Positions 1-64,000 of a stretch of 64,000 nucleotides of DNA are shown here, in pieces. The DNA is from Oscillospiraceae bacterium (GTDB lineage Bacteria > Bacillota > Clostridia > Oscillospirales > Oscillospiraceae). The stretch spans positions 1-64,000 of the forward strand of contig JAAWUC010000001.1 of assembly GCA_022804995.1 (NCBI GenBank), given 5' to 3'. Position 1 is the first letter of the stretch. Each line of letters starts with the position of its first letter. Made by a program: the position numbers and the translations under genes. A model generated the notes under the pieces. That model was given only the letters and a program-made list of their open reading frames with translations, did not search any database and was not told the DNA's origin.

Positions 1-1323
1 CCCGGCATCTACCCCATCAACGGCGCGGACGAGAACAGCCCCTGCTGCCTGACCGTGGACTTCGCCCTGACCTACTTCCTGGTCTCCGGCGAGATCGAGC
101 GCAGCAAGATGCCCGTGAACCTGCTGATCACCGACGCGTCCGGCATGTCCGTGCTGACCGCCTGGGCCGCCGGCAAGTTCTCCAGCTCCTCCATCAAGAA
201 GTTCTTTGATGAGTTCGATATCAACAACAAAATCAAGAACCGCGCCCTGATCATCCCCGGCAAGGTTGCCGTCATGAAGGGCGAGATCCAGGATAAGCTG
301 CCCGAGTGGAGCGTCATCGTGGGCACCACCGAGGCCGTCCAGCTGGTGAAATACCTGCGGGATGAGGAGTGGAAGAAGAGCTACACAGACAAATCCGCCG
401 CGGCTCCCGCCGCCGGCGCCGCCGCTGCGGAGCCCGCCCCCGCCCCCAAGAAGGTCATTCCCGCGCCCCCCATTGTGGTCACTGGGCCCTACAAGATCGA
501 CGACAAGCCCGTCACCTACAAGGGCCACGACCCCAACGCCCAGACCTTCGTCACCATCGGCGAGCGGATCCACTGTATCTCCCCCGCCATCCGGAAGGCC
601 ATGGACAGCTACGACGAGGCCCCCATCCTCAAGCGTGCCGCCGAGCAGATTGCCGCCGGCGCCACCTACCTGGATGTCAACATCGGGCCTGCGGAGTCCA
701 ACGGCCCCGAGCTCATGCAGTGGGCGGTCCAGCTGCTCCAGCAGAACTTCAACAACGTGCCTCTGGCTCTCGACACCGCCAACCAGAAGGCTATTGAGGC
801 CGGCATCAAGGTCTACAACCGCACCAACGGCAAGCCTATCGTCAACTCCGCCGACGCTGGCAGCCGCATCAGCAACATCGACCTGGCGGCGGCCAACGAC
901 GCCATCGTCATCGCCCTCTGCTCCGCCGACGGCATTGCCAAGGACAACGAGGAGCGCATGATGCACTGCCACAACATGCTGGAGCGGGGCCTGCACCTGG
1001 GCATGGAGTCCGACGATCTGTGGTTTGACCCCCTGTTCCTGGTCATCAAGGGGATGCAGGACAAGCAGATGGATGTGCTCAACGCCATCCGCGCCTTCTC
1101 CGACGAGGGTCTGAAGTCCACCGGCGGTCTGTCCAACAACTCCAACGGTATGCCCAAGCACATCCGTCCTATCATGGACGCGGCGATGATCGGCATGGCC
1201 ATGACCATGGGTCTGACCTCCGCCATCGTGAACCCCTGCGATCTGCGGCTGATGGAGACCATCAAGAGCTGCGATATCATCAAGAACCACAACCTGTACG
1301 CCGACTCCTACCTGGAGATCTGA
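1..1323 (+). CDS. C-terminal part of corrinoid iron-sulfur protein large subunit (AcsC/CdhE-like) fused to methyltetrahydrofolate:corrinoid methyltransferase (AcsE-like); 5' end outside window
   Basis: Frame 1 is open from base 1 (PGIYPINGADENSPCCLTVDFALTYFLVSGEI...). N-terminal part has AcsC C-domain-like blocks (MSVLTAWAAGKF, NRALIIPGKVAVMKGEI, WSVIVGT); an Ala/Pro linker (AAAPAAGAAAAEPAPAPKK) leads to a pterin-binding TIM-barrel region (TIGERIH, LDVNIGPA, LALDTANQKAIEAGI, GLSNNSNGMP). Confidence 0.85.
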   Translation, partial: PGIYPINGADENSPCCLTVDFALTYFLVSGEIERSKMPVNLLITDASGMSVLTAWAAGKFSSSSIKKFFDEFDINNKIKNRALIIPGKVAVMKGEIQDKLPEWSVIVGTTEAVQLVKYLRDEEWKKSYTDKSAAAPAAGAAAAEPAPAPKKVIPAPPIVVTGPYKIDDKPVTYKGHDPNAQTFVTIGERIHCISPAIRKAMDSYDEAPILKRAAEQIAAGATYLDVNIGPAESNGPELMQWAVQLLQQNFNNVPLALDTANQKAIEAGIKVYNRTNGKPIVNSADAGSRISNIDLAAANDAIVIALCSADGIAKDNEERMMHCHNMLERGLHLGMESDDLWFDPLFLVIKGMQDKQMDVLNAIRAFSDEGLKSTGGLSNNSNGMPKHIRPIMDAAMIGMAMTMGLTSAIVNPCDLRLMETIKSCDIIKNHNLYADSYLEI

Positions 1324-1337
1324 GGCTGGTAGGGTTT

Positions 1338-1370
1338 GGGGCGTCCGCTATGCGGACGCCCCTTCTTTTT
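1338..1370 (+). terminator. Rho-independent terminator
   Basis: GGGGCGTCCGC-TAT-GCGGACGCCCC followed by TTCTTTTT, 14 bp after the stop codon. Confidence 0.9.
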
Positions 1371-1392
1371 CCACCGGACAGACGCGCAAACA

Positions 1393-1420
1393 AGCGGGAG
1401 GCGCTCACGCGCCTCCCGCT
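1393..1420 (-). terminator. Probable terminator of the yjfB-like gene
   Basis: 12-bp perfect stem AGCGGGAGGCGC/GCGCCTCCCGCT with 4-nt loop; minus-strand downstream TTGTTTG. Confidence 0.6.
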
Positions 1421-1433
1421 CTTGTCTCCGCTC

Positions 1434-1613
1434 TTAACCGTATACGTCAAAGCCGTACTGGCTGGGGGGTGCTACGGAATCCAGCATCTCAATAAACGCC
1501 TGTGCCTGCGCTTCCATGCTCTCCATGCCCTTTTTCACCATGGCGATGTCATAAGCATTCTGGAACTGCATCTGGCTCATGCTCATGCTGGCGGCAGCAA
1601 TACTGTCCATCAT
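1434..1613 (-). CDS. YjfB-like putative motility protein
   Basis: About 59 aa (MMDSIAAASMSMSQMQFQNAYDIAMVKKGMES...); RBS AAAGGAG upstream; sigma-28-like promoter upstream. Confidence 0.7.
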   Translation of the reverse strand: MMDSIAAASMSMSQMQFQNAYDIAMVKKGMESMEAQAQAFIEMLDSVAPPSQYGFDVYG

Positions 1614-1649
1614 AGGCCCGTTTCTCCTTTCCACCTGTATTCATTGGAA

Positions 1650-1676
1650 ATATCGGCCCTTTTGCCCGCCGGATTA
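1650..1676 (-). promoter_or_regulatory. Sigma-28 (FliA/SigD)-type promoter for the yjfB-like gene
   Basis: Minus strand TAAT-N15-GCCGATAT, close to the consensus TAAA-N15-GCCGATAA. Confidence 0.75.
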
Positions 1677-1698
1677 AGTCTCCCGCCAAAATTTTGGA

Positions 1699-2487
1699 CT
1701 ACTTCAGGTCGATGGAGACAATCTCCCCGGTTTCACTCTTCCGGTAGAGGTGCTGGAGGTTGCTGCTGAGATAGTAGGTGCCCATATAGACGTTGCTCCC
1801 GTCCCGGACATCCTCCAGGTATACGTCCAGCTCCCGGCAGGAGAAGCTGTCCACCAGGACCCAGCCCTGTTTGGGATAGACCGTGTAGTCCCCCATATTG
1901 TCTCCCTCCAGGCCGATGTCCCGTGGCTCCAGACTGTTGAAGAAGTCCATCTGCTCACTCAGGGCGGTGGGCCGGTCCTCCTCCTTCTCCTCCACCTCCG
2001 GCTCCGGCGGGGCCAGGATCTTGCCGTCCGGCTGAGAGATCTGGACGGCCATGGAGTATTCCGACCAGGCCACAATCACCTTGAAGAGCTTCCCCTCCGT
2101 GGTACTGGCCTTGGCCAGAAAGATCTCCCCGAGCAGGGTCTCCACATTCGGCTCCTCCTCCACGCGGTGGTAGCCGGAATCAATAACGGTAAAGCCCTGC
2201 TCCGCGTCCCGCAGCACGTCGATATAGGCTGCGGCCAGCAGCGCCGGGTCCTCGATCTCCTTATAGTGATAGGTGTACTCCGCGAGCCCCGCCTCCAGCG
2301 CCGCGTCGGTGGGCTCGTCGATGGAGGTCAGCAGGGCCTCCCCCTCGTCAATAATGCTGTCCAGGGAAACCACCTGGTCCTCCCCCAACTGGTAGACGGC
2401 TACGCTCTTGTTCTTGCTCCCGCAGCCGGCCAGCACTCCCAAACACATCGCCGCAGCCAGCAGGGCCGCTCCGATTCTATTTTTCAT
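1699..2487 (-). CDS. Putative lipoprotein, unknown function
   Basis: Start at MKNRIGAALLAAAMCLGVLAGCGS (lipobox LAGC), preceded by GTGAGG. Confidence 0.75.
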   Translation of the reverse strand: MKNRIGAALLAAAMCLGVLAGCGSKNKSVAVYQLGEDQVVSLDSIIDEGEALLTSIDEPTDAALEAGLAEYTYHYKEIEDPALLAAAYIDVLRDAEQGFTVIDSGYHRVEEEPNVETLLGEIFLAKASTTEGKLFKVIVAWSEYSMAVQISQPDGKILAPPEPEVEEKEEDRPTALSEQMDFFNSLEPRDIGLEGDNMGDYTVYPKQGWVLVDSFSCRELDVYLEDVRDGSNVYMGTYYLSSNLQHLYRKSETGEIVSIDLK

Positions 2488-2538
2488 TCGCTCTAGCCTC
2501 ACTTTGTCTTTCAATGACGGCCCGGGGGCCGCAGCCGG

Positions 2539-4581
2539 TCACACCCGGCGGATAATAATCCGGTCGTTGTCCCGGAGCTCCTGGGTAAAGGCGGCCTCGC
2601 CGTCGTTCACCAGCAGCTCCACCGGACCGTCCAGTGTCTCGAAGTCGATGCCGGACCGGTCCAGCAGGTCCATCAGATAGTAGGGGGATCCGTCCGCCTT
2701 TCCCGGCAGAATCAGCGCCGCGCCGTTAAGGTAAACCATCAGCCGCCGCCGGAGGGTCCGCTCCGGCTCCGGGGCGGGCACAGGTACCACTGGCTCCTCC
2801 GAGATAACCGGCGCGCTCTTCTCCCCCGGCTCCTCTACCGCCGGGAGTGCCGCAGGCTCTGCGGGCTCCGGCACGGCCTCCGGTTCCAGCGCGGACACCT
2901 GCTCCGGCTCCACCGCCGGTTCGGCCTCCAGCTCCATTTCCGGAATTGACTCTGCCTCCGGAGTAGGCGCCGGCGCGGTCTCCGGCTCCGGATCCAGGGG
3001 GTACTCGGTGGTCACCACATGGTCGCCGCTGCGCAGCTTCCGGTCCAGGGACGCGGCCCGGCCGTTGATGATCACACCGCCGGGGAAATCCGCACCCAGC
3101 AGCTCCCGGGGTGTCCGCTCCGCAGAGGGACCGGCCACAGCGGGGATGAACTCGATGCTGTCCCCGGCGTAGACCAGGGCGGAGGGCCGGGCGTCCTCCC
3201 CATTGAGCCGCAGGGTGCAGGGGGTGGCGCTCTGGCCCCGGAAGGTCATCCGCTTCCCGTCGATGGTAACGCTCAGGCTCTTCCCCGTCCGGCCCAGCAG
3301 GTCGGCAGAGGTATAGCCGTTCATCATCAGAATCTCCAGCAGGGTCAGAGTCCCGCTGCGGAAGAGCTTGGCGGGCTGGCCGTTGAGCATAATGCGGTAG
3401 CTGTCGCTGATAAGCCCCAGCCCGGCGGACACAGCGATGCCCAGAGGCGTGGCGTACTCCGGGTCGTTGAGCTCATACTCCGTGGAAAAGGCGCTCATGT
3501 CAAAGTTGTTCCCCGCCAGGGCCACCCGCTTCTCATCCATCTCCAGCGCCTGGGCCACCAGCTCCTTGAGCCCCAGCAGCTTGCTGCCGCCGCCGGCCAG
3601 GAACATGGCGGAGGGGGGTGCGCCGTTGATGCCCACTACCCGCTGAGCGATCTCCTGGGCCAGATTCTTGGCCGCGCCCTGGAGCACATCCCGCACCTGA
3701 TTCCCCGGCACGCTCTGCTCCAGACCCAGCACATCCCGGTAGGCGATGGTGGGAGCCTCCAGCTCCATCTTCATCCGCTCCGCCGTGGCGAAGGTCACCA
3801 GATAGGCCCGCATCAGCTCCTCGGTAATCTCGTCCCCGGCGGTGGTTGCCATGGTATACCCCACCACCGCGCCATCCCTGCATACGGCAATATCACTGGT
3901 GCCCGCGCCGATGTCCGCCAGCACCAGATTCAGCAGCCGCAGATCCGCCGGAATCACGGCGTTGAGGGCGGCGATAGGCTCCAGGGTCAGGCTGGCCACC
4001 TCCAGCCCCGCCGCCTCCATAACGGTGTACAGGCTCTCCACCACCTCACTGGGCAGGAAGGTCGCTACCACCTCCGCCTCCAGCTGCTGGCCGTTGTGGT
4101 CCTTCAGGGAGGTGAGGGGGTACCGGTCCAGCAGGTAGCTGGAGACAGTATAGCCCACCAGGTAGAACCGCCGCTGGCTGTCCTCCCCCCGGCTGAGCTG
4201 CTCCTCCGCGTCGCTGACCGCGCCGCTCTCCAGCTGGCTGATGAGGTCGCTGTCGATGCGGCTCACCTGGGGCAGGGTCATGGCGTAGCGGCCCTTCTCC
4301 GTCCGCAGGGCCCGGCCGGCGGCGGCTACGCACACCCGCCGGAGCCTGCACCCCAGCTTGGCCTCCACCTTCTCGGTGACGCGCCGGGCCACCCGGGCCA
4401 CCTGCTCGATGTCCTCGATCTGCCCGTCCAGCATGGCCCGCTTGCCGTGCTCCTCCTTCTCGATGGCCAGCACCTCCAAGCGGTCATTCGCCACCCGGCC
4501 CGCCACGCCGATGATGCTGCGGGTGCCGATGTCCAGCGCGAACACCAGCTCCGTATCCTGAACCTTCATTTCCTCCGGCAT
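2539..4581 (-). CDS. FtsA-like actin-fold ATPase with long Pro/Glu-rich linker and C-terminal domain
   Basis: FALDIGTRSIIGVAGR, LRRVCVAAAGRAL, ADIGAGTSDIAVCRDG, FLAGGGSKLLGL are FtsA/actin-family motifs; C-terminal PEPETAPAPTPEAE...-type region; GAGGT RBS before ATG 4581. Confidence 0.8.
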   Translation of the reverse strand: MPEEMKVQDTELVFALDIGTRSIIGVAGRVANDRLEVLAIEKEEHGKRAMLDGQIEDIEQVARVARRVTEKVEAKLGCRLRRVCVAAAGRALRTEKGRYAMTLPQVSRIDSDLISQLESGAVSDAEEQLSRGEDSQRRFYLVGYTVSSYLLDRYPLTSLKDHNGQQLEAEVVATFLPSEVVESLYTVMEAAGLEVASLTLEPIAALNAVIPADLRLLNLVLADIGAGTSDIAVCRDGAVVGYTMATTAGDEITEELMRAYLVTFATAERMKMELEAPTIAYRDVLGLEQSVPGNQVRDVLQGAAKNLAQEIAQRVVGINGAPPSAMFLAGGGSKLLGLKELVAQALEMDEKRVALAGNNFDMSAFSTEYELNDPEYATPLGIAVSAGLGLISDSYRIMLNGQPAKLFRSGTLTLLEILMMNGYTSADLLGRTGKSLSVTIDGKRMTFRGQSATPCTLRLNGEDARPSALVYAGDSIEFIPAVAGPSAERTPRELLGADFPGGVIINGRAASLDRKLRSGDHVVTTEYPLDPEPETAPAPTPEAESIPEMELEAEPAVEPEQVSALEPEAVPEPAEPAALPAVEEPGEKSAPVISEEPVVPVPAPEPERTLRRRLMVYLNGAALILPGKADGSPYYLMDLLDRSGIDFETLDGPVELLVNDGEAAFTQELRDNDRIIIRRV

Positions 4582-4757
4582 ACTTGTTACCTCAGCTTCC
4601 TGTGTTGGTGGACGGAACAGAGAGCCGCCGGGACGGCGCAGGCCGTCCCGGCGGTCCGGCATCAGGCCGTAGCCCGGCCCCGGCGTTCCGCCGGCTCAAG
4701 TAGAGACGGACATATGGCATCCCGGTCTCCCGAGACGCCATATGGCCGCTTCCGCCG

Positions 4758-6587
4758 TTAATACTTGACGTTGGTGAAGGGGTTGTCGCTGCGGCCGCCG
4801 GCCGCGCCGTCGTCGGACCAGCCCTCGCCGCCCCAGCTGTCGCCGCCGGAACCGCCGCCGAAGGAGCTGGCGGAGCCGGTGCTGCTGGAGCCGAAGGAGC
4901 TGGAGCTGCCGCCGAAGCGGCCCTTGTTGCTGATCTTGAACTCGCTCATCAGCTGGTGCATGATGTTCGCCTGGGAGGAGAGCTGCTCGCTGGCGGCGGC
5001 GCACTCCTCGCTGGTGGCGGAGTTGGTCTGCACCACGGCGGAGATCTGGTCGATGCCCTCGGTGATCTGGGCAATAGCGGTGGTCTGATTCTCCACGGCC
5101 TCTGTCACGCTGCCCATCATGGTGACAACGCTGCTGGCCAGCTCGGTGGTCCGGGCCAGGGACTCGGTAACCTTCCCCACCACGTCCGCGCCGTCCCGGA
5201 CGGCGGTGATGGAGTTCTCAATGAGGTCCTTGGTGGCCTTGGCGGCCTCATCGGACTTGCTGGCCAGGTTGCGGACCTCGTCGGCCACAACGGCGAAGCC
5301 CTTGCCGGCGCTGCCGGCCCGAGCGGCCTCCACAGCGGCGTTCAGAGCCAGGATGTTGGTCTGGAAGGCGATATTCTCAATGGTGGCGATAATCTTCCCA
5401 ATCTCCTCGGAGGAGTTGGAGATGTTGGTCATAGCCACGTTGAGCTGCTTGACATACTCGTTGCTGGCGGACACCTGGGCGCCGGCCTCGCTGACGCTGG
5501 ACTGGGCCTCCTCCGCGGCGGAGGCGGTCTGCTTGGCGTTGGTGGAGATGTCGTTGATGGTCGCGGCCAGCTCCTCCACGGCGCTCGCCTGCTCGGTAGC
5601 GCCCTGAGCCAGGGACTGGGAGCTGTTGGACACCTGGTCGGAGCCGGCGGAAACCTGGTCCGCAGACTGGGAGATATTGAAGATGGTGTCGCTCATGCGG
5701 ACCACGAAGGCGTTGACGCTGTCCTGAATGGGCTTGAGGTCGCCGGGGAAGCTGGCGGTCAGCTCCACGTCAAAGTTGCCCTTGGCCATCTGGCCGGTGG
5801 TCTCCGAGATGTCCTGGATAACGCTGTTAAGTACCTTCTGGCTGGTGCGCAGCGCGTCGCACATCTCGCCCAGCTCGTTTTTGCCCGTAAACTCCACGGG
5901 GACAGACAGATTGCCCTGGCTGAAGCCAACCAGCGCGCCCCGCACCTGGGAACTGGGCTCCACAATGCTCCGGATGATCCTGACCGCAATCAGCAGCACG
6001 GCGATAGTCGCCACCACCATGATGGCAATAATAGCCACCAGCCCGATATTGGAATTCATGTTCTGCTGCTTGATGATCTGGGCCTGAGCGTTGGCCAGTG
6101 CCACCGCCGCGTTCTCACCGGCCACAGCGGCGGCGTTCAGCTTGGGCGTGCAGTTGTTGACAATCATGTTGACTGCCTCCTGGCGATTGGTGCCCACAAC
6201 GCTGACAATCTCCCTGGCGTCCGTCTCCCAGGACTTGATAGCGTTGGAGAAAGCATCAAGGGTGCTCCTGTCCTCCAGGGGGAAGACATTCTCCAGCTGG
6301 GCAAACAGCTGGTCCAGCTCCTCCACCTTGCTGGTAACGTTGGAAATACTGCTGGTGTCTCCGGAGAGGGCCGCGTCCCGCAGGTTCCGGGCGGCAATGT
6401 TGTAGTCGATGCGGCAGCTGGCAATCAGCTCTGTGGACTCCACGTAGTGGTCGATGATATCCATATAGGCGCTCTTCTGGGAATTCATCATGACCAGCGC
6501 TGCGACAATGATGATTACGGAAACCAAAATTGTCGTCCCGAAGCCTACGATCAGGCTTTTCCTGATGGACATATTTTTGAAATTCAT
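4758..6587 (-). CDS. Methyl-accepting chemotaxis protein
   Basis: N-terminal TM and four-helix-bundle-like sensor, second TM, HAMP region, signalling hairpin tip ([40 protein letters not shown]), Gly/Ser-rich C-terminal tail. Confidence 0.95.
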
Positions 6588-6800
6588 CTGTAGCTTTCCT
6601 CCTATTATTTCCCGCCGGTCGGAGCACCCTCCGCCGCCGGATGTTCTACGATGTCACCTATCCCGTACCATGTCCGTTCCGCTTCCCGGCCCCCCCTCGG
6701 GATGGCCGCGCTGATTGGCGGCGGGGCTGGGGCCCCTCGGATATTTCACATTCTCACCGCCCTGCTTTCAAAAGGATGAAGTTTACAATCTCAGCGCCCG

Positions 6801-7499
6801 CTAAACGATATCGCCGTACTTGCCGTTGCGCACATCCCCCACCAGCTTGCCATCCACCAGGGTCACAACCCGCCGGCGCATGATGTTCACATACTGGCTG
6901 GCGTGGGTAGCCATAACGATGGTGGTGCCCCGGCTGTTGAGCTCGTTGAGCAGGTGCATCAGATCCCAGATGTTGTCGTCGTCCAGGTTGGCCGTCAGCT
7001 CGTCGATGAGCAGAATCGGAGGGCTGCTCACCAGCGCCCGGGCCAGCTCCACCCGCCGGCACTCCCCGATGGAGAGCTCCGCCGGGTACCGGTCCTCCAC
7101 ATCCGGCAGGCCCACGATGCCCAGCGCCTTCTTGGCCGCCTGCTTTCCCCGGCGGCGCATCCCGGTGGCCCCTGCCGTCAGAAGCAGGTTGTCCCGGATG
7201 GTCCGCTTGCGGATCAGCAGGCACTGCTGGTCCACAATGCCAAAGGTTCGGGCCACCCGCACCCGCCAAGGCCCCATCAGACGGCCAATATTGGAGCCGT
7301 TGAGGTAGACCGCCCCGGCGTCCGGCGAGATCTCCCCGCCCATGAGCTTGAGCAGGGTGCTCTTACCCGCGCCGCTGCTGCCGATGAGGAAGACGAACTC
7401 CCCCTGCTCCACCGTCAGGCTCACATCCCGGACAGCGTACTGGGTGCGCTTATCCTGGGTATATCGTTTTGACACATTTTCAAGACGGATCTCTGGCAT
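6801..7499 (-). CDS. FtsE-like ABC transporter ATP-binding protein
   Basis: MPEIRLENVSKRY..., Walker A GSSGAGKST, Walker B ILLIDE, H-loop ATHAS; AAGGAG RBS. Signature is LSIGE rather than LSGGQ. Confidence 0.85.
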   Translation of the reverse strand: MPEIRLENVSKRYTQDKRTQYAVRDVSLTVEQGEFVFLIGSSGAGKSTLLKLMGGEISPDAGAVYLNGSNIGRLMGPWRVRVARTFGIVDQQCLLIRKRTIRDNLLLTAGATGMRRRGKQAAKKALGIVGLPDVEDRYPAELSIGECRRVELARALVSSPPILLIDELTANLDDDNIWDLMHLLNELNSRGTTIVMATHASQYVNIMRRRVVTLVDGKLVGDVRNGKYGDIV

Positions 7500-7636
7500 T
7501 CCGCTGCGGCTCCTTCCGGTTCCCTGGCCGGGAACCGCCATCAGATATCGAACACTTGCCCCGCAAAGCGTCCCTCCTCCGGCACGCCCCACGGACATCT
7601 GCCCCGCCGTATCCGCCGGCGGGACAGATCAGGACT

Positions 7637-8029
7637 TTATTTCTTCTTGTAGAACGACTGGCCGCCCGCCATCCGCAGGCTGATCCGGCGGTCCAGCTCC
7701 ACCACCCGCTCCAGCAGGCGGCGGGTCTTTCCGGCCTGCTCCAGGAAAGTCCGCTCCTGACTGCTCCGGGGCTCCTCCCCTTTCAGCAGGGCCTTTACCC
7801 GCTCCTGGTCCTCCTCGGACAGTGTCCTCCGCCGGTCCTTGAGGGTCTTTTCCGTCTCCTCCAGGCGGAGCAGAGGATCCTGGCGCATGGCGATGATCAT
7901 CCGCACGGCCACCTGGTCGCTGCGGTCCATGCTCTCCCCCAGCTGGCGGGTCAGATCCAACGCCTCCGTCAGGTCGTTGTACTTCCTCCGCTCCAGCACC
8001 GTCAGGTCCATCCACTCCCCCGCGGTCAT
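7637..8029 (-). CDS. FliT-like / small helical flagellar protein downstream of fliS
   Basis: 130-aa helical protein overlapping the fliS stop codon; assigned from position and size only. Confidence 0.5.
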   Translation of the reverse strand: MTAGEWMDLTVLERRKYNDLTEALDLTRQLGESMDRSDQVAVRMIIAMRQDPLLRLEETEKTLKDRRRTLSEEDQERVKALLKGEEPRSSQERTFLEQAGKTRRLLERVVELDRRISLRMAGGQSFYKKK

Positions 8030-8415
8030 ACGGCGCTCTCCCGGCCGGAGCTGCTGTTCTTCTCCGCGTTGTGGAAGGCGTCCCGCAGCTCCGCGAGCAT
8101 TGGCCGGAGCTCCTCGAGCAGCTTGCCGTTCCGGCCGATTTTGATCCGGCCCAGCTGATAGGTGAAATACTCATACATACGGCTCAGATCCCTGCTGATA
8201 GGGTACTGGGGGTCCAGCGTGGCGCTGAGGTAATCCACAATATCACTGCACCGCTCCACCGCCGCCTCAAAGGTAGGATAATCCTCCTTCTCCAGGGCGA
8301 TGGCGGCCATGGTCCCCCGCTTGACCAGCTCGTCGTACAGCAGCAGCAGCAGCTCGCCGGGGGTCATGGAGTTGACAGACTGCTCCTTGTACTGCTGATA
8401 GCCTCTCCTATCCAT
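8026..8415 (-). CDS. fliS: Flagellar export chaperone FliS
   Basis: YQQYKEQSVNSMTPGELLLLLYDELVKRG... is typical FliS; follows fliD. Confidence 0.95.
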   Translation of the reverse strand: MDRRGYQQYKEQSVNSMTPGELLLLLYDELVKRGTMAAIALEKEDYPTFEAAVERCSDIVDYLSATLDPQYPISRDLSRMYEYFTYQLGRIKIGRNGKLLEELRPMLAELRDAFHNAEKNSSSGRESAV

Positions 8416-8457
8416 TTGGATACCGTTCCTTTCTGCGTCTCAGGGGTTTGTGCGGCA

Positions 8458-11340
8458 TCAGCCGCCCATCAGGCCGGCCAGAGTAGAGCTCTGGGAGTTC
8501 ATCTGGTTGATGAGAACCTCCAGCTTGCTGAACATGCTGGTGTAGCGGTCCACCTGGCTCTCCAGCTTATCCTGCCATTTCTCAATCTCGTTGCTGATAT
8601 TGTCGATCTGCTTCTGCCACTCGTTATCCAGCAGAGACAGAGAGTTGAGGGGGGTACCGGCCTGCTGGACCAGAATACCCTTGGTGCTGCCGGTCAGTCC
8701 GGCGTAGCGGTCCAGCTGGGTCTTCAGGCCCTGCATAATGCCGTTGCTGGCGCCGCCGTCCTCGCTGCTCCGGGTGAAGAGATCTGCCACCTCGTCGGGA
8801 TCCTTCTCCAGCGCCGCCCGAAGCTTGCTCTCGTCGAGAGTGATGGTTGTGGAGTTGTCCACGGAGGAGAAGGAGGAGCTGATGCCGATCTTCGAGAGAA
8901 GGGCAGAGTCCATTCCGCTGGGCTCAAACACGTCCCGCATCCGCTCATAGAGGCTGCGCAGGTTGTTGTCGGCAAAGAGGATGCCCTGCTTAGCCTTCTC
9001 CTCATAGACCTTGATCTCGTTCTCGCTCATGCTGGCCCTCTGCTCCTCGGTGAGGGGCTCGTAATCCTTCAGCGTCCCGCTGGAGCTCTTGGCGGGCATT
9101 GTGGCGTAGGCCTTGCGGATCTCCGACATCATCTCGTTGTAGTCGGTGATCATATCCTTCACCGCGTCCACAATCTTGTCGGCGTCGGTGCTGGTCTGGA
9201 AGGTGACGTCCTCGTCAACGCCTCCGGCATAGTTCTCGTTGAAGGTCCCCTTGAAGTTGATGGTCAGACCGTCGATGTCCACGCTGTTGGAGCCCCTGGT
9301 GAGCTCCTTCTCCACACCGTCCACCGTGACCTTGAATTTGGCATCCTGGCCGGGAGTGTAGTCGATCCCGGGTCCGTACCCCTCCTGGAGTTCAAGGTCA
9401 ACGCGCCCGACCGTGTCGCTGTCCGCCCACATCTCAAAGTCGACTTTTGTGCCGTTTTTATTGGTTATTTCCAGCTGGCCCGTGTACTTATTGTAGGAGG
9501 CGGTGCCGCTGTTAAAGATAGTTGCGTTTAATTTGTCAACGACATCCTCAATTGTGGCGTCCTTCCCAACCGCAAAGGAGTAGTCCAAGCCGTCCTCGGA
9601 CAATTTGAAATGAACCTTTTGTCCGTCCAGCCAGGGCGCGCCATAGGCCTCGCCAAAGTTCTCTTTGCTGTGGTCGCTGGGCTCCGTCGATCCAAAGATG
9701 GCAGCGGCCAGGCCGCCCTTCTCAATTTCGATGCCGTTCTCGGAGCCGGTCTCCTTGCTGGTGAACACAAACTGGCGGGTGGTCCGGGAGAAGCTGACCT
9801 TCACACCGGCCTCGCTGTTGGAGTTGATGTCGTTCATGATGTCGGAGAGCCTGGCGTCCTCGCTATACCGGCCAATGAGCTCTCCATTGATCCGGAACTC
9901 ATAGAGGGGCTTGCCAGTTTTCTCATCCGTCATCGGGTGGCCAAGGCTGTCCGTCGCGATCTTCACATCCTTGAGCGCGCCATCCTTCAGCAGATCCTTC
10001 AGGCTGCTGCCGGTATTGAGGTAGTTGGTGGCGCTCCGGCCAATGCCCAGCGTCTCGCCTGTGCTGGTGTTGATGAGCAGGTTGGACCCGTCCTGGACGG
10101 AGAACTCCAGCTGGAGGCCGCCGTCCGTGGCCTTGTTCTCCACCTTGAGCTTGTCACCGAAAGCCTTTTTCACGCTGTCCTGGAGCATTGAGGTGTAGGT
10201 CCCGGCAATCTCGTCCACAGAATCCACCGTCTTGGTTTCGCCCTGCTTGGTGACGGTGTACTTGTCCTTATCCAGCTTGCTGGTGTCATAGACATAGTTA
10301 ATATTCCCGTACTTATCCTTCACGGTGGAGGGCATAGTAAGGGTATACTTCCCATCCTTCTCCTCAATCTTGGGCATCTGGATGGTCTTGGTGACGCCGT
10401 CCACATTGATGTTGAAGGATTTCCCGGACAGGTACTCGTAGGCCTTGAGCTCCTTGGTAAGCTTGGTGTTCTCCCCTATCTCGAAGCTGTCCACCCGCTT
10501 ATCCTCGTCCTCCAGGTCCCCCAGGTTCAGGGTGTCGCTGATGGAATCGCTGGCGGAGGCAATATAGACCTTGTTGCCGGCATTCCCCTTGTCGTAGAAG
10601 CTGATGGATTCCCCCTCCACCTTCACGCCGATGCGCTCGCTGGCGGACACGGACTCGCCGCTGGAGAGCGTAATCTTCTGATCGGACAGCTTCTCCTCGA
10701 TCATCGCGCCTATCCGTCTGGCTTTCTCCTCCTGGGTGAGGGGCTTGCCCGTTTCATCCGTATCCGGAATCCGGTCGCTCACCTCGTCGAAGCTGATGCT
10801 CACGTTCTTGCTGCCGTAGTTGAAGCTCATGGAGCCGCTGAGGGTGCCCAGCTCCACCGTCTGGTCAAACTTCATGCTGCCCTCGGCTGTGACCGCGTTG
10901 CCGCCGTCTCCCTTCAGGCCGGCATCCCCTGTCTTGACGGTGTACCGGGCGGCGGTGGCCAGCTGGCTGACGCCGTTGAGCACCACATCGCTGTCGGTGC
11001 GGCCGCTGGCCGTCACCTTCTCCCCGTTCTTCCCCTGTGCCGCCACCTTGACAGCGCTGCGGAAAAACGCGGAGCTCATCAGGTTGGTGGAAGAGGTATA
11101 GGACGCGTACTTGCTGGAAAAAGCCGTCATCTTCGCGATGATGCTGCGATAGGACTCCTGCTTCCACTGGATCTTGGTGGCCTTGTTGTTCAGGCCAAGA
11201 ATCTTGTTCTGATAGCTCTGAACCAGGCTTTCAATCATTCCCTCGGTATCCATGCCGCTGGCCAGACCGCTGATAATATTGGCGCTGTTGTACAGGCCGC
11301 TGACACCGCTGCTGCCGCGGACGCCGCCGATAGATGCCAT
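8458..11340 (-). CDS. fliD: Flagellar filament capping protein FliD, unusually long (960 aa)
   Basis: N-terminus NIISGLASGMDTEGMIESLVQSYQNKI and C-terminus FSKLEVLINQMNSQSSTLAGLM are FliD-like; adjacent to fliS. Confidence 0.93.
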   Translation of the reverse strand: MASIGGVRGSSGVSGLYNSANIISGLASGMDTEGMIESLVQSYQNKILGLNNKATKIQWKQESYRSIIAKMTAFSSKYASYTSSTNLMSSAFFRSAVKVAAQGKNGEKVTASGRTDSDVVLNGVSQLATAARYTVKTGDAGLKGDGGNAVTAEGSMKFDQTVELGTLSGSMSFNYGSKNVSISFDEVSDRIPDTDETGKPLTQEEKARRIGAMIEEKLSDQKITLSSGESVSASERIGVKVEGESISFYDKGNAGNKVYIASASDSISDTLNLGDLEDEDKRVDSFEIGENTKLTKELKAYEYLSGKSFNINVDGVTKTIQMPKIEEKDGKYTLTMPSTVKDKYGNINYVYDTSKLDKDKYTVTKQGETKTVDSVDEIAGTYTSMLQDSVKKAFGDKLKVENKATDGGLQLEFSVQDGSNLLINTSTGETLGIGRSATNYLNTGSSLKDLLKDGALKDVKIATDSLGHPMTDEKTGKPLYEFRINGELIGRYSEDARLSDIMNDINSNSEAGVKVSFSRTTRQFVFTSKETGSENGIEIEKGGLAAAIFGSTEPSDHSKENFGEAYGAPWLDGQKVHFKLSEDGLDYSFAVGKDATIEDVVDKLNATIFNSGTASYNKYTGQLEITNKNGTKVDFEMWADSDTVGRVDLELQEGYGPGIDYTPGQDAKFKVTVDGVEKELTRGSNSVDIDGLTINFKGTFNENYAGGVDEDVTFQTSTDADKIVDAVKDMITDYNEMMSEIRKAYATMPAKSSSGTLKDYEPLTEEQRASMSENEIKVYEEKAKQGILFADNNLRSLYERMRDVFEPSGMDSALLSKIGISSSFSSVDNSTTITLDESKLRAALEKDPDEVADLFTRSSEDGGASNGIMQGLKTQLDRYAGLTGSTKGILVQQAGTPLNSLSLLDNEWQKQIDNISNEIEKWQDKLESQVDRYTSMFSKLEVLINQMNSQSSTLAGLMGG

Positions 11341-11429
11341 GTCAATCTCTCCTTTATATCAAAATGTGGGTGGGGATAAATTACTTTTTGAAAATTTCCA
11401 GAAAAAAAGGAATCTCACTCTGTACTTTT

Positions 11430-11456
11430 TTATCGTCACGTAGTATAGTAAAGTTA
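11430..11456 (-). promoter_or_regulatory. Sigma-28-type promoter for fliD
   Basis: Minus strand TAAC-N15-GACGATAA, one mismatch in each element versus TAAA-N15-GCCGATAA. Confidence 0.65.
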
Positions 11457-11494
11457 AGAGTTCACAAAAAGATTTTACAAGCGGAGGGGATATT

Positions 11495-12265
11495 TTGTCT
11501 GCTGTCATTGCCATTACCAATCAAAAGGGCGGCGTCGGGAAGACGACTACATCCTGCGCCCTGCTGGCCGGCCTGCGCCAGATGGGAAGCCGGGTCCTGG
11601 GCGTGGATCTGGACCCCCAGGGGAGCCTGGGCTTCTGCCTGGGTCTGGACATCGACAACTGCGCCACGGTCTACGACGTGATGAAGGGCGCGAAGTCCAT
11701 CAAGGAGGTCATTCTGCCCTCGGAGTGCGGGGATATCCTGCCCTCCAACATCCTGCTGTCCGGCGCGGAGCTGGAGTTCAACCGCCCGGGCCGGGAGTTC
11801 CTGCTCAAGAGCGCCCTGGAGGAGGTCCGGGACGACTACGACTATATCATCGTGGACACGCCGCCGGCGCTGAATGTGCTGACGGTGAACGCCTACGTGG
11901 TGGCCGACGGGCTGGTGATCCCCATGGCCCCGGAGATTCTCAGCCTGCTGGGCGTCTCCCAGATTCGGGAAACCATCGACACCGTGCGCCGCTGCTACAA
12001 CTCCCGGCTGAAGGTGCTGGGCATCCTTCTCAACAAGTACAACCAGCGCTTCACCCTCAACCGGGAGGTGCTGGACATGGCCGGGCAGATTGCCGCCCAG
12101 CTGGACACCAAGGTCTTTGAGGCCAAGGTCCGCACCAGCGTCTCCGTGGCGGAGGCCCCCGCCCACGGGGAGAGCGTTCTCACCTACGCCCCCTCCTCCA
12201 AGCCGGCGGAGGACTTCCGCACCCTTATCGGCGAGATTATCCGGGAGTTCGGGCCCTCCTTTTAG
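11495..12265 (+). CDS. ParA/Soj-family ATPase
   Basis: TTG start after GGAGGGG; deviant Walker A KGGVGKTTT, switch DLDPQGSLG, DYIIVDTPPAL. Confidence 0.95.
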   Translation: MSAVIAITNQKGGVGKTTTSCALLAGLRQMGSRVLGVDLDPQGSLGFCLGLDIDNCATVYDVMKGAKSIKEVILPSECGDILPSNILLSGAELEFNRPGREFLLKSALEEVRDDYDYIIVDTPPALNVLTVNAYVVADGLVIPMAPEILSLLGVSQIRETIDTVRRCYNSRLKVLGILLNKYNQRFTLNREVLDMAGQIAAQLDTKVFEAKVRTSVSVAEAPAHGESVLTYAPSSKPAEDFRTLIGEIIREFGPSF

Positions 12266-12314
12266 TCTGCCCGGCGCATCCCCAGACCATTACTGCTAAG
12301 GAGAGAACACGACC

Positions 12315-13094
12315 ATGGCAACAGCGAAGAAAGGCTCGAAAAGCAACAAGACGGCCCACGTCCTCAATCTGTTGGCCCCCAACGGCGAGAAGGAGCGGGA
12401 GAGCGCCGAGGTCCGGCCGGAGCCGGCCGGGGACGGCGAGGCCCCCGCGGAGGATACGGCGGCGGAGGCCGCGCCCGCGCCGGCCCACCGCCCGCTGACA
12501 CCCCCTATTCTGGAGGTGGCCCGAGCCAATGACGAGCAGATATCCCTGCAAATCAAGGACGCCCTGGAGAGCGCCCTGGAGGCCGAGGCGGAGGAGTCCG
12601 CTCCGGTACCGGAGCCCCAGCCGGAGCCAGAACCCGCTCCGCCGGAACCCCGGCCCGTGATTCTGGAGGAGGAGCCCCAGCCCGCGCCTATGCCGGAGCC
12701 CATCCCCCAGCCGGAACCGGAGCCCGAGCCCGAGCCCGCGCCTGTACCGGCCCCAGAGCCGGAACCCGCGCCCCAGCCCGCGCCCGTTTCCGCTTCCGCG
12801 CCTCAGCCGAACCCGGACGATCTGGTGGTGGTCAACATTATGGAGGCTCTGGTGGAGGAGAAATCCCCCCGGTATATTAGTATGTTCGGACTGTGCTCCT
12901 GTGAACGGTGCGCCGCCGATGTGCGGGCGCTGACGCTGACCAATCTCCAGCCGGCCTATGTGGTGGTCCCCCGGAGGGAGGTCCACGCCATGCTCACCAT
13001 CTACGAGAGCCGCTTCAACAGCACCATCTTCGCCCAGCTGACCCGCTCCTGCAAGGTGGTCATGGACAGCCCCCGCCACAATCAAAAGAAATAG
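12315..13094 (+). CDS. ComFB-family protein with basic N-terminus and Pro/Glu/Ala-rich linker
   Basis: C-terminal [12 protein letters not shown]...[27 protein letters not shown] is the ComFB signature; N-terminus [22 protein letters not shown]. Confidence 0.85.
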
Positions 13095-13102
13095 ATCATG
13101 GA

Positions 13103-13139
13103 AAACGGACCGGCCGCGTAAAACGCGGCCGGTCCGTTT
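13103..13139. terminator. Bidirectional terminator between comFB-like gene and EAL/HDOD gene
   Basis: AAACGGACCGGCCGCG-taaaa-CGCGGCCGGTCCGTTT with T runs on both sides. Confidence 0.85.
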
Positions 13140-13162
13140 GTTCCGTCTATCGAATGATCGGA

Positions 13163-14458
13163 TCAGCCCTCCGGCCGTTCCTCCCCGGCGTCCTCCGCCG
13201 GCGGGAGGCCGCTGCTGCTGTCCATCAGCTGGCGCCAGATGGTGCTGACCTCCTCCAGACACCGGAAATAGGTGTCCGTCAGGCGGTCCAGAGGGATGCC
13301 CAGCTCTCCCGCCAGAGAGTCAATCGCATTCCAGTCCGCCTGCTCGTAGCTGAGGACCAGATCGTAAAGCAGCCCGCACCGGCCCTCGTGGCGGAGCAGG
13401 GCGTTTTTGACCTCCTGGGAGATGGGGATCTCCTCCAAAATCTCCTCCAGGGGCGCGGCGATGAGGAAATTGAGGGTGGAGAACATGCCCAGCAGATAGG
13501 CGTCGTTGCGCTGGATGGGCATATTTTTGGCGTACTTCATCAGCTCGCCGCAGAAGGTGGCCCGCATGAAGGAGGTCTTGAGGAACACCTCCTGGCTGGC
13601 ATCCATCTCCCCCTCGTTGCCGGAGCCCATGAGGTAGATCCACTGCCGCAGCTGCCCAATCCCCAGGACCATGATGGCCTGGTGGACGTCGGTGGCCCGG
13701 TTGCGCAGGGCGAAGTAGGCGGAGTTGACAATCTTCAGCAGGCTGTAGGTCAGGGTGGCGTCCATGGCGATGATCTGCTCGATCTCCTCCACATCCGGCT
13801 CGTCCTTGGTAATCGCCATCATCAGGCGGAAGAAGTTGCTCTGGAGGTAGCTGCTGGAGTGGACCGTGGTGAACATCTGCTCCGCCACATACTTCCCCTC
13901 CATGGCGTCCACCCCCATGATGAACGCCTTCTGGTAGAGAATTTCGTCGTCTACCCCCACTGCGATGCACTGCTTGCCCGTACTGTGGGCCATCTCCACA
14001 ATGTTGCGGATGCTGCTGTCGTTGGTGGTGGCGAAGTTGATTTTGATATAGTCGAACTTGTCGAGAATGGAGATATAGCGGGGGGAGAACTGGAACTCAT
14101 TGGCCGCTACCTTGTACCCATTCTGGGAGTACCGCTCCACGAAGCGCATGGCCAGGGGGTGGATAATGACGCTGTCGTCCACCTGGATGACCAGATCGCT
14201 GGGGTTGAAGAGCTTAGGCGCCTGCTTCATGAGCAGGTTGGTGGTAAAGGTCATGAAGTTCAGCGCCCCCTTCAGGGAGCGGTCCGTGTTCTGAGTGAGA
14301 AAATTGTAGATGGTGTCCGCGGCGGCGAAATCCTGGCCGCCGCCCTCGTCGCCGTAGGCGTTGTTCTCGCCGTGGTAGCGGATCTCATAGCCGATAGCCC
14401 GACCCTGCAAATCCTTGATGGGCTGCCGGACAATATACTTGCTGCGATTGCCTGCCAT
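13163..14458 (-). CDS. EAL-HDOD protein with apparently degenerate EAL domain
   Basis: RQPIKDLQGRAIGYEIRYHG..., KVAANEFQFSPRY...DYIKINF (EAL fold) then HDOD region (IIAMDATLTYSLLKIVNSAYF...). Confidence 0.88.
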   Translation of the reverse strand: MAGNRSKYIVRQPIKDLQGRAIGYEIRYHGENNAYGDEGGGQDFAAADTIYNFLTQNTDRSLKGALNFMTFTTNLLMKQAPKLFNPSDLVIQVDDSVIIHPLAMRFVERYSQNGYKVAANEFQFSPRYISILDKFDYIKINFATTNDSSIRNIVEMAHSTGKQCIAVGVDDEILYQKAFIMGVDAMEGKYVAEQMFTTVHSSSYLQSNFFRLMMAITKDEPDVEEIEQIIAMDATLTYSLLKIVNSAYFALRNRATDVHQAIMVLGIGQLRQWIYLMGSGNEGEMDASQEVFLKTSFMRATFCGELMKYAKNMPIQRNDAYLLGMFSTLNFLIAAPLEEILEEIPISQEVKNALLRHEGRCGLLYDLVLSYEQADWNAIDSLAGELGIPLDRLTDTYFRCLEEVSTIWRQLMDSSSGLPPAEDAGEERPEG

Positions 14459-14473
14459 AACCGTCTCCCTTCC

Positions 14474-15412
14474 TTAGTCGGGCATTTTTTTCATAGCCGC
14501 GTGGATGAGGAGGTGGTCCATCACATCCACCAGATGGCCGATCTCCGGCTTGGTCAGCTGTTCGTCCGCGCCCAGCTGCCGGCCCTTGATGCGCATCTCC
14601 TCACTGATGAGGGAGGAGAAGATGATCAGGGGAATCACCTTGAAGCGGCTACTGTCCTTGACCAGCTTGGTCAGCCGGTGGCCGTCCATCTGGGGCATCT
14701 CAATGTCGGTGATAATCAGCGCGACGGCGCTCTCCAAATCTGCGCTCTCGGGCAGGGCGTTGAGCCCATCCCACAGCTCCTGTCCGTTGGGATACATCCG
14801 CAGATTGACATAGCCCGCCTTCTTCAGGGAGTTCTCGATCATCTTGGAGAGGAGGACGGAGTCCTCGGCAATCCAAATGGGCTGGTCGTTGCGCACCCGG
14901 GGGCCCAGGGAGTCGATCTCCTCCACCTGGATGGAGGTTTCCGGGGCAATCTCCGCCACGATCCGCTCAAAGTCCAGAATAGTCACCAGGTCCCCGTCGC
15001 ACTGGGCGATGCCGGTGGCCACCCCCTCCGCCCCGCCGGAGACAGCCTTGTCCGGCTTGCGGATGTCGGTCCAGGAGATGCGGCTGATGCGCACCACCGA
15101 GTGGACCCGGAAGGCGATGAACATCTTGTTGAAGTTGGTGATAATAAAGATGTCCTTGGCCCCCTTCTCCCCAGGCACGCCGTTGAGGTACCGGGGCAGA
15201 TCCACCACCGTGAGCACCTCGTCCCTGGGCTTGAAGATGCCCTCCACCGCCGCGTGGGCGTGGGGCATGGGCTTGACGGGCGCGGAGATCATGATCTCCT
15301 TGACCTTTGCCACATTGATGCCGTAGAGGTTCCCGTCAATGGTAAACTCCATGATCTCGATCTCATTGGTGCCGGATTCCAGCAGGATCCCGCTGTTGTG
15401 CGCCTCAGCCAT
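14474..15412 (-). CDS. cheV: Chemotaxis protein CheV (CheW domain plus receiver)
   Basis: CheW-like N-terminus (IMEFTIDGNLYGINVAKVKEIM...) and receiver domain (WIAEDSVLL..., LIITDIEMPQMDG). ATG 15412 preceded by AGGAG. Confidence 0.92.
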   Translation of the reverse strand: MAEAHNSGILLESGTNEIEIMEFTIDGNLYGINVAKVKEIMISAPVKPMPHAHAAVEGIFKPRDEVLTVVDLPRYLNGVPGEKGAKDIFIITNFNKMFIAFRVHSVVRISRISWTDIRKPDKAVSGGAEGVATGIAQCDGDLVTILDFERIVAEIAPETSIQVEEIDSLGPRVRNDQPIWIAEDSVLLSKMIENSLKKAGYVNLRMYPNGQELWDGLNALPESADLESAVALIITDIEMPQMDGHRLTKLVKDSSRFKVIPLIIFSSLISEEMRIKGRQLGADEQLTKPEIGHLVDVMDHLLIHAAMKKMPD

Positions 15413-15450
15413 TGTCAACACTCCTATCTAAAAATCGTTTCCCTGACGGG

Positions 15451-15930
15451 TCAAAAGATGATGTCCTGCCTGCCGTAGGAGCGGATGCACCCCTGGCCGC
15501 TGGCCACGTCGAAAAGCAGCGTCCGCGCCACCGTCCCCCCCACGTGCTCCCCCAGGAGCTTGATCCCCTCCTGGCGCAGAATGGTGTGGACGCTCTCAAT
15601 GTTCCGCTGCCCGATGTTCCCCAGATTGCCGCCGCCGCTGACCTCAAACATCTTCGCGCCGCCGGCGATCTTGACCGTCACCCGGCTGCGGGAGGCCCCC
15701 TGGGCCTCCATCTGCCGCAGTGTCTCCCGGATACCGGTGTCTGCGTACTTCATGGGATTCTTCCTGCCCGGCTCCATGTTCAGCGGGAGCATAATATGCA
15801 GAAGAGCGGAAACCTTGGTCCTGGTGTCCTGAAAGCACAGGCCGATGCAGGAGCCCAGGGCGTAGGTGATGAGGATGCCGCTCTTCGCGATCTTCATATC
15901 CGCGATCCCTACCGTAATTTTCTCGTTCAT
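15451..15930 (-). CDS. cheD: Chemotaxis glutamine deamidase CheD
   Basis: LITYALGSCIGLCFQD and HIMLP motifs; overlaps cheC. Confidence 0.95.
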   Translation of the reverse strand: MNEKITVGIADMKIAKSGILITYALGSCIGLCFQDTRTKVSALLHIMLPLNMEPGRKNPMKYADTGIRETLRQMEAQGASRSRVTVKIAGGAKMFEVSGGGNLGNIGQRNIESVHTILRQEGIKLLGEHVGGTVARTLLFDVASGQGCIRSYGRQDIIF

Positions 15931-16550
15931 TCCAGGACGCCCAGCTTCTTGAGCAGAAAATTCAGCGACCGGATATCCGGCGAGAGCAGCAGGTGGCAGG
16001 GAACCTGCTTGTTATCGCACAGGAAGTTGCCTCCAATCGTCATCAGATAGTCGCTCATGTTGCCGATCTCCGCCATGGGGACCGCCAGAATGGCCCCCTG
16101 CATATCCACCGCGAAGGCCGGAACCGTCAGATCGATGGACACGCCGGACAGGCCCGACAGGGCGTTGATGAAGGCGGAGATGATGATGTTGCCCACCTCC
16201 ACCAATGTGGATTTGCCCAGCTCGTCCAGCTCCATGAAGTCCTTTACCTCCAGACGCAGCATGCTCTGGAGCACTAGGTTGATAAACTCCAGCTGCTGCA
16301 CGGAGAGCATAATGCCGTTCATCTGGCCGCCCATCCGCACCAGTACGCCGGCGGTCACCGCCTCCGGTCCGCCGATCCACTCAATGGCTTCGTTGTAGCC
16401 CATGATGCGCACCTCCGGCAGGGTAATGCGCACCTCCCGGCCCAGCATCGTGGACAGCGCCGTGGCCGCGTTGCCGGTGCCGATGCTGCCAATCTCACGC
16501 AGGGTGTCGATCTCCAGATTGGTCAGCTCGTCAAATCGCTTCAAGCCCAT
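15927..16550 (-). CDS. cheC: CheC-family CheY-P phosphatase
   Basis: LREIGSIGTGNAATALSTMLGREV and ELGKSTLVEVGNIIISAFINAL, the two CheC active-site repeats. Confidence 0.93.
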   Translation of the reverse strand: MGLKRFDELTNLEIDTLREIGSIGTGNAATALSTMLGREVRITLPEVRIMGYNEAIEWIGGPEAVTAGVLVRMGGQMNGIMLSVQQLEFINLVLQSMLRLEVKDFMELDELGKSTLVEVGNIIISAFINALSGLSGVSIDLTVPAFAVDMQGAILAVPMAEIGNMSDYLMTIGGNFLCDNKQVPCHLLLSPDIRSLNFLLKKLGVLE

Positions 16551-16574
16551 TCGCTCATCCGCCCTCCTTCTCAA

Positions 16575-17339
16575 TTAGCCCCGCAGGCCATTGATGGTGG
16601 TCTCAATCTCATCGGAGGTGAGCACCATCTTCAGCGCGTAGCTGTACGCCCGCTGGGACTCGATAACCTTGATGAATTCCTGCGCCATGTCGGTATTGCT
16701 CATCTCCAGCAGCCCCTGCTTGACCTGGCCGGTGCCCAGGTAGAGCTGGCCGTTGCGCTCGGTGGCCAGGAAGCGGGAGCTGTCCGCGTGCTGGAGCCCC
16801 TCCCGGATGGCGTAGTCGAACACCCCCAGCTCCAGAGGCGCCCCCCGGTTCTCCGGGTCGATGACAATAAAGTTCCCCTGGGGGTTGAGCACGCACCGGC
16901 CCTGGTTGTCGCTCAGCCGCCAGACCTCCGTAGGCTGGGGCTCCTCCCCGTCCTTCTCCGGCACCGCGTCCTCAGCGGGCGGGATGAAGAACTGGCTCAT
17001 ATAGAAGGACCCGTCCCGGGTGAAGGAGATCTCCTCGGTGGCTGGATCGTAGAGGGCGAAGAACCCGTCCCCGTCGATGGCGTAGTCGAAGTCCCGCCCG
17101 GTCTCCTTGTAGCCCCCGGAGGAGAAGTCCACCGTGGCCTGGATCATCCGGGTGCCGGTGCCCTTGGGCAGGCGCTCTCCGTCGATGCCCGCCACGTTTC
17201 GGTTCATCAGCTCTCCGAAAGCCGCTCGCTCCGCCCGGAAGCCGCTGGTGTTCACGTTGGCGATGTTGTTGGCCTGTACGTTCATGCGCAGCTGCTGCTG
17301 GTAGGCGCCCACCGCCGCGCTGTAAAAGGACATATTCAT
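16575..17339 (-). CDS. Flagellar rod/hook-basal body protein, FlgG/FlgF family
   Basis: ANNIANVNTSGFRAERA, DYAIDGDGFFAL and C-terminal SNTDMAQEFIKVIESQRAYSYALKMVLTSDE. Confidence 0.9.
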   Translation of the reverse strand: MNMSFYSAAVGAYQQQLRMNVQANNIANVNTSGFRAERAAFGELMNRNVAGIDGERLPKGTGTRMIQATVDFSSGGYKETGRDFDYAIDGDGFFALYDPATEEISFTRDGSFYMSQFFIPPAEDAVPEKDGEEPQPTEVWRLSDNQGRCVLNPQGNFIVIDPENRGAPLELGVFDYAIREGLQHADSSRFLATERNGQLYLGTGQVKQGLLEMSNTDMAQEFIKVIESQRAYSYALKMVLTSDEIETTINGLRG

Positions 17340-17373
17340 GGGGCAATCACACCTTTCTCCCGGTCAGGGGGCC

Positions 17374-18126
17374 TTATAGTCTGCCGATATCCGTGGCGGT
17401 CTTGGTGAGCACCTGGTCGTAGATCTTGCTCAGCTGGGCCGCGCTCTGCAAGGCCCGCTGGGAGCTCATCATGAACACCATCTCCTGGACCATGTTGCTG
17501 TTGGAGCGCTCCACCATCTTGTGGTGGATCTTGTAATTCCCGCTGATCGCGGCCCCCTGGCCCACAAAGAGCCCCCGCTCGTTGCGCTCCAGGGCCCCGT
17601 TGTCCTGGAAGGCGTAGATTCCCAGAGTGCCCAGGTAGCTGCTGCCGTTCACGCTGTACAGCGCACCGTCGGGGTCCGCCTTGATCTTGTCCGTGGGCAG
17701 CTGGATGGGCTGGCCCTGGTTATCCAACACCCGGCCCTGGCCGCCCAGACAGAGATAGCCCTCCTCGTCCAGGGTAAAGCTGCCCTGCCGGGTGTAGCCC
17801 ACCTGTCCGTTCAGCTCAATGGCGAAAAAGCCGTCTCCCTCGATGGCGAAGTCCAGGGGCAGCGTGGTCTCCTCCAGGGAGCCCTGGGTGTAGTCGGTGT
17901 AGAGCTCGCTGGGGGCCAGTATGTAGCTCTCCTGTCCCAGCTCCTGGGGGGCCGACTTGTCCTTATTGCCGATCCGGCTCATCAGCACGTTCTGGAAGGT
18001 GCTGTCGGTGTAGCGGTCCGCCTTGTAGCCGGCGGTGGAGACGTTGACCATGTTGTTGGACACGACATCCAGCCGCCTCCCCTGACTGAGCATAGCGGAG
18101 GTGAGTTGATAAAAGCCTTTGACCAT
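17374..18126 (-). CDS. Flagellar rod/hook-basal body protein, FlgF/FlgG family
   Basis: VVSNNMVNVSTAGYKADR, DFAIEGDGFFAI, C-terminal SNSNMVQEMVFMMSSQRALQSAAQ. Confidence 0.9.
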   Translation of the reverse strand: MVKGFYQLTSAMLSQGRRLDVVSNNMVNVSTAGYKADRYTDSTFQNVLMSRIGNKDKSAPQELGQESYILAPSELYTDYTQGSLEETTLPLDFAIEGDGFFAIELNGQVGYTRQGSFTLDEEGYLCLGGQGRVLDNQGQPIQLPTDKIKADPDGALYSVNGSSYLGTLGIYAFQDNGALERNERGLFVGQGAAISGNYKIHHKMVERSNSNMVQEMVFMMSSQRALQSAAQLSKIYDQVLTKTATDIGRL

Positions 18127-18157
18127 GAAAACCTGCTCCTCTCTCGACGGCGGGGGC

Positions 18158-18973
18158 CTAGCGCTCCCCGTTCATGTATCGCTTCATATACAGCTTCAGC
18201 TTCTGGATAGCCCGGGAGTGAATCTGGGAGATGCGGGGCTCGCTGACCTCCATCACCTGGGCGATCTCCTTCATGCTGAGGTTTTTCTTATAGTACAAGC
18301 TCACCACCAGCTGCTCGTTCTCCCGCAGGGAGGTGATCCCCTCGGCCAAGGTATCCAGCAGCTCCTGGCGCAGGAGGGAGTCCTCCGGCCTGCTGACGGA
18401 GGCGCTGTCCACCACGTCCACGCCCCCCTGGTCCCGATCCTCGAAGACCGCGTCCAGAGAGAGGATGTTGCACAGAGAGGAGTTGGCCAGATCCTCCTGG
18501 TACTGCTCCGGGGAAACCCCCAGCCGCCCGGCGATCTCCTCGTCGGTGGGATAGCGCCCCAGCTCCGCGTAGAGCTCTGCGCCGGCCTGTTCAATCTCCC
18601 GGGCCTTCCGCCGCACGCTGCGGGGGACCCAGTCCTGCCGGCGGGCCAGGTCGATGACCGCCCCCCGGATGCGCTTGGAGACGAAGGTCTCAAACTTGAT
18701 GCCCTTGTCAGGGTCGAACTTGTCCACGGACCCCACCAAAGCCAGAACGCCCTCGTTGATGATGTCGTCCACCTGGGCAAAGCCGCTGTAGACTCCCCGG
18801 ACCTGGAGGGCGATGGACTTGACAAGGCCCACGTACCGGAGCACCAGGGGCCACTTGAGCTCCTGACATCCGGTGCTCTTGTAGAGCAGCAGCAGGTCCT
18901 CCTTGCTCATCCTGTCCAGCTCGGCCTGGGTATAGCCCAGCTCCACCTCCGCCGCCCGCTGCGCCCCGCTCAT
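18158..18973 (-). CDS. fliA: RNA polymerase sigma-28 factor (FliA/WhiG/SigD family)
   Basis: VDDIINEGVLALVGSVDKFDPDKGIKFETFVSKRIRGAVIDLARRQDWVPRSVRRKAREIE and region 4 EIAQVMEVSEPRISQIHSRAIQKL. Confidence 0.95.
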   Translation of the reverse strand: MSGAQRAAEVELGYTQAELDRMSKEDLLLLYKSTGCQELKWPLVLRYVGLVKSIALQVRGVYSGFAQVDDIINEGVLALVGSVDKFDPDKGIKFETFVSKRIRGAVIDLARRQDWVPRSVRRKAREIEQAGAELYAELGRYPTDEEIAGRLGVSPEQYQEDLANSSLCNILSLDAVFEDRDQGGVDVVDSASVSRPEDSLLRQELLDTLAEGITSLRENEQLVVSLYYKKNLSMKEIAQVMEVSEPRISQIHSRAIQKLKLYMKRYMNGER

Positions 18974-21069
18974 ACCGCCGCCGCCTTTCTCGGCCCGGTC
19001 TGGGCCAGGGTGACGTTGCCCAGAGACTGGATCTGCACATCACTGGTGATCTCGTTGAAGGAGAGCACATAGAGATTGGGGTAGAACTGGGAAAGCATCC
19101 GGCTCAGATAGATGCGGATGACCTGGCTGGTGAGTACAATGGGGGTTTGGCTGAGATCGTTGAACTTCTTGATGAACTCGGCCAGCTGGGTGACGATCTG
19201 CTGCATGAGGTCGGGACCCATAGCCAGGTAGATGCCCTGCTCGTTTTTGCTCAGGGAGGAGATCACCCGCTTCTCCACCTCCGCGTCCAGGGTGACCACC
19301 CGCAGCTGCCCGTGCTCGCAGAAACGGCGGGTAATGGTGCGGGCCAGAGCGGCGCGGATGTTCTCCGTGACCATATCCAGGTCCTTGGTGGTGGCCATGG
19401 CGTCAATACAGGTCTCCAGAATGGTGCCCAGATCCCGGATGGGAACCCCCTCCTTGAGAAGGCTTCGGAGAATCCGCTCCAAGGCGGCGTAGCTGAGCAG
19501 ATTGGGGATGGCCTCCTCCACCACCTCGGGGGCGGTGCGCTTGAGGTTCTCCACCAGCTGGATCACCTCCGTCCGGCCCAGCAGCTCATGGGCGTGGGTG
19601 CGGATGACCTCGCTCAGGTGGGTCTGCATGACGGACAGGGGGTCAATGACGGTGTAGCCGTAGATCTCCGCCATCTCCTTGTTCTCCGGGAGAATCCACC
19701 GGGAGGGGATGCCGTAGGCCGGCTCCACCGTCTCGATGCCGTCGATCTCGCCGCTGGGATTGGTGGGCTCCAGGGCCAGGTAGTAGTCCACCAGGATCTC
19801 GCCCCGGGCCACCTCCTCGCCCTTGATCTTCACCACATATTGGTTGGTGCCCAGGGCGGAGGAGTCGTGGAAGCGGATGGAGGGAATGACGAAGCCCATA
19901 TCCTGGGCGTACTGCCGGCGGAAGAGGGCGTTGCGGCCGATGAGCTTGCCGCCGCTGCTCTCGTCCACCATGGGGATGAGGCTGTACCCGAACTCCATCT
20001 CAATGGGGTCCACGGTCAGCAGGGTGTAGACATTGTTGATATCCTTGTAGAAGTCCGCCTCGCTGGGCTGGGCCGGAGCCTCCTCCACCGGGGCCGCAAC
20101 GGCCTCGGCGATAGCCTCCGCCTCCTGCCGGTTGAGCCGGCGGAGCATGGTCCAGCCGCCCACGCTGAGCCCCGCGCCCACAATCAGCAGAGGCACATGG
20201 GGCGTTCCGGGGACCAGACCCAGCAGCAGCACGATGACGCCGCCGCTGGTGATGGCCCGGGGCTGGTTGGCGAACTGGGTGATAACGTCCTTGTTCAGAC
20301 TGCCGTCGGACACGGACCGGGTGACGATCATGCCCGTGGCGGTGGAGATCATCACAGCCGGCAGCTGGGAGACCAGCCCGTCACCGATGGTGGCGATGGA
20401 GTAGGTCTGAATGGCGGTGCCGAAGTCCATGCCACCCATGGTGACGCCCAGAATCAGACCGCCGATGATATTGATGGCGGTGATGATCAGGCCCATAATG
20501 GAGTCGCCCTTGACAATCTTGGTGGCGCCGTCCATGGCGCCGTAGAAGTCGGCGTCCTTCTGGATCTTGGCCCGGCGCTCCCGCGCCTGCTGCTCGTCGA
20601 TAAGTCCGGAGCTCAGGTCCGCGTCAATAGCCATCTGCTTACCGGGCATAGCGTCCAGCGTGAAACGGGCCGCCACCTCCGACACGCGCTCCGCGCCCTT
20701 GGTGATGACGATGAACTGTACCAGCACGATGATAAAGAAGATGATAACGCCGAGAACGATGTTTCCCTGGGTGATCAGCTCGCCGAAGGCCTTGATGACC
20801 ATGCTGTCACCGCCGGCCCGGCCCAGAATCTGCCGGGTGGTGGACACGTTCAGTCCCAATCGGAACAGGGTGGTGATCAGCAGCAGGGATGGGAAAATCG
20901 AAAATTCCTGGGCATCCGAGATGGTCATGGTGATCATCAGAATCAGAATCGACAGCGAAATGTTGATGATCAGCAGGATGTCCAGCAGAAACGGGGGAAT
21001 CGGCAGAACAAGAAACAGGACAACGATAACCACCAGAAGTGCTATGCTGTTTTGGAAAATACGCTTCAT
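18970..21069 (-). CDS. flhA: Flagellar export protein FlhA
   Basis: Multi-TM N-terminus, RVSEVAARFTLDAMPGKQMAIDADLSSGLID (FHIPEP region); 699 aa. Confidence 0.98.
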   Translation of the reverse strand: MKRIFQNSIALLVVIVVLFLVLPIPPFLLDILLIINISLSILILMITMTISDAQEFSIFPSLLLITTLFRLGLNVSTTRQILGRAGGDSMVIKAFGELITQGNIVLGVIIFFIIVLVQFIVITKGAERVSEVAARFTLDAMPGKQMAIDADLSSGLIDEQQARERRAKIQKDADFYGAMDGATKIVKGDSIMGLIITAINIIGGLILGVTMGGMDFGTAIQTYSIATIGDGLVSQLPAVMISTATGMIVTRSVSDGSLNKDVITQFANQPRAITSGGVIVLLLGLVPGTPHVPLLIVGAGLSVGGWTMLRRLNRQEAEAIAEAVAAPVEEAPAQPSEADFYKDINNVYTLLTVDPIEMEFGYSLIPMVDESSGGKLIGRNALFRRQYAQDMGFVIPSIRFHDSSALGTNQYVVKIKGEEVARGEILVDYYLALEPTNPSGEIDGIETVEPAYGIPSRWILPENKEMAEIYGYTVIDPLSVMQTHLSEVIRTHAHELLGRTEVIQLVENLKRTAPEVVEEAIPNLLSYAALERILRSLLKEGVPIRDLGTILETCIDAMATTKDLDMVTENIRAALARTITRRFCEHGQLRVVTLDAEVEKRVISSLSKNEQGIYLAMGPDLMQQIVTQLAEFIKKFNDLSQTPIVLTSQVIRIYLSRMLSQFYPNLYVLSFNEITSDVQIQSLGNVTLAQTGPRKAAAV

Positions 21070-21120
21070 GGGCTCCGTCCTTTCCTGAAATAACGCCCGT
21101 CAGGGCGGGATAGGCGTACT

Positions 21121-22191
21121 TTATGGGGAATCCTTCTGCTGGTCCAGCTTGAGCACGTAGACCAGCACCTCGGCCACAGGGCCGTAGAACTCCTGGGGAA
21201 TCTGGCGGTCCAGGTCCGCATGGGCGTAGAGGGCCCGGGCCAGGGGGACGTTCTCCACCACGGCCACGCCGTTCTCCTCCGCCACCTTGGCGATGCGCTG
21301 GGCCAGCTCATCCACGCCCTTGGCCACCACAACGGGGGCGTCGTCCCGCTCCGGCTTGTAGCGCAGGGCTACGGCGAAGTGGGTGGGGTTTCGGATGACC
21401 ACGTCCGCGCCGGGCACCTGCTGCATCATGCGCTGCTGGGCCCGCCGGCGCTGGATTTCCTTGATCTTTCCCTTGACCTGGGGGTCGCCCTCCAGCTGTT
21501 TATACTCCTCCTTGATCTCCTGTTTGGACATCTTCAGCTGCCGCTCGTAGTCCCACCACTGGTAGAGGTAGTCCGCGAAAGCCAGCACCGTAAAGGCCAC
21601 GGCCACCTGAATAATCAGGGTGATGATATCGTCAAAGAGGATGGCGCAGGACTGCCGCAGCTCCATATCCAGAAACCGGGAGAAGCCCGCGGCCACCTGC
21701 TGGAAGTAGCGGTAAATCAGGTAGAGCAGAATCGTGATTTTCAGAATGCCCTTGAAGGCCTCAATCACGCTGCGCAGGGAGAACAGCCGCTTAAATCCCT
21801 GGAGGGGGTTGAGCCGGCTGAATTTCGGCTTAAGCGACTCGCCCGTGACCAGCATCCTGGTCTGGGCAAAGGTGGCCGCGATGGCCAGCACCGCCGTGAC
21901 GGCAAGAAAGGGGCCCGCCACGATAATCACGGTGACAATACAGCGGGTCAAGTAGGTCCGCAGCAGCTCGGGTACCGGGACATTTTGCAGGTTCGCGACA
22001 TAGCCGAAGGCTGTGGAGAAGAGGTTCCCCGCCTGCTCCACGACGACGCCGCTCATCAGCTGGAGCATCGCCAGTGTGCCCAGGAGGGTGGCCACGGCCA
22101 CCGCGTCCTTGCTCATCATGACGTTGCCCTTTTTTCGTTCGTCTCTTCGCTTTTTTGGTGTTGCTTTTTCGGTCTTGGAATCACCGGCCAC
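21121..22191 (-). CDS. flhB: Flagellar export switch protein FlhB
   Basis: SKTEKATPKKRRDERKKGNV..., NPTH autocleavage site. Confidence 0.98.
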   Translation of the reverse strand: MAGDSKTEKATPKKRRDERKKGNVMMSKDAVAVATLLGTLAMLQLMSGVVVEQAGNLFSTAFGYVANLQNVPVPELLRTYLTRCIVTVIIVAGPFLAVTAVLAIAATFAQTRMLVTGESLKPKFSRLNPLQGFKRLFSLRSVIEAFKGILKITILLYLIYRYFQQVAAGFSRFLDMELRQSCAILFDDIITLIIQVAVAFTVLAFADYLYQWWDYERQLKMSKQEIKEEYKQLEGDPQVKGKIKEIQRRRAQQRMMQQVPGADVVIRNPTHFAVALRYKPERDDAPVVVAKGVDELAQRIAKVAEENGVAVVENVPLARALYAHADLDRQIPQEFYGPVAEVLVYVLKLDQQKDSP

Positions 22192-22233
22192 CGCTCATCC
22201 CCCCTTTGCCGGCCAAAGTCCTCCGCTCCGCCC

Positions 22234-23001
22234 CTATCCCGCCATCATCGGCAGCATGGCGCGCAGCGTCTGAAACATCTGGTTCTCCAGACCCAGGAGG
22301 TATTCGCTGAAGGGCACGAGAAGTATCAGCAGCAGGCCCAGGCCAATGATGACCTTCAGCTCGATGTTGATGGCGAAGACATTGATCTGGGGGATAACCT
22401 TCATCAGAATGCCCATCCCCACCTGGCCCAGCAGCTCCGCCGCCAGAATCGGCATACAGAGCTTTACCGCCAGCACCGTACACTCCACAAATAGCTCCAG
22501 CAGGGACCAGAGGACATCCCGGCCCAGCATCACCTGTCCGAAGGGCACGATTTCGCCGGAGGTGAGCATAATCCGCAGCAGGGTGATATGCCCGTTGGCG
22601 GCGAAGAAGAGCAGGCTCATGAGAACATTGAGCAGGGTGGCGGTTACGGTGGCCGAGGCCTGGCTGCTGGGGTCGTAGGTCCGGCCCATGCTCATGCCCA
22701 TCTGGATATCAATGATCTCGCCGCCCAGCAACGGTACATAGAAAAACAGGTTGACCGCCAGCCCCAGCAGGTATCCCATCCCCAGCTCCCAGATGCAGAG
22801 CACCCCCATCTCCAGCACAGTGCCCACCTCCGGCGGGGCCATGCCGGTCATGGAGTAGGTGGTGAAGGACAGGAGCAGAATGAGGCCGCTTTTGATATAG
22901 GCCGGGATGTTCGACCGCCCAAGCAGGGGGTTAAAGAGGACAAGCCCGCTCATGCGGCTGAGAATCAGCAGCAGCAGGTTCAGTCCTGTCAGGTCCAACA
23001 C
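22234..23001 (-). CDS. fliR: Flagellar export protein FliR
   Basis: 255-aa multi-TM protein between fliQ and flhB; MSGLVLFNPLLGRSNIPAYIKSGL... Confidence 0.95.
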   Translation of the reverse strand: MLDLTGLNLLLLILSRMSGLVLFNPLLGRSNIPAYIKSGLILLLSFTTYSMTGMAPPEVGTVLEMGVLCIWELGMGYLLGLAVNLFFYVPLLGGEIIDIQMGMSMGRTYDPSSQASATVTATLLNVLMSLLFFAANGHITLLRIMLTSGEIVPFGQVMLGRDVLWSLLELFVECTVLAVKLCMPILAAELLGQVGMGILMKVIPQINVFAINIELKVIIGLGLLLILLVPFSEYLLGLENQMFQTLRAMLPMMAG

Positions 23002-23011
23002 GCGCCGCCTC

Positions 23012-23272
23012 CTAACTCCCTATCAGCTCAAAGATGCTCCTGCTGAAATCCAGCAGCGTCTCCATCATCCACCCGCCGCCCACAAGCAGCACCAGCACCA
23101 CCACCGTCACCTTGAAGATGAAGGAGAGGGTCTGCTCGTGGATCTGGGTGACGGCCTGGAAGATGGCCAGCAGCACACCCACCGCCATGCTCAGCACCAG
23201 CATGGGCGCGGCGATCTTGATGACCACCCACACGCCGGAGCGGAGGATCTCCGTAACCATTGTGGTATCCAT
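23012..23272 (-). CDS. fliQ: Flagellar export protein FliQ
   Basis: 86-aa two-TM protein between fliP and fliR; AVTQIHEQTLSFIFKV. Confidence 0.95.
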   Translation of the reverse strand: MDTTMVTEILRSGVWVVIKIAAPMLVLSMAVGVLLAIFQAVTQIHEQTLSFIFKVTVVVLVLLVGGGWMMETLLDFSRSIFELIGS

Positions 23273-23283
23273 AGCCCGCCCCC

Positions 23284-23955
23284 CTACCAGTTAATGCCCC
23301 GGACCAGCGAGGAAAACAGCAGGTGCCAGCCGTCCAGCAGGATAAAGAGCAGAATCTTGAAGGGTGTGGAGATCATCGCCGGCGGGAGCATGATCATACC
23401 CATGCTCATCAGCGTCGAGGAGACGATGATGTCGATGAGCATGAAGGGGATATACAGCAGAAAGCCGATTGCGAAGGCCTCCTTCAGCTCCGAGGTCACA
23501 AAGGCCGGCATAATCACCTGGAGGGGCAGCTCCCCCGCCTCCTCCTCGGTCTCCGGCACCTCCATGTCCAGCATTTCGCAGTAGAGGGCCATGCTGGAAA
23601 TCTCCGTCTGCCGGAGCATGTAGTCCTTGATGGGAACCTGGGCCCGCTGGAAGAACTCCTCCTGGTCGATGGTTCCCTGGGTATAGGGATCGTATGCGTC
23701 CGTCTTAATGCTGTTGAGGGTGGGGGTCATGGTAAACAGCGTCAGAATGAGGGCCATCCCCACCAGCACCGAGTTCGGCGGCGTCTGCTGGGTGCCCATG
23801 GCCGTGCGCAGGAAGGAGAAGGAGACCACATACCGGGTGAAAGAGGTCATCATCACCACCAGCGACGGCAGGAGCGTGATCACCGTCAGCAGCAGCATGA
23901 TATCCAGCGCCTGCACATTACCGCCGTTGACGTTGATAAGCGCGTCCGTTGACAT
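23284..23955 (-). CDS. fliP: Flagellar export protein FliP
   Basis: MMTSFTRYVVSFSFLRTAMGTQQTPPNSVLVG and LPLQVIMPAFVTSELKEAFAIGFLLYIPFMLIDIIVSSTLMSMGM. Confidence 0.97.
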   Translation of the reverse strand: MSTDALINVNGGNVQALDIMLLLTVITLLPSLVVMMTSFTRYVVSFSFLRTAMGTQQTPPNSVLVGMALILTLFTMTPTLNSIKTDAYDPYTQGTIDQEEFFQRAQVPIKDYMLRQTEISSMALYCEMLDMEVPETEEEAGELPLQVIMPAFVTSELKEAFAIGFLLYIPFMLIDIIVSSTLMSMGMIMLPPAMISTPFKILLFILLDGWHLLFSSLVRGINW

Positions 23956-23976
23956 GGGCAAAAGCCTCCTCTCCGA

Positions 23977-24345
23977 TCATTTTTTCTCCCGGAACCGCTG
24001 GAGTATCGCGCGGAAATCCGGGGTTATCTTCTCTGCCGCAGCCTCTGAGGGGGGAGGGCTGGTCCACAGCGCCCCCTCCTCCTCCGTCAGCTCGCACAGT
24101 ACAGAGAATCCGGAGGGAGAACAGCCAAGGATAAGAAACCGATCTGCGGCCCGGACCACCAGGATAAAGTGCTCCCTGCCCACGCTCAGGCGCTCCAGCA
24201 CCCGCAGGCGGCCGCCCCCGCCCGGTACGCCCAGGCGCAGGGACAGGCCCGTGCCGGCCCAGCGGGTGACAAGGTAGCACCCGCCCAGGACCAGCACCAT
24301 GACCAGCAGGATGCCCAGCAGGGACAGGACCTCCTGGACGGGCAT
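23977..24345 (-). CDS. fliO: FliO/FliZ-like flagellar biosynthesis protein
   Basis: Single TM plus RLRVLERLSVGREHFILVVRAADRFLILG; directly upstream of fliP. Confidence 0.85.
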   Translation of the reverse strand: MPVQEVLSLLGILLVMVLVLGGCYLVTRWAGTGLSLRLGVPGGGGRLRVLERLSVGREHFILVVRAADRFLILGCSPSGFSVLCELTEEEGALWTSPPPSEAAAEKITPDFRAILQRFREKK

Positions 24346-24710
24346 CAGGGCTCGCCGACGATGCTGGTGACAGTCTTGAGCACCCGCTCGCCCTTAAAGG
24401 GTTTGACAATAAAGTCCTTCGCGCCGGAGCGGATAGCGTCGATGACCATGGTTTCCTGACCCATGGCGGAGCACATGACCACATTGGCGTTGCTGTCGGC
24501 GGCCCGGATGGCCTTGAGCGCCTCCAGACCGTCCATGTTGGGCATAGTGATGTCCATGAGCACCAGATCCGGCTTAAGGGCGTTGAACTGCTCGACGGCG
24601 TTAGCGCCGTCCACAGCCTCGTGGAGGTCGGTATAACCGGCCTTGCTAAGGGTGTCCTTGATGACCTTCCGCATGAACGCAGCGTCGTCAACTACTAAGA
24701 TTTTAGCCAT
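24345..24710 (-). CDS. cheY: Chemotaxis response regulator CheY
   Basis: ILVVDDAAFMRKVIKDTLSKAGY, LVLMDITMPNMDGLEAL, K/T switch residues; between fliY and fliO. Confidence 0.95.
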   Translation of the reverse strand: MAKILVVDDAAFMRKVIKDTLSKAGYTDLHEAVDGANAVEQFNALKPDLVLMDITMPNMDGLEALKAIRAADSNANVVMCSAMGQETMVIDAIRSGAKDFIVKPFKGERVLKTVTSIVGEP

Positions 24711-24765
24711 TGTAATTCACCTTTTCCCTTTACAAATTAAAATATGTGAACGGCAAATGCCAGGT

Positions 24766-26097
24766 TTACAATTTGGTCAGCTCGTTAATGTCCGGTTTCT
24801 GCAAGATCTCCGTAATCCGGATGCCGAAGTTGTCGTCGATAACCACCACGTCGCCCCGGGCCACGCACTGGCCGTTGACCAGCAGATCCACCTGATCGCC
24901 CGCCAGTTTGTCCAGCACCACCAGGGATCCCTTGGAGAAGGAGATGATATCCTGAATCTTCCGCCGGGTGCGGCCAATCTCCACGGCCACCTCCAGGGAC
25001 ACGTTCATAATCAGATCCAGGTTCTGCTTCTGCTCCTGGGAGAGCCGGGCCTCCTCGTCCAGCTGCTGCATTTTCGCCGGCTGGGCGTTGATGACCTTGG
25101 GATCCGGCCCCTGGGGAATCTGCCCCTGCGGCGGGTACATGTAGTAGGGGGGGTAGGGCGGATAGGGATAGGGGTAATTCCCCTCCTGGCCCGGCTGGGA
25201 CGGATAGGGCGGGGGATAGCCGGCAGGCGCCTGAGGCGGCACGCCGGGCTGTGCCGGCGCCGGACCGGGCGCGGCTGCGGCCGGTCCCGCCGGCGTGGGG
25301 GCCGGCGCCGCCGGCGCAGGTGTGGGCGCAGGAGCCGGAGCCGCGTCTCCACCGCCGCTCAGCAGCCGCTCAATCTCCTCCTGGCTGAGGACGCCTCCTC
25401 CACCGCCTCCACCGGAGGCCTCCGGCGCGGGGGCCGGTGCAGGCGCGGGAGCCGGGGCCGCGGGGGCCGGCGCGGGCGCGGATTCCGCAGCCTCGCCGTC
25501 CAGGTCCAAGCCGAAGCCTGCCACCAACTCCTTCACCAGGTCCACGCTCATCACGTTCATGAATTCGCTCTCGACAATGCCCTCGATGTTCAGCTTGAAG
25601 CTGACCACCACCACGGGCCCCGTCTGCACAGGGAAGTGCTCCTGCTTGACCTTATCCAGGTCGTCCATCTCGAAGGACTCGGGGGTGGAGATGTTCACCA
25701 TCCGCCCCAGGAAGTCGGACATGGCCGTGGCGGCCGCGCCCATCATCTGGTTCATGACCTCGCAGACGACGCTGACGCTCAGCTCGTCCAGCTGAAAGTC
25801 CTCATCAGCAGTCTCCGTGCCCAGCAGGATATCCACGATAGCCTTCACGTCGCTGCGCTTGAGCATCATGATGTTGCTGCCCTCCAGGCCGCAGACATAC
25901 TTGATCTCCACGCCCACCGCAGGCTCGATCTCCCCTAAGACGAAGTCCTCCGCGTTGACGACCTTAACGGTGGGCGTGGTGATGTCCACCCGGTGATCGA
26001 GCATATTGGAGACCGCCGTCGCGGAGGAGCCGAGGCTGATGTTCATGATCTCTCCGATGGCGTCGATCACCATCGGGCTGAAAATATTCTCTCCCAT
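24766..26097 (-). CDS. fliY: Flagellar motor switch phosphatase FliY (CheC-like + FliN domain)
   Basis: Two CheC-type repeats (GEIMNISLGSSATAVSNML; CEVMNQMMGAAATAMSDFL), long Ala/Pro/Gly linker with VLSQEEIERLLSG, C-terminal FliN (DLIMNVSLEVAVEIGRTRRKIQDIISFSKGSLVVLDKLAGDQVDLLVNG). Confidence 0.95.
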   Translation of the reverse strand: MGENIFSPMVIDAIGEIMNISLGSSATAVSNMLDHRVDITTPTVKVVNAEDFVLGEIEPAVGVEIKYVCGLEGSNIMMLKRSDVKAIVDILLGTETADEDFQLDELSVSVVCEVMNQMMGAAATAMSDFLGRMVNISTPESFEMDDLDKVKQEHFPVQTGPVVVVSFKLNIEGIVESEFMNVMSVDLVKELVAGFGLDLDGEAAESAPAPAPAAPAPAPAPAPAPEASGGGGGGGVLSQEEIERLLSGGGDAAPAPAPTPAPAAPAPTPAGPAAAAPGPAPAQPGVPPQAPAGYPPPYPSQPGQEGNYPYPYPPYPPYYMYPPQGQIPQGPDPKVINAQPAKMQQLDEEARLSQEQKQNLDLIMNVSLEVAVEIGRTRRKIQDIISFSKGSLVVLDKLAGDQVDLLVNGQCVARGDVVVIDDNFGIRITEILQKPDINELTKL

Positions 26098-26111
26098 CCA
26101 GATACGCTCCT

Positions 26112-27104
26112 TTATACCTTGATGTATGTCTCACCGATTTTCACGGCCATCTGATGCTTATGGACGCCCATCCGCCCGTCGAACCACCGGCGTCCGCCGA
26201 TGTTGAGGTAGACCGGCGCGTCCTTGGGCCGCTTGATGTCCACCACGTCTCCCACATTCAGGTGGTAGATGTCGCTGAGCAGCAGGTGTGTTCTGGCCAG
26301 CTCCGCCACAATCTCCAAATCGCTCTCCCGCAGGGAGTCGAAGATCTCCTCCGACTTATCCTCGCCGGTGGTGCGGCGGGTGGTGCTCTTGCCCACCTCC
26401 GCGAAGATGTTGGTGAGCATCTCGCCCGGCAGGCACAGGCTCATCCGCCCGCTGCTGCTGTCCGGAAAACGGATATCCAGGCCCACCAGAATCACCGTCT
26501 CGTCAAAGCCGATGAGCTGTACCAGGGTGGGGTTGACCTCCGTGCGCACATACTCGAACTTGAGGGGGATGTAGTTCTCCCAGCTCCCGCCCAGCACGCT
26601 GAGCAGGTCCGCCATAATATCCGCGTACATGTCCAGCTCCAGATCCGTGAGCACATACTCCACGGGGAGATCCGGGTCCGGCTCCCCCTCTCCGCCCATC
26701 ATCCGGTCCATCATGGTCAGCATGACCGGCATGGCCATGTGCACCAGAACGGGGTTCTCCTCCTGGAGGTCCTCCCGGTCGATCTTGGCCAGGGCCAGCA
26801 CGTCGCTCTCCCGCAGAGCGTTGGAGAACTCGTGGTAGCGCTGCTCCTCCACGCTCTCCACCTCGATCTCGCAGGTGGCGTGGAGCAGGGCGTTGAGCCG
26901 GGAGTTGATCACCCTGGCGTAGCTCTCGAATATGCTATTGAGAATCTTGATGCGGTCCTTGGTAAATTTTCTGGGACTGTAGAAGTCGTACTTGCGGTAC
27001 TTCTTTTCCGGCTGCTCTTGGGCCGGGGCGTCCAGGTTCATCTCCCCGCTGCGGGCCGCGTTAAGCAGGGCATCTATCTGACTTTGTGATAAGACTTCCG
27101 CCAT
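26112..27104 (-). CDS. fliM: Flagellar motor switch protein FliM
   Basis: N-terminal VLSQSQIDALL, SINDSI/FliM-type core, C-terminal FliN-like domain. Confidence 0.97.
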   Translation of the reverse strand: MAEVLSQSQIDALLNAARSGEMNLDAPAQEQPEKKYRKYDFYSPRKFTKDRIKILNSIFESYARVINSRLNALLHATCEIEVESVEEQRYHEFSNALRESDVLALAKIDREDLQEENPVLVHMAMPVMLTMMDRMMGGEGEPDPDLPVEYVLTDLELDMYADIMADLLSVLGGSWENYIPLKFEYVRTEVNPTLVQLIGFDETVILVGLDIRFPDSSSGRMSLCLPGEMLTNIFAEVGKSTTRRTTGEDKSEEIFDSLRESDLEIVAELARTHLLLSDIYHLNVGDVVDIKRPKDAPVYLNIGGRRWFDGRMGVHKHQMAVKIGETYIKV

Positions 27105-27182
27105 ATGCTCTCCTCATTCCGGGCTCTGGATTCTTACGCGAACTCTCCCGCGCCGCCCTGGGCCCTAGGGCGCTTCCCCGCG

Positions 27183-27968
27183 TCACGATACGCCGGGTTG
27201 GGTCTGGTCGGTGCTGGTATAGTACTGGGTGATACTGTCGCCCATCTTGTCCTCGATATCCTTGCCCGTGATCATCATCTCCACACGGCGGTTTTTGCTC
27301 CGGTCGCTCTCCGCCTCGTTGCCGGCCACCGGCCTCCACTGGCCGTAGCCCATGGGCTGAATCCGGGCGGGGTCCAGCTCGTTGCTGTTCCCCAGCAGGT
27401 AGGACACCACCTCCACCGCCCGCATGGAGGAGAGACGGAAGTCCCACTCCACGTTATAGGTTCCCTGGGCCCGGGCCGTGTGCCCGGAGACCCGTATCTC
27501 GTCCACGAAGGGGGCGGCGGCGTCCAGGGCCGGCAGGATCTCGTCGAGAATCGCCTTCCCCTCGGGCCGCAGTTCCCACTTGTCCCCGTCGAAGAATACG
27601 GAGCTGTTGAAGGCCACGTAAACATAGCCGTCCCCCTGGCTGACGCTGATGGCGTCGCTGGCCTGGCCGGCGGCGGTCATCTCCAGGAACTCCAGAAGCT
27701 CCTCCATGGCCGAATCCACATCCGTAGTGCTCGGCATACCGCCGCCGCCGTCGTTCGTGCCCTCGCCGTCGGGGCCTGTGGGCCTATCGTCAACGCTGAC
27801 CTCGGCGGTCTTGTTGAAGCTCTGGACGATCATCATCCATTTCTCTTGGTCGATGGTGGACATGGAGTAGAGCAGGACGAAGAAGCACAGCAGCAGCGTC
27901 ACCATGTCGCCGTAGGTGTCCATCCAGTTGGCGCCGCCCTCGCCGCCAGATTTTTTTTTAAGCGCCAT
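27183..27968 (-). CDS. motB: Flagellar motor stator protein MotB
   Basis: WMDTYGDMVTLLLCFFVLLYSMS TM helix with conserved Asp, OmpA-like C-terminus; AAAGGAGG RBS before ATG 27968. Confidence 0.96.
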   Translation of the reverse strand: MALKKKSGGEGGANWMDTYGDMVTLLLCFFVLLYSMSTIDQEKWMMIVQSFNKTAEVSVDDRPTGPDGEGTNDGGGGMPSTTDVDSAMEELLEFLEMTAAGQASDAISVSQGDGYVYVAFNSSVFFDGDKWELRPEGKAILDEILPALDAAAPFVDEIRVSGHTARAQGTYNVEWDFRLSSMRAVEVVSYLLGNSNELDPARIQPMGYGQWRPVAGNEAESDRSKNRRVEMMITGKDIEDKMGDSITQYYTSTDQTQPGVS

Positions 27969-28013
27969 GGCGCGCCTCCTTTCCAACACTCAGAAAGCTC
28001 ATGCCTCCGCTCC

Positions 28014-28835
28014 TTACTCGGCGGCCTTGCCGCCGCTGTCGGTGCGCTGGCGCTGGGCCACGAAGGTGAGCAGCTTCTCCCGCAGGAACTTGGGGTTCGC
28101 GCCGGCCTGGATGGACATGATGCCCTCAACGATGATGAGCTTGCACAAAACCTCCTCCGCGTCCCGCTGGCGCAGCTGAGTGGCGATGGGCCCGAAGAGC
28201 ATATGGGCCAGCACGCACCCATACAGGGTGGTCACCAGGGCCGTGGCCATTGCGGGGCCCAGGTTGCCGCCGCCGCTCTCCACGTCCATGGCCTTCAGCA
28301 TATTGATAAGGCCCACCAGGGTACCGACCATGCCGAAGGCGGGGGCCACGGAGCCGGCCTTGTCATACATTCCCGCGCCGGCGTCGTGGCGGTCGGAGGC
28401 CTGCTCGATGTCGTTCATCATGATCTCCTTGACCTGGTCGGCGTCGTTGTTGTCCACGATAAGCATGATGCACTGCTTGAAAAAGGGGTCCTCCTGCTGG
28501 TTGCCCTTTTCCTCCAGGGCCAGCAGGCCGTTCTTACGGGCCACCTGGGCCAGCTCCACCAGCTCGTCGATAATTGCCAGCGGGTCATTGCCCTTGTTGT
28601 TGAGAACGACCTTGAGATGCTTGGGGATATCCTTCAGGGCGCTGACCGGGAAGGAGGCGATGACGATCATAAAGGTACAGCCGATAACAATGAAAACACT
28701 GGCCGGGTCAAAGAAGTTGCCCACCTGGGTAACCGTCAGCAGTCCGCCCTCACCGCCGAACATCATACCGATGATCATAACCGTGATTGCGCCGACGACG
28801 CCAATAATATATGTAATATTCATAGCTTCACTCAC
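28014..28835 (-). CDS. motA: Flagellar motor stator protein MotA
   Basis: MNITYIIGVVGAITVMIIGMM..., APAFGMVGTLVGLINMLKAM, GPAMATALVTTLYGCVLAHMLFGPIA. Probable GTG start with GGAGG upstream. Confidence 0.95.
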   Translation of the reverse strand: MSEAMNITYIIGVVGAITVMIIGMMFGGEGGLLTVTQVGNFFDPASVFIVIGCTFMIVIASFPVSALKDIPKHLKVVLNNKGNDPLAIIDELVELAQVARKNGLLALEEKGNQQEDPFFKQCIMLIVDNNDADQVKEIMMNDIEQASDRHDAGAGMYDKAGSVAPAFGMVGTLVGLINMLKAMDVESGGGNLGPAMATALVTTLYGCVLAHMLFGPIATQLRQRDAEEVLCKLIIVEGIMSIQAGANPKFLREKLLTFVAQRQRTDSGGKAAE

Positions 28836-28952
28836 ATCCGTTTCCTCCCGCAGGGGGAGGTCATTCTCAATTTCCCGCTTGGGGCGCATATGACCGACGC
28901 TGGGGCGGGGCTTATTGGACCCCAGCGCCCCTCAGACGCGCCCCTCTCGCCC

Positions 28953-29168
28953 TCAGCGCTTGTCCCGGATGGTAATCTCCCGGTGGACGTCCTGCACCTT
29001 GGCGTTGTACTCCTGGATTTTCTTGATGATAATCTCGGGCTCTTCCTTGACGATGAAGTAGTCCCGGTTCATCATGACGATCTTGGACTCCGGAATCATT
29101 TCGATGGACTCGATCTGATTGTGGTTGAGCAGAAACCGCTCGTTGTTGCGCTTTGTCAGGACGATCAT
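28953..29168 (-). CDS. flbD: FlbD family flagellar protein
   Basis: MIVLTKRNNERFLLNHNQIESIEMIPESKIVMMNRDYFIVKE. Confidence 0.95.
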   Translation of the reverse strand: MIVLTKRNNERFLLNHNQIESIEMIPESKIVMMNRDYFIVKEEPEIIIKKIQEYNAKVQDVHREITIRDKR

Positions 29169-29188
29169 GGTGATTCTCCTTTCATTGT

Positions 29189-29214
29189 CCCCGGCCGCCG
29201 CTAAGCGGCCGGGG
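29189..29214. other. Intercistronic GC hairpin between flbD and flgE
   Basis: CCCCGGCCGC-cgctaa-GCGGCCGGGG, 10-bp perfect stem; no clear U tract. Confidence 0.7.
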
Positions 29215-29257
29215 GCTCGTTAGGGACTGCGCCGCTGGGGTTGGAAAGGGGTTTCCC

Positions 29258-30541
29258 TTACCGCTTCATGTTCACCAGCTCCTCCAGCATGGAGTCGGTG
29301 ACGGTGATAATACGGGTGTTGGCCTGATAGCCGCGCTGGGTGACGATCATGTTGGCAAACTCCGTGGCGACATCGGTGGAGGACGCCTCCAGTCCGCCGT
29401 TGCGAATGCTGGTGCCCTTGCCGTTGCCCAGAGCGTCATCCATGGGAGGCACCTTGTCATCTTTGGGCACCTGGTTGTTCAGGTACCGGCCGCTCATGAT
29501 GCCGCCCACGGCGGACACGGTGATATCGCCCGCGCCCTCCAGGGCCTGGTAGTAGGGACCGCCCATGTGGGTCACGCCGCTGGGGGAGTCCACGTTGGCA
29601 ATCGCCACATAGCCCAGAACTACCGTGCCGCTGTCGCTGGTGCCGACAATCGCGCCGTTCTCGTTGATGGACATACTCCTGAGGTTCACATACTTGCCCT
29701 CCAGGTTGGGGACAGGACCGGCATAGGTTTTATCACCAGTACCATCCTTGGAACCTGCACCATCCGGCAACTTATCCACGTCAATTCCACCATCGTCATT
29801 AAAGTATTTGCCGTCAGCAAGGTTGATATTGGTTCTGGAGGTGTCGTCGCCGGTTACTCCGCCCAAGATGTCATAGACGGGATCGCCTCTCTCCCACTGG
29901 TTCTTACCATCTATAATGCCGCCATTCTTCTCTGTCGGCTCCGCCGCTGCCGTGGGCACCCGCAGGGGCACCAACTGGGAACTGACAGCGTACTTATCCT
30001 TGATGGTAAATCCAGCCGCGTTCGCTTCCGCTTCTGCCTTTATATAGTCCGGGGTCCCTTCCTTGAGGTCCGATCGATAGTAAGGGTTGACAACGGTGGC
30101 AAAACCGTAGACGACATTGCCTTTGCTGTCACAGATATAGCCGTTAGGGTCCTGGCAGAGGTCGCCCACCCGGGTGAGCATCAGCTTGCCGTAGTCCTCC
30201 GCGCCGTTGATAACGGCGTCCTTGTCGCCCACCATGAGGAAGCCGTCGCCCTCGATCATGCAGTCCAGATCCGCGCCGGTGGGGTTGAAGGTGCTGGGGC
30301 TCATAATCAGATCAATAGCCCCCACCTGAGCGCCGAAGCCGATCTGAGAGGGGGTCACGCCGCCCCGGCTGGCCGTGCCGTTGCTGCCGGAGCGGTAGGT
30401 GGTATAGATAGTCTCCTGGAAGATCTGCCGCTGGGTCTTATAGCCGGCGGTATTGACGTTAGCCACGTTGTTGCCGATAACGTTGAGGTTGTTCATGTGG
30501 GTCTTCAGGCCGCCGATGGCGGCATACATAGCTCCAGTCAT
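29258..30541 (-). CDS. flgE: Flagellar hook protein FlgE
   Basis: MTGAMYAAIGGLKTHMNNLNVIGNNVANVNTAGYKTQR...; C-terminal TDVATEFANMIVTQRGYQANTRIITVTDSMLEELVNMKR. Confidence 0.96.
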   Translation of the reverse strand: MTGAMYAAIGGLKTHMNNLNVIGNNVANVNTAGYKTQRQIFQETIYTTYRSGSNGTASRGGVTPSQIGFGAQVGAIDLIMSPSTFNPTGADLDCMIEGDGFLMVGDKDAVINGAEDYGKLMLTRVGDLCQDPNGYICDSKGNVVYGFATVVNPYYRSDLKEGTPDYIKAEAEANAAGFTIKDKYAVSSQLVPLRVPTAAAEPTEKNGGIIDGKNQWERGDPVYDILGGVTGDDTSRTNINLADGKYFNDDGGIDVDKLPDGAGSKDGTGDKTYAGPVPNLEGKYVNLRSMSINENGAIVGTSDSGTVVLGYVAIANVDSPSGVTHMGGPYYQALEGAGDITVSAVGGIMSGRYLNNQVPKDDKVPPMDDALGNGKGTSIRNGGLEASSTDVATEFANMIVTQRGYQANTRIITVTDSMLEELVNMKR

Positions 30542-30632
30542 ACGCGAAAATACATCCTTTCTCTGTTGGCGCCGCCGGCCCCCCGCCAGTCGGGCGGGGA
30601 GCCAAAGCATCCCAAAAGGGTCCTGCTTTTTC

Positions 30633-31028
30633 CTATTTCAGAAGCACGGCACCGTCAATATTGGTGAAAATATTCTCCTGCATCTCCTCCTGGGACATGG
30701 TGGTGATCACCCGCCCGTGGGGGACGTTGATGATAAAGGCTCTGGTGGCGTCAAAGGCCAAAATATTGGTGGCCCCCTTGGCGCTGGCCCGCTCCACGCT
30801 GTCCGCCAGCTGTCCCATGAGCGCCGGTGTAACCTCGATGCCCCGCTGCTGCGCCCTTGTTCGGGCGTGCTTGGTAAAGGCAATGGCAAAGGACTCCTCC
30901 GCCGGCGCTGCCGCCTGGGTCAGCTCCCGCCGGAGCAGCGCGCCAAACCCGCCCGCCGCGTCCCTGCGGCGAACCTGCTGGACCTGCTCCACCTGGCCGA
31001 GTCCCTCTATGGGAGTGATTCGTTCCAT
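30633..31028 (-). CDS. TIGR02530-type flagellar operon protein
   Basis: FTKHARTRAQQRGIEVTP...RAFIINVPHGRVITTMSQEEMQENIFTNIDGAVLL, between flgD and flgE. Confidence 0.9.
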   Translation of the reverse strand: MERITPIEGLGQVEQVQQVRRRDAAGGFGALLRRELTQAAAPAEESFAIAFTKHARTRAQQRGIEVTPALMGQLADSVERASAKGATNILAFDATRAFIINVPHGRVITTMSQEEMQENIFTNIDGAVLLK

Positions 31029-31067
31029 ATCTTCGTCCCTCTTTCCGGCACGATGCAGGATGTGGAT

Positions 31068-31817
31068 TTAGATCCTCCTCGTACCGCTCTCGTCTCCGGC
31101 AGCGTCCGTTCCGCCGTTCCCGCTGGCATCGCCGCTGTTCTCCTGGTTTCCGCCGCTTCCCTCCACCTGATTGTCGGGGTCCGTCCCGTCGGGCTTCACA
31201 TCATCCGGCTCTTTGTCCGGATCCACCTCGCCCGGCTCCTTATCCGGATCCGTCTCATCGGGCTTCTTGTCCGGATCCACCGGGTCGGGCTTCTGCTCCG
31301 GCAGCTTGCCCACCGCCATAATGCTGTTGAGGGTATAGCAGTCGTCGCCGATGAAGATGACCTGCTGTCCGTTGTATGTACCGCTGGCGGTAACAATACC
31401 ATAGACCTCGTCATACTTCTTTGTTTCCTCGTTGTACACGCCCACCGTGACGCCCTTGCCCACCAGGGAGGCGGAATAGTTGAGGATATTGGCCTCCGTC
31501 AGCTGGTCCACCTGGGTGGAGACCTCCGTCAAAGCCTGCATGACCGTCATCTGAATGAGCTGGTTCATCATGTCGTTGGGGTCGGCCTGGTTGTCGATGG
31601 TCTGGTTCTGGAGCTGGGTCACCATCAGCAGCAGCATATCCTCAAAGCTGAGGGTGGAATTGCTGCTTCCATCCTTCTTTGCCTTCTGCGCCGCCTGCAT
31701 CTCCTCCAGCGTCCGTACCGAACTGGAACTGGAGGTCTCGCTGTTGTTCTCCGCCGCTCTGGACATATTAGCATAGCGGCTGGTAATGTCCATCATGCCG
31801 TCGAGCATACTACTCAT
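31068..31817 (-). CDS. flgD: FlgD-like hook capping protein with Asp/Pro-rich repeat tail
   Basis: FEDMLLLMVTQLQNQTIDNQADPNDMMNQLIQMTVMQALTEVS; tail of DPDKKPDETDPDKEPGEVDPDKEPD. Confidence 0.88.
   Translation of the reverse strand: MSSMLDGMMDITSRYANMSRAAENNSETSSSSSVRTLEEMQAAQKAKKDGSSNSTLSFEDMLLLMVTQLQNQTIDNQADPNDMMNQLIQMTVMQALTEVSTQVDQLTEANILNYSASLVGKGVTVGVYNEETKKYDEVYGIVTASGTYNGQQVIFIGDDCYTLNSIMAVGKLPEQKPDPVDPDKKPDETDPDKEPGEVDPDKEPDDVKPDGTDPDNQVEGSGGNQENSGDASGNGGTDAAGDESGTRRI
31205..31300 (-). repeat. 27-nt tandem repeat in the flgD tail
   Basis: TCCGGATCC units at 31216-31224, 31243-31251 and 31270-31278, exactly 27 nt apart. Confidence 0.85.
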
Positions 31818-31837
31818 TGCATCGCTCCTCTCTCTCT

Positions 31838-32971
31838 TTAGAGATTCTCACTGGCGCCGACCAGCCCCAGGCGCAGCTTCTGGAGGAAATCACCGCTGTC
31901 GTGCTCCTCCCGCTCCTGCTGCTGGTTCTGCTGCTGCCGGCCCCGTCCGTCGGGATCGGCCTGCTGGTGGAGATTCTGCTGCTGGCTCTCCTCCCCGCGG
32001 TGGACCTCGATCTGCACCGGCTCCTGGCTGTAGCTCTGGAGCGCCGCGTGGAGTCCGTCCAAATGCTGATGAAGCAGGCCCGCCGCCTTGCTGCTGGAGG
32101 CGTGGATTACCACCTGGAGCGCGCCGCTGGCGTCCTTGGCCATCTCGATGGTCAGAGCGCCCAGATTCTGGGGCGTAAGCCGGATTTCCACCCGCTCACT
32201 GCCGTTCTGCGCCGCCTGCCGGATAGCGTCCGCCAGCTTCTCGTCCATATCGGGCTCCTGGGTGTCCACCGTCTCATAGCTTTCGCCCACCTTCACAGGC
32301 GCGGCCTTTACATCGTGGAACAGGGGCTCCTCCACCTCGGCGGCCTCCGCCTTGGGTTCGTCCCCGTCCTCCTGGACCCGGACCTCCGTTTTGACCTCGG
32401 GCAGCTCCTCACGGACCTCCTCTGTCTCCACGGTCTGCTTCGTCTCCACCTCGGCCTTCTGCTCCACAGGCGCCTCCGCCTGCTGCTGAGGGGCCTTCTC
32501 CAGCGTCTCCTGGAAGCCGGCCTGGGGCTCCTCCGGCAGCTCCACCGTCTCAGCCGTCTCCGCGCCGGCGTCCATCACCGGCAGCTCCACAGCCGCCTCC
32601 GGCTCCTCCGCTGTCTCCACGACCGCCTCCACCAGAACAGGCGCGGCGGCCGTCTCCTCCGCCACAGGGGTAATCTCCGGCCGGAACAGGTCTACAAGCC
32701 CCGCCGCATTGGGATTGACCGTCAGGTTCTCCGCCTTCAGCTCCTCCTCTTCTTTAGGGGAAGCCGGGGCTTTCTCCTGCTCCGCCGTCTCCTGCTTCTC
32801 CACCGGCTTCTCGGGGGTCTCCTTTCCGGATTCCACCTTTTCATTGACCTTCTCGATCATGTCCTGGAAGCTGGCTTCGCCGCCGTCCTTGCCTTCACCG
32901 GTGGGCGGCAGTCCCATGCCGGACGCCAGCAGCGTCATCTGCTGGCACATAAATTTCTCGGTTACATTCAA
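31838..32971 (-). CDS. fliK: Flagellar hook-length control protein FliK
   Basis: Acidic low-complexity N-terminal half and C-terminal VEIRLTPQNLGALTIEMAKDASGALQVVIHASSSKAAGLLHQHLDGLHAAL. Confidence 0.93.
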   Translation of the reverse strand: MNVTEKFMCQQMTLLASGMGLPPTGEGKDGGEASFQDMIEKVNEKVESGKETPEKPVEKQETAEQEKAPASPKEEEELKAENLTVNPNAAGLVDLFRPEITPVAEETAAAPVLVEAVVETAEEPEAAVELPVMDAGAETAETVELPEEPQAGFQETLEKAPQQQAEAPVEQKAEVETKQTVETEEVREELPEVKTEVRVQEDGDEPKAEAAEVEEPLFHDVKAAPVKVGESYETVDTQEPDMDEKLADAIRQAAQNGSERVEIRLTPQNLGALTIEMAKDASGALQVVIHASSSKAAGLLHQHLDGLHAALQSYSQEPVQIEVHRGEESQQQNLHQQADPDGRGRQQQNQQQEREEHDSGDFLQKLRLGLVGASENL

Positions 32972-32995
32972 AGCTCTCGCTCACCTCTTTCCGTT

Positions 32996-33448
32996 TCAAA
33001 TCTCCGCCTGGAAGTCCTTCACCCGCATCTCGGTCAACAGCTGGGTCAAGGTCTCCTCCTCGCCGTCCTCCTGATCCAGGCCGGGCAGATCAAACCAGAT
33101 GCCCAGCTCCTGAAGACGCTTCACCATCTGCTCCAGCCGGATCCGCTCCGGGTCGTCCGGGTCCAGCTCGCCGATGCTGCGGAGAAGATCTGTAAAGGAT
33201 TTCCCCATTCCAGGGCGCTTTGGGCCGTCATCCTTGCTGTTCATCGCGTCGATCACCCGCCCAAACGCCTCCACAATGGCGTCCTCCCGCTTCTGCTCCT
33301 CCTGCTCCTCGGCCCGCTGCCGGATGCGCGAGAGCATATCCTGGTAAAATACGCTGTCCGGATCGGCCAGCTGCCGGATCAGGTCCTGACGGCCGGCTCC
33401 CGCCGCTGCGGCGGATGGGGTTGTCATACTGCTTTTGGCAATGTCCAT
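32996..33448 (-). CDS. Uncharacterised flagellar-operon protein between fliJ and fliK
   Basis: MDIAKSSMTTPSAAAAGAGRQDLIRQLADPDSVFYQDML... about 150 aa, no TM; GGGAG RBS before ATG 33448. Confidence 0.7.
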   Translation of the reverse strand: MDIAKSSMTTPSAAAAGAGRQDLIRQLADPDSVFYQDMLSRIRQRAEEQEEQKREDAIVEAFGRVIDAMNSKDDGPKRPGMGKSFTDLLRSIGELDPDDPERIRLEQMVKRLQELGIWFDLPGLDQEDGEEETLTQLLTEMRVKDFQAEI

Positions 33449-33533
33449 GCTTCTTCTCCCGTCATTTGTTCTCCGCGCGGTTTCGCGAAATTCTGACAGC
33501 GGATCGCGGTCCGCCAAAAGCCCGGCGCTATGT

Positions 33534-33562
33534 GTTATAGCACAGTGAGCGCCTGTTTGCAA
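33534..33562 (-). promoter_or_regulatory. Internal sigma-A-type promoter in the fla/che operon
   Basis: Minus strand TTGCAA-N17-TATAAC in the fliJ/orf gap. Confidence 0.65.
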
Positions 33563-33713
33563 GTCCTTCGGCAGATATTTCCGTCCGCCGTCCCCGCCCC
33601 ACCCCCTTTCGCTCCGAAAATGGGCTGTGCGCTCGGGACCGGCCCCACCACCTTTCTATGAATCTGTCTTACAGGTTGTTACCCTATTTGAGAACGCCCG
33701 GTATGGGCGAAGC

Positions 33714-34166
33714 TCACGCAGTCTGGGCCTCCATGGCCCGTTTGGTGGAGACAAATTCGTCAATCATGGCCTCTTCGCTCTTTTGCAGGGCCTTGTTGTA
33801 GCCGCTCAATTTTTTCTCCCGCAGCTTCTCAATGGAGGCGGTCTCCTTCTTGGCCTCCACCACCTGGGCCCGCTTAGCCTCCTCCTGCCGCCGCAGGTCC
33901 TCCAGCACCGCCTCGGCCTCCTCGATGGCCCGCTCCGCGGCCCGCAGGTACTGCTCGTACTTCATGGCATCCAGAACTGTGATGCCCTCCAGCTTCCGCT
34001 GGGAAAACTCCGCGTCCAGCTCCTCATGCTGCCGCTCCAGGCTCCGCAGTCGCTCCTCCTGAGCCCGCGCCTTGGCCTGGGCGGCGGCGTGCTCAATCCG
34101 GAGGGCGTCCAGGACCTGCTGCTTGTAGTCCAAAACTGTCTCAAGGGAAAAACGGAACTTCTTCAT
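33714..34166 (-). CDS. fliJ: Flagellar export protein FliJ
   Basis: Coiled-coil MKKFRFSLETVLDYKQQVLDALRIEHAAAQ...; after fliI. Confidence 0.94.
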   Translation of the reverse strand: MKKFRFSLETVLDYKQQVLDALRIEHAAAQAKARAQEERLRSLERQHEELDAEFSQRKLEGITVLDAMKYEQYLRAAERAIEEAEAVLEDLRRQEEAKRAQVVEAKKETASIEKLREKKLSGYNKALQKSEEAMIDEFVSTKRAMEAQTA

Positions 34167-34198
34167 TCTGCCGTAAACTCCTCATGGTTGTCAGTCTC

Positions 34199-35500
34199 TC
34201 AGCTCACAATACGCCGCAGCTGGCTGAGGCTTTCCTCATAGCTAAAGGCCTCGTTGATGCCCTGGGTCAAAAATTGGTTGATGGCGTCCATCTTTTTCAG
34301 CGCATGGTCCAGCTTGGGGTTACTCCCAGGCTTGTAAGCGCCGATGGACACCAGATCCGCGTTTTTCTCATAGACGCTCATGATATCCCGCAGCTTTCCG
34401 GCCAAGTCCCTGTGCTCCGGCGAAACAATCTCCACCATCAGCCGGGAGATGCTGGCCCCCACGTCGATAGCGGGGAAGTGGTTGGCGTTGGCCAGCTGCC
34501 GGGAGAGAACGATGTGCCCGTCCAGAATGCCCCGGACCGTATCGGCGATGGGCTCGTTGGTGTCGTCGCCCTCCACCAGGACCGTGTAGACTCCGGTGAT
34601 GGAGCCCTTCTCAAAATTCCCGCTCCGCTCCAGAAGCTTGGGCATCTCGGCGTACATGGAGGGGGTATACCCTCTTGCCACCGGGGGCTCGCCGATCGCC
34701 AGACCGATCTCCCGCTGGGCCATGGCGAACCGGGTCAGGGAGTCCATCATCAGCAATACATCATAGCCCTGGTCCCGGAAGTACTCGGCAATGCTGGTAG
34801 CCACGCTGGGGCACTTCATGCGCAGCATGGCCGGCTGGTCGGAGGTGGCTACCACCAGAATGGAGCGGCGCATCCCTTCCTCCCCCAGGTCCTTCTGAAT
34901 GAACTCCAGAACCTCCCGTCCACGCTCGCCCACCAGGGCGATGACGTTGATGTCCGCCTTGACGTTCTTGGCGATCATGCCCAGCAGGGTGGACTTGCCC
35001 ACGCCGGAGCCGGCGAAGATACCGATACGCTGGCCCTTGCCAATGGTCAGCAGGCTGTCAATGGCTTTCACCCCGAACTCCATCCGCTCCCGGATGGGGG
35101 GCCGGGCCATGGGGTTTATGTAGCCGGAGTCGATAGAGAAGGAGTCCCCCCGGCCGAAATCCTCCTTCCCGTCGATGGGCTGTCCCAGGGCGTTGATAAC
35201 CCTGCCCCGCAGAAAGGACCCAACCGGCAGCGTCAGCCGCTTGCCGGTGTTTCGGACAAAATTGCCCGCAGAGATGCCGCTCATATTGGCATAGGGCATG
35301 AGCAGGATGTGGTCGTTCTTGAACCCTACCACCTCCGCCGGAACCTGACCGCCGGACTCGTTTGAGTAGATCCGGCAGATATCTCCGATAGCGGCCCTGC
35401 CGCCGGAGGCCTCAATGGACATGCCCACGATATTTTCAATCTTCCCGGTGCGGCTCATGGTTTCCGCCGACCGGATGGATGGGATCAGTTCCCGAAACAT
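34199..35500 (-). CDS. fliI: Flagellum-specific ATPase FliI
   Basis: GIFAGSGVGKSTLLGMIAKN Walker A; DVLLMMDSLTRFAMAQREIGLAIGEPPVARGYTPSMYAEMPKLLER. Confidence 0.98.
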   Translation of the reverse strand: MFRELIPSIRSAETMSRTGKIENIVGMSIEASGGRAAIGDICRIYSNESGGQVPAEVVGFKNDHILLMPYANMSGISAGNFVRNTGKRLTLPVGSFLRGRVINALGQPIDGKEDFGRGDSFSIDSGYINPMARPPIRERMEFGVKAIDSLLTIGKGQRIGIFAGSGVGKSTLLGMIAKNVKADINVIALVGERGREVLEFIQKDLGEEGMRRSILVVATSDQPAMLRMKCPSVATSIAEYFRDQGYDVLLMMDSLTRFAMAQREIGLAIGEPPVARGYTPSMYAEMPKLLERSGNFEKGSITGVYTVLVEGDDTNEPIADTVRGILDGHIVLSRQLANANHFPAIDVGASISRLMVEIVSPEHRDLAGKLRDIMSVYEKNADLVSIGAYKPGSNPKLDHALKKMDAINQFLTQGINEAFSYEESLSQLRRIVS

Positions 35501-35516
35501 GCGCTCTCCCTTCCCG

Positions 35517-36413
35517 TCAGAACCGCATCCCCATCTGGTCCCGCAACAAATCCCGGATGTTGGACATCTGGGTGGAGACGCTGGCGTCGATGATCTCCTC
35601 CGGCGTCTCGATGATGCAGGTGCCGTCCTCGCCGTCCCCCATGGGGATGAGCTTGATATGCTGGCTGAGGGCCCCCAGCGCTGTGGTCAGAGCCGGGGTG
35701 ATCTGCGCCGCCCCTCTGGCGTCACAGCCGGAGATGTAGATGTGGACCCACTCCTGACGCTTGAGCCGCTCGGTGGCGGTCTGAATCATCCGCACAATCA
35801 CCTCGCTGCTGCTGCGCAGGCTCACCCGCACCACCTTCTCCGCCACGGCGATGCACAGATCCAGCATCTCGTCCCGGGTCTGGAGGAGCATCTCCTCCTT
35901 GGCCAGTGTGGCCTTCTCCAGGAAGGCGCGGACCTCCTCCTCCAGGCGCTGTGCCACAGCCTCCCGATCCCGGATCGCGTCCTCCACGGCCCGTGCGGCG
36001 CCCTGGGCGTAGCCCTCCCGGTAGCCCTCGTCCCGCGCACCGGCCCGGATGTCCTCCAGCTCCTGCTGGGCGGTTTCCCGGGCCCTGGCGAGCACCGACT
36101 CCGCCTCCTCCCGGGCCTCCTTGAGAATCAGCTCGGCCTGGAGCTGGGCGTAGCGCACCGGCTCGCCGCTGTCCGGCGCCGGAGGAGGGGCGCTCACCGC
36201 CTCCTCCCCGGTCTCCGGCTCCTCCTCCCGGACGTCAAAGCCCTCCGAAGGAGGCGCGGCGGGAGCGGTCAACTCCTCCTGGAGCGCCCCGCCCGCAGCC
36301 TCCCCCTCCTCCTCGTCAAAGAGGGGGAGATCAGCCATCTCAATGCTCTTAGCCTCGGGGAAGACGTAGGGATCCGCCTTGGGGTTGAGGAATCCTTTGA
36401 ATATATTAGGCAA
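35517..36413 (-). CDS. fliH: Flagellar assembly protein FliH
   Basis: Long helical stalk (RDEGYREGYAQGAARAVEDAIRDREAV...) between fliG and fliI. Confidence 0.93.
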   Translation of the reverse strand: MPNIFKGFLNPKADPYVFPEAKSIEMADLPLFDEEEGEAAGGALQEELTAPAAPPSEGFDVREEEPETGEEAVSAPPPAPDSGEPVRYAQLQAELILKEAREEAESVLARARETAQQELEDIRAGARDEGYREGYAQGAARAVEDAIRDREAVAQRLEEEVRAFLEKATLAKEEMLLQTRDEMLDLCIAVAEKVVRVSLRSSSEVIVRMIQTATERLKRQEWVHIYISGCDARGAAQITPALTTALGALSQHIKLIPMGDGEDGTCIIETPEEIIDASVSTQMSNIRDLLRDQMGMRF

Positions 36414-37422
36414 TGATATCGTCCTTTCCGCCCTTCAGGATGACGATCTCGTTCCGCTCCTCCAGGTCGCGGATGACGCCCACGATGCGCTGCTGGGCGT
36501 CCTCCACGTCCTTCATACGGACATTGGTTGTAATCTCCAGATCGTCCCGGATGGTTTCGGACATACGGCTGGACATGTTGGCAAACAGCTTGTTGGCCAC
36601 CTCGCTGTTGGCGGCCTTGAGGGCCAGGACCACGTCCCGCTGGTCGCAGTTGGCCAGCACCCGCTGCACCGCCCGGTCGTCCAGGGTGATGATGTCCTCG
36701 AACACGAACATCCGCTTGCGGATCTCGTCGGCCAGCTCCTGGTTGTTGACGCCCAGACGGTCGAAGATGGCCTTCTCGCTGGAGCGGTCCAGGTTGTTCA
36801 TGATGCCGGCCACATAGTCGATGCCGCCCAGCTTGACATTGGAGCTGGTGATGATATTGGAGAACTTCCGCTCCATCTCCCGCTCGATGATCTTGATGGT
36901 GTTGGGGGATGCGCTCTCCATGGTGGCGATAGCCTCCACCACCTTGACCTGCCGCTGGGGGGAGAGCTGCTCGATGACGCCCGCGGCCTTGTCCGGGTCC
37001 ACATAGGAGAGGACCAGGGCGATGGTCTGGGGACGCTCGTTCTGGAGGGCGGAAAAGAGGTTCTTCACATCCGCCTTGTCCAGGAAGGCGAACTCCCGGT
37101 TCTTCAGGCTCTTGGTCACCTTCTCCAGCAGGGAGAGGGCCGTCTGACTGCCGAAGGCCTTCTCCAGCACCGCCTTCGCGTACTCCAGGCCGCCCTCGGT
37201 AACGGCCTTGTTGGTCATGCAGTTCTGGTAGAACTCGGTGAGCACCTCCTCGGTGGTCTCCGAGTCCAGCATTCCCAGCCGGGCCACCTCCAGGGTGAGG
37301 AGCTCAATATCCTCCGGCTCCATGAACTGGTAGAGCTGAGACGCCTTATCCGCCCCCAAGGAGACAATGACCGCCGCCGCCTTCTGGGGGAAGCTGAGCG
37401 AAACCTTGGCCTCACCTGCCAT
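36406..37422 (-). CDS. fliG: Flagellar motor switch protein FliG
   Basis: FPQKAAAVIVSLGADKASQLYQFMEPEDIE; FVFEDIITLDDRAVQRVLANCDQRDVVLALKAA. Confidence 0.98.
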   Translation of the reverse strand: MAGEAKVSLSFPQKAAAVIVSLGADKASQLYQFMEPEDIELLTLEVARLGMLDSETTEEVLTEFYQNCMTNKAVTEGGLEYAKAVLEKAFGSQTALSLLEKVTKSLKNREFAFLDKADVKNLFSALQNERPQTIALVLSYVDPDKAAGVIEQLSPQRQVKVVEAIATMESASPNTIKIIEREMERKFSNIITSSNVKLGGIDYVAGIMNNLDRSSEKAIFDRLGVNNQELADEIRKRMFVFEDIITLDDRAVQRVLANCDQRDVVLALKAANSEVANKLFANMSSRMSETIRDDLEITTNVRMKDVEDAQQRIVGVIRDLEERNEIVILKGGKDDIIA

Positions 37423-39079
37423 TGCCATCCTCCTCTCTCAGCCAGTTCTTGAGCATCTGCGCGGCAATCTCCGGGTTGTTCTGGGCGAACTGCCGGACTG
37501 TCTTGCGCAGCTCCAAGCTCTTCTCGGTGTTGATCTCCATGATATCCGCGCCGGTCATGGGCGGGCCCTCTCCGGGCTGGCCCTCCGCGCCGATTGGCTG
37601 GAACTCGCCTGCGGCCTGCTCCGCCGCGGCGGCTTCCGCCTCCGCCAGAGCCTGCTCCTCCGCCAGCTGCTGTGCCTTCTTCTTTCTCCGGCCCCGCAGG
37701 ACAAGGATCAGCACCAGCAGCAGCACCAGCAGAGCGATGCCTCCGATAATGATGAAGGGCAGCATATCCGGTGTGATAGCCAGCCACGGCGTCACAATAT
37801 CATCTGCTGTCTCGCTGTCCGCGAAGGGCGCGATCAGCACGGACACCCGCTCCTGGGGCTCCTCGCCGCCGATACCGGCGGCACGGGCCACGTGGCCTCG
37901 CAGATCCAGCAGCTCCACCGAGTTGGCGGTGGGTGCGTTCTGGTTGATGGTGACGGCCACGGACACATCCGTGATGGTGCCGGCCACCACCTCAATCTGC
38001 TCCTTGCTCTCGTCAATCTTGTTGTCCCGGCTTCCGGACTGGCCGGCTACGTTCTCGTCTCCATTTACCTGGAGCTCGCCGCCCACGTAGGTGGGAAGAT
38101 CGGAGTTGCTGGTGGTGCCTACCACGCCGCCCACCGGGTTCTCGCCGTCCCGGCCGACATAGTAGAGCCACTCCTCCCGGCCGATGAGCCCGCCGTTTTC
38201 GTAGGAGCCCTCCGGCTGGTGGTAGGTGGTGTTCTCTATGTAGCGGCGGTTGATATCGATGGTGGTATTCACCGCCACCCGCACATTCCCGGATCCGTAG
38301 ATGCTCTCCAGCACCTGCATCACATTGGTGCGGATAAGGTTATTGTAATACTGCTCCCGCTGGAGCTTGAGCTGGCTGGCGTCTGTGAGCTCACCCAGCC
38401 CCCCCGCGTCCAGGCCGTAGGGGTTGCCCTTGGTATCCGACAGGCTGATGTTCTCAATGGACAGCCCCTGGATGGCGTGGGCCACCACGTTGCGGATGGA
38501 GGTGGCCGTCTTTTCGGAGAGCATGTCGCCGCCGGCCAGCTCCACCACCACCGTCGCCGAGCTGGCGGCGGGCTCGTTCTCAAAAACGTAGGTCCGCTCC
38601 TCCCCCAGGTTCAGGTTCACGTCGGCGTCCCGGACCTCGTCAAAGCTCCGGATGGTGGCCTCCAGCCGCTCCTGCACGGCGATAAGCCATGTGGTGGCCG
38701 CCTGGGAGCTGGTGGTCATGGCCCCCACGTTCTCGAACCAGGTGCTGTACAGGGACCCATCCTTGGGGTACCCCGCCTGCACCAGCCGAGCGGTCGCGAT
38801 ATCCCGCTGATCGGCCCGGACGTAGATGGTGTCCCCCTCCAGGCGGTAGTCCCTGAAGCCGTCCTCGTCCAGCTTGCTCATAATGGCGGACGCCTCTGTG
38901 CTGGAAAGGTTGGTAAACAGCGTCTCATAGGGCTGGCCGCTGCTCCACATGGCCAGAGCCGCGATGGCCGCGATGACCAGCACCACCGTCACGCCCAGCA
39001 GGACGCGGACCTTCATGCTCATATTTTTGAAGAAATCCTTGACCTTCTGCCAGAATTCCTTCACCTTTGTCGTATCCAA
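37412..39079 (-). CDS. fliF: Flagellar MS-ring protein FliF
   Basis: LFTNLSSTEASAIMSKLDEDGF..., RVQ..TIRSFDEVRDADVNLNL; terminal TM; before fliG. Confidence 0.97.
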   Translation of the reverse strand: MDTTKVKEFWQKVKDFFKNMSMKVRVLLGVTVVLVIAAIAALAMWSSGQPYETLFTNLSSTEASAIMSKLDEDGFRDYRLEGDTIYVRADQRDIATARLVQAGYPKDGSLYSTWFENVGAMTTSSQAATTWLIAVQERLEATIRSFDEVRDADVNLNLGEERTYVFENEPAASSATVVVELAGGDMLSEKTATSIRNVVAHAIQGLSIENISLSDTKGNPYGLDAGGLGELTDASQLKLQREQYYNNLIRTNVMQVLESIYGSGNVRVAVNTTIDINRRYIENTTYHQPEGSYENGGLIGREEWLYYVGRDGENPVGGVVGTTSNSDLPTYVGGELQVNGDENVAGQSGSRDNKIDESKEQIEVVAGTITDVSVAVTINQNAPTANSVELLDLRGHVARAAGIGGEEPQERVSVLIAPFADSETADDIVTPWLAITPDMLPFIIIGGIALLVLLLVLILVLRGRRKKKAQQLAEEQALAEAEAAAAEQAAGEFQPIGAEGQPGEGPPMTGADIMEINTEKSLELRKTVRQFAQNNPEIAAQMLKNWLREEDGNGR

Positions 39080-39119
39080 ACCGATCCCCCCCGGCCTCTC
39101 AAGTCAATCCACCTCACAC

Positions 39120-39428
39120 CTACAGGCTCATACGGGAGAGCTCGCTGTACGCGTTCAGCGCCTTTTCGCGCAGCTGCACCAGCACTGACATGCTCACCTG
39201 GCCCTTGTAGAGATCCAGCATCAGCTGGGCGGGGTTGTCCATCTGCCCGGTGGAGAGCAGGTACTCCTGCTTGGCGATGGTGTCCTCGCTCTCCCGGACG
39301 TTATCAATGGCGGTCTGGAAGATCTCCCCAAAGAGGGAGCCGCCCCCCTCCTTTTTCTCCGCCGCAGCCGCCCCGCGGCTGGGGAATACCTCCCACAGAG
39401 GTGAAATCGCCTGTACATTCGCGCTCAT
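39120..39428 (-). CDS. fliE: Flagellar hook-basal body complex protein FliE
   Basis: GEIFQTAIDNVRESEDTIAKQEYLLSTGQMDNPAQLMLDLYKGQVSMSVLVQLREKALNAYSELSRM. Confidence 0.94.
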   Translation of the reverse strand: MSANVQAISPLWEVFPSRGAAAAEKKEGGGSLFGEIFQTAIDNVRESEDTIAKQEYLLSTGQMDNPAQLMLDLYKGQVSMSVLVQLREKALNAYSELSRMSL

Positions 39429-39474
39429 GGCACGTTACCTCCTCGTCTTAGTGCGCGGCCCGCCGCGCCGTTTC

Positions 39475-39942
39475 TTACCGTCCGATCTCCAGTCCGCTGG
39501 AGATGACGGATTTGAGGACATTGAAAGCGGTCACGTTGGCGGAGTAGGCCTGACTGGCGGCCATCGCGTCTGTGATCTCCTTGACCAGATCCACATTGGG
39601 CAGCTCCACGTAGCCCTCCTCGTTGGCGTCGGGGTCCGTGGGGTCGTACTTGAGCTTGAAGTCGGAGGGGTCCTCCCCAATCTCCACCACCCGGACGCCG
39701 CCGGTGTTGCTGGCCCGCAGGTTGCTCACCGGCGCCTTCCCCATGGCGGCGGCCATGGCGTCCCGAAAGCTGGTCCGCCCCTGCTCCGCCTGGAACACCG
39801 TCACCTTCCGGCGGTAGGGCCCCTCGCCGTCCGCGACGCGGGTGGTGTTGATATTGGTGACGTTCTCACTGATCACGTCCAGCCGCAGCTGCTGGGCCGT
39901 GAAGCCGGAGCCGATGATATTGACTGTGCTGAGAAATGCCAT
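39475..39942 (-). CDS. flgC: Flagellar basal-body rod protein FlgC
   Basis: LDVISENVTNINTTR..., GYVELPNVDLVKEITDAMAASQAYSANVTAFNVLKSV. Confidence 0.95.
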   Translation of the reverse strand: MAFLSTVNIIGSGFTAQQLRLDVISENVTNINTTRVADGEGPYRRKVTVFQAEQGRTSFRDAMAAAMGKAPVSNLRASNTGGVRVVEIGEDPSDFKLKYDPTDPDANEEGYVELPNVDLVKEITDAMAASQAYSANVTAFNVLKSVISSGLEIGR

Positions 39943-40052
39943 TTGCCGTGACCTCCTTGGTTCTCATTCTTCTCTCCATCTGGGCCGGGACTCCCCCGGA
40001 CAGGTCCCCCCCTATTGTTTATTCACAAGGGCCGGAGCGCAGACCTGTTTCT

Positions 40053-40445
40053 TTACTGGCCCCGGATCGCCATCAGCAGCCGGGAGATATCGCTGCTCAT
40101 GGCCCGATAGGTGTGCTGGAGCTGATATGCGTTGCGCACCAGCTCCACTGATTGTTCCGCCACATTGACGCCGTTCCCATCCATGCGGGTGGTCTCCTCC
40201 TCGGCCACGCGGACCGTGGGGGCGGAACAGCTCAGGGCGCTGCGCATAGCGGCCACAGAGCCCTCCCCCCGGGCGGCGGCCTGCAGACTGTTCCGCAGGG
40301 CCTCCTCGAAGGTGACGTATTTGGTTTTATAGTTGGGCGTCTCCGCGTTAACAATATTATCCGATATAACCGTCTGTTTTGTCCACTGGAAATTCATGGA
40401 ACGCTGGAGCATCAGCATTGTATTGCTGGTAAGAAAATCCGACAT
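40053..40445 (-). CDS. flgB: Flagellar basal-body rod protein FlgB
   Basis: RSMNFQWTKQTVISDNIVNAETPNYKTKYVTFEEAL; GAAGGAG RBS before ATG 40445. Confidence 0.94.
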   Translation of the reverse strand: MSDFLTSNTMLMLQRSMNFQWTKQTVISDNIVNAETPNYKTKYVTFEEALRNSLQAAARGEGSVAAMRSALSCSAPTVRVAEEETTRMDGNGVNVAEQSVELVRNAYQLQHTYRAMSSDISRLLMAIRGQ

Positions 40446-40494
40446 AATTCGCTCCTTCACCGGCGCTGAAATTTTCTGCGTGTCATTTTGATTT

Positions 40495-40523
40495 ATTATA
40501 ATACGTTTTTCCCCTCAAAGCAA
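40495..40523 (-). promoter_or_regulatory. Sigma-A-type promoter for the flgB (fla/che) operon
   Basis: Minus strand TTGCTT-N17-TATAAT, 50 bp upstream of flgB. Confidence 0.8.
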
Positions 40524-40700
40524 GTAGAATTTCCATTATCAGCAAAAAAGACTATTGCGTGAAAAAAACTCCCGCCTATTTTATCATTTTGCCGAAAACC
40601 ATCTTTTTCCTGGTAAGAATATACCGTCCTGTTTTTTCCAGCCCTTCCAACAAGCGGAAAAGCCACAGACTCCAGAATATGAAGCCTGCGGCTGAAATAT

Positions 40701-40952
40701 TCATTTCTCCGGCTTTCTGTCCCCCGAACCGCCGCTCTGGAGCATATCCAGCAGAGCCAGCGGCGAGGCCCCCTCCCCGGCGGCCTCCCGGTTGGTGTCC
40801 GCCGCGCTGCGCAGCTCGGCGCGCAGAATGGACACGCTCTTGGGCGCCTCAATAGCTAAACGCACCCGTCCGGCCTCCACCGAGAGAACAGAAATCTCCA
40901 CGTCCTCCCCGATGAGCAGGGACTCCCCCACCTTCCGCTGGAGAATCAGCAT
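40701..40952 (-). CDS. csrA: Carbon storage regulator CsrA
   Basis: [47 protein letters not shown]. Confidence 0.97.
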
Positions 40953-41419
40953 GGCGCACCGCCCTCCCCGTCCCCAAACTCCGAGAGGCGGTGGTGCATC
41001 TGGTACTCCCCGCTCTCCAGGATCACCTGGACCGCCTGGCGGGTGCGGGGGTTAATGACCACCGGGCAGCGCAGATTCACCGTGCTCTCCCCCACCGGCT
41101 GGCGCACCACGCACAGGGTATAAAAGCACAGCTCCTCAATTCTCTCCGCCCCCAGCGAGCGCAGCTCCCCCTGCGGCAGGGCGGGGTGGTAGTCGTGGCG
41201 GAGGGAGAAGGGGTCCATGGCCACAAAGGCCAGCTGCGGCGCCGCCGCGCTCTGAAAGCACAGCAGGCTGCCGCCGCTGCCCTCGAAGGGCAGCAGATAG
41301 AACTCCTTCTCCTCCTCAAATCCGAAGAGGCCGTTGGGAAAGTGAAGCGCCTCCTCCGGAGCGCACTCCACCTCTCCGAAATACTTTGTTCGCAGCAGCA
41401 CCGCTTTTCCTCCTGTCAT
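40946..41419 (-). CDS. fliW: Flagellar assembly factor FliW
   Basis: [37 protein letters not shown]..., [29 protein letters not shown]; overlaps csrA. Confidence 0.96.
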
Positions 41420-42024
41420 CCCTTCACGTCCACGGGCTCATAGTTGGGGTCCGCAGAGGGGGGCACGTAGATGGGGCCTCCGATATACTTGATGATGACC
41501 TCCGGCCGCTGGGTGACGGTGAGCTCCACGTCGCCGGGGGTGAACTTGAAGTCCCCCTGGCCGAACTTCCAGTCGAAGTTGAGCTTATCCATCTCGTAGC
41601 GGATGTTCATCTCCCCCACATCCCAAGTGATCTCCGGCCCCACGGAGGGCAGGAAGTCCATGCCCAGCTCCCGTGACAGAGGCTTATCCATGGTCTGGCG
41701 GGCGAACTTGGTGATGACCTCCTCCCCCAGCTTGGTTTCCATCATCAGCTTTCCCTGCTGGGCGTAGGCGGCGGTGGCCTGATAGGCCGTCTGCCGGCCC
41801 TTCTGGGCGCTCTGCTCAATGCTGCGCACAGCGGTGGGGGTGACGGAGTTGCGGGCCTCGAAGGTGTCGATGTTCACTCGGATGGGCTTGGACTTGATCT
41901 CCAGCCCGCCCTTGTCCCGCTTGATCTCCATCTCTACGGTGCCTCTGGCATATTCCAGCTTGGCGTTGGTGGTCTTCATCTCAATCTGGATGGGGACCGT
42001 TGTAATCTCAATCAGTGGCTTCAT
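41416..42024 (-). CDS. DUF6470 (YviE-like) family protein
   Basis: KPLIEITTVPIQIEMKTTNAKLE...; between flgL and fliW as in other Firmicutes. Confidence 0.85.
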   Translation of the reverse strand: MKPLIEITTVPIQIEMKTTNAKLEYARGTVEMEIKRDKGGLEIKSKPIRVNIDTFEARNSVTPTAVRSIEQSAQKGRQTAYQATAAYAQQGKLMMETKLGEEVITKFARQTMDKPLSRELGMDFLPSVGPEITWDVGEMNIRYEMDKLNFDWKFGQGDFKFTPGDVELTVTQRPEVIIKYIGGPIYVPPSADPNYEPVDVKG

Positions 42025-42099
42025 TGTGTGAAAAACGCTCCCTTCTGCAAAATTTCAGAGGCATCCGTGCCCTCTCCATCACACAACCGCTGGGAAAAC

Positions 42100-43275
42100 T
42101 CAGCGCATGTAGTCGATCAGCGACTCCGACAGAAGCTGGGTTCCGATTTTCAGCGCCGCGTTGTAGACGGTGTAGTTGTACAGGAACTCCGAAATCGCGT
42201 CTGCCTCGTCCACATGCTCAATATTGTACCGCTCCTCCTGGAGGACGTCGGCCTGGTCCTCCAGCCGGGTCTGGTTGCTCTTGAGGAACTTGCCCTTGGT
42301 GTCGATGCTGGTGTGCTGGTTGCTCAGCTCCGAGACGGCGTCCTGGAGCTTGCGCAGCAGGCGGTCGGCGGTCTCCTGGTCCGCGCTTCCGTTCTCCCAC
42401 TCTCCGCTCTCGGCGTCGCAGCGGGAGAGCAGATCGCCTATCTTCTTCATGATCATGACCACGTTCTTGGGGTCCCCGTCCTCGTCCATGCCGTACCCCA
42501 GTATATTGATCCCCGGCAGAGAGGTGTCAAAGGCGGTGCCCTTAATGACCTCGCCATCCTCGTTCTCCTTCATGCCCATGCCCAGATCCACGTAGGTGGT
42601 CTCCTTGGACATCTTCTCCAGCTTCTTCAGGTCCGTCTGGTCCTTGTAGTACGCGGCCCAAGCCTTCTCATCCTCCGTCGCGTTCTCAAGCTGCTCCGCC
42701 GTAGGCTCCGGGATGCCGTAGCTGTTCTTTTCCCAGCCGGTGGGCTCCGGGCTGTTGAGGGGCCGGCCCACGGTTCCTGCGTTGACGTTCACCCCACGGT
42801 AGTAGAGGGTCTTCATATCCTCGCTCCAGGTGAAGGGGGCGTTGAGCCCGTCCGCGCCGGAGAAGACGAAGTGCTCGCCGTACTTGGCGCCGTTTATGGT
42901 CTGGATGATGGACTCCCCCAGATCCTTCATCTCCTGGCCCAGGGGCTGGCGGCCGGACGCGGTGGCGCTGTTCTCGCCACGGATAGCGGCCTCGATGCCG
43001 CCCAGGGACATCTTGTTCCGGGCGGTGTCCACGGCGGTCCAGGCCATGGAGAGGCGGCTGTAGGTGTCCTTGGTGTTTTTGAGATAGCTGTCGTTGTTGA
43101 TCATGGCCCGGCGCACACGCCACGCCTGCGCGGCTGCGGCGGGGTCCTCCGCGGCGCTGTGGAATTTGCGGCCGGTCTGCACCTTCAGGGCGGAATCGCT
43201 GAACTTCTTGGTGCTGTTGCCCAGGTTGAACCGGTATGTGTTCATCATCATGTTGGTGGTGATGCGGAATCCCAT
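42100..43275 (-). CDS. flgL: Flagellar hook-associated protein FlgL
   Basis: MGFRITTNMMMNTYRFNLGNSTKKFSDSALKVQTGRKFHSAAEDPAAAAQAWRVRRA; follows flgK. Confidence 0.93.
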   Translation of the reverse strand: MGFRITTNMMMNTYRFNLGNSTKKFSDSALKVQTGRKFHSAAEDPAAAAQAWRVRRAMINNDSYLKNTKDTYSRLSMAWTAVDTARNKMSLGGIEAAIRGENSATASGRQPLGQEMKDLGESIIQTINGAKYGEHFVFSGADGLNAPFTWSEDMKTLYYRGVNVNAGTVGRPLNSPEPTGWEKNSYGIPEPTAEQLENATEDEKAWAAYYKDQTDLKKLEKMSKETTYVDLGMGMKENEDGEVIKGTAFDTSLPGINILGYGMDEDGDPKNVVMIMKKIGDLLSRCDAESGEWENGSADQETADRLLRKLQDAVSELSNQHTSIDTKGKFLKSNQTRLEDQADVLQEERYNIEHVDEADAISEFLYNYTVYNAALKIGTQLLSESLIDYMR

Positions 43276-43308
43276 ATCTGTGCCTCCTTAATTACAGTCT
43301 ATGCTTCG

Positions 43309-45291
43309 TTAAACCGCCGTGCCGTTGATGAGCTTATCCAGCATGGAGTCCAGGGTGGTCAGCAGGCGGCAGGCGGCGGAATAGGACTTGGAGAACTGAA
43401 TCATGCCGGTCGCCTCCTCGTTGAGATCCACGCCGGAGATGCTCTGCCGGCTGTTCTCCAGATCCAGCGCCTCGGTGCTGTAGCCGATATATTTCGCGTT
43501 GCTGACCTGGCCGTCCGTGGCCAGGGTGCCTCCGATGTTGTCGAAGAACTCCCGGAAGGTGCCTTGGAAAAATGCCTTGTCACTCTTGGCGTCCCCCTGA
43601 ACGTCCTTGGGCATATACGTCATCTTCTTGTCGTAGAGGGTAATAAAGTGGTTGATATTTTCGTTGGCAGTGCTGTTCCCCTCCCCCTTCGGCAGCTTGC
43701 TCCGGAGCATCCGGGTGGTGGTATTCTGCCAGCCGGCGGAGACGGAGATGTTCTTGGCGGTGATGCCGGTGGGGTCGTTGCTGTCGCCGCTGTTGCTGAA
43801 CAGAACGCCGCCGTTGTAGTAGTCGTACTCCTCCTCCAGGACGCCCTGCTGCTTGAGCGCGTCCAGCAGCTCCACGCATTCGCCCTTCTCCCAGCCAACC
43901 AGATCGTCCTTGTTGATCGTCCTTGTCACGCCATCAACCACAAAGTCAATGACCTTCCCGTCGGCATCCACAAAGTCTCCGTCCTTATTTGTGCGGTAGA
44001 CCACCGCCGGATCCATCTGGTTTGCCTCGTTCATCACCGAGGCGAACTTCTGCGCCAAGCTGTCCAGTGCCCGGATGTAATAGGGGATGCCCCGCTTGCC
44101 GGAGGCTTTTGGGTCGTCGGCAATATCATCCTCGCTGGCGAACACGCCCTCCTCGGTCAGCATCTCCCGGATGGCCTGGATCGCGCCGGACAGGGTTGTG
44201 TCATCCAGATTCACAGGGTCCGTGATCTCCTTGTCTTGAGCATCCCGCATATACCGGCCATCCTCGTCCTTCAGGGGCTGGAGCTGCATGAGATATTTCT
44301 CGTCGTTGTAGGTGTCGGCCAGCTCCAGGTCTTGTGTCGGGTCGCCCTTTTCTGTTTTATACCAAACGTCATCCGTAGGTTGCTTTTGGTCGTCTAAATA
44401 CTTTTTACTTGCCGGATCGGTCGGGTCATAATCCGGATTCAAATTCTCCACCGGGTGCTGCAAAATCCCGATCTGGGTTCCAAACACGCCGTCCACCAGT
44501 TTGATGGGCTTGCCGTCCTCACCCTTGCTGTCGGCCAGGGTGATGGTCAGCTTCTCCACCTCGGTATACTGATCCAGCCGCTCCATGGAGTACTCCACGT
44601 TGATGTGCATCAGCCGGGAGAGTTCGTCGATAGCCACGTTCCGGTCGTCCCGCAGCTCCAGGGCGCTGTCGCCGTAGATGCTGTGCTCCCGGATCTGCTT
44701 GTTGAGATCCCGGATCTTGGTGAGCAGGCTGTTGGCCGTGTTCAGCTCGTCCTTGAGCTTCCCCTCCTGCTTCTGGATCAGGCCCTCCACGTCCTTGGCG
44801 GCGGTGTTGAGGAGCTGGCAGAGGATATCCGCCTCGGCGCGGACCAGCTCGTCATAGTTGTCAATGCCGGTCCGGGTGTCCAGGTCCTCAATGGACTGGA
44901 AGAGCTCATGGAGCTGGTTGGTGATGATGCCGAAGTCCTCGTCTCCCCGGGCCACCTCGTCAAAGGTAGCGCGCAGCTGATCCAGGCCGTTCTGCCACGC
45001 CTCCACCTGGCCCAGCTGGGAGTTCTTGTCCCGGTAGCGGATATCCAGGAAGGGGTCCCGCAGCTGCGTGGTGCGCTCGCAGAGCACGCCGTAGCCCACA
45101 TCCACCATGAAGCTGTTGGCATACTTGGCCTGGCCGGTGGCGTTGAGGCTCACCAGGTCCAGCCGCTGGCGGGTGTAGCCCTTGGTGTTGATATTGGCGA
45201 TGTTGTTTCCGGTGACGTTCAAAGAGCCCTGGGAGGCGTAAAGCGCCAGACGGGCGGTGGTAAAGGAACCAAAAGTGCCGATAACTGCCAT
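43309..45291 (-). CDS. flgK: Flagellar hook-associated protein FlgK
   Basis: GSFTTARLALYASQGSLNVTGNNIANINTKGYTRQRLDL; C-terminal SGVDLNEEATGMIQFSKSYSAACRLLTTLDSMLDKLIN. Confidence 0.97.
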   Translation of the reverse strand: MAVIGTFGSFTTARLALYASQGSLNVTGNNIANINTKGYTRQRLDLVSLNATGQAKYANSFMVDVGYGVLCERTTQLRDPFLDIRYRDKNSQLGQVEAWQNGLDQLRATFDEVARGDEDFGIITNQLHELFQSIEDLDTRTGIDNYDELVRAEADILCQLLNTAAKDVEGLIQKQEGKLKDELNTANSLLTKIRDLNKQIREHSIYGDSALELRDDRNVAIDELSRLMHINVEYSMERLDQYTEVEKLTITLADSKGEDGKPIKLVDGVFGTQIGILQHPVENLNPDYDPTDPASKKYLDDQKQPTDDVWYKTEKGDPTQDLELADTYNDEKYLMQLQPLKDEDGRYMRDAQDKEITDPVNLDDTTLSGAIQAIREMLTEEGVFASEDDIADDPKASGKRGIPYYIRALDSLAQKFASVMNEANQMDPAVVYRTNKDGDFVDADGKVIDFVVDGVTRTINKDDLVGWEKGECVELLDALKQQGVLEEEYDYYNGGVLFSNSGDSNDPTGITAKNISVSAGWQNTTTRMLRSKLPKGEGNSTANENINHFITLYDKKMTYMPKDVQGDAKSDKAFFQGTFREFFDNIGGTLATDGQVSNAKYIGYSTEALDLENSRQSISGVDLNEEATGMIQFSKSYSAACRLLTTLDSMLDKLINGTAV

Positions 45292-45338
45292 ACGATATAT
45301 TCTCCTTCACAAATAAGCCTAACTGTCAACGTTCTGTC

Positions 45339-45791
45339 TCACGCCCGGAAATCGGTCTGCCGGCGCGTCTCCATCTCCTTGGGGGGATCCGCCTCCCGCT
45401 CGGCGCAGTAAAGCTCAATGGCCCGCAGGTTGACCTCCAGCGTATTGCGTGCCGCGCTGGAGGCCGCCTGGAACACCTCGTACTGCTGGCGCAGGGTGTC
45501 GGCAACCCGCCGCGTCTCCACCTCCAGGCCCTCCGGGCTGTGCTCCACCAGATCCCGCAGGGGCACCCCCCGCAGTCCCAGCTGCTCGATCATTTTATCC
45601 CGCTTCTGGTCGATTCCCCGCAGGGACAGGCTGAGCACCTGCTCCCGCTTCATGCACTCGTCCACGCCGGCCACATCGCCCCGGCTGGCGGCGCCGGCCT
45701 TCTGCCGCTCCACCTCCGCGAGCTGCTCGACGGTCTCCGTCAGCTGGCGCAGCAGCTTCAAATAATCCGTCCACTGCGTCTGGGCCATCAC
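45339..45791 (-). CDS. flgN: FlgN-like flagellar chaperone
   Basis: Helical protein between flgM and flgK. Confidence 0.85.
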   Translation of the reverse strand: MMAQTQWTDYLKLLRQLTETVEQLAEVERQKAGAASRGDVAGVDECMKREQVLSLSLRGIDQKRDKMIEQLGLRGVPLRDLVEHSPEGLEVETRRVADTLRQQYEVFQAASSAARNTLEVNLRAIELYCAEREADPPKEMETRRQTDFRA

Positions 45792-46096
45792 GCGTCCTCC
45801 TCCATCAGCAGCATCCTTGCCGCCGTCTCCCGGGGATCAATGGGGTAGCTCCCGCTGCGCACCTGTCGGCGCAGCTCCTGGATCTTGCCGGTGGTGTTTG
45901 CCGTGCGCACCTGCTGGGAGAGGCGGGCCGCCAACTCCCGGAAGCTGCCGCTCTCCTCCTGGCCGGGGGCCTGGGAGAAGGTGTAGCAGTCGTAGCGGCC
46001 TCCGCGCCGTCCCGAGCGCTCCGCACCAGTCCGGCTCACCCGCCAGGCTGTATTCTGTTGGATGGGCGTAATGCCCTCTGTCCCTGTAATCAACAT
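45788..46096 (-). CDS. flgM: Anti-sigma-28 factor FlgM
   Basis: MLITGTEGITPIQQNTAWRVSR...REtAARMLLMEED; RBS GGAGG 8 nt upstream of ATG 46096; overlaps flgN. Confidence 0.85.
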   Translation of the reverse strand: MLITGTEGITPIQQNTAWRVSRTGAERSGRRGGRYDCYTFSQAPGQEESGSFRELAARLSQQVRTANTTGKIQELRRQVRSGSYPIDPRETAARMLLMEEDA

Positions 46097-46307
46097 GGTT
46101 ATGGCCTCCATACTGCCGCTCCGGCGGGGCCGGGGCCGCGGCAAACCTATAAAATACCAAATCCTTTGTACTATTTCTATCGGACCGCAAAGCGAAAAAA
46201 TAACGAATGTGACAGATTTTTTTTGGCGGAGCCCCGCCGCGCCCAATATTCCCCAGCTGTCCCAGGATTTTCGGGGCGGCTCACCGGAAAGTTTTAAAAA
46301 TTTTGGA

Positions 46308-46336
46308 TTGCAAGGGGACCCGCTATCCGATATAAT
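46308..46336 (+). promoter_or_regulatory. Sigma-A-type promoter for the PilZ gene
   Basis: TTGCAA-N17-TATAAT. Confidence 0.85.
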
Positions 46337-46393
46337 AGAGCAAGAGAACTCACACCCCTTCCGGGGACGACAGATATGATGGAGGATTTTGGG

Positions 46394-47041
46394 ATGGCTA
46401 TTTTGGAAAACTGTATGAAAGCGGAGATATTTGATATTGTGGACAACACCCTGCTGTGCACATCCTACGTGTCCCAGGGGCCCATGGAGAGCATTCTGCT
46501 GGAGGTCCCCCGGACCATCGACTGGAAGGAGCACGCCATCTGCCGGGTGGTCTTCTACGACCCCACGCTGGGGCGGCTGACCTGCCGGTGCAGCCTCTCC
46601 TCCCCTCTTATTCTGCCCGATCAGATGCTGTCCATCCGCTGTGAGATTGTCGAGAAGCTCAGCCAGGAGCAGCGGCGCAACGACGTGAAGGTGCCGGTGG
46701 GCGTCCGGGTCCTGCTGCGCATCCCCCACCGGCCCGGGGACGCCCCCGTCCCGCCGGAGGGCTGGCCGGCCACCGTTATTAACATCAGCGCCGGCGGCGT
46801 GTGCCTACGCACGGACTTCGCGCTGGAGGAGGGGCGCACCTGCTCCTTTGTTTTCCCCGAGGCCGGCGGCGACATCCCCCTGACGGCCAAGGTCCTCTGG
46901 AGCGCCGACGCCTCCACCCGGCCCTACCAGACGCTTTACGCCTACGGCTGTCAGTTTGTGGGACTGCCCTCCCGCTATGAGTCCCAGCTCCGGGGCTTCG
47001 TGTTCCGGGAGGAGCGGCGGCTGCGCAACAAGAAGGATTAA
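46394..47041 (+). CDS. PilZ-domain (YcgR-like) protein
   Basis: YcgR-like N-domain, then QRRNDVKVPV...VINISAGGVCLRTD; GGAGG 8 nt before ATG 46394. Confidence 0.85.
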   Translation: MAILENCMKAEIFDIVDNTLLCTSYVSQGPMESILLEVPRTIDWKEHAICRVVFYDPTLGRLTCRCSLSSPLILPDQMLSIRCEIVEKLSQEQRRNDVKVPVGVRVLLRIPHRPGDAPVPPEGWPATVINISAGGVCLRTDFALEEGRTCSFVFPEAGGDIPLTAKVLWSADASTRPYQTLYAYGCQFVGLPSRYESQLRGFVFREERRLRNKKD

Positions 47042-47045
47042 AAAG

Positions 47046-47086
47046 CCCGCCCCGAAGGCCGCAGACGGCCTCCGGGGCGGGTTTTC
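47046..47086. terminator. Rho-independent terminator
   Basis: CCCGCCCCG-AA-GGCCG-caga-CGGCC-T-CCGGGGCGGG followed by TTTTCT. Confidence 0.85.
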
Positions 47087-47110
47087 TCCATATAAAAAGC
47101 GGCGGGGCCC

Positions 47111-48040
47111 TCAGGACCACACCCGCGCGATCAGCTCCTCCACACAGGCCCGCCCCCGGAGGGTCTCCATCCAGCGCCGCGGGATGCCCCCCGCGCCGAA
47201 GCGGACGCCGGCCAATCCCCCGGCCACGCAGGCGGTGGTGTCCGTGTCGTCCCCCAGCGCCACCGCGCCCCGCACCGCCTCCTCATAGCTCCCCGCCCGC
47301 TCCAGCAGCATGAACGCCCCCCGCAGGGTGTCCACCACGTAGCCCGAGCCTTTCCCCTCCCAGGGGGTGTCCGGGCGGATGCTCCACTCCAGCTCCTGGG
47401 CATACTCCGGCATATCCCGGTAGATCCCCCGCAGCTTCTCCACCGCCGCCGCCACCGCCGCGCCGGGCTCCAGCTCCGCCAGCAGGCCCCGGGCTGTCAG
47501 GCAGTACAGGGCGCAGCAGACCTGGTTACAGACGTGGCCGTGGGTGACGAGGCACTGCTGATGGGCATCCTGGACCAGCTCCCGGTCCGTCCCGCTGTGC
47601 CACAGGGCCAGAGGCAGCACCCGCATGAGGGCGCCGTTGCCCTTCCCCTCCGGGTGGATGGCGCCGCACAGCTCCGGCGGCATCCCCCGCCGGTAGGCCC
47701 GCAGGGCGTTGCCGGTCTGAATCCCCACGTCGAACACCGCACCGTCCACCGCCCACACGCCCTCCTCATACCAGGCGGACAGGCGGCGGGCGAAGTCCTC
47801 CAGACACAGCTCCCCGCAGGCGTCCAGGCTGTCCAGCAGGCACAGGGCCTGGGCCCCGTCGTCGGACCAGGTCCCGGCGGGCACCCCCGGGTGGGCCCGC
47901 GGAAACCCCTCAGGCGGAACCATCTCAATCTCCTCCGGCGGCGGGATCTCCCCCGCGCTGTGAAACTCGTAGGGGACCCCCAGGGCATCCCCCGCCAGCA
48001 GGCCGTAGAGGCCTCCGATCAACCGCTCTCGCTTATCCAT
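47111..48040 (-). CDS. ADP-ribosylglycohydrolase (DraG-like) family protein
   Basis: RLIGGLYGLLAGDALGVPYEF, GTWSDDGA, ALGDDTDTTACVAGGLAG metal-binding motifs. Confidence 0.92.
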   Translation of the reverse strand: MDKRERLIGGLYGLLAGDALGVPYEFHSAGEIPPPEEIEMVPPEGFPRAHPGVPAGTWSDDGAQALCLLDSLDACGELCLEDFARRLSAWYEEGVWAVDGAVFDVGIQTGNALRAYRRGMPPELCGAIHPEGKGNGALMRVLPLALWHSGTDRELVQDAHQQCLVTHGHVCNQVCCALYCLTARGLLAELEPGAAVAAAVEKLRGIYRDMPEYAQELEWSIRPDTPWEGKGSGYVVDTLRGAFMLLERAGSYEEAVRGAVALGDDTDTTACVAGGLAGVRFGAGGIPRRWMETLRGRACVEELIARVWS

Positions 48041-48205
48041 GGTGCTCCTCCAGGGCCGTCCCCCTCCGCCTGCCTCTGTCTTCTTCCCTGTTACCTTATC
48101 ACAAATCCCCCGCCGGTGCAAGAAAAATTTTCCAATTTCGCAAAAGTTTCGCGCATAATGCCGCAATCCGGGGACAAAATGCCCCCGGATTGCCGGCCGG
48201 GCCCC

Positions 48206-48832
48206 TCAGGAGAGAGAGGCCCCGATTTGCTTCATTCGGTTGAGCACAATGTCCCCGATGTTGGCCAGGTCCTCAGCGGTGAAGGCGTGGCGGAAGTTGT
48301 CGGAGAACAGGATCTGCGCGTTGGGGGGGAACTCGTCGTCCCCCACCCACAACAGAAGCTGGATGTTCAGCCCCGGCATCAGCGCCACCTCCCACCCCGC
48401 GTCGCTGCGGGAGAGCTTTTTGGCCGGCATACGCTCCATCACCCGCCCCAGCAGCTCCGGCCTGCTGCCGTAGGAGAAGGCGAAGCGCTTGATGCACCGG
48501 CCCGTGAACTGCTGGAGATAGACCTCTCCCCAGGGGAACTCCCGGTAGGTCAGGTACTGCCCGCCGGGCAGGCTGTACCGCCCGTCCAGCAGATACCGCA
48601 AAAAGAGGATCCGCTCCGGGTTGGTCAGGGGCGAGGGCCCCACAATGGTGAAATCCGGATGGGAGACGGAGAAGTCCTCCCCCAGCAGAGTGATGGTCAC
48701 AGCCCGCTTCTCCCCGTCCCAGGGCAGGGCGCATCGGGCCGCCATCTCTACCGGATCGCCCTCCCGGAATTTGGACAGATAGAACTCCAGAGGGAGCTCC
48801 TCCTTGTTATTTTTACCGTAAAAGGATTCCAT
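48206..48832 (-). CDS. DUF3786-domain protein
   Basis: LPLEFYLSKFREGDPVEMAARCAL..., PDFTIVGPSPLTNPERILFLRYLLDG. Confidence 0.75.
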   Translation of the reverse strand: MESFYGKNNKEELPLEFYLSKFREGDPVEMAARCALPWDGEKRAVTITLLGEDFSVSHPDFTIVGPSPLTNPERILFLRYLLDGRYSLPGGQYLTYREFPWGEVYLQQFTGRCIKRFAFSYGSRPELLGRVMERMPAKKLSRSDAGWEVALMPGLNIQLLLWVGDDEFPPNAQILFSDNFRHAFTAEDLANIGDIVLNRMKQIGASLS

Positions 48833-48863
48833 ACAAAGCCTCCTTGTCCGCTTTTCGCCCCCC

Positions 48864-48892
48864 ATCTTACCACGGGCGGCGCGCCCCGTCAA
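48864..48892 (-). promoter_or_regulatory. Sigma-A-type promoter for the DUF3786 gene
   Basis: Minus strand TTGACG-N17-TAAGAT. Confidence 0.65.
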
Positions 48893-48982
48893 GTCCGCGC
48901 ACCGACCGGCGGATTTCCCGCACCTTCGCGCCGCCGGTGGGGTATGATAGAAAGAATCCCCCAAAAAGAGAGGAGGTATCCC

Positions 48983-49057
48983 TTGGAACCGATTTACCCC
49001 CACGGGGACGTGGACGATATGATCTATCAGGAGGAGTGGACCGCCAGCGGGCGCTGA
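48983..49057 (+). CDS. Candidate 24-aa microprotein
   Basis: TTG start, MEPIYPHGDVDDMIYQEEWTASGR, preceded by GAGAGGAGG with 6-nt spacing and a TATGAT -10-like element; followed by a GC hairpin. Confidence 0.45.
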   Translation: MEPIYPHGDVDDMIYQEEWTASGR

Positions 49058-49073
49058 CAGCCTCCAGGCACAA

Positions 49074-49100
49074 AGGAGCGCCCCCGCGGGGGGCGCTCCT
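49074..49100. terminator. Hairpin between the microprotein candidate and the convergent M23 gene
   Basis: AGGAGCGCCCC...GGGGCGCTCCT stem. Confidence 0.6.
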
Positions 49101-49112
49101 CGTCTCTGATGG

Positions 49113-50675
49113 TTAAGGCAGATAGTCCGCAGGGTTCTGCCGATCGCCGTTAAGGCGGACCTCGAAGTGGCAGTGGTTGCCGGTGGACCGGCCGGTGGAG
49201 CCCATCTCCGCGATGTGCTGCCCCTTAAAGACCTTGTCGCCCACGCTCACCAGCAGGCTGCTGTTGTGGCCGTAGTAGGTGACGTAGCCGTTGAGGTGGT
49301 CGATCTGAACCAGGTAGCCGTAGCCGCTCATCCAGCCGGCGTAGATGACCTCGCCGCCGTCCGCCGCCACGATGTCCGTCCCCGCCTTGTTGGCGATGTC
49401 CAGACCGCCGTGGAAGGAGCTGCCGCCGAAGATGTTCCGGTAGCCGTATTTGGAGGTGATGTTGCCGCTTGTGGGCCAGCGGAAGGAGCCGGTGGGCGCC
49501 CAGTCGGGCCGCTCCAGAGTACCCCGGGCCTGAACCTCGGTGACGGGCTCGGTCAGTATGGTCTGGGACTCCACAATCCGCTCGATCTCCTCGGTGCCCT
49601 GGTAGGTGACCCGGGCCACGGTGTCGGCGGTGCCGTACTGTCCCTTGGTGATGGTCCGGGTGTCGCCCTCCCACATGGTGTTGTCGTCCACGTACTCAAT
49701 CTCATAGGGGATATCCGCCACGTAGTACTCCATCTGGGTGGCGATCACCGTCAGATAGGGCACCGCGTTGCTGATGGTCAGCACGTCGCCGATGCTCAGC
49801 CTGTCGATGTCATAGCCGGGGTTCAGGGCCAGCAGCTCCGCGCTGGTCATATTGTGGTCCTGGGCGATGACGGACCAGACATCCCCCTTCTCCACGGTGT
49901 AGGTGACCTCGCCCTCCTTGGTGTCGTTGATGCGCAGGGCCACGTCCGCCAGATTGGTGAAATCCTCCACCGGCAGATCGCACTCCCGGACCTCCACGCC
50001 CTCCACGAACTCCACGGACACGGTGTTTTCATTGCGGTAGTCCGCCGCCACCTGGTCCAGCAGGCCCTCCAGGGCCCCCTTGGTCTGGGTGGCGCCGACG
50101 AACTCGCCGTTGACATATAGCGCGTAGCCGTGCTCCACCACATGGATACTGTTGCTCAGGGCCTCCTCGATGACCGACTCGTCCACCAGGGCGCTCCTGG
50201 CGGTGAGGCCGGTGGAGTAGGAGTAGGAGACAACGCTGTCCTCAATGGTGTAGTCATAGCCCAGCACGGCGGAGAGGTTCTCCTCCACGCTGGCCCGGGC
50301 GGCCTGGGCCTCCGCCTCGGAGGCCACCGCCCCCAGCTCCACCCCGTCGATGGAGACGGTGGTGGCGGTGGTGTAGAGCAGGTTGAAAACTGCGATGACC
50401 GCCACCGCCGTACCGGCGGAAAGGTAGACAAGGGGGTGGATCCGCCGCTTCTCCGACGCCTGCCGCAGGCGCAGGATCAGGTTGGCGAAAGCGGCCCGCC
50501 ACTCCCGCAGGCGGTTTTTCGCCTTCTGCCGCGCCAGGGGCAGGGAGCCCCTGACCAGCAGCTGGAGCTGGCGGTAAAAGCTGTTGGACTCCGGGAACCG
50601 CTGCCGGTCCTGAAACCGCAAAACCTTTCGGTGTTTCATCTCATGTGGAGCATTTGAAGCCATGTGCGCCTCCAA
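49113..50675 (-). CDS. M23 peptidase with LysM and G5 domains
   Basis: Single TM, YTVEKGDVWSVIAQDHNMTSAELLALNPG (LysM), G5-like region, FHGGLDIANKAGTDIVAADGGEVIYAGW...GNHCHFEVRLNG. Confidence 0.93.
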   Translation of the reverse strand: MEAHMASNAPHEMKHRKVLRFQDRQRFPESNSFYRQLQLLVRGSLPLARQKAKNRLREWRAAFANLILRLRQASEKRRIHPLVYLSAGTAVAVIAVFNLLYTTATTVSIDGVELGAVASEAEAQAARASVEENLSAVLGYDYTIEDSVVSYSYSTGLTARSALVDESVIEEALSNSIHVVEHGYALYVNGEFVGATQTKGALEGLLDQVAADYRNENTVSVEFVEGVEVRECDLPVEDFTNLADVALRINDTKEGEVTYTVEKGDVWSVIAQDHNMTSAELLALNPGYDIDRLSIGDVLTISNAVPYLTVIATQMEYYVADIPYEIEYVDDNTMWEGDTRTITKGQYGTADTVARVTYQGTEEIERIVESQTILTEPVTEVQARGTLERPDWAPTGSFRWPTSGNITSKYGYRNIFGGSSFHGGLDIANKAGTDIVAADGGEVIYAGWMSGYGYLVQIDHLNGYVTYYGHNSSLLVSVGDKVFKGQHIAEMGSTGRSTGNHCHFEVRLNGDRQNPADYLP

Positions 50676-50718
50676 AAATTACAATCCGCTCAAAAGGGTT
50701 ACAAATAGTTACAGACGC

Positions 50719-50747
50719 ATTTTACCGCATTTTCCCCTGTTCGTCAA
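50719..50747 (-). promoter_or_regulatory. Sigma-A-type promoter for the M23 gene
   Basis: Minus strand TTGACG-N17-TAAAAT. Confidence 0.75.
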
Positions 50748-50789
50748 GCCCCTATTCAAAATCCACCCCTGATATTTGATGTCAGGGAC

Positions 50790-50823
50790 GAAAAAAGACT
50801 GGGCCGGGAGAAGCTCCCGGCCC
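50790..50823 (-). terminator. Terminator downstream of exoA/xth
   Basis: 10-bp stem GGGCCGGGAG/CTCCCGGCCC; minus strand followed by TCTTTTTTC. Confidence 0.8.
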
Positions 50824-50827
50824 GGTC

Positions 50828-51589
50828 TTATACCGCAAGCTCCAGCAGCACCGGGCAGTGGTCGCTGCCCATGACCTGGGAGAGAATCTCCGCCTTTTTC
50901 ACCCGCTCCGCCAATCTCCGGGATACGATGAAGTAATCAATCCGCCATCCGGCGTTGTTCTCCCGGGCGTGGAACCGGTAGCTCCACCAGCTGTAGGCCC
51001 CGGCCTCCTCCGGGTGCAGCAGCCGGAAGGTGTCCGTGAACCCGCTCTCCAGCAGCGCGGTCATCTTCCCCCGCTCCTGGTCGGAGAACCCGGCGTTCCC
51101 CCGGTTGGGGCCCGGATTCTTCAGATCGATCTCCTGGTGGGCCACGTTCAGATCCCCGCACAGCACCACCGGCTTCTCCCTGTCCAGCGCCTGGAGATAC
51201 GCCCGGAAATCGTCCTCCCAGGCCATCCGGTAGTCAATGCGCTTGAGCCCGTCCTGGGCGTTGGGGGTATAACAGCACACCAGATAGAACCCGGGATATT
51301 CCGCCGTGATGACCCGCCCTTCGTGGCGGTGGATGTCCTCTCCGAAGCCGTATGCCACAGAAAGCGGCTCCGCCTTCGAGAATACCGCCGTACCGGAGTA
51401 GCCCTTCTTCTCGGCGTAGTTCCAGTAGGTCCGGTACCCCGGCAGCTCCTCCGCCAGATCTACCTGCCCCGCCTGGAGCTTCGTCTCCTGGAGGCAGAGC
51501 ACATCCGCCTCCGCCTCCCGGCAGAAATCCAGAAACCCTTTTTTCATACAGGCCCGCAGGCCGTTCACATTCCAGGAAATCAGCCTCAC
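50828..51589 (-). CDS. xth: Exodeoxyribonuclease III
   Basis: MRLISWNVNGLRACMKKGF, LCLQETKLQ, GDLNVAHQEIDLKNP, SDHCPVLLEL. Confidence 0.96.
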   Translation of the reverse strand: MRLISWNVNGLRACMKKGFLDFCREAEADVLCLQETKLQAGQVDLAEELPGYRTYWNYAEKKGYSGTAVFSKAEPLSVAYGFGEDIHRHEGRVITAEYPGFYLVCCYTPNAQDGLKRIDYRMAWEDDFRAYLQALDREKPVVLCGDLNVAHQEIDLKNPGPNRGNAGFSDQERGKMTALLESGFTDTFRLLHPEEAGAYSWWSYRFHARENNAGWRIDYFIVSRRLAERVKKAEILSQVMGSDHCPVLLELAV

Positions 51590-52440
51590 GCCTCCGCGCT
51601 CCCTTCCTCCGCCTCTCCGTCTGCGTCCTCATGCGCTTCCTCTTCCGCCGGCAGCTCGCCGTCCCGCCGCTGGAGGGCCAGGAAGCTCAGCAGAAGCAGG
51701 GCGCAGCCGCCGTAGACCAGGGGCTTCCCCGGCTGCACCCGGGCCACCGGGTAGAACGGGCCGATCCCGTCGGCAATGGCGGCGATGCACAGCGCGGCGG
51801 CCAGCTCCGCCACGGGAGTGAACCACCGGGGGCTGGCCTCCCCCTGGACGCACCCGGCCAGGGCGGAAAAGGCGTAGGCCGTCAGCGCCGAGGCCAGAAC
51901 CGGGATATAGTACCGGGCCAGAACCGGATTGTCCGCCTCGGGCAGATACTCCGAGAGTACCAGAAACACCCCGAAGAACATCGCCGGCAGCAGGGGCAGG
52001 ACGCTCTGCTCCGCCCGGCGTCCCACCTGCTGGGTGAAGATCACCACGCCCACCCCGGCGGCTATCCCCAGCACCCCCGCCGCCGACTGGGCCATGTACA
52101 CGCCGCCCCGGATGGGCACGAGATTGCCGGCCGCCAGCAGCGCCCCGCCCAGGGCCAGGAGCATCCCGCCCATAACCAAGGGGAGCTTCATCTCCCCCGC
52201 CGGGGCGAACCGCCGCCGGAAGGGCAGCTTCTCCCCGCTCCGCCTCAGAGCCAGCAGGATCTCCACCGCCGCCGCCAGCGCCAGGCACACCGCCAGGGCC
52301 GTCCCCGCCGCCGGGGACAGCGCCAGACCCGTGGCGTGATCAAAGCCGGACCAGAGCTGTACCGTCCGCAGGACAAAAAACAGCAGGCCAAATCCCAGGG
52401 CCCGGCCCGCTTTCCCCACAAAATTTCTCATACGCCTCAT
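51586..52440 (-). CDS. Multi-TM membrane protein, unknown function
   Basis: About 7 hydrophobic segments; 4-nt overlap with exoIII gene. Confidence 0.7.
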   Translation of the reverse strand: MRRMRNFVGKAGRALGFGLLFFVLRTVQLWSGFDHATGLALSPAAGTALAVCLALAAAVEILLALRRSGEKLPFRRRFAPAGEMKLPLVMGGMLLALGGALLAAGNLVPIRGGVYMAQSAAGVLGIAAGVGVVIFTQQVGRRAEQSVLPLLPAMFFGVFLVLSEYLPEADNPVLARYYIPVLASALTAYAFSALAGCVQGEASPRWFTPVAELAAALCIAAIADGIGPFYPVARVQPGKPLVYGGCALLLLSFLALQRRDGELPAEEEAHEDADGEAEEGSAEA

Positions 52441-52471
52441 CCTTTCGGAGCCAAAATTTCACCTGTCCTCT

Positions 52472-52500
52472 AGTATAACACCCCTTTTCGGTTTTGTCAT
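52472..52500 (-). promoter_or_regulatory. Sigma-A-type promoter for the membrane protein/exoIII operon
   Basis: Minus strand ATGACA-N17-TATACT. Confidence 0.7.
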
Positions 52501-52555
52501 CATTTTTTGGACAAGCGCCTCATAAACTGTGGGAGACACGGAAGGAGGCGCGGCC

Positions 52556-53575
52556 ATGGGAAAACACATCGGCCTTTCTCTGCTCATCATCTTTCTGCTC
52601 TTTTTCATTCCCTGGTTGTGGGCCCCCGACGCCCCGGCGGATTCGGAGGAGCCTCCGCCCCCCGCCGCCGGCGACCCTCCGGAGCAGGAGCCGCCCCAGG
52701 AGCCGGAGACCCCCGCCGGCCTGGATGCCGCCCGCACCCTGCGGGTAAAAATCGGAGATGTTCTCCAAGAGATGGACTTCGCGGCCTATCTGACCGGAGT
52801 GGTCCGGGCGGAGATGCCCGCCTCCTTTGAGCTGGAGGCCCTCAAGGCCCAGGCGGCGGCGGCGCGGACCTATGTGATCCACAAGATGCGCAATGGCGGC
52901 AGTCCCAACCACCCGGAGGCCGACGCCTGCGACGACATCACCTGCTGTCAGGCATATCTGTCTCAGGCGGACGCCGCCGCCGGCTGGGGGCCCGCCGCCG
53001 CCGTCTACGAGGCCAAGATCCGCCAGGCGGTGGCGGAGACAGACGGACAATGCGTCCTCTACCAGGGGGAGCCGGTGCTGGCGGCGTTCCACTCCTCCTC
53101 CGCCGGCATGACCCAGGACGCCGCGAATGTCTGGAGCGGCAGCGTGCCCTACCTCCAGAGCGTGGAGTCCCCCGAGGACGAGACAACCGTCCCCAACTAC
53201 CACTCCTCCGCCAGCTTCTCCGCCGCCGAGCTGAAGGCCCGCCTCCAGGAGGCCCTGCCGGAGGCGGATCTCAGCGGCACCCCCTCCAACTGGTTCACCA
53301 ACATCCAGCAGCAGTCCAACGGCACAGTGACGAGCCTGTCCGTAGGGGGCGTCAGTCTGACGGGGAACCGCCTGCGGACCATCCTGGAGCTGCGCAGCGC
53401 CTGCTTCACCATGGCCTTTCAGGAGGATACCGTCACTTTCTCCGTCACCGGCTACGGCCACGGGGTGGGCATGAGCCAGTATGGGGCCAACGTCCTGGCG
53501 GCGGGCGGCATGGACTACAGGGAAATCCTCACTTGGTACTACAGCGGCGCCGAGGTGGACACTTGGACGGAATAG
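52556..53575 (+). CDS. spoIID: SpoIID-family protein (stage II sporulation protein D)
   Basis: TM, DFAAYLTGVVRAEMPASFELEALKAQAAAARTYVIHKM, GYGHGVGMSQYGANVLAAGGMDYREILTWYYSGAEV. Confidence 0.92.
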   Translation: MGKHIGLSLLIIFLLFFIPWLWAPDAPADSEEPPPPAAGDPPEQEPPQEPETPAGLDAARTLRVKIGDVLQEMDFAAYLTGVVRAEMPASFELEALKAQAAAARTYVIHKMRNGGSPNHPEADACDDITCCQAYLSQADAAAGWGPAAAVYEAKIRQAVAETDGQCVLYQGEPVLAAFHSSSAGMTQDAANVWSGSVPYLQSVESPEDETTVPNYHSSASFSAAELKARLQEALPEADLSGTPSNWFTNIQQQSNGTVTSLSVGGVSLTGNRLRTILELRSACFTMAFQEDTVTFSVTGYGHGVGMSQYGANVLAAGGMDYREILTWYYSGAEVDTWTE

Positions 53576-53698
53576 CCTCCATGGCCGCCGTAAAAATTTT
53601 AAACTTTTGTAATAACTTCCGCTGGTTTTCTTAACACTTCCCAGGTAGTATAGGCTTTGCAAGAGACAATAACTTCTTTTCATCCATTCTTCCTGACA

Positions 53699-53738
53699 TA
53701 GAGAGCGCGGCGGGGAATCCCGCCGCGCTCTCTATTTT
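53699..53738 (+). terminator. Rho-independent terminator
   Basis: GAGAGCGCGGCGGG-gaat-CCCGCCGCGCTCTC followed by TATTTT. Confidence 0.9.
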
Positions 53739-53765
53739 GACAACCCGCCGTCCCCGTGCTACAAT
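53737..53765 (+). promoter_or_regulatory. Near-consensus sigma-A promoter for the GTPase-NYN gene
   Basis: TTGACA-N17-TACAAT. Confidence 0.9.
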
Positions 53766-53789
53766 AGAGAAAAAACACCTGGAGGTCCC

Positions 53790-56429
53790 ATGAACAGATT
53801 AGCCGCCGGCATCCTTGCCCACGTGGACGCGGGCAAAACCACCCTTTCCGAGGCCATGCTCTATACCACCGGCCGCATCCGCCGCCTGGGCCGGGTGGAC
53901 CACCGGGACGCCTTCCTGGACACCTTCGCCCTGGAGCGGGAGCGGGGGATTACCATCTTCTCCAAGCAGGCGGAGCTGACCGTGGGGGATCTCTCCGTCA
54001 CCCTGCTGGACACCCCAGGCCACGTGGACTTCTCCGCCGAGATGGAGCGGACCCTCCAGGTTCTGGACTGCGCCATCCTGGTCGTCAGCGCCGCCGCCGG
54101 CGTTCAGAGCCACACCTCCACCCTCTGGCGGCTTCTGGAGCGGCAGGGGACGCCGGTGTTCCTCTTCGTCAACAAGATGGACCTCCCCGGCGCGGACCGC
54201 TCCGCTCTTCTCGCCCAGCTCCGAGCCCGTCTGGGGGAGGGCTGTGTGGACTTCACCCTGCCTCCAGACCAGCTCCAGGAGGAGGCCGCCCTGTGCGACG
54301 AGGAGGCCCTCGCCCGCTTTCTGGAGGCCGGGTCCCTGACGGACGCCGCAATCTCCGGCCTCGTCGCCCGCCGGAGGGTGTTTCCCTGCTTTTTCGGCTC
54401 CGCCCTCCGGCTGGAGGGGGTGGACGGCTTTCTGACGGGCCTGGAGAAATACGCCCCCCGGCCAATCCGCCCGGCGGAATTTTCCGCCCGGGTCTACAAG
54501 ATCTCCCGTGACCCCCAGGGGGCCCGGCTGACCCACCTGAAGATCACCGGCGGAACCCTGCGGGCCAAGACCCTCCTCCGGGGGGAGACCGCCTCCGGCG
54601 AGAGCTGGGAGGAGAAGGCGGACCAGCTCCGGGTCTACTCCGGCGCGAAGTTCCAGACCGCCGGCGAGCTCCCCGCCGGATCGATCTGCGCCGTCACGGG
54701 CCTGACCCACACCTATCCCGGCCAGGGCCTGGGCGCGGCCTCCGACGCCCGGCCGCCGGTTCTGGAGCCGGTGCTCCGCTGCCAGCTCCTCCTGCCCGAG
54801 GGGACCGACGTCCACACCGCCCTCTCCAAGCTCCGGCAGCTGGAGGAGGAGGACCCCCAGCTCCATATCCTCTGGAACGAGCGCATCCAGGCCCTCCATA
54901 TCCAGCTCATGGGCCAGATCCAGCAGGAGGTCCTCCAGCGGCTCATCGCCGACCGCTTCGGCCTGGAGGTCTCCTTCGGCCCCGGCAGCATCGTCTACCG
55001 GGAGACGATTGCCGCTCCTGTGGAGGGCGTGGGCCACTATGAGCCCCTGCGCCACTACGCGGAGGTGCACCTGCTCCTGGAGCCGGGGCCACGGGGCAGC
55101 GGCCTGCGCTTCGCCAGCGCCTGTCCGGAGGACAGTCTGGACCGGAATTGGCAGCGGCTGATCCTCACCCACCTGGCGGAGAAACCCCACCTGGGGGTCC
55201 TCACCGGGTCGCCCATCACGGACATGAAAATTACCCTCACCGCCGGCCGGGCCCACCTCAAGCACACCGAGGGCGGCGATTTCCGGCAGGCCACCTACCG
55301 GGCGGTGCGCCAGGGGCTGATGGGGGCGGAGAGCGTGCTGCTGGAGCCCTGGTACCGCTTCCGGCTGGAGGTCCCCCCGGAAAACCTGGGCCGGGCCATG
55401 AGCGATCTGACCAACATGGGCGCCAGCTTCTCCGCTCCGGAAAACGACGGCGAAGCCGCCGTACTGGAGGGCTCGGTCCCCGTCTCCGCCCTGGGGGACT
55501 ACTGGCGGGAGGCGGCGTCCTACACCCGGGGCATGGGCCGTCTCCAGTGCTCCCCGGACGGATACCGCCCCTGCCGGGATCAGGAGGCGGTTATCGCCGC
55601 AGCCGGCTACGACCCGGAGCGGGATTTGGACAACCCGCCGGACTCCGTCTTCTGCGCCCACGGGGCCGGATTTGTGGTCAAGTGGGACCAGGTCCCGGCC
55701 CACGCCCATCTGGGCAGCGGCCTGCGCCTGGCCGAGCCGGAGCCGCGCAGCCCGGAGCCCTCCGCTTCCGCCGCCCGCCCGGCAGCGCCCTATCCCGCCA
55801 CCCGGGAGGAGGAGAAAGCCCTCCAGGCCATCTTTGAGCGGACCTACGGCCAGACAAAGCGCCGGGGCCCCGATCCCGGCGAGGCGTTCCGCCCGCCTCC
55901 CAGGCCCCAGCCCACCGTCCGCCGCACGGTCCCGGACCAGCCCGCCGGACCGGAATATCTGCTGGTGGACGGATACAATATCATCTTCGCCTGGGAGGAG
56001 CTGAAGGCGGCGGCGCGGGAAAACCTGGACGCCGCACGGCACCTGCTGATGGACCTGCTGTGCAACTACCAGGGGTATAAAAAGTGCGCCGTCATCCTGG
56101 TGTTCGACGCCTATAAGGTCAAAGGGAACCCTGGATCTGTGGAGCGCTACCGGAATATCCACGTGGCCTACACCAAGGAGGCAGAAACCGCCGATACCTA
56201 CATTGAGCGGGTCACCTACGAGATCGCCCGGAAGCACCGGGTCCGGGTGGCCACCTCCGACAGCTTGGAGCAGCTGATTATCCTGGGCCACGGGGCCGTC
56301 CGGGTGTCCGCCAGGGACTTCAAGGCGGAGGTGGAGGCCGCAGAGGGCAGCATCGCCCAGATCATCGAGCGCAATAATCTGGGCGGCAGGCAGTTCCGCC
56401 AGCTCCGCCACCAGCTGAAATCCAAATAA
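53790..56429 (+). CDS. TetM/EF-G-like translational GTPase fused to C-terminal YacP/Rae1-type NYN endonuclease domain
   Basis: GTPase motifs AHVDAGKTT, RERGIT, DTPGHVDF, NKMDL; EF-G-like domains; from about codon 722 YLLVDGYNIIFAW, ILVFDAYKVKG, VAYTKEAETADTYIE, VATSDSLEQLIILGHGAVRVSARDF match B. subtilis YacP/Rae1. Confidence 0.93.
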   Translation: MNRLAAGILAHVDAGKTTLSEAMLYTTGRIRRLGRVDHRDAFLDTFALERERGITIFSKQAELTVGDLSVTLLDTPGHVDFSAEMERTLQVLDCAILVVSAAAGVQSHTSTLWRLLERQGTPVFLFVNKMDLPGADRSALLAQLRARLGEGCVDFTLPPDQLQEEAALCDEEALARFLEAGSLTDAAISGLVARRRVFPCFFGSALRLEGVDGFLTGLEKYAPRPIRPAEFSARVYKISRDPQGARLTHLKITGGTLRAKTLLRGETASGESWEEKADQLRVYSGAKFQTAGELPAGSICAVTGLTHTYPGQGLGAASDARPPVLEPVLRCQLLLPEGTDVHTALSKLRQLEEEDPQLHILWNERIQALHIQLMGQIQQEVLQRLIADRFGLEVSFGPGSIVYRETIAAPVEGVGHYEPLRHYAEVHLLLEPGPRGSGLRFASACPEDSLDRNWQRLILTHLAEKPHLGVLTGSPITDMKITLTAGRAHLKHTEGGDFRQATYRAVRQGLMGAESVLLEPWYRFRLEVPPENLGRAMSDLTNMGASFSAPENDGEAAVLEGSVPVSALGDYWREAASYTRGMGRLQCSPDGYRPCRDQEAVIAAAGYDPERDLDNPPDSVFCAHGAGFVVKWDQVPAHAHLGSGLRLAEPEPRSPEPSASAARPAAPYPATREEEKALQAIFERTYGQTKRRGPDPGEAFRPPPRPQPTVRRTVPDQPAGPEYLLVDGYNIIFAWEELKAAARENLDAARHLLMDLLCNYQGYKKCAVILVFDAYKVKGNPGSVERYRNIHVAYTKEAETADTYIERVTYEIARKHRVRVATSDSLEQLIILGHGAVRVSARDFKAEVEAAEGSIAQIIERNNLGGRQFRQLRHQLKSK

Positions 56430-56444
56430 AGTGAGGAGAACGCT

Positions 56445-57344
56445 ATGACACTACTCAAAATTGCCCTCCTTCAGATTTCCCCTGAGGATACTCTGGAGGA
56501 AAACCTGGAAAAGGGCATCATGGCCTGTAGAGAAGCAAAGGAAAAAGGGGCGGATATCGCTCTGTTTCCCGAGATGTGGAGCAATGGCTACCGGATCTAT
56601 GACCGCCCCGCGGAGGACTGGTCCGCCGAAGCCATCCCGGCGGACGGCGCGTTTGTCAGCGCCTTTGGCTGTCTCGCCAGGGAACTCCGCATGTCCATAG
56701 GCATCACCCTTCTGGAGCGGTTTGGGGTCCATCCCCGCAATACCCTGGTCCTGTTCGACCGGTTCGGAGAGCGGAAGCTGACCTGCGCCAAGGTCCACAC
56801 CTGCGATTTTGACGCGGAGCGATACCTGACCCCCGGCGAGGATTTTCACGTTACCGCCCTGGATACCGCCTGCGGCGAGGTCCAGGTGGGCGCTATGATC
56901 TGTTTTGACCGTGAGTTCCCCGAGAGCGCGAGAATTCTCATGCTCAAGGGCGCGGAGCTGATCCTGGTCCCCAACGCCTGTCCTATGGAGATCAACCGGC
57001 TCTCCCAGCTGCGCGGGAGGGCGTATGAAAATATGCTGGCTGTCGCCACCTGCAATTACCCGGACTCCGTCCCGGACTGCAACGGCGGATCCAGCGTCTT
57101 TGACGGCGTGGCCTATCTCCCCGGGCTGGAGGGCTCCCGGGATACCTGTATCCTACAGGCGGGGGGCGCGGAGGGGATCTACCTGGCAGAGCTTGATCTA
57201 GATCAGCTCCGGGCCTACCGGGAAACGGAGGTCCATGGCAACGCCTACCGCCGTCCGCAGAAGTACAGCCTTCTGACCGATACCGCCATTGCCGCTCCCT
57301 TTATCAGGAGCGGCCGGCGGCCTGATAAAGGAGGGTCTGTATGA
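56445..57344 (+). CDS. Carbon-nitrogen hydrolase (nitrilase superfamily)
   Basis: ADIALFPEMWSNGY (Glu), RKLTCAKVHTCDFD (Lys), VGAMICFDREFPESAR (Cys). Confidence 0.9.
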   Translation: MTLLKIALLQISPEDTLEENLEKGIMACREAKEKGADIALFPEMWSNGYRIYDRPAEDWSAEAIPADGAFVSAFGCLARELRMSIGITLLERFGVHPRNTLVLFDRFGERKLTCAKVHTCDFDAERYLTPGEDFHVTALDTACGEVQVGAMICFDREFPESARILMLKGAELILVPNACPMEINRLSQLRGRAYENMLAVATCNYPDSVPDCNGGSSVFDGVAYLPGLEGSRDTCILQAGGAEGIYLAELDLDQLRAYRETEVHGNAYRRPQKYSLLTDTAIAAPFIRSGRRPDKGGSV

Positions 57345-57718
57345 TGACCGCAGATGAGCTGCTGTTTTGGGACAGGCAGCCGCAGCTGCTGCCGCTTTAC
57401 GAGCTGCTGCGGGAGCGCCTGATGAGCGCCTATCCGGAGATGAAAATCAAGGTATCAAAGTCACAGATTTCTTTTTATAACCGGCATATGTTCGCAATGG
57501 CTTCCCCTCCGGTCCGCCGGAGAAAGACGTGGCCGAAGGAATTTATGATGGTGTCCTTCGGGCTGTCCTATCAGATCGACTCGCCGAGGATCGCTATGAG
57601 TGTGGAGGCGTACCCGAACCGCTGGACGCACCATGTTATCGTGGAGAGCCCGGAGGACATTGACGGGACCCTGCTCGGCTGGATTCACGAGGCGTACCTG
57701 TTTTCCGACAGCAAATGA
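57341..57718 (+). CDS. DUF5655-like protein
   Basis: 125 aa; KVSKSQISFYNRHMFAMASPP...FMMVSFGLSYQIDSPRIAMSVEAYPNRWTHHVIVES. Confidence 0.65.
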   Translation: MMTADELLFWDRQPQLLPLYELLRERLMSAYPEMKIKVSKSQISFYNRHMFAMASPPVRRRKTWPKEFMMVSFGLSYQIDSPRIAMSVEAYPNRWTHHVIVESPEDIDGTLLGWIHEAYLFSDSK

Positions 57719-57723
57719 CAAAT

Positions 57724-57760
57724 GAAGGTGGGAGGACAATCTGTCCTCCCACCTTCTTTC
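57724..57760 (+). terminator. Rho-independent terminator
   Basis: 15-bp stem GAAGGTGGGAGGACA-atc-TGTCCTCCCACCTTC then TTTC. Confidence 0.85.
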
Positions 57761-58544
57761 AGTGGTGATGTGAAACAATCAGGGCCAGCCCCAGCAGCAG
57801 GCCCAGCATGGTAGCCAGGCTCCCGAACCGGGTCCGCCAGAGCTGATCCGCCTCGGGCAGGAGCTCCCCGAAAACCACGTACAGCATAGCCCCGGCGGCA
57901 AAGCTCAAGGCCACCCCCAGCAGGGCCGGATCCATCGCCCCCACGGAGTACCCCAGCAGCGCCCCCAAAATGGTAGGCAGGCCGCTGAGCGCCGCCAGAG
58001 AGACGGCATACGCGGGCCTCGACCCGCTGGAGAGCAGGGGCGCGGCAATGCTCATCCCCTCGGGCAGATTGTGCAGGCCAATGATCAGCGCCGCCAGCGC
58101 TCCGCTGTGGCCCGCCGCCGCCTCCCCGGCAAAGGTGGCCCCGATGGCCATCCCCACCGGCATGTTGTGGAGCGCCACCGCCGCCGCCAGCACCAACCCC
58201 GCCGTGCGGAGATTGCGCCGGCCGCAGGCGTACAGCTCCGCCTCCCCGTGTCCGTGGCTGTGGCCGTGGTGGGCCCCCCGGTCAATGAGGCAGTTGAGCA
58301 GATAGGTGCAGCAGAACCCGATGAGCAGCCAGAGCACTACCGGGAAAATCCCCTCCCCCTCCGCCGCGTCGCCAATGAGATCGAAGCAGACCACGCTGAG
58401 CATCACGCCGGCGGTAAAGCGCAGCAGGGCGCTGGTCATCTTGCTGGAGGGGCTGTGGATCGCGGCGGCCAGGGCGGCCCCCAGTGCCAGCCCGCCCGCG
58501 CCCGTCACCAGGGTAATGAGAAAAATTGTCAGATACTGTTCCAT
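57759..58544 (-). CDS. ZIP-family metal transporter
   Basis: HNMPVGMAIGATFAGEAAAGHSGALAALIIGLHNLPEGMSIAAPL; His-rich loop HHGHSHGHGE. Confidence 0.93.
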   Translation of the reverse strand: MEQYLTIFLITLVTGAGGLALGAALAAAIHSPSSKMTSALLRFTAGVMLSVVCFDLIGDAAEGEGIFPVVLWLLIGFCCTYLLNCLIDRGAHHGHSHGHGEAELYACGRRNLRTAGLVLAAAVALHNMPVGMAIGATFAGEAAAGHSGALAALIIGLHNLPEGMSIAAPLLSSGSRPAYAVSLAALSGLPTILGALLGYSVGAMDPALLGVALSFAAGAMLYVVFGELLPEADQLWRTRFGSLATMLGLLLGLALIVSHHH

Positions 58545-58551
58545 TCAGCCC

Positions 58552-60528
58552 TCAGCAAAGCTTTGCCCCCGCGGGGATTTTATCGTCCACCATCAGCAGA
58601 TTCAAGCACTCCTCGCCCTTTTCGGTGTGGACAGCGGAGATGAGCATCCCCTGGCTCTCCTGGCCCATCATCTTCCGGGGGGGCAGGTTGACGATGGCAA
58701 CCAGGGTCTTGCCGACAAGCTCCTCCGGCGCGTACCACTTGGCGATGCCGGAGAGAATCTGCCGGTCCACGCCGGTGCCGTCGTCCAAAGTAAACCTGAG
58801 GAGCTTGTCGGACTTCTTCACCCGCTGGCAGTCCTTGACCTTCACCGCCCGGAAATCGGATTTGCAGAAGGTGTCGAAATCCACCTTTTCCTCCGTCTGG
58901 GGCTCGATCTCGATGGCGGGCAGGGCGGCGCGCCTGGCCTCCTCCTGGATGCGCTCCAGCTCCTCCAGCTCCTTTGCCATGTCGATGCGGGGGAACAGAT
59001 TCTCACCCTTGTGGACCTCCACATCCTCAGGCAGGATGCCGAAATGCCAGGCGCTGTCCCAGGTCCGGGCGGCTTCGTCCGCGCCAATCTGGGCAAAGAT
59101 CTTCCCGCAGCTCTCGGGCATAAAGGGTATCAGCAGGATCGTGCAGATCCGCACAGTCTCCAGCAGATTGTAGAGCACCGTTCCCAGCCGGACGCCGTTG
59201 GCCTCCATGTCCTTGGCCAGGGCCCAGGGGGCGTTCTCGTCGATATACTTGTTGGCCCGCTGTACAGTCTTAAAGATCTCCTCCAGGGCGTTCTGGAACT
59301 GGAACCGCTCCATCTGCTCCTCATAGCGGTTCCGGAGGGAAACAGCCATTGCGCCCAGCTCCTGGTCCAGCTCCGGATTGCTCTGCTTGGCCTCCGGCAG
59401 CTTTCCGCCGAAGTACTTCTCCGCCATGGCGGTGGTGCGGCTGACCAGATTGCCCAGGTCATTGGCGAGGTCTGTGTTGATGGTCTGAATCAGCAGCTCG
59501 TTGGAGAAATTCCCGTCGGCCCCGAAGGGGAAGGTCCGCAGCAGGAAGAAGCGCAGGGCGTCCACGCCGTAGCGCTCCGAGAGCAGGTAGGGGTCCACCA
59601 CATTGCCCTTGGACTTGCTCATCTTGCCGCCGTCCAGCAGCAGCCAGCCGTGGCCGTAGACCTTCTTCGGCAGGGGCAGGTCCAGGCTCATGAGGAAGGC
59701 GGGCCAGTAGATGGCGTGGAAGCGGACGATCTCCTTGCCGATGAAGTGAACATCGGCGGGCCAGAACTTCTCCAGATCGCTGTATCTCTCGTTTTGATAG
59801 CCCAGGGCGGTCATATAGTTGAACAGCGCGTCCAGCCACACATAGACCACATGGCCCGGGTCAAAGTCCACGGGCACACCCCAGGTGAAGCTGGTGCGGG
59901 ACACGCACAGATCCTGCAAGCCGCCCTCGCAGTCGATGAAGTTGTTCACCATCTCATGGACCCGGCTCCTGGGCTCCAGGAAGTCCGTATTCAGCAGCAG
60001 GTCCCGCACGCGGTCCGCGTACTTGGAGGCCCGGAAGAAGTAGGCCTCCTCCTCGGCGTCGTGGACCTCCCGGCCGCAGTCGGGGCACTTGCCGTCCGCC
60101 AGCTGGCTCTCCGTCCAGAAGGCCTCACAGTCCTTGCAGTACTTCCCCTTGTAGGACCCCTTATAGATATCGCCCTTGTCGTACATCTCGCGGAAGATCT
60201 TCTGAATCGCCTCCACATGGTAGCCGTCCGTGGTGCGGATAAACCGGTCGTACTGGACGTTCATCAGCTTCCACAGGTCCAGCACGCCGCCGGGGGCGGT
60301 GACGATATCGTCCACAAACTGCTGCGGCGTGACCCCGGCCTCCTTGGCCTTGCCCTCGATCTTCTGGCCGTGCTCGTCGGTGCCGGTGAGGAACATCACG
60401 TCATAGCCGCACAGCCGCTTGTAGCGGGCCATGGCGTCGGTAGCCACAGTGCAGTAGGCGTGCCCGATGTGGAGCTTGCCCGAGGGGTAGTAGATGGGCG
60501 TCGTAATATAGAAACGCTTGTTATCCAT
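58552..60528 (-). CDS. metG: Methionyl-tRNA synthetase
   Basis: ITTPIYYPSGKLHIGHAY, KMSKSKGNVV, zinc knuckle CKDC...CPDC, C-terminal tRNA-binding domain; AAGGAG before ATG 60528. Confidence 0.98.
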   Translation of the reverse strand: MDNKRFYITTPIYYPSGKLHIGHAYCTVATDAMARYKRLCGYDVMFLTGTDEHGQKIEGKAKEAGVTPQQFVDDIVTAPGGVLDLWKLMNVQYDRFIRTTDGYHVEAIQKIFREMYDKGDIYKGSYKGKYCKDCEAFWTESQLADGKCPDCGREVHDAEEEAYFFRASKYADRVRDLLLNTDFLEPRSRVHEMVNNFIDCEGGLQDLCVSRTSFTWGVPVDFDPGHVVYVWLDALFNYMTALGYQNERYSDLEKFWPADVHFIGKEIVRFHAIYWPAFLMSLDLPLPKKVYGHGWLLLDGGKMSKSKGNVVDPYLLSERYGVDALRFFLLRTFPFGADGNFSNELLIQTINTDLANDLGNLVSRTTAMAEKYFGGKLPEAKQSNPELDQELGAMAVSLRNRYEEQMERFQFQNALEEIFKTVQRANKYIDENAPWALAKDMEANGVRLGTVLYNLLETVRICTILLIPFMPESCGKIFAQIGADEAARTWDSAWHFGILPEDVEVHKGENLFPRIDMAKELEELERIQEEARRAALPAIEIEPQTEEKVDFDTFCKSDFRAVKVKDCQRVKKSDKLLRFTLDDGTGVDRQILSGIAKWYAPEELVGKTLVAIVNLPPRKMMGQESQGMLISAVHTEKGEECLNLLMVDDKIPAGAKLC

Positions 60529-60550
60529 AGGAATTCTCTCCTTGTATCCT

Positions 60551-62029
60551 TCAGATTCTGCCGTACATTCGGACATATTGGCTGAGCTTCTTCGCCAGGG
60601 CGGGGGACGCCTCGCCCCGCAGGAGCCGCCACCGCCAGTTTCCCTTGGCGGTGCCGGGGGTATTCATCCGCCCCTCGGCACCCAGGCCCAGGCAGTCCTG
60701 CATCTGTACCACGAAGGTGTCCGCCACCGAGGACATGCCGCCCCGGATCATCCCCCAGTTGAAGCCCTCGGCCTCATTGAGCCCCAGATACTTCCGGGCC
60801 ATGGTGACGTCGTTTTTGTCCGCCTGGCCCCGCCACTGCATGACCGTCTCATTGTCGTGGGTGCCCACATAGCACACACAGTGGCGGTCATAGCGGTGGG
60901 GCAGATAATTGCTGGGCTCCCGGGCGTCAAAGGCGAACTCCAGCACCTTCATCCCCGGCAGGCCGGAGTCGGCCAGCAGCTTTTTGACCTCCGGGGTCAT
61001 GTACCCCAGGTCCTCGGCGATGATCTTCAGATCGCGAAACCAGCTGGTGAGCACCCCCACCAGGGCCATTCCCGGCCCCTTCCGCCAGCGGCCGTTTCTG
61101 GCGGTGGTCTCCCCGTAGGGCACCGCCCAGTAGCTCTCCAGACCCCGGAAGTGGTCGATGCGGATCACGTCGAAGAGCCGCCCGGCGCCCTCCACCCGGC
61201 GGATCCACCAGCCGAAGCCGTCCTTCTGCATCCGGTCGTAGTCGTAGAGGGGGTTGCCCCACAGCTGGCCGTCGGCGGAGAAGTAGTCCGGGGGCACGCC
61301 GGAGACCTCGGTGGGCACGTTGCCCTCCCCCAGCTGGAAAAACTCCGGCTCCGACCACACGTCGGCGGAGTCCATGGCCACGTAGATGGGCAGATCCCCG
61401 ATGACCCGGATGCCCAGGGAGTGGATATAGTCCCGCAGGGCGTTCCACTGCCGGAAGAAGAGAAACTGGAGGTAGCGGAAGAAGTCCACGTCCTCCGCCA
61501 GCTCCATCCGATATTTCTCCATGGCCTCCGGCCTGCGCAGGCGGATGTCCTCGTCGGGCCAGTCCAGCCAGCTCTTCATGCCGAAGTGCTGCTTGACGGC
61601 CATATAGAGGGCGTAGTCGTCCAGCCAGCGGTTTTCCCGGGCGAAGCGCTCCACCGCCTCCCGATCCCGGCTCCAGCCCTTTTGGAAGGCCCTCCGGAGT
61701 ACGCGGAAGCGGGAGTCGTAGATCCTGCCGTAGTCCACGTACCGGGGCTCCGTGCCCCAGTCGATCGCCTCCAGCTCCGCCCTGTCCAGCAGCCCGTCCT
61801 CCGCCAGGAGATCCAGGTCGATGAAGTAGGGGTTCCCCGCAAAGGTGGAGAAGGACTGGTAGGGGCTGTCGCCGTAGCTGGTGGGCCCCAGGGGGAGGAG
61901 CTGCCAGTATCTCTGTCCGGCGGCTTTCAGAAAGTCGGCGAAGGCATAGGCCTCCCGGCCCAGGGTGCCGATGCCGTACCGGGAGGGAAGGGAGGAGATG
62001 TGCAGAAGAATTCCGCTGCTGCGGTCCAT
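60551..62029 (-). CDS. malQ: 4-alpha-glucanotransferase
   Basis: GILLHISSLPSRYGIGTLG..., RIDHFRGLESYWAVP, AEDLGYMTPEVKKLLADSGLPGMKVLEFAF, YVGTHDNET. Confidence 0.97.
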   Translation of the reverse strand: MDRSSGILLHISSLPSRYGIGTLGREAYAFADFLKAAGQRYWQLLPLGPTSYGDSPYQSFSTFAGNPYFIDLDLLAEDGLLDRAELEAIDWGTEPRYVDYGRIYDSRFRVLRRAFQKGWSRDREAVERFARENRWLDDYALYMAVKQHFGMKSWLDWPDEDIRLRRPEAMEKYRMELAEDVDFFRYLQFLFFRQWNALRDYIHSLGIRVIGDLPIYVAMDSADVWSEPEFFQLGEGNVPTEVSGVPPDYFSADGQLWGNPLYDYDRMQKDGFGWWIRRVEGAGRLFDVIRIDHFRGLESYWAVPYGETTARNGRWRKGPGMALVGVLTSWFRDLKIIAEDLGYMTPEVKKLLADSGLPGMKVLEFAFDAREPSNYLPHRYDRHCVCYVGTHDNETVMQWRGQADKNDVTMARKYLGLNEAEGFNWGMIRGGMSSVADTFVVQMQDCLGLGAEGRMNTPGTAKGNWRWRLLRGEASPALAKKLSQYVRMYGRI

Positions 62030-62150
62030 GAAATCACTCTCTTCTTTTCAAATTTGGGGTTTTCATATTATCTTACCATTGAAACCGCCTCCTGTAAAGG
62101 GCGATTTTGGCGGTTGGGAGCTCTCCGGCGTGAAATCGGCTTCTCCGGCC

Positions 62151-62179
62151 TTGCAACAGGCCTCCAGGCATGTTATAGT
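62151..62179 (+). promoter_or_regulatory. Sigma-A-type promoter for the SLH-protein gene
   Basis: TTGCAA-N17-TATAGT. Confidence 0.8.
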
Positions 62180-62220
62180 AAAAAAGAGAATCCCATCAAG
62201 GAAAAAGGAGAATTGCGAAA

Positions 62221-64000
62221 ATGCGGCAAAAACGTTATTTCATCTGCCTGCTGCCGGCGCTGCTGCTGGCGGCGGCGCTGTGCCTGCCGGCAAGGGCCTT
62301 CTCCAAGGAGCCGTCCTCCTGGGCGGCGGAGCAGTGCAAGCACCTGGAGGACGTGGGCCTGCTGGACTGGCAGCTCTATACCGGCAGCACGGACCCCGCC
62401 AGTGCCATCAACCGGGGCGCGTTCTGCCAGATGCTGGTAAGCCTGGTCCAGATGGAGGGCGACTGGGAGAAGATTGGAATGGTAGAGCCCGTACCCAGCG
62501 ACTACTTTGCCGACACTGATGCGGACTTCGGCTTCGCCATGTATTATGGCGCATCCATCGGCATCACCGAGGGCACCATCAAGAACGGCCAGCGGGAGAC
62601 TGACGCCCGCGGCAAGCTCACCCGGGAACAGGCGGCAAAGATGATGTGCGCCGCCATCGACGCCTTGGAAACCTACGGCGGCGTCCCCGCCCCTCAAGAA
62701 GGAGAGGGAAAGACTTATACAGACCAGAGCTCCATCAGCGCCTGGGCTGTGGACAGCGTAGCCCGAGCCTCCCGCATGGGCGTTCTACAGGGAGACAGCA
62801 GCGGGAAGTTCAATCCCCAGGGCACCCTCACCTGGCAGGAGGCCTGCGTGATGGTGGACCGGCTCTACACCTCGGCGGAACCCGCCGTCAAGGCCAGAAG
62901 GGCGGAGCAGGGCATCCGTATGATAGACACCAGCCTGGAGTCGTATGCCGTCAAGCAGCCGAACGCGGACAGCACCATGTACTATGCGCTGGAAAACGGG
63001 GAACGGCAGTCCGTGCTGTACATCAGCTCTGATCGCACGCAGGTGCGGCTGGAGTCCTGCGACGGTACCGGCACAAAGACGATTCCCCTGGAGCTGGAAA
63101 AGTGCGGCGGCTTCTATGAGGGGCCGGAGAACTACTACCTGGTCTTTGGCCAGGACAATATGGAGGAGAGCGCCAGCAAGACCGTCTACCGGGTGGTCAA
63201 GTACAGCAAGAGCTGGAACCGGCTGGGGGCGGCGGATATCTCCGACTGCTACACCACTGTGCCCTTTGACTTCACCAACCACACCGCCATGACGGAGAAG
63301 GACGGGACGCTGATCCTACATACCTCCCGCCAGCGGTATCTCACTCCGGATGACGGCCTGCGGCACCAGTCCAACTTTACCGCCAAGATCCGCGTCTCGG
63401 ATATGGCCGTGCTGGAGCAGAGCGAGGAATTCCCCAGAAACCATGTTTCCCACTCCTTCGCCCAGTACGCGGCCTTCGACGGGGAGATTGCGGTCTATGC
63501 TGACCATGGCGACGCCTATCCCCGGGGCTTTTGCATTGATCTGACGGACAGCGAGGGCCTGATCTGGTCAAAGAATTTCTTCCCCTTCTCCGGGGCCACC
63601 GGCGACAATGTCACCAACGCCGTCCCCGGCGGGCTTGGGATCTCCGGGAGCAAGTACCTCTTCGCCGGAGCCTCCTCTCCCCAGAAGGGGAACGACAGCC
63701 TGGAGAAAGCAAACGCCTTTTTGGCGGTGATCCCCAAGGACGGCGGAGATCCGCAGATCCAGTGGCTGACCAGCTTCCCCGGCGACGGGACGGCCTATGT
63801 CAACGACGTATGCCTGGTGGAGGTAAACAACAACACCTTTGTGGTCCTGTGGCAGGTCACGCGCCCCGGCGGGTGGAGGCATTCGTACGACTCGCTCCAG
63901 TACGCTGTCTTCGATGGGCAGGGGCGGCAGACGGGGGAAGCCAAGTCCCTGCCCGGGTACATCATCCCCAGCGCCGACCCCTCGGTCTACGGGAACCGGA
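62221..64000 (+). CDS. Secreted S-layer-homology (SLH) domain protein, 3' end outside window
   Basis: Open frame to the right edge, not in the supplied ORF track. MRQKRYFICLLPALLLAAALCLPARAF signal peptide, SLH-like repeats (YFADTDADFGFAMYYGASIGITEGT..., YTDQSSISAWAVDSVARASRMGVLQGDSSGKFNPQGTLTWQEACVMVDRLY). Confidence 0.85.
   Translation, partial: MRQKRYFICLLPALLLAAALCLPARAFSKEPSSWAAEQCKHLEDVGLLDWQLYTGSTDPASAINRGAFCQMLVSLVQMEGDWEKIGMVEPVPSDYFADTDADFGFAMYYGASIGITEGTIKNGQRETDARGKLTREQAAKMMCAAIDALETYGGVPAPQEGEGKTYTDQSSISAWAVDSVARASRMGVLQGDSSGKFNPQGTLTWQEACVMVDRLYTSAEPAVKARRAEQGIRMIDTSLESYAVKQPNADSTMYYALENGERQSVLYISSDRTQVRLESCDGTGTKTIPLELEKCGGFYEGPENYYLVFGQDNMEESASKTVYRVVKYSKSWNRLGAADISDCYTTVPFDFTNHTAMTEKDGTLILHTSRQRYLTPDDGLRHQSNFTAKIRVSDMAVLEQSEEFPRNHVSHSFAQYAAFDGEIAVYADHGDAYPRGFCIDLTDSEGLIWSKNFFPFSGATGDNVTNAVPGGLGISGSKYLFAGASSPQKGNDSLEKANAFLAVIPKDGGDPQIQWLTSFPGDGTAYVNDVCLVEVNNNTFVVLWQVTRPGGWRHSYDSLQYAVFDGQGRQTGEAKSLPGYIIPSADPSVYGNR

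Follow-up and report, generated by a model that had tools for sequence, protein, structure and literature searches.

The ParA-ComFB unit and its surroundings

In the 64-kb stretch of Oscillospiraceae DNA analyzed here, which is referred to as the window, a gene for a ParA/MinD-family ATPase is followed on the same plus strand by a gene for a long ComFB-like protein, and both are located in a flagellar cluster that spans fliS/fliD to flgN. The preliminary description of this DNA, according to which a ParA/Soj-like ATPase precedes a ComFB protein by 49 bp in a flagellar locus, was confirmed by the Pfam matches (AAA_31 and PF10719) and by the exact spacing of 49 bp. The unit and its immediate neighbors are as follows:

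8458-11340, minus strand: fliD, which diverges from parA and adjoins the pair in most loci of the window type
11421-11459, both strands: conserved regulatory block upstream of parA, with a long invariant core in nine aligned fliD-parA intergenic regions
11495-12265, plus strand: parA (TTG start, 256 aa, AAA_31 E = 1.5e-51), ParA/MinD-family ATPase of flagellar class 1
12315-13094, plus strand: comFB-like partner gene (ATG start, 259 aa, PF10719 E = 1.2e-12; AF2 and Foldseek)
13104-13138, no strand assigned: strong hairpin (-38.8 kcal/mol, z = -7.95) between comFB and the converging EAL-HDOD gene
13163-14458, minus strand: EAL-HDOD gene, which converges on comFB and adjoins the pair in most loci of the window type

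Beyond the EAL-HDOD gene, the cluster includes cheV, cheD, cheC, flgF/G, fliA, and flhA, the last two being adjacent. As described before, parB, flhF, and flhG are absent from the 64-kb window, and for FlhF the absence is a genome-wide and not just a local pattern, the best score in the whole genome of the organism being 76.5 bits (cutoff, 174 bits) for a match of the FtsY/Ffh type. A separate Soj is encoded on another contig (locus L064) beside a ParB-like gene, called by eye, with a GLGKGLGALLG N terminus, and the second ComFB of the genome is short and located near valS.

The EAL part of the EAL-HDOD protein (13163-14458, minus strand) is degenerate; its match to the EAL profile is confined to the C-terminal portion, so that phosphodiesterase activity is improbable. 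A 707-aa PilM/FtsA-like actin-fold ATPase (2539-4662, minus strand) and an FtsE-like ABC ATPase close to an MCP gene (6801-7598, minus strand), neither of which is a standard flagellar protein, are encoded beside fliS/fliD in most of the pair loci of the window type. A PilZ protein gene (46376-47038, plus strand) is located at the distal end of the flagellar cluster.

The block between fliD and parA comprises 39 bp and is retained in nine relatives. On its plus strand, TGTACT-N17-TATAGT can be read as a sigma-A-like promoter directed toward parA-comFB, although a simple sigma-70 scan did not flag the block. The overlapping TAAC-N15-GACGATAA on the minus strand resembles a sigma-D/28-like promoter directed toward fliD; since the pattern TAAA-N13-17-CCGAT for sigma-D matches the window only once, which is about chance level, the sigma-D assignment is only a suggestion. 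Downstream, the hairpin at 13104-13138 is probably the terminator that closes the parA-comFB unit.

Conservation of the pair and its link to flagella

A profile search for the ParA in 151 genomes of the family returned 15 matches at 440 to 491 bits, followed by a drop to 233 bits and below, and a long ComFB gene was located directly downstream of all 15, in flagellar loci. Five more genomes of the family harbor a diverged pair (class 2) with a ParA of about 35% identity and a shorter ComFB, adjoining flgK, fliW, or other flagellar genes, and three further pairs were found in other families of the same order and class. A scan of named genomes yielded 57 loci with a ParA more similar to that of the window than to Soj, three of which (L120, L126, and L132) duplicate genomes of the 151-genome set. 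In each of the 53 loci with enough contig, ComFB follows directly on the same strand (52 calls by profile and L160 by reading). The pairing is far beyond chance, and a chance association was rejected on these counts of 15/15 and 53/53, which do not represent independent events because the pair-bearing species are related. The neighborhood analysis proposed in the preliminary description therefore found the pairing to be conserved.

The pair occurs in Oscillospiraceae, Butyricicoccaceae, Lachnospiraceae, and Erysipelotrichaceae, with hosts including Flavonifractor, Pseudoflavonifractor, Oscillibacter, Intestinimonas, Agathobaculum desmolans, Lacrimispora xylanisolvens, Mediterraneibacter glycyrrhizinilyticus, Eisenbergiella tayi, Enterocloster, and MAGs of Erysipelotrichaceae. 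In many loci the two genes overlap by 1 to 29 nt, while long ParA-ComFB gaps in L039, L122, and L163 may reflect start calls or insertions. The pair stays together across different contexts, i.e., divergent from fliD, within an operon, linked to cheC, linked to PilZ-GGDEF, or linked to MreB. No ParB was found beside the pair; wherever the contig was long enough, the partner gene encoded ComFB.

FlhA was present in all 20 pair genomes of the family versus 13 of the 131 genomes without the pair, and in all 14 other pair genomes tested, including those with the PilZ-GGDEF-ParA-ComFB context. FlhF scored above the cutoff in none of the 39 pair genomes tested (20 from the family and 19 others) and in six genomes of the family, all of them without the pair. 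Of the 33 family genomes with FlhA, FlhF was hence detected in 0/20 with the pair versus 6/13 without it (Fisher p = 0.0015, for related species and thus for events that are not independent). The pair resembles FlhF-FlhG in that a ParA/MinD-type ATPase is encoded in a flagellar locus, and the proposed output is the same, but it has no SRP-type GTPase, and in the pair loci where this region was visible, fliA comes directly after flhA, without an intervening flhF. Its ParA begins with MSAVIAITNQ instead of the DQAxxLR start of FlhG, which in the form DQAQ(N/G)LR was also present in two flhF-bearing loci that were read. It has no obvious C-terminal membrane-targeting extension either, and the two systems did not co-occur in the genomes tested.

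Seven FlhA genomes of the family have neither the pair nor FlhF above the cutoff; in one of them (G032), a diverged FlhF scores below the cutoff, and two (G050 and G106) are too fragmentary to tell. In three of the other four, a PilZ/YcgR-like gene, recognized by eye and listed without strand, lies between flhA and fliA:

L105:4396-5079: PilZ/YcgR-like gene
L107:6175-6873: PilZ/YcgR-like gene
L110:7097-7798: PilZ/YcgR-like gene

ComFB of any length, long or short, tracks FlhA in the 151 genomes of the family (28 of the 30 ComFB genomes have FlhA, and 28 of the 33 FlhA genomes have ComFB), so that the short ComFB may have a motility role as well.

ParA-like ATPases with a dedicated partner are known from chemoreceptor arrays, namely, PpfA-TlpT and ParC-ParP. 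ParA-ComFB shares with them the combination of such an ATPase and partner in a motility or chemotaxis locus (PMC10241942), but its partner is ComFB instead of a receptor or a CheW-related protein. A role of the pair in positioning or partitioning arrays rather than flagella would fit its frequent proximity to cheV, its location directly before cheC-cheD in three loci (L142, L152, and L176), and the occurrence of CheW-domain proteins in 29/32 pair genomes. However, two Erysipelotrichaceae genomes with FlhA and a class-2 pair (G507 and G513, MAGs of one lineage) contain no CheW, CheA, or CheV and no MCP domain, so that a receptor array cannot be a required cargo there. A third candidate for a chemotaxis-free pair genome (G510) was rejected, as it is CheW negative but has eight MCPs and is probably incomplete. 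We therefore regard arrays as an unlikely cargo. Of the earlier proposal of a positioner of flagella or chemoreceptor arrays, the link to flagella has been supported, every pair genome tested having FlhA, whereas the array option has been weakened by the two MAGs.

ParA and its ComFB partner

The ParA of the pair carries the deviant Walker A motif (KGGVGKTT) and the D(L/M)DPQG motif of the ParA/MinD family, both conserved in 15 aligned sequences. In a tree of 79 rows, each of five groups (class-1, class-2, and PilZ-context ParAs, Soj proteins, and FlhG proteins) is set apart from all others by a single branch, with moderate support for class 1 (79) and Soj (77), and the ParA of the pair is, as judged from its sequence, neither Soj nor FlhG. 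For a residue comparison of 52 class-1 ParAs and 11 Soj proteins, M. xanthus ParA, in which R238E abolishes DNA binding, was used as the reference (PMC12462528). This DNA-binding arginine is present in 11/11 Soj proteins and in none of the 52 class-1 ParAs, which speaks against a simple nucleoid-riding ParA; the nucleoid may thus not be the track of the class-1 protein. R235 is lost in 46/52 and R185 is retained in 51/52 of the class-1 ParAs, and an Arg/His at residue 213 of the window ParA is a novelty that has become fixed in both class 1 and class 2, unlike in the PilZ-context group. In the peptide pocket of the class-1 ParAs, the positions of L150, L152, and L155 have remained hydrophobic, whereas L192 is mostly replaced by Tyr/Phe and L187, which varies in Soj too, mostly by Thr/Ser. 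The simplest reading would be that the same peptide-docking site has been retained with altered specificity and that the DNA surface has been remodeled or abandoned.

A captured plasmid or chromosome partition system that segregates DNA could be expected from the family membership of the ParA, chromosomal ParA/Soj being among the solved structures nearest to it in sequence. This reading is hardly credible and was rejected, given the separate Soj and ParB-like genes of the same genome (L064), the lack of a ParB at the pair, the loss of R238 in all class-1 ParAs compared, and the tracking of flagella by the pair.

The partner consists of a basic helical N-terminal peptide, a helix, an acidic linker, and a C-terminal ComFB domain, an architecture that sequence and AF2 model bear out as it was first described (short basic peptide, Pro/Glu/Ala linker, and ComFB). 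Its parts are as follows:

12315-12374, plus strand: basic peptide, residues 1-20 (helix 12-20 in AF2), proposed motif for ParA binding and ATPase stimulation
12504-12596, plus strand: second conserved helix, residues 64-94 (alignment; AF2 core pLDDT about 87-93)
12597-12821, plus strand: acidic Pro/Glu/Ala linker, residues 95-169 (sequence; mostly without AF2 secondary structure)
12831-13073, plus strand: ComFB domain, residues 173-253 (PF10719, 48.1 bits; gathering cutoff, 25)

The fold of the ComFB domain was predicted with a pLDDT of about 97 for the window protein, and its best Foldseek matches were B. subtilis ComFB (4wai, 4.3e-05) and Synechocystis CdgR with c-di-GMP (8hja, 5.1e-04). 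In B. subtilis ComFB, zinc is bound by C25/C27/C30 and a fourth Cys or His, and N4, D33, and Y46 contribute to the dimer interface (PMC4381287). The corresponding positions, whose roles were taken from that protein and matched by hand, are invariant in 15 aligned partners (zinc site Cys194, 196, 199, and His255; dimer interface Asn174, Asp202, and Tyr215). The partners thus share with the ComFB/CdgR receptors the fold, the three zinc Cys positions, and the dimer-interface residues (PMC4381287) but differ from them by a ParA-type N-terminal peptide, a long linker (median net charge of the linkers, -16.5), and Cys246 in class 1. This additional cysteine in the last helix (13050-13052) is invariant in class-1 partners and absent from class 2 and from the short ComFB proteins that were read.

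Conservation of the KTAHVLNLL peptide, another check proposed at the outset, extends to all 65 class-1 and PilZ-context partners, which have the pattern [KR]T..[VI][LM].[LVM][LIV] (60 strict matches, 4 with Val at the next-to-last position, and L170 once its TTG start is used). The motif begins within the first 16 residues in all but two of them, the strict pattern did not occur beyond residue 70 of these partners, and shuffling of the first 70 residues gave 0.02 matches on average. The 15 partners that were aligned first all have K12, T13, V16, and L20. Class-2 partners, which represent one clade, carry DKExMYxKIMP or close variants instead, and the stand-alone ComFB proteins that were read (about 87-130 aa) are devoid of an N-terminal peptide extension.

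It is conceivable that the pairing reflects inherited operon structure only, with the two proteins serving motility independently of each other. The relatedness of the pair-bearing species would be compatible with this. In a fused ParA-ComFB AF2 model that stood in for a complex (L157 read through the stop codon; one ParA chain, 8 sequences), the peptide had a pLDDT of about 30 and did not dock, and the model was not counted as evidence; a mixed alignment of ParA-only and ComFB-only rows was left out, because the peptides had aligned to the P-loop. Nevertheless, ParA and ComFB stay joined while their surroundings vary, many of the gene pairs overlap, and no ComFB without a linked ParA was seen to carry the peptide, all of which makes a purely inherited arrangement very unlikely.

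A putative flagellar ParA-partner module and its signal input

The existence of a ParA-ComFB module and its flagellar link are well supported by the genome comparisons. Whether it represents a dedicated flagellar ParA-partner system, with a partner resembling c-di-nucleotide receptors, that places or counts flagella is in our judgment evenly balanced. From these data we infer the following mechanism, in which ParA would act as an ATP-driven dimer switch, and the partner, in the manner of ParB, would dimerize via its C-terminal ComFB domain and hold out two flexible acidic tethers. The basic helical KTxHVLNLL peptides would sit at the interface of the ParA dimer and activate its ATPase, while the ComFB domain would tether the partner to a flagellar component or read a c-di-nucleotide, the level of which would alter ParA cycling. 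Binding of the two proteins, ATPase stimulation, ligand binding and control, and the identity of the cargo are thus predictions, and the putative output would be the placement or number of flagella in place of the missing FlhF-FlhG.

Precedents for such a partner exist. In M. xanthus, the N-terminal peptide of ParB, with hydrophobic residues and one Arg/Lys, drives the ParA ATPase at the dimer interface (PMC12462528), and positively charged, disordered N termini are common to ParA/MinD partners in general (PMC10241942). Like ParA(Soj)-ParB(Spo0J), the pair combines a deviant Walker A ATPase, hydrophobic at L150, L152, and L155, with a partner made of a basic/hydrophobic N-terminal helical peptide, a flexible tether, and a dimeric body. 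In contrast, this body is ComFB and not ParB, and the ParA, from a separate clade, lacks R238 and mostly R235, has the new Arg/His 213, and is changed at L192 and L187. McdA-McdB and other ParA/MinD cargo systems likewise comprise a dedicated ATPase and a partner with a disordered, positively charged N terminus (PMC10241942), but they have no partner domain in common with the pair, and their cargo is different.

The pair could also be a regulatory switch of flagellar expression or assembly with no spatial role, i.e., an anti-activator like FleN/FlhG or a c-di-GMP-dependent shutdown. Cyanobacterial CdgR acts via the transcription factor DevH (PMC13075795), loss of ComFB alters pilus gene products (PMC12313861), and both the missing DNA-binding arginine of Soj/ParA and the conserved intergenic block common to parA and fliD would agree with such a switch. 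The basic N-terminal peptide, disordered tether, and dimeric body are, however, the layout of a spatial ParA partner, and no transcription factor was consistently found beside the pair, so that we consider a purely regulatory function rather improbable.

To our knowledge, there is no explanation of how flagella are placed or counted in flagellated Firmicutes that lack FlhF/FlhG. The ParA-ComFB pair is a specific candidate for this role across abundant gut Clostridia, and our analysis points to a possible, hitherto undescribed mode of placing or counting flagella in response to a signal. In a literature search for ComFB together with flagella or ParA, with subscription papers and preprints outside its scope, no paper on the pair was found. 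For the ComFB family, the pair provides a testable role outside competence.

A bolder and more tentative proposal, to which we give slightly less credence than doubt, is that the second-messenger receptor itself is the ParA partner. Binding of c-di-GMP or c-di-AMP to the ComFB body would modulate the peptide drive of the ParA cycle and thereby set the site or number of flagella in Clostridia without FlhF-FlhG. If true, this would be a ParA system with a c-di-nucleotide receptor as its partner, joining second-messenger signaling directly to spatial organization. The earlier statement that ComFB proteins bind cyclic dinucleotides was upheld for cyanobacteria, in which they are established c-di-nucleotide receptors (PMC12313861; PDB 8hja), e.g., Synechocystis ComFB, which binds c-di-AMP (2.6 uM) and c-di-GMP (PMC12313861), and the c-di-GMP receptor CdgR of Anabaena (PMC13075795).

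For the partners of the pair, the case for c-di-nucleotide binding is circumstantial and consists of the fold match to CdgR and of PilZ and GGDEF neighbors. In 12 divergent loci, a PilZ gene adjoins the pair or lies close to it, upstream in L155, L160, L162, L163, L170, L172, L142, L152, and L176 (just under the Pfam cutoff in L142 and L152), just downstream in L173 and L058, and about 3 kb away in L052. A GGDEF protein accompanies the upstream PilZ in four of these loci (L155, L160, L162, and L163), and the genome of the window has two GGDEF genes above the cutoff in addition to the PilZ gene at 46376-47038. An operon-like run of PilZ, GGDEF, ParA, ComFB, and MreB genes is seen at L155:6150-11351 and L160:3538-9179, both in genomes with FlhA, and at L142:6833-8269 a FapA gene immediately precedes the PilZ-like gene, as the second gene upstream from the pair.
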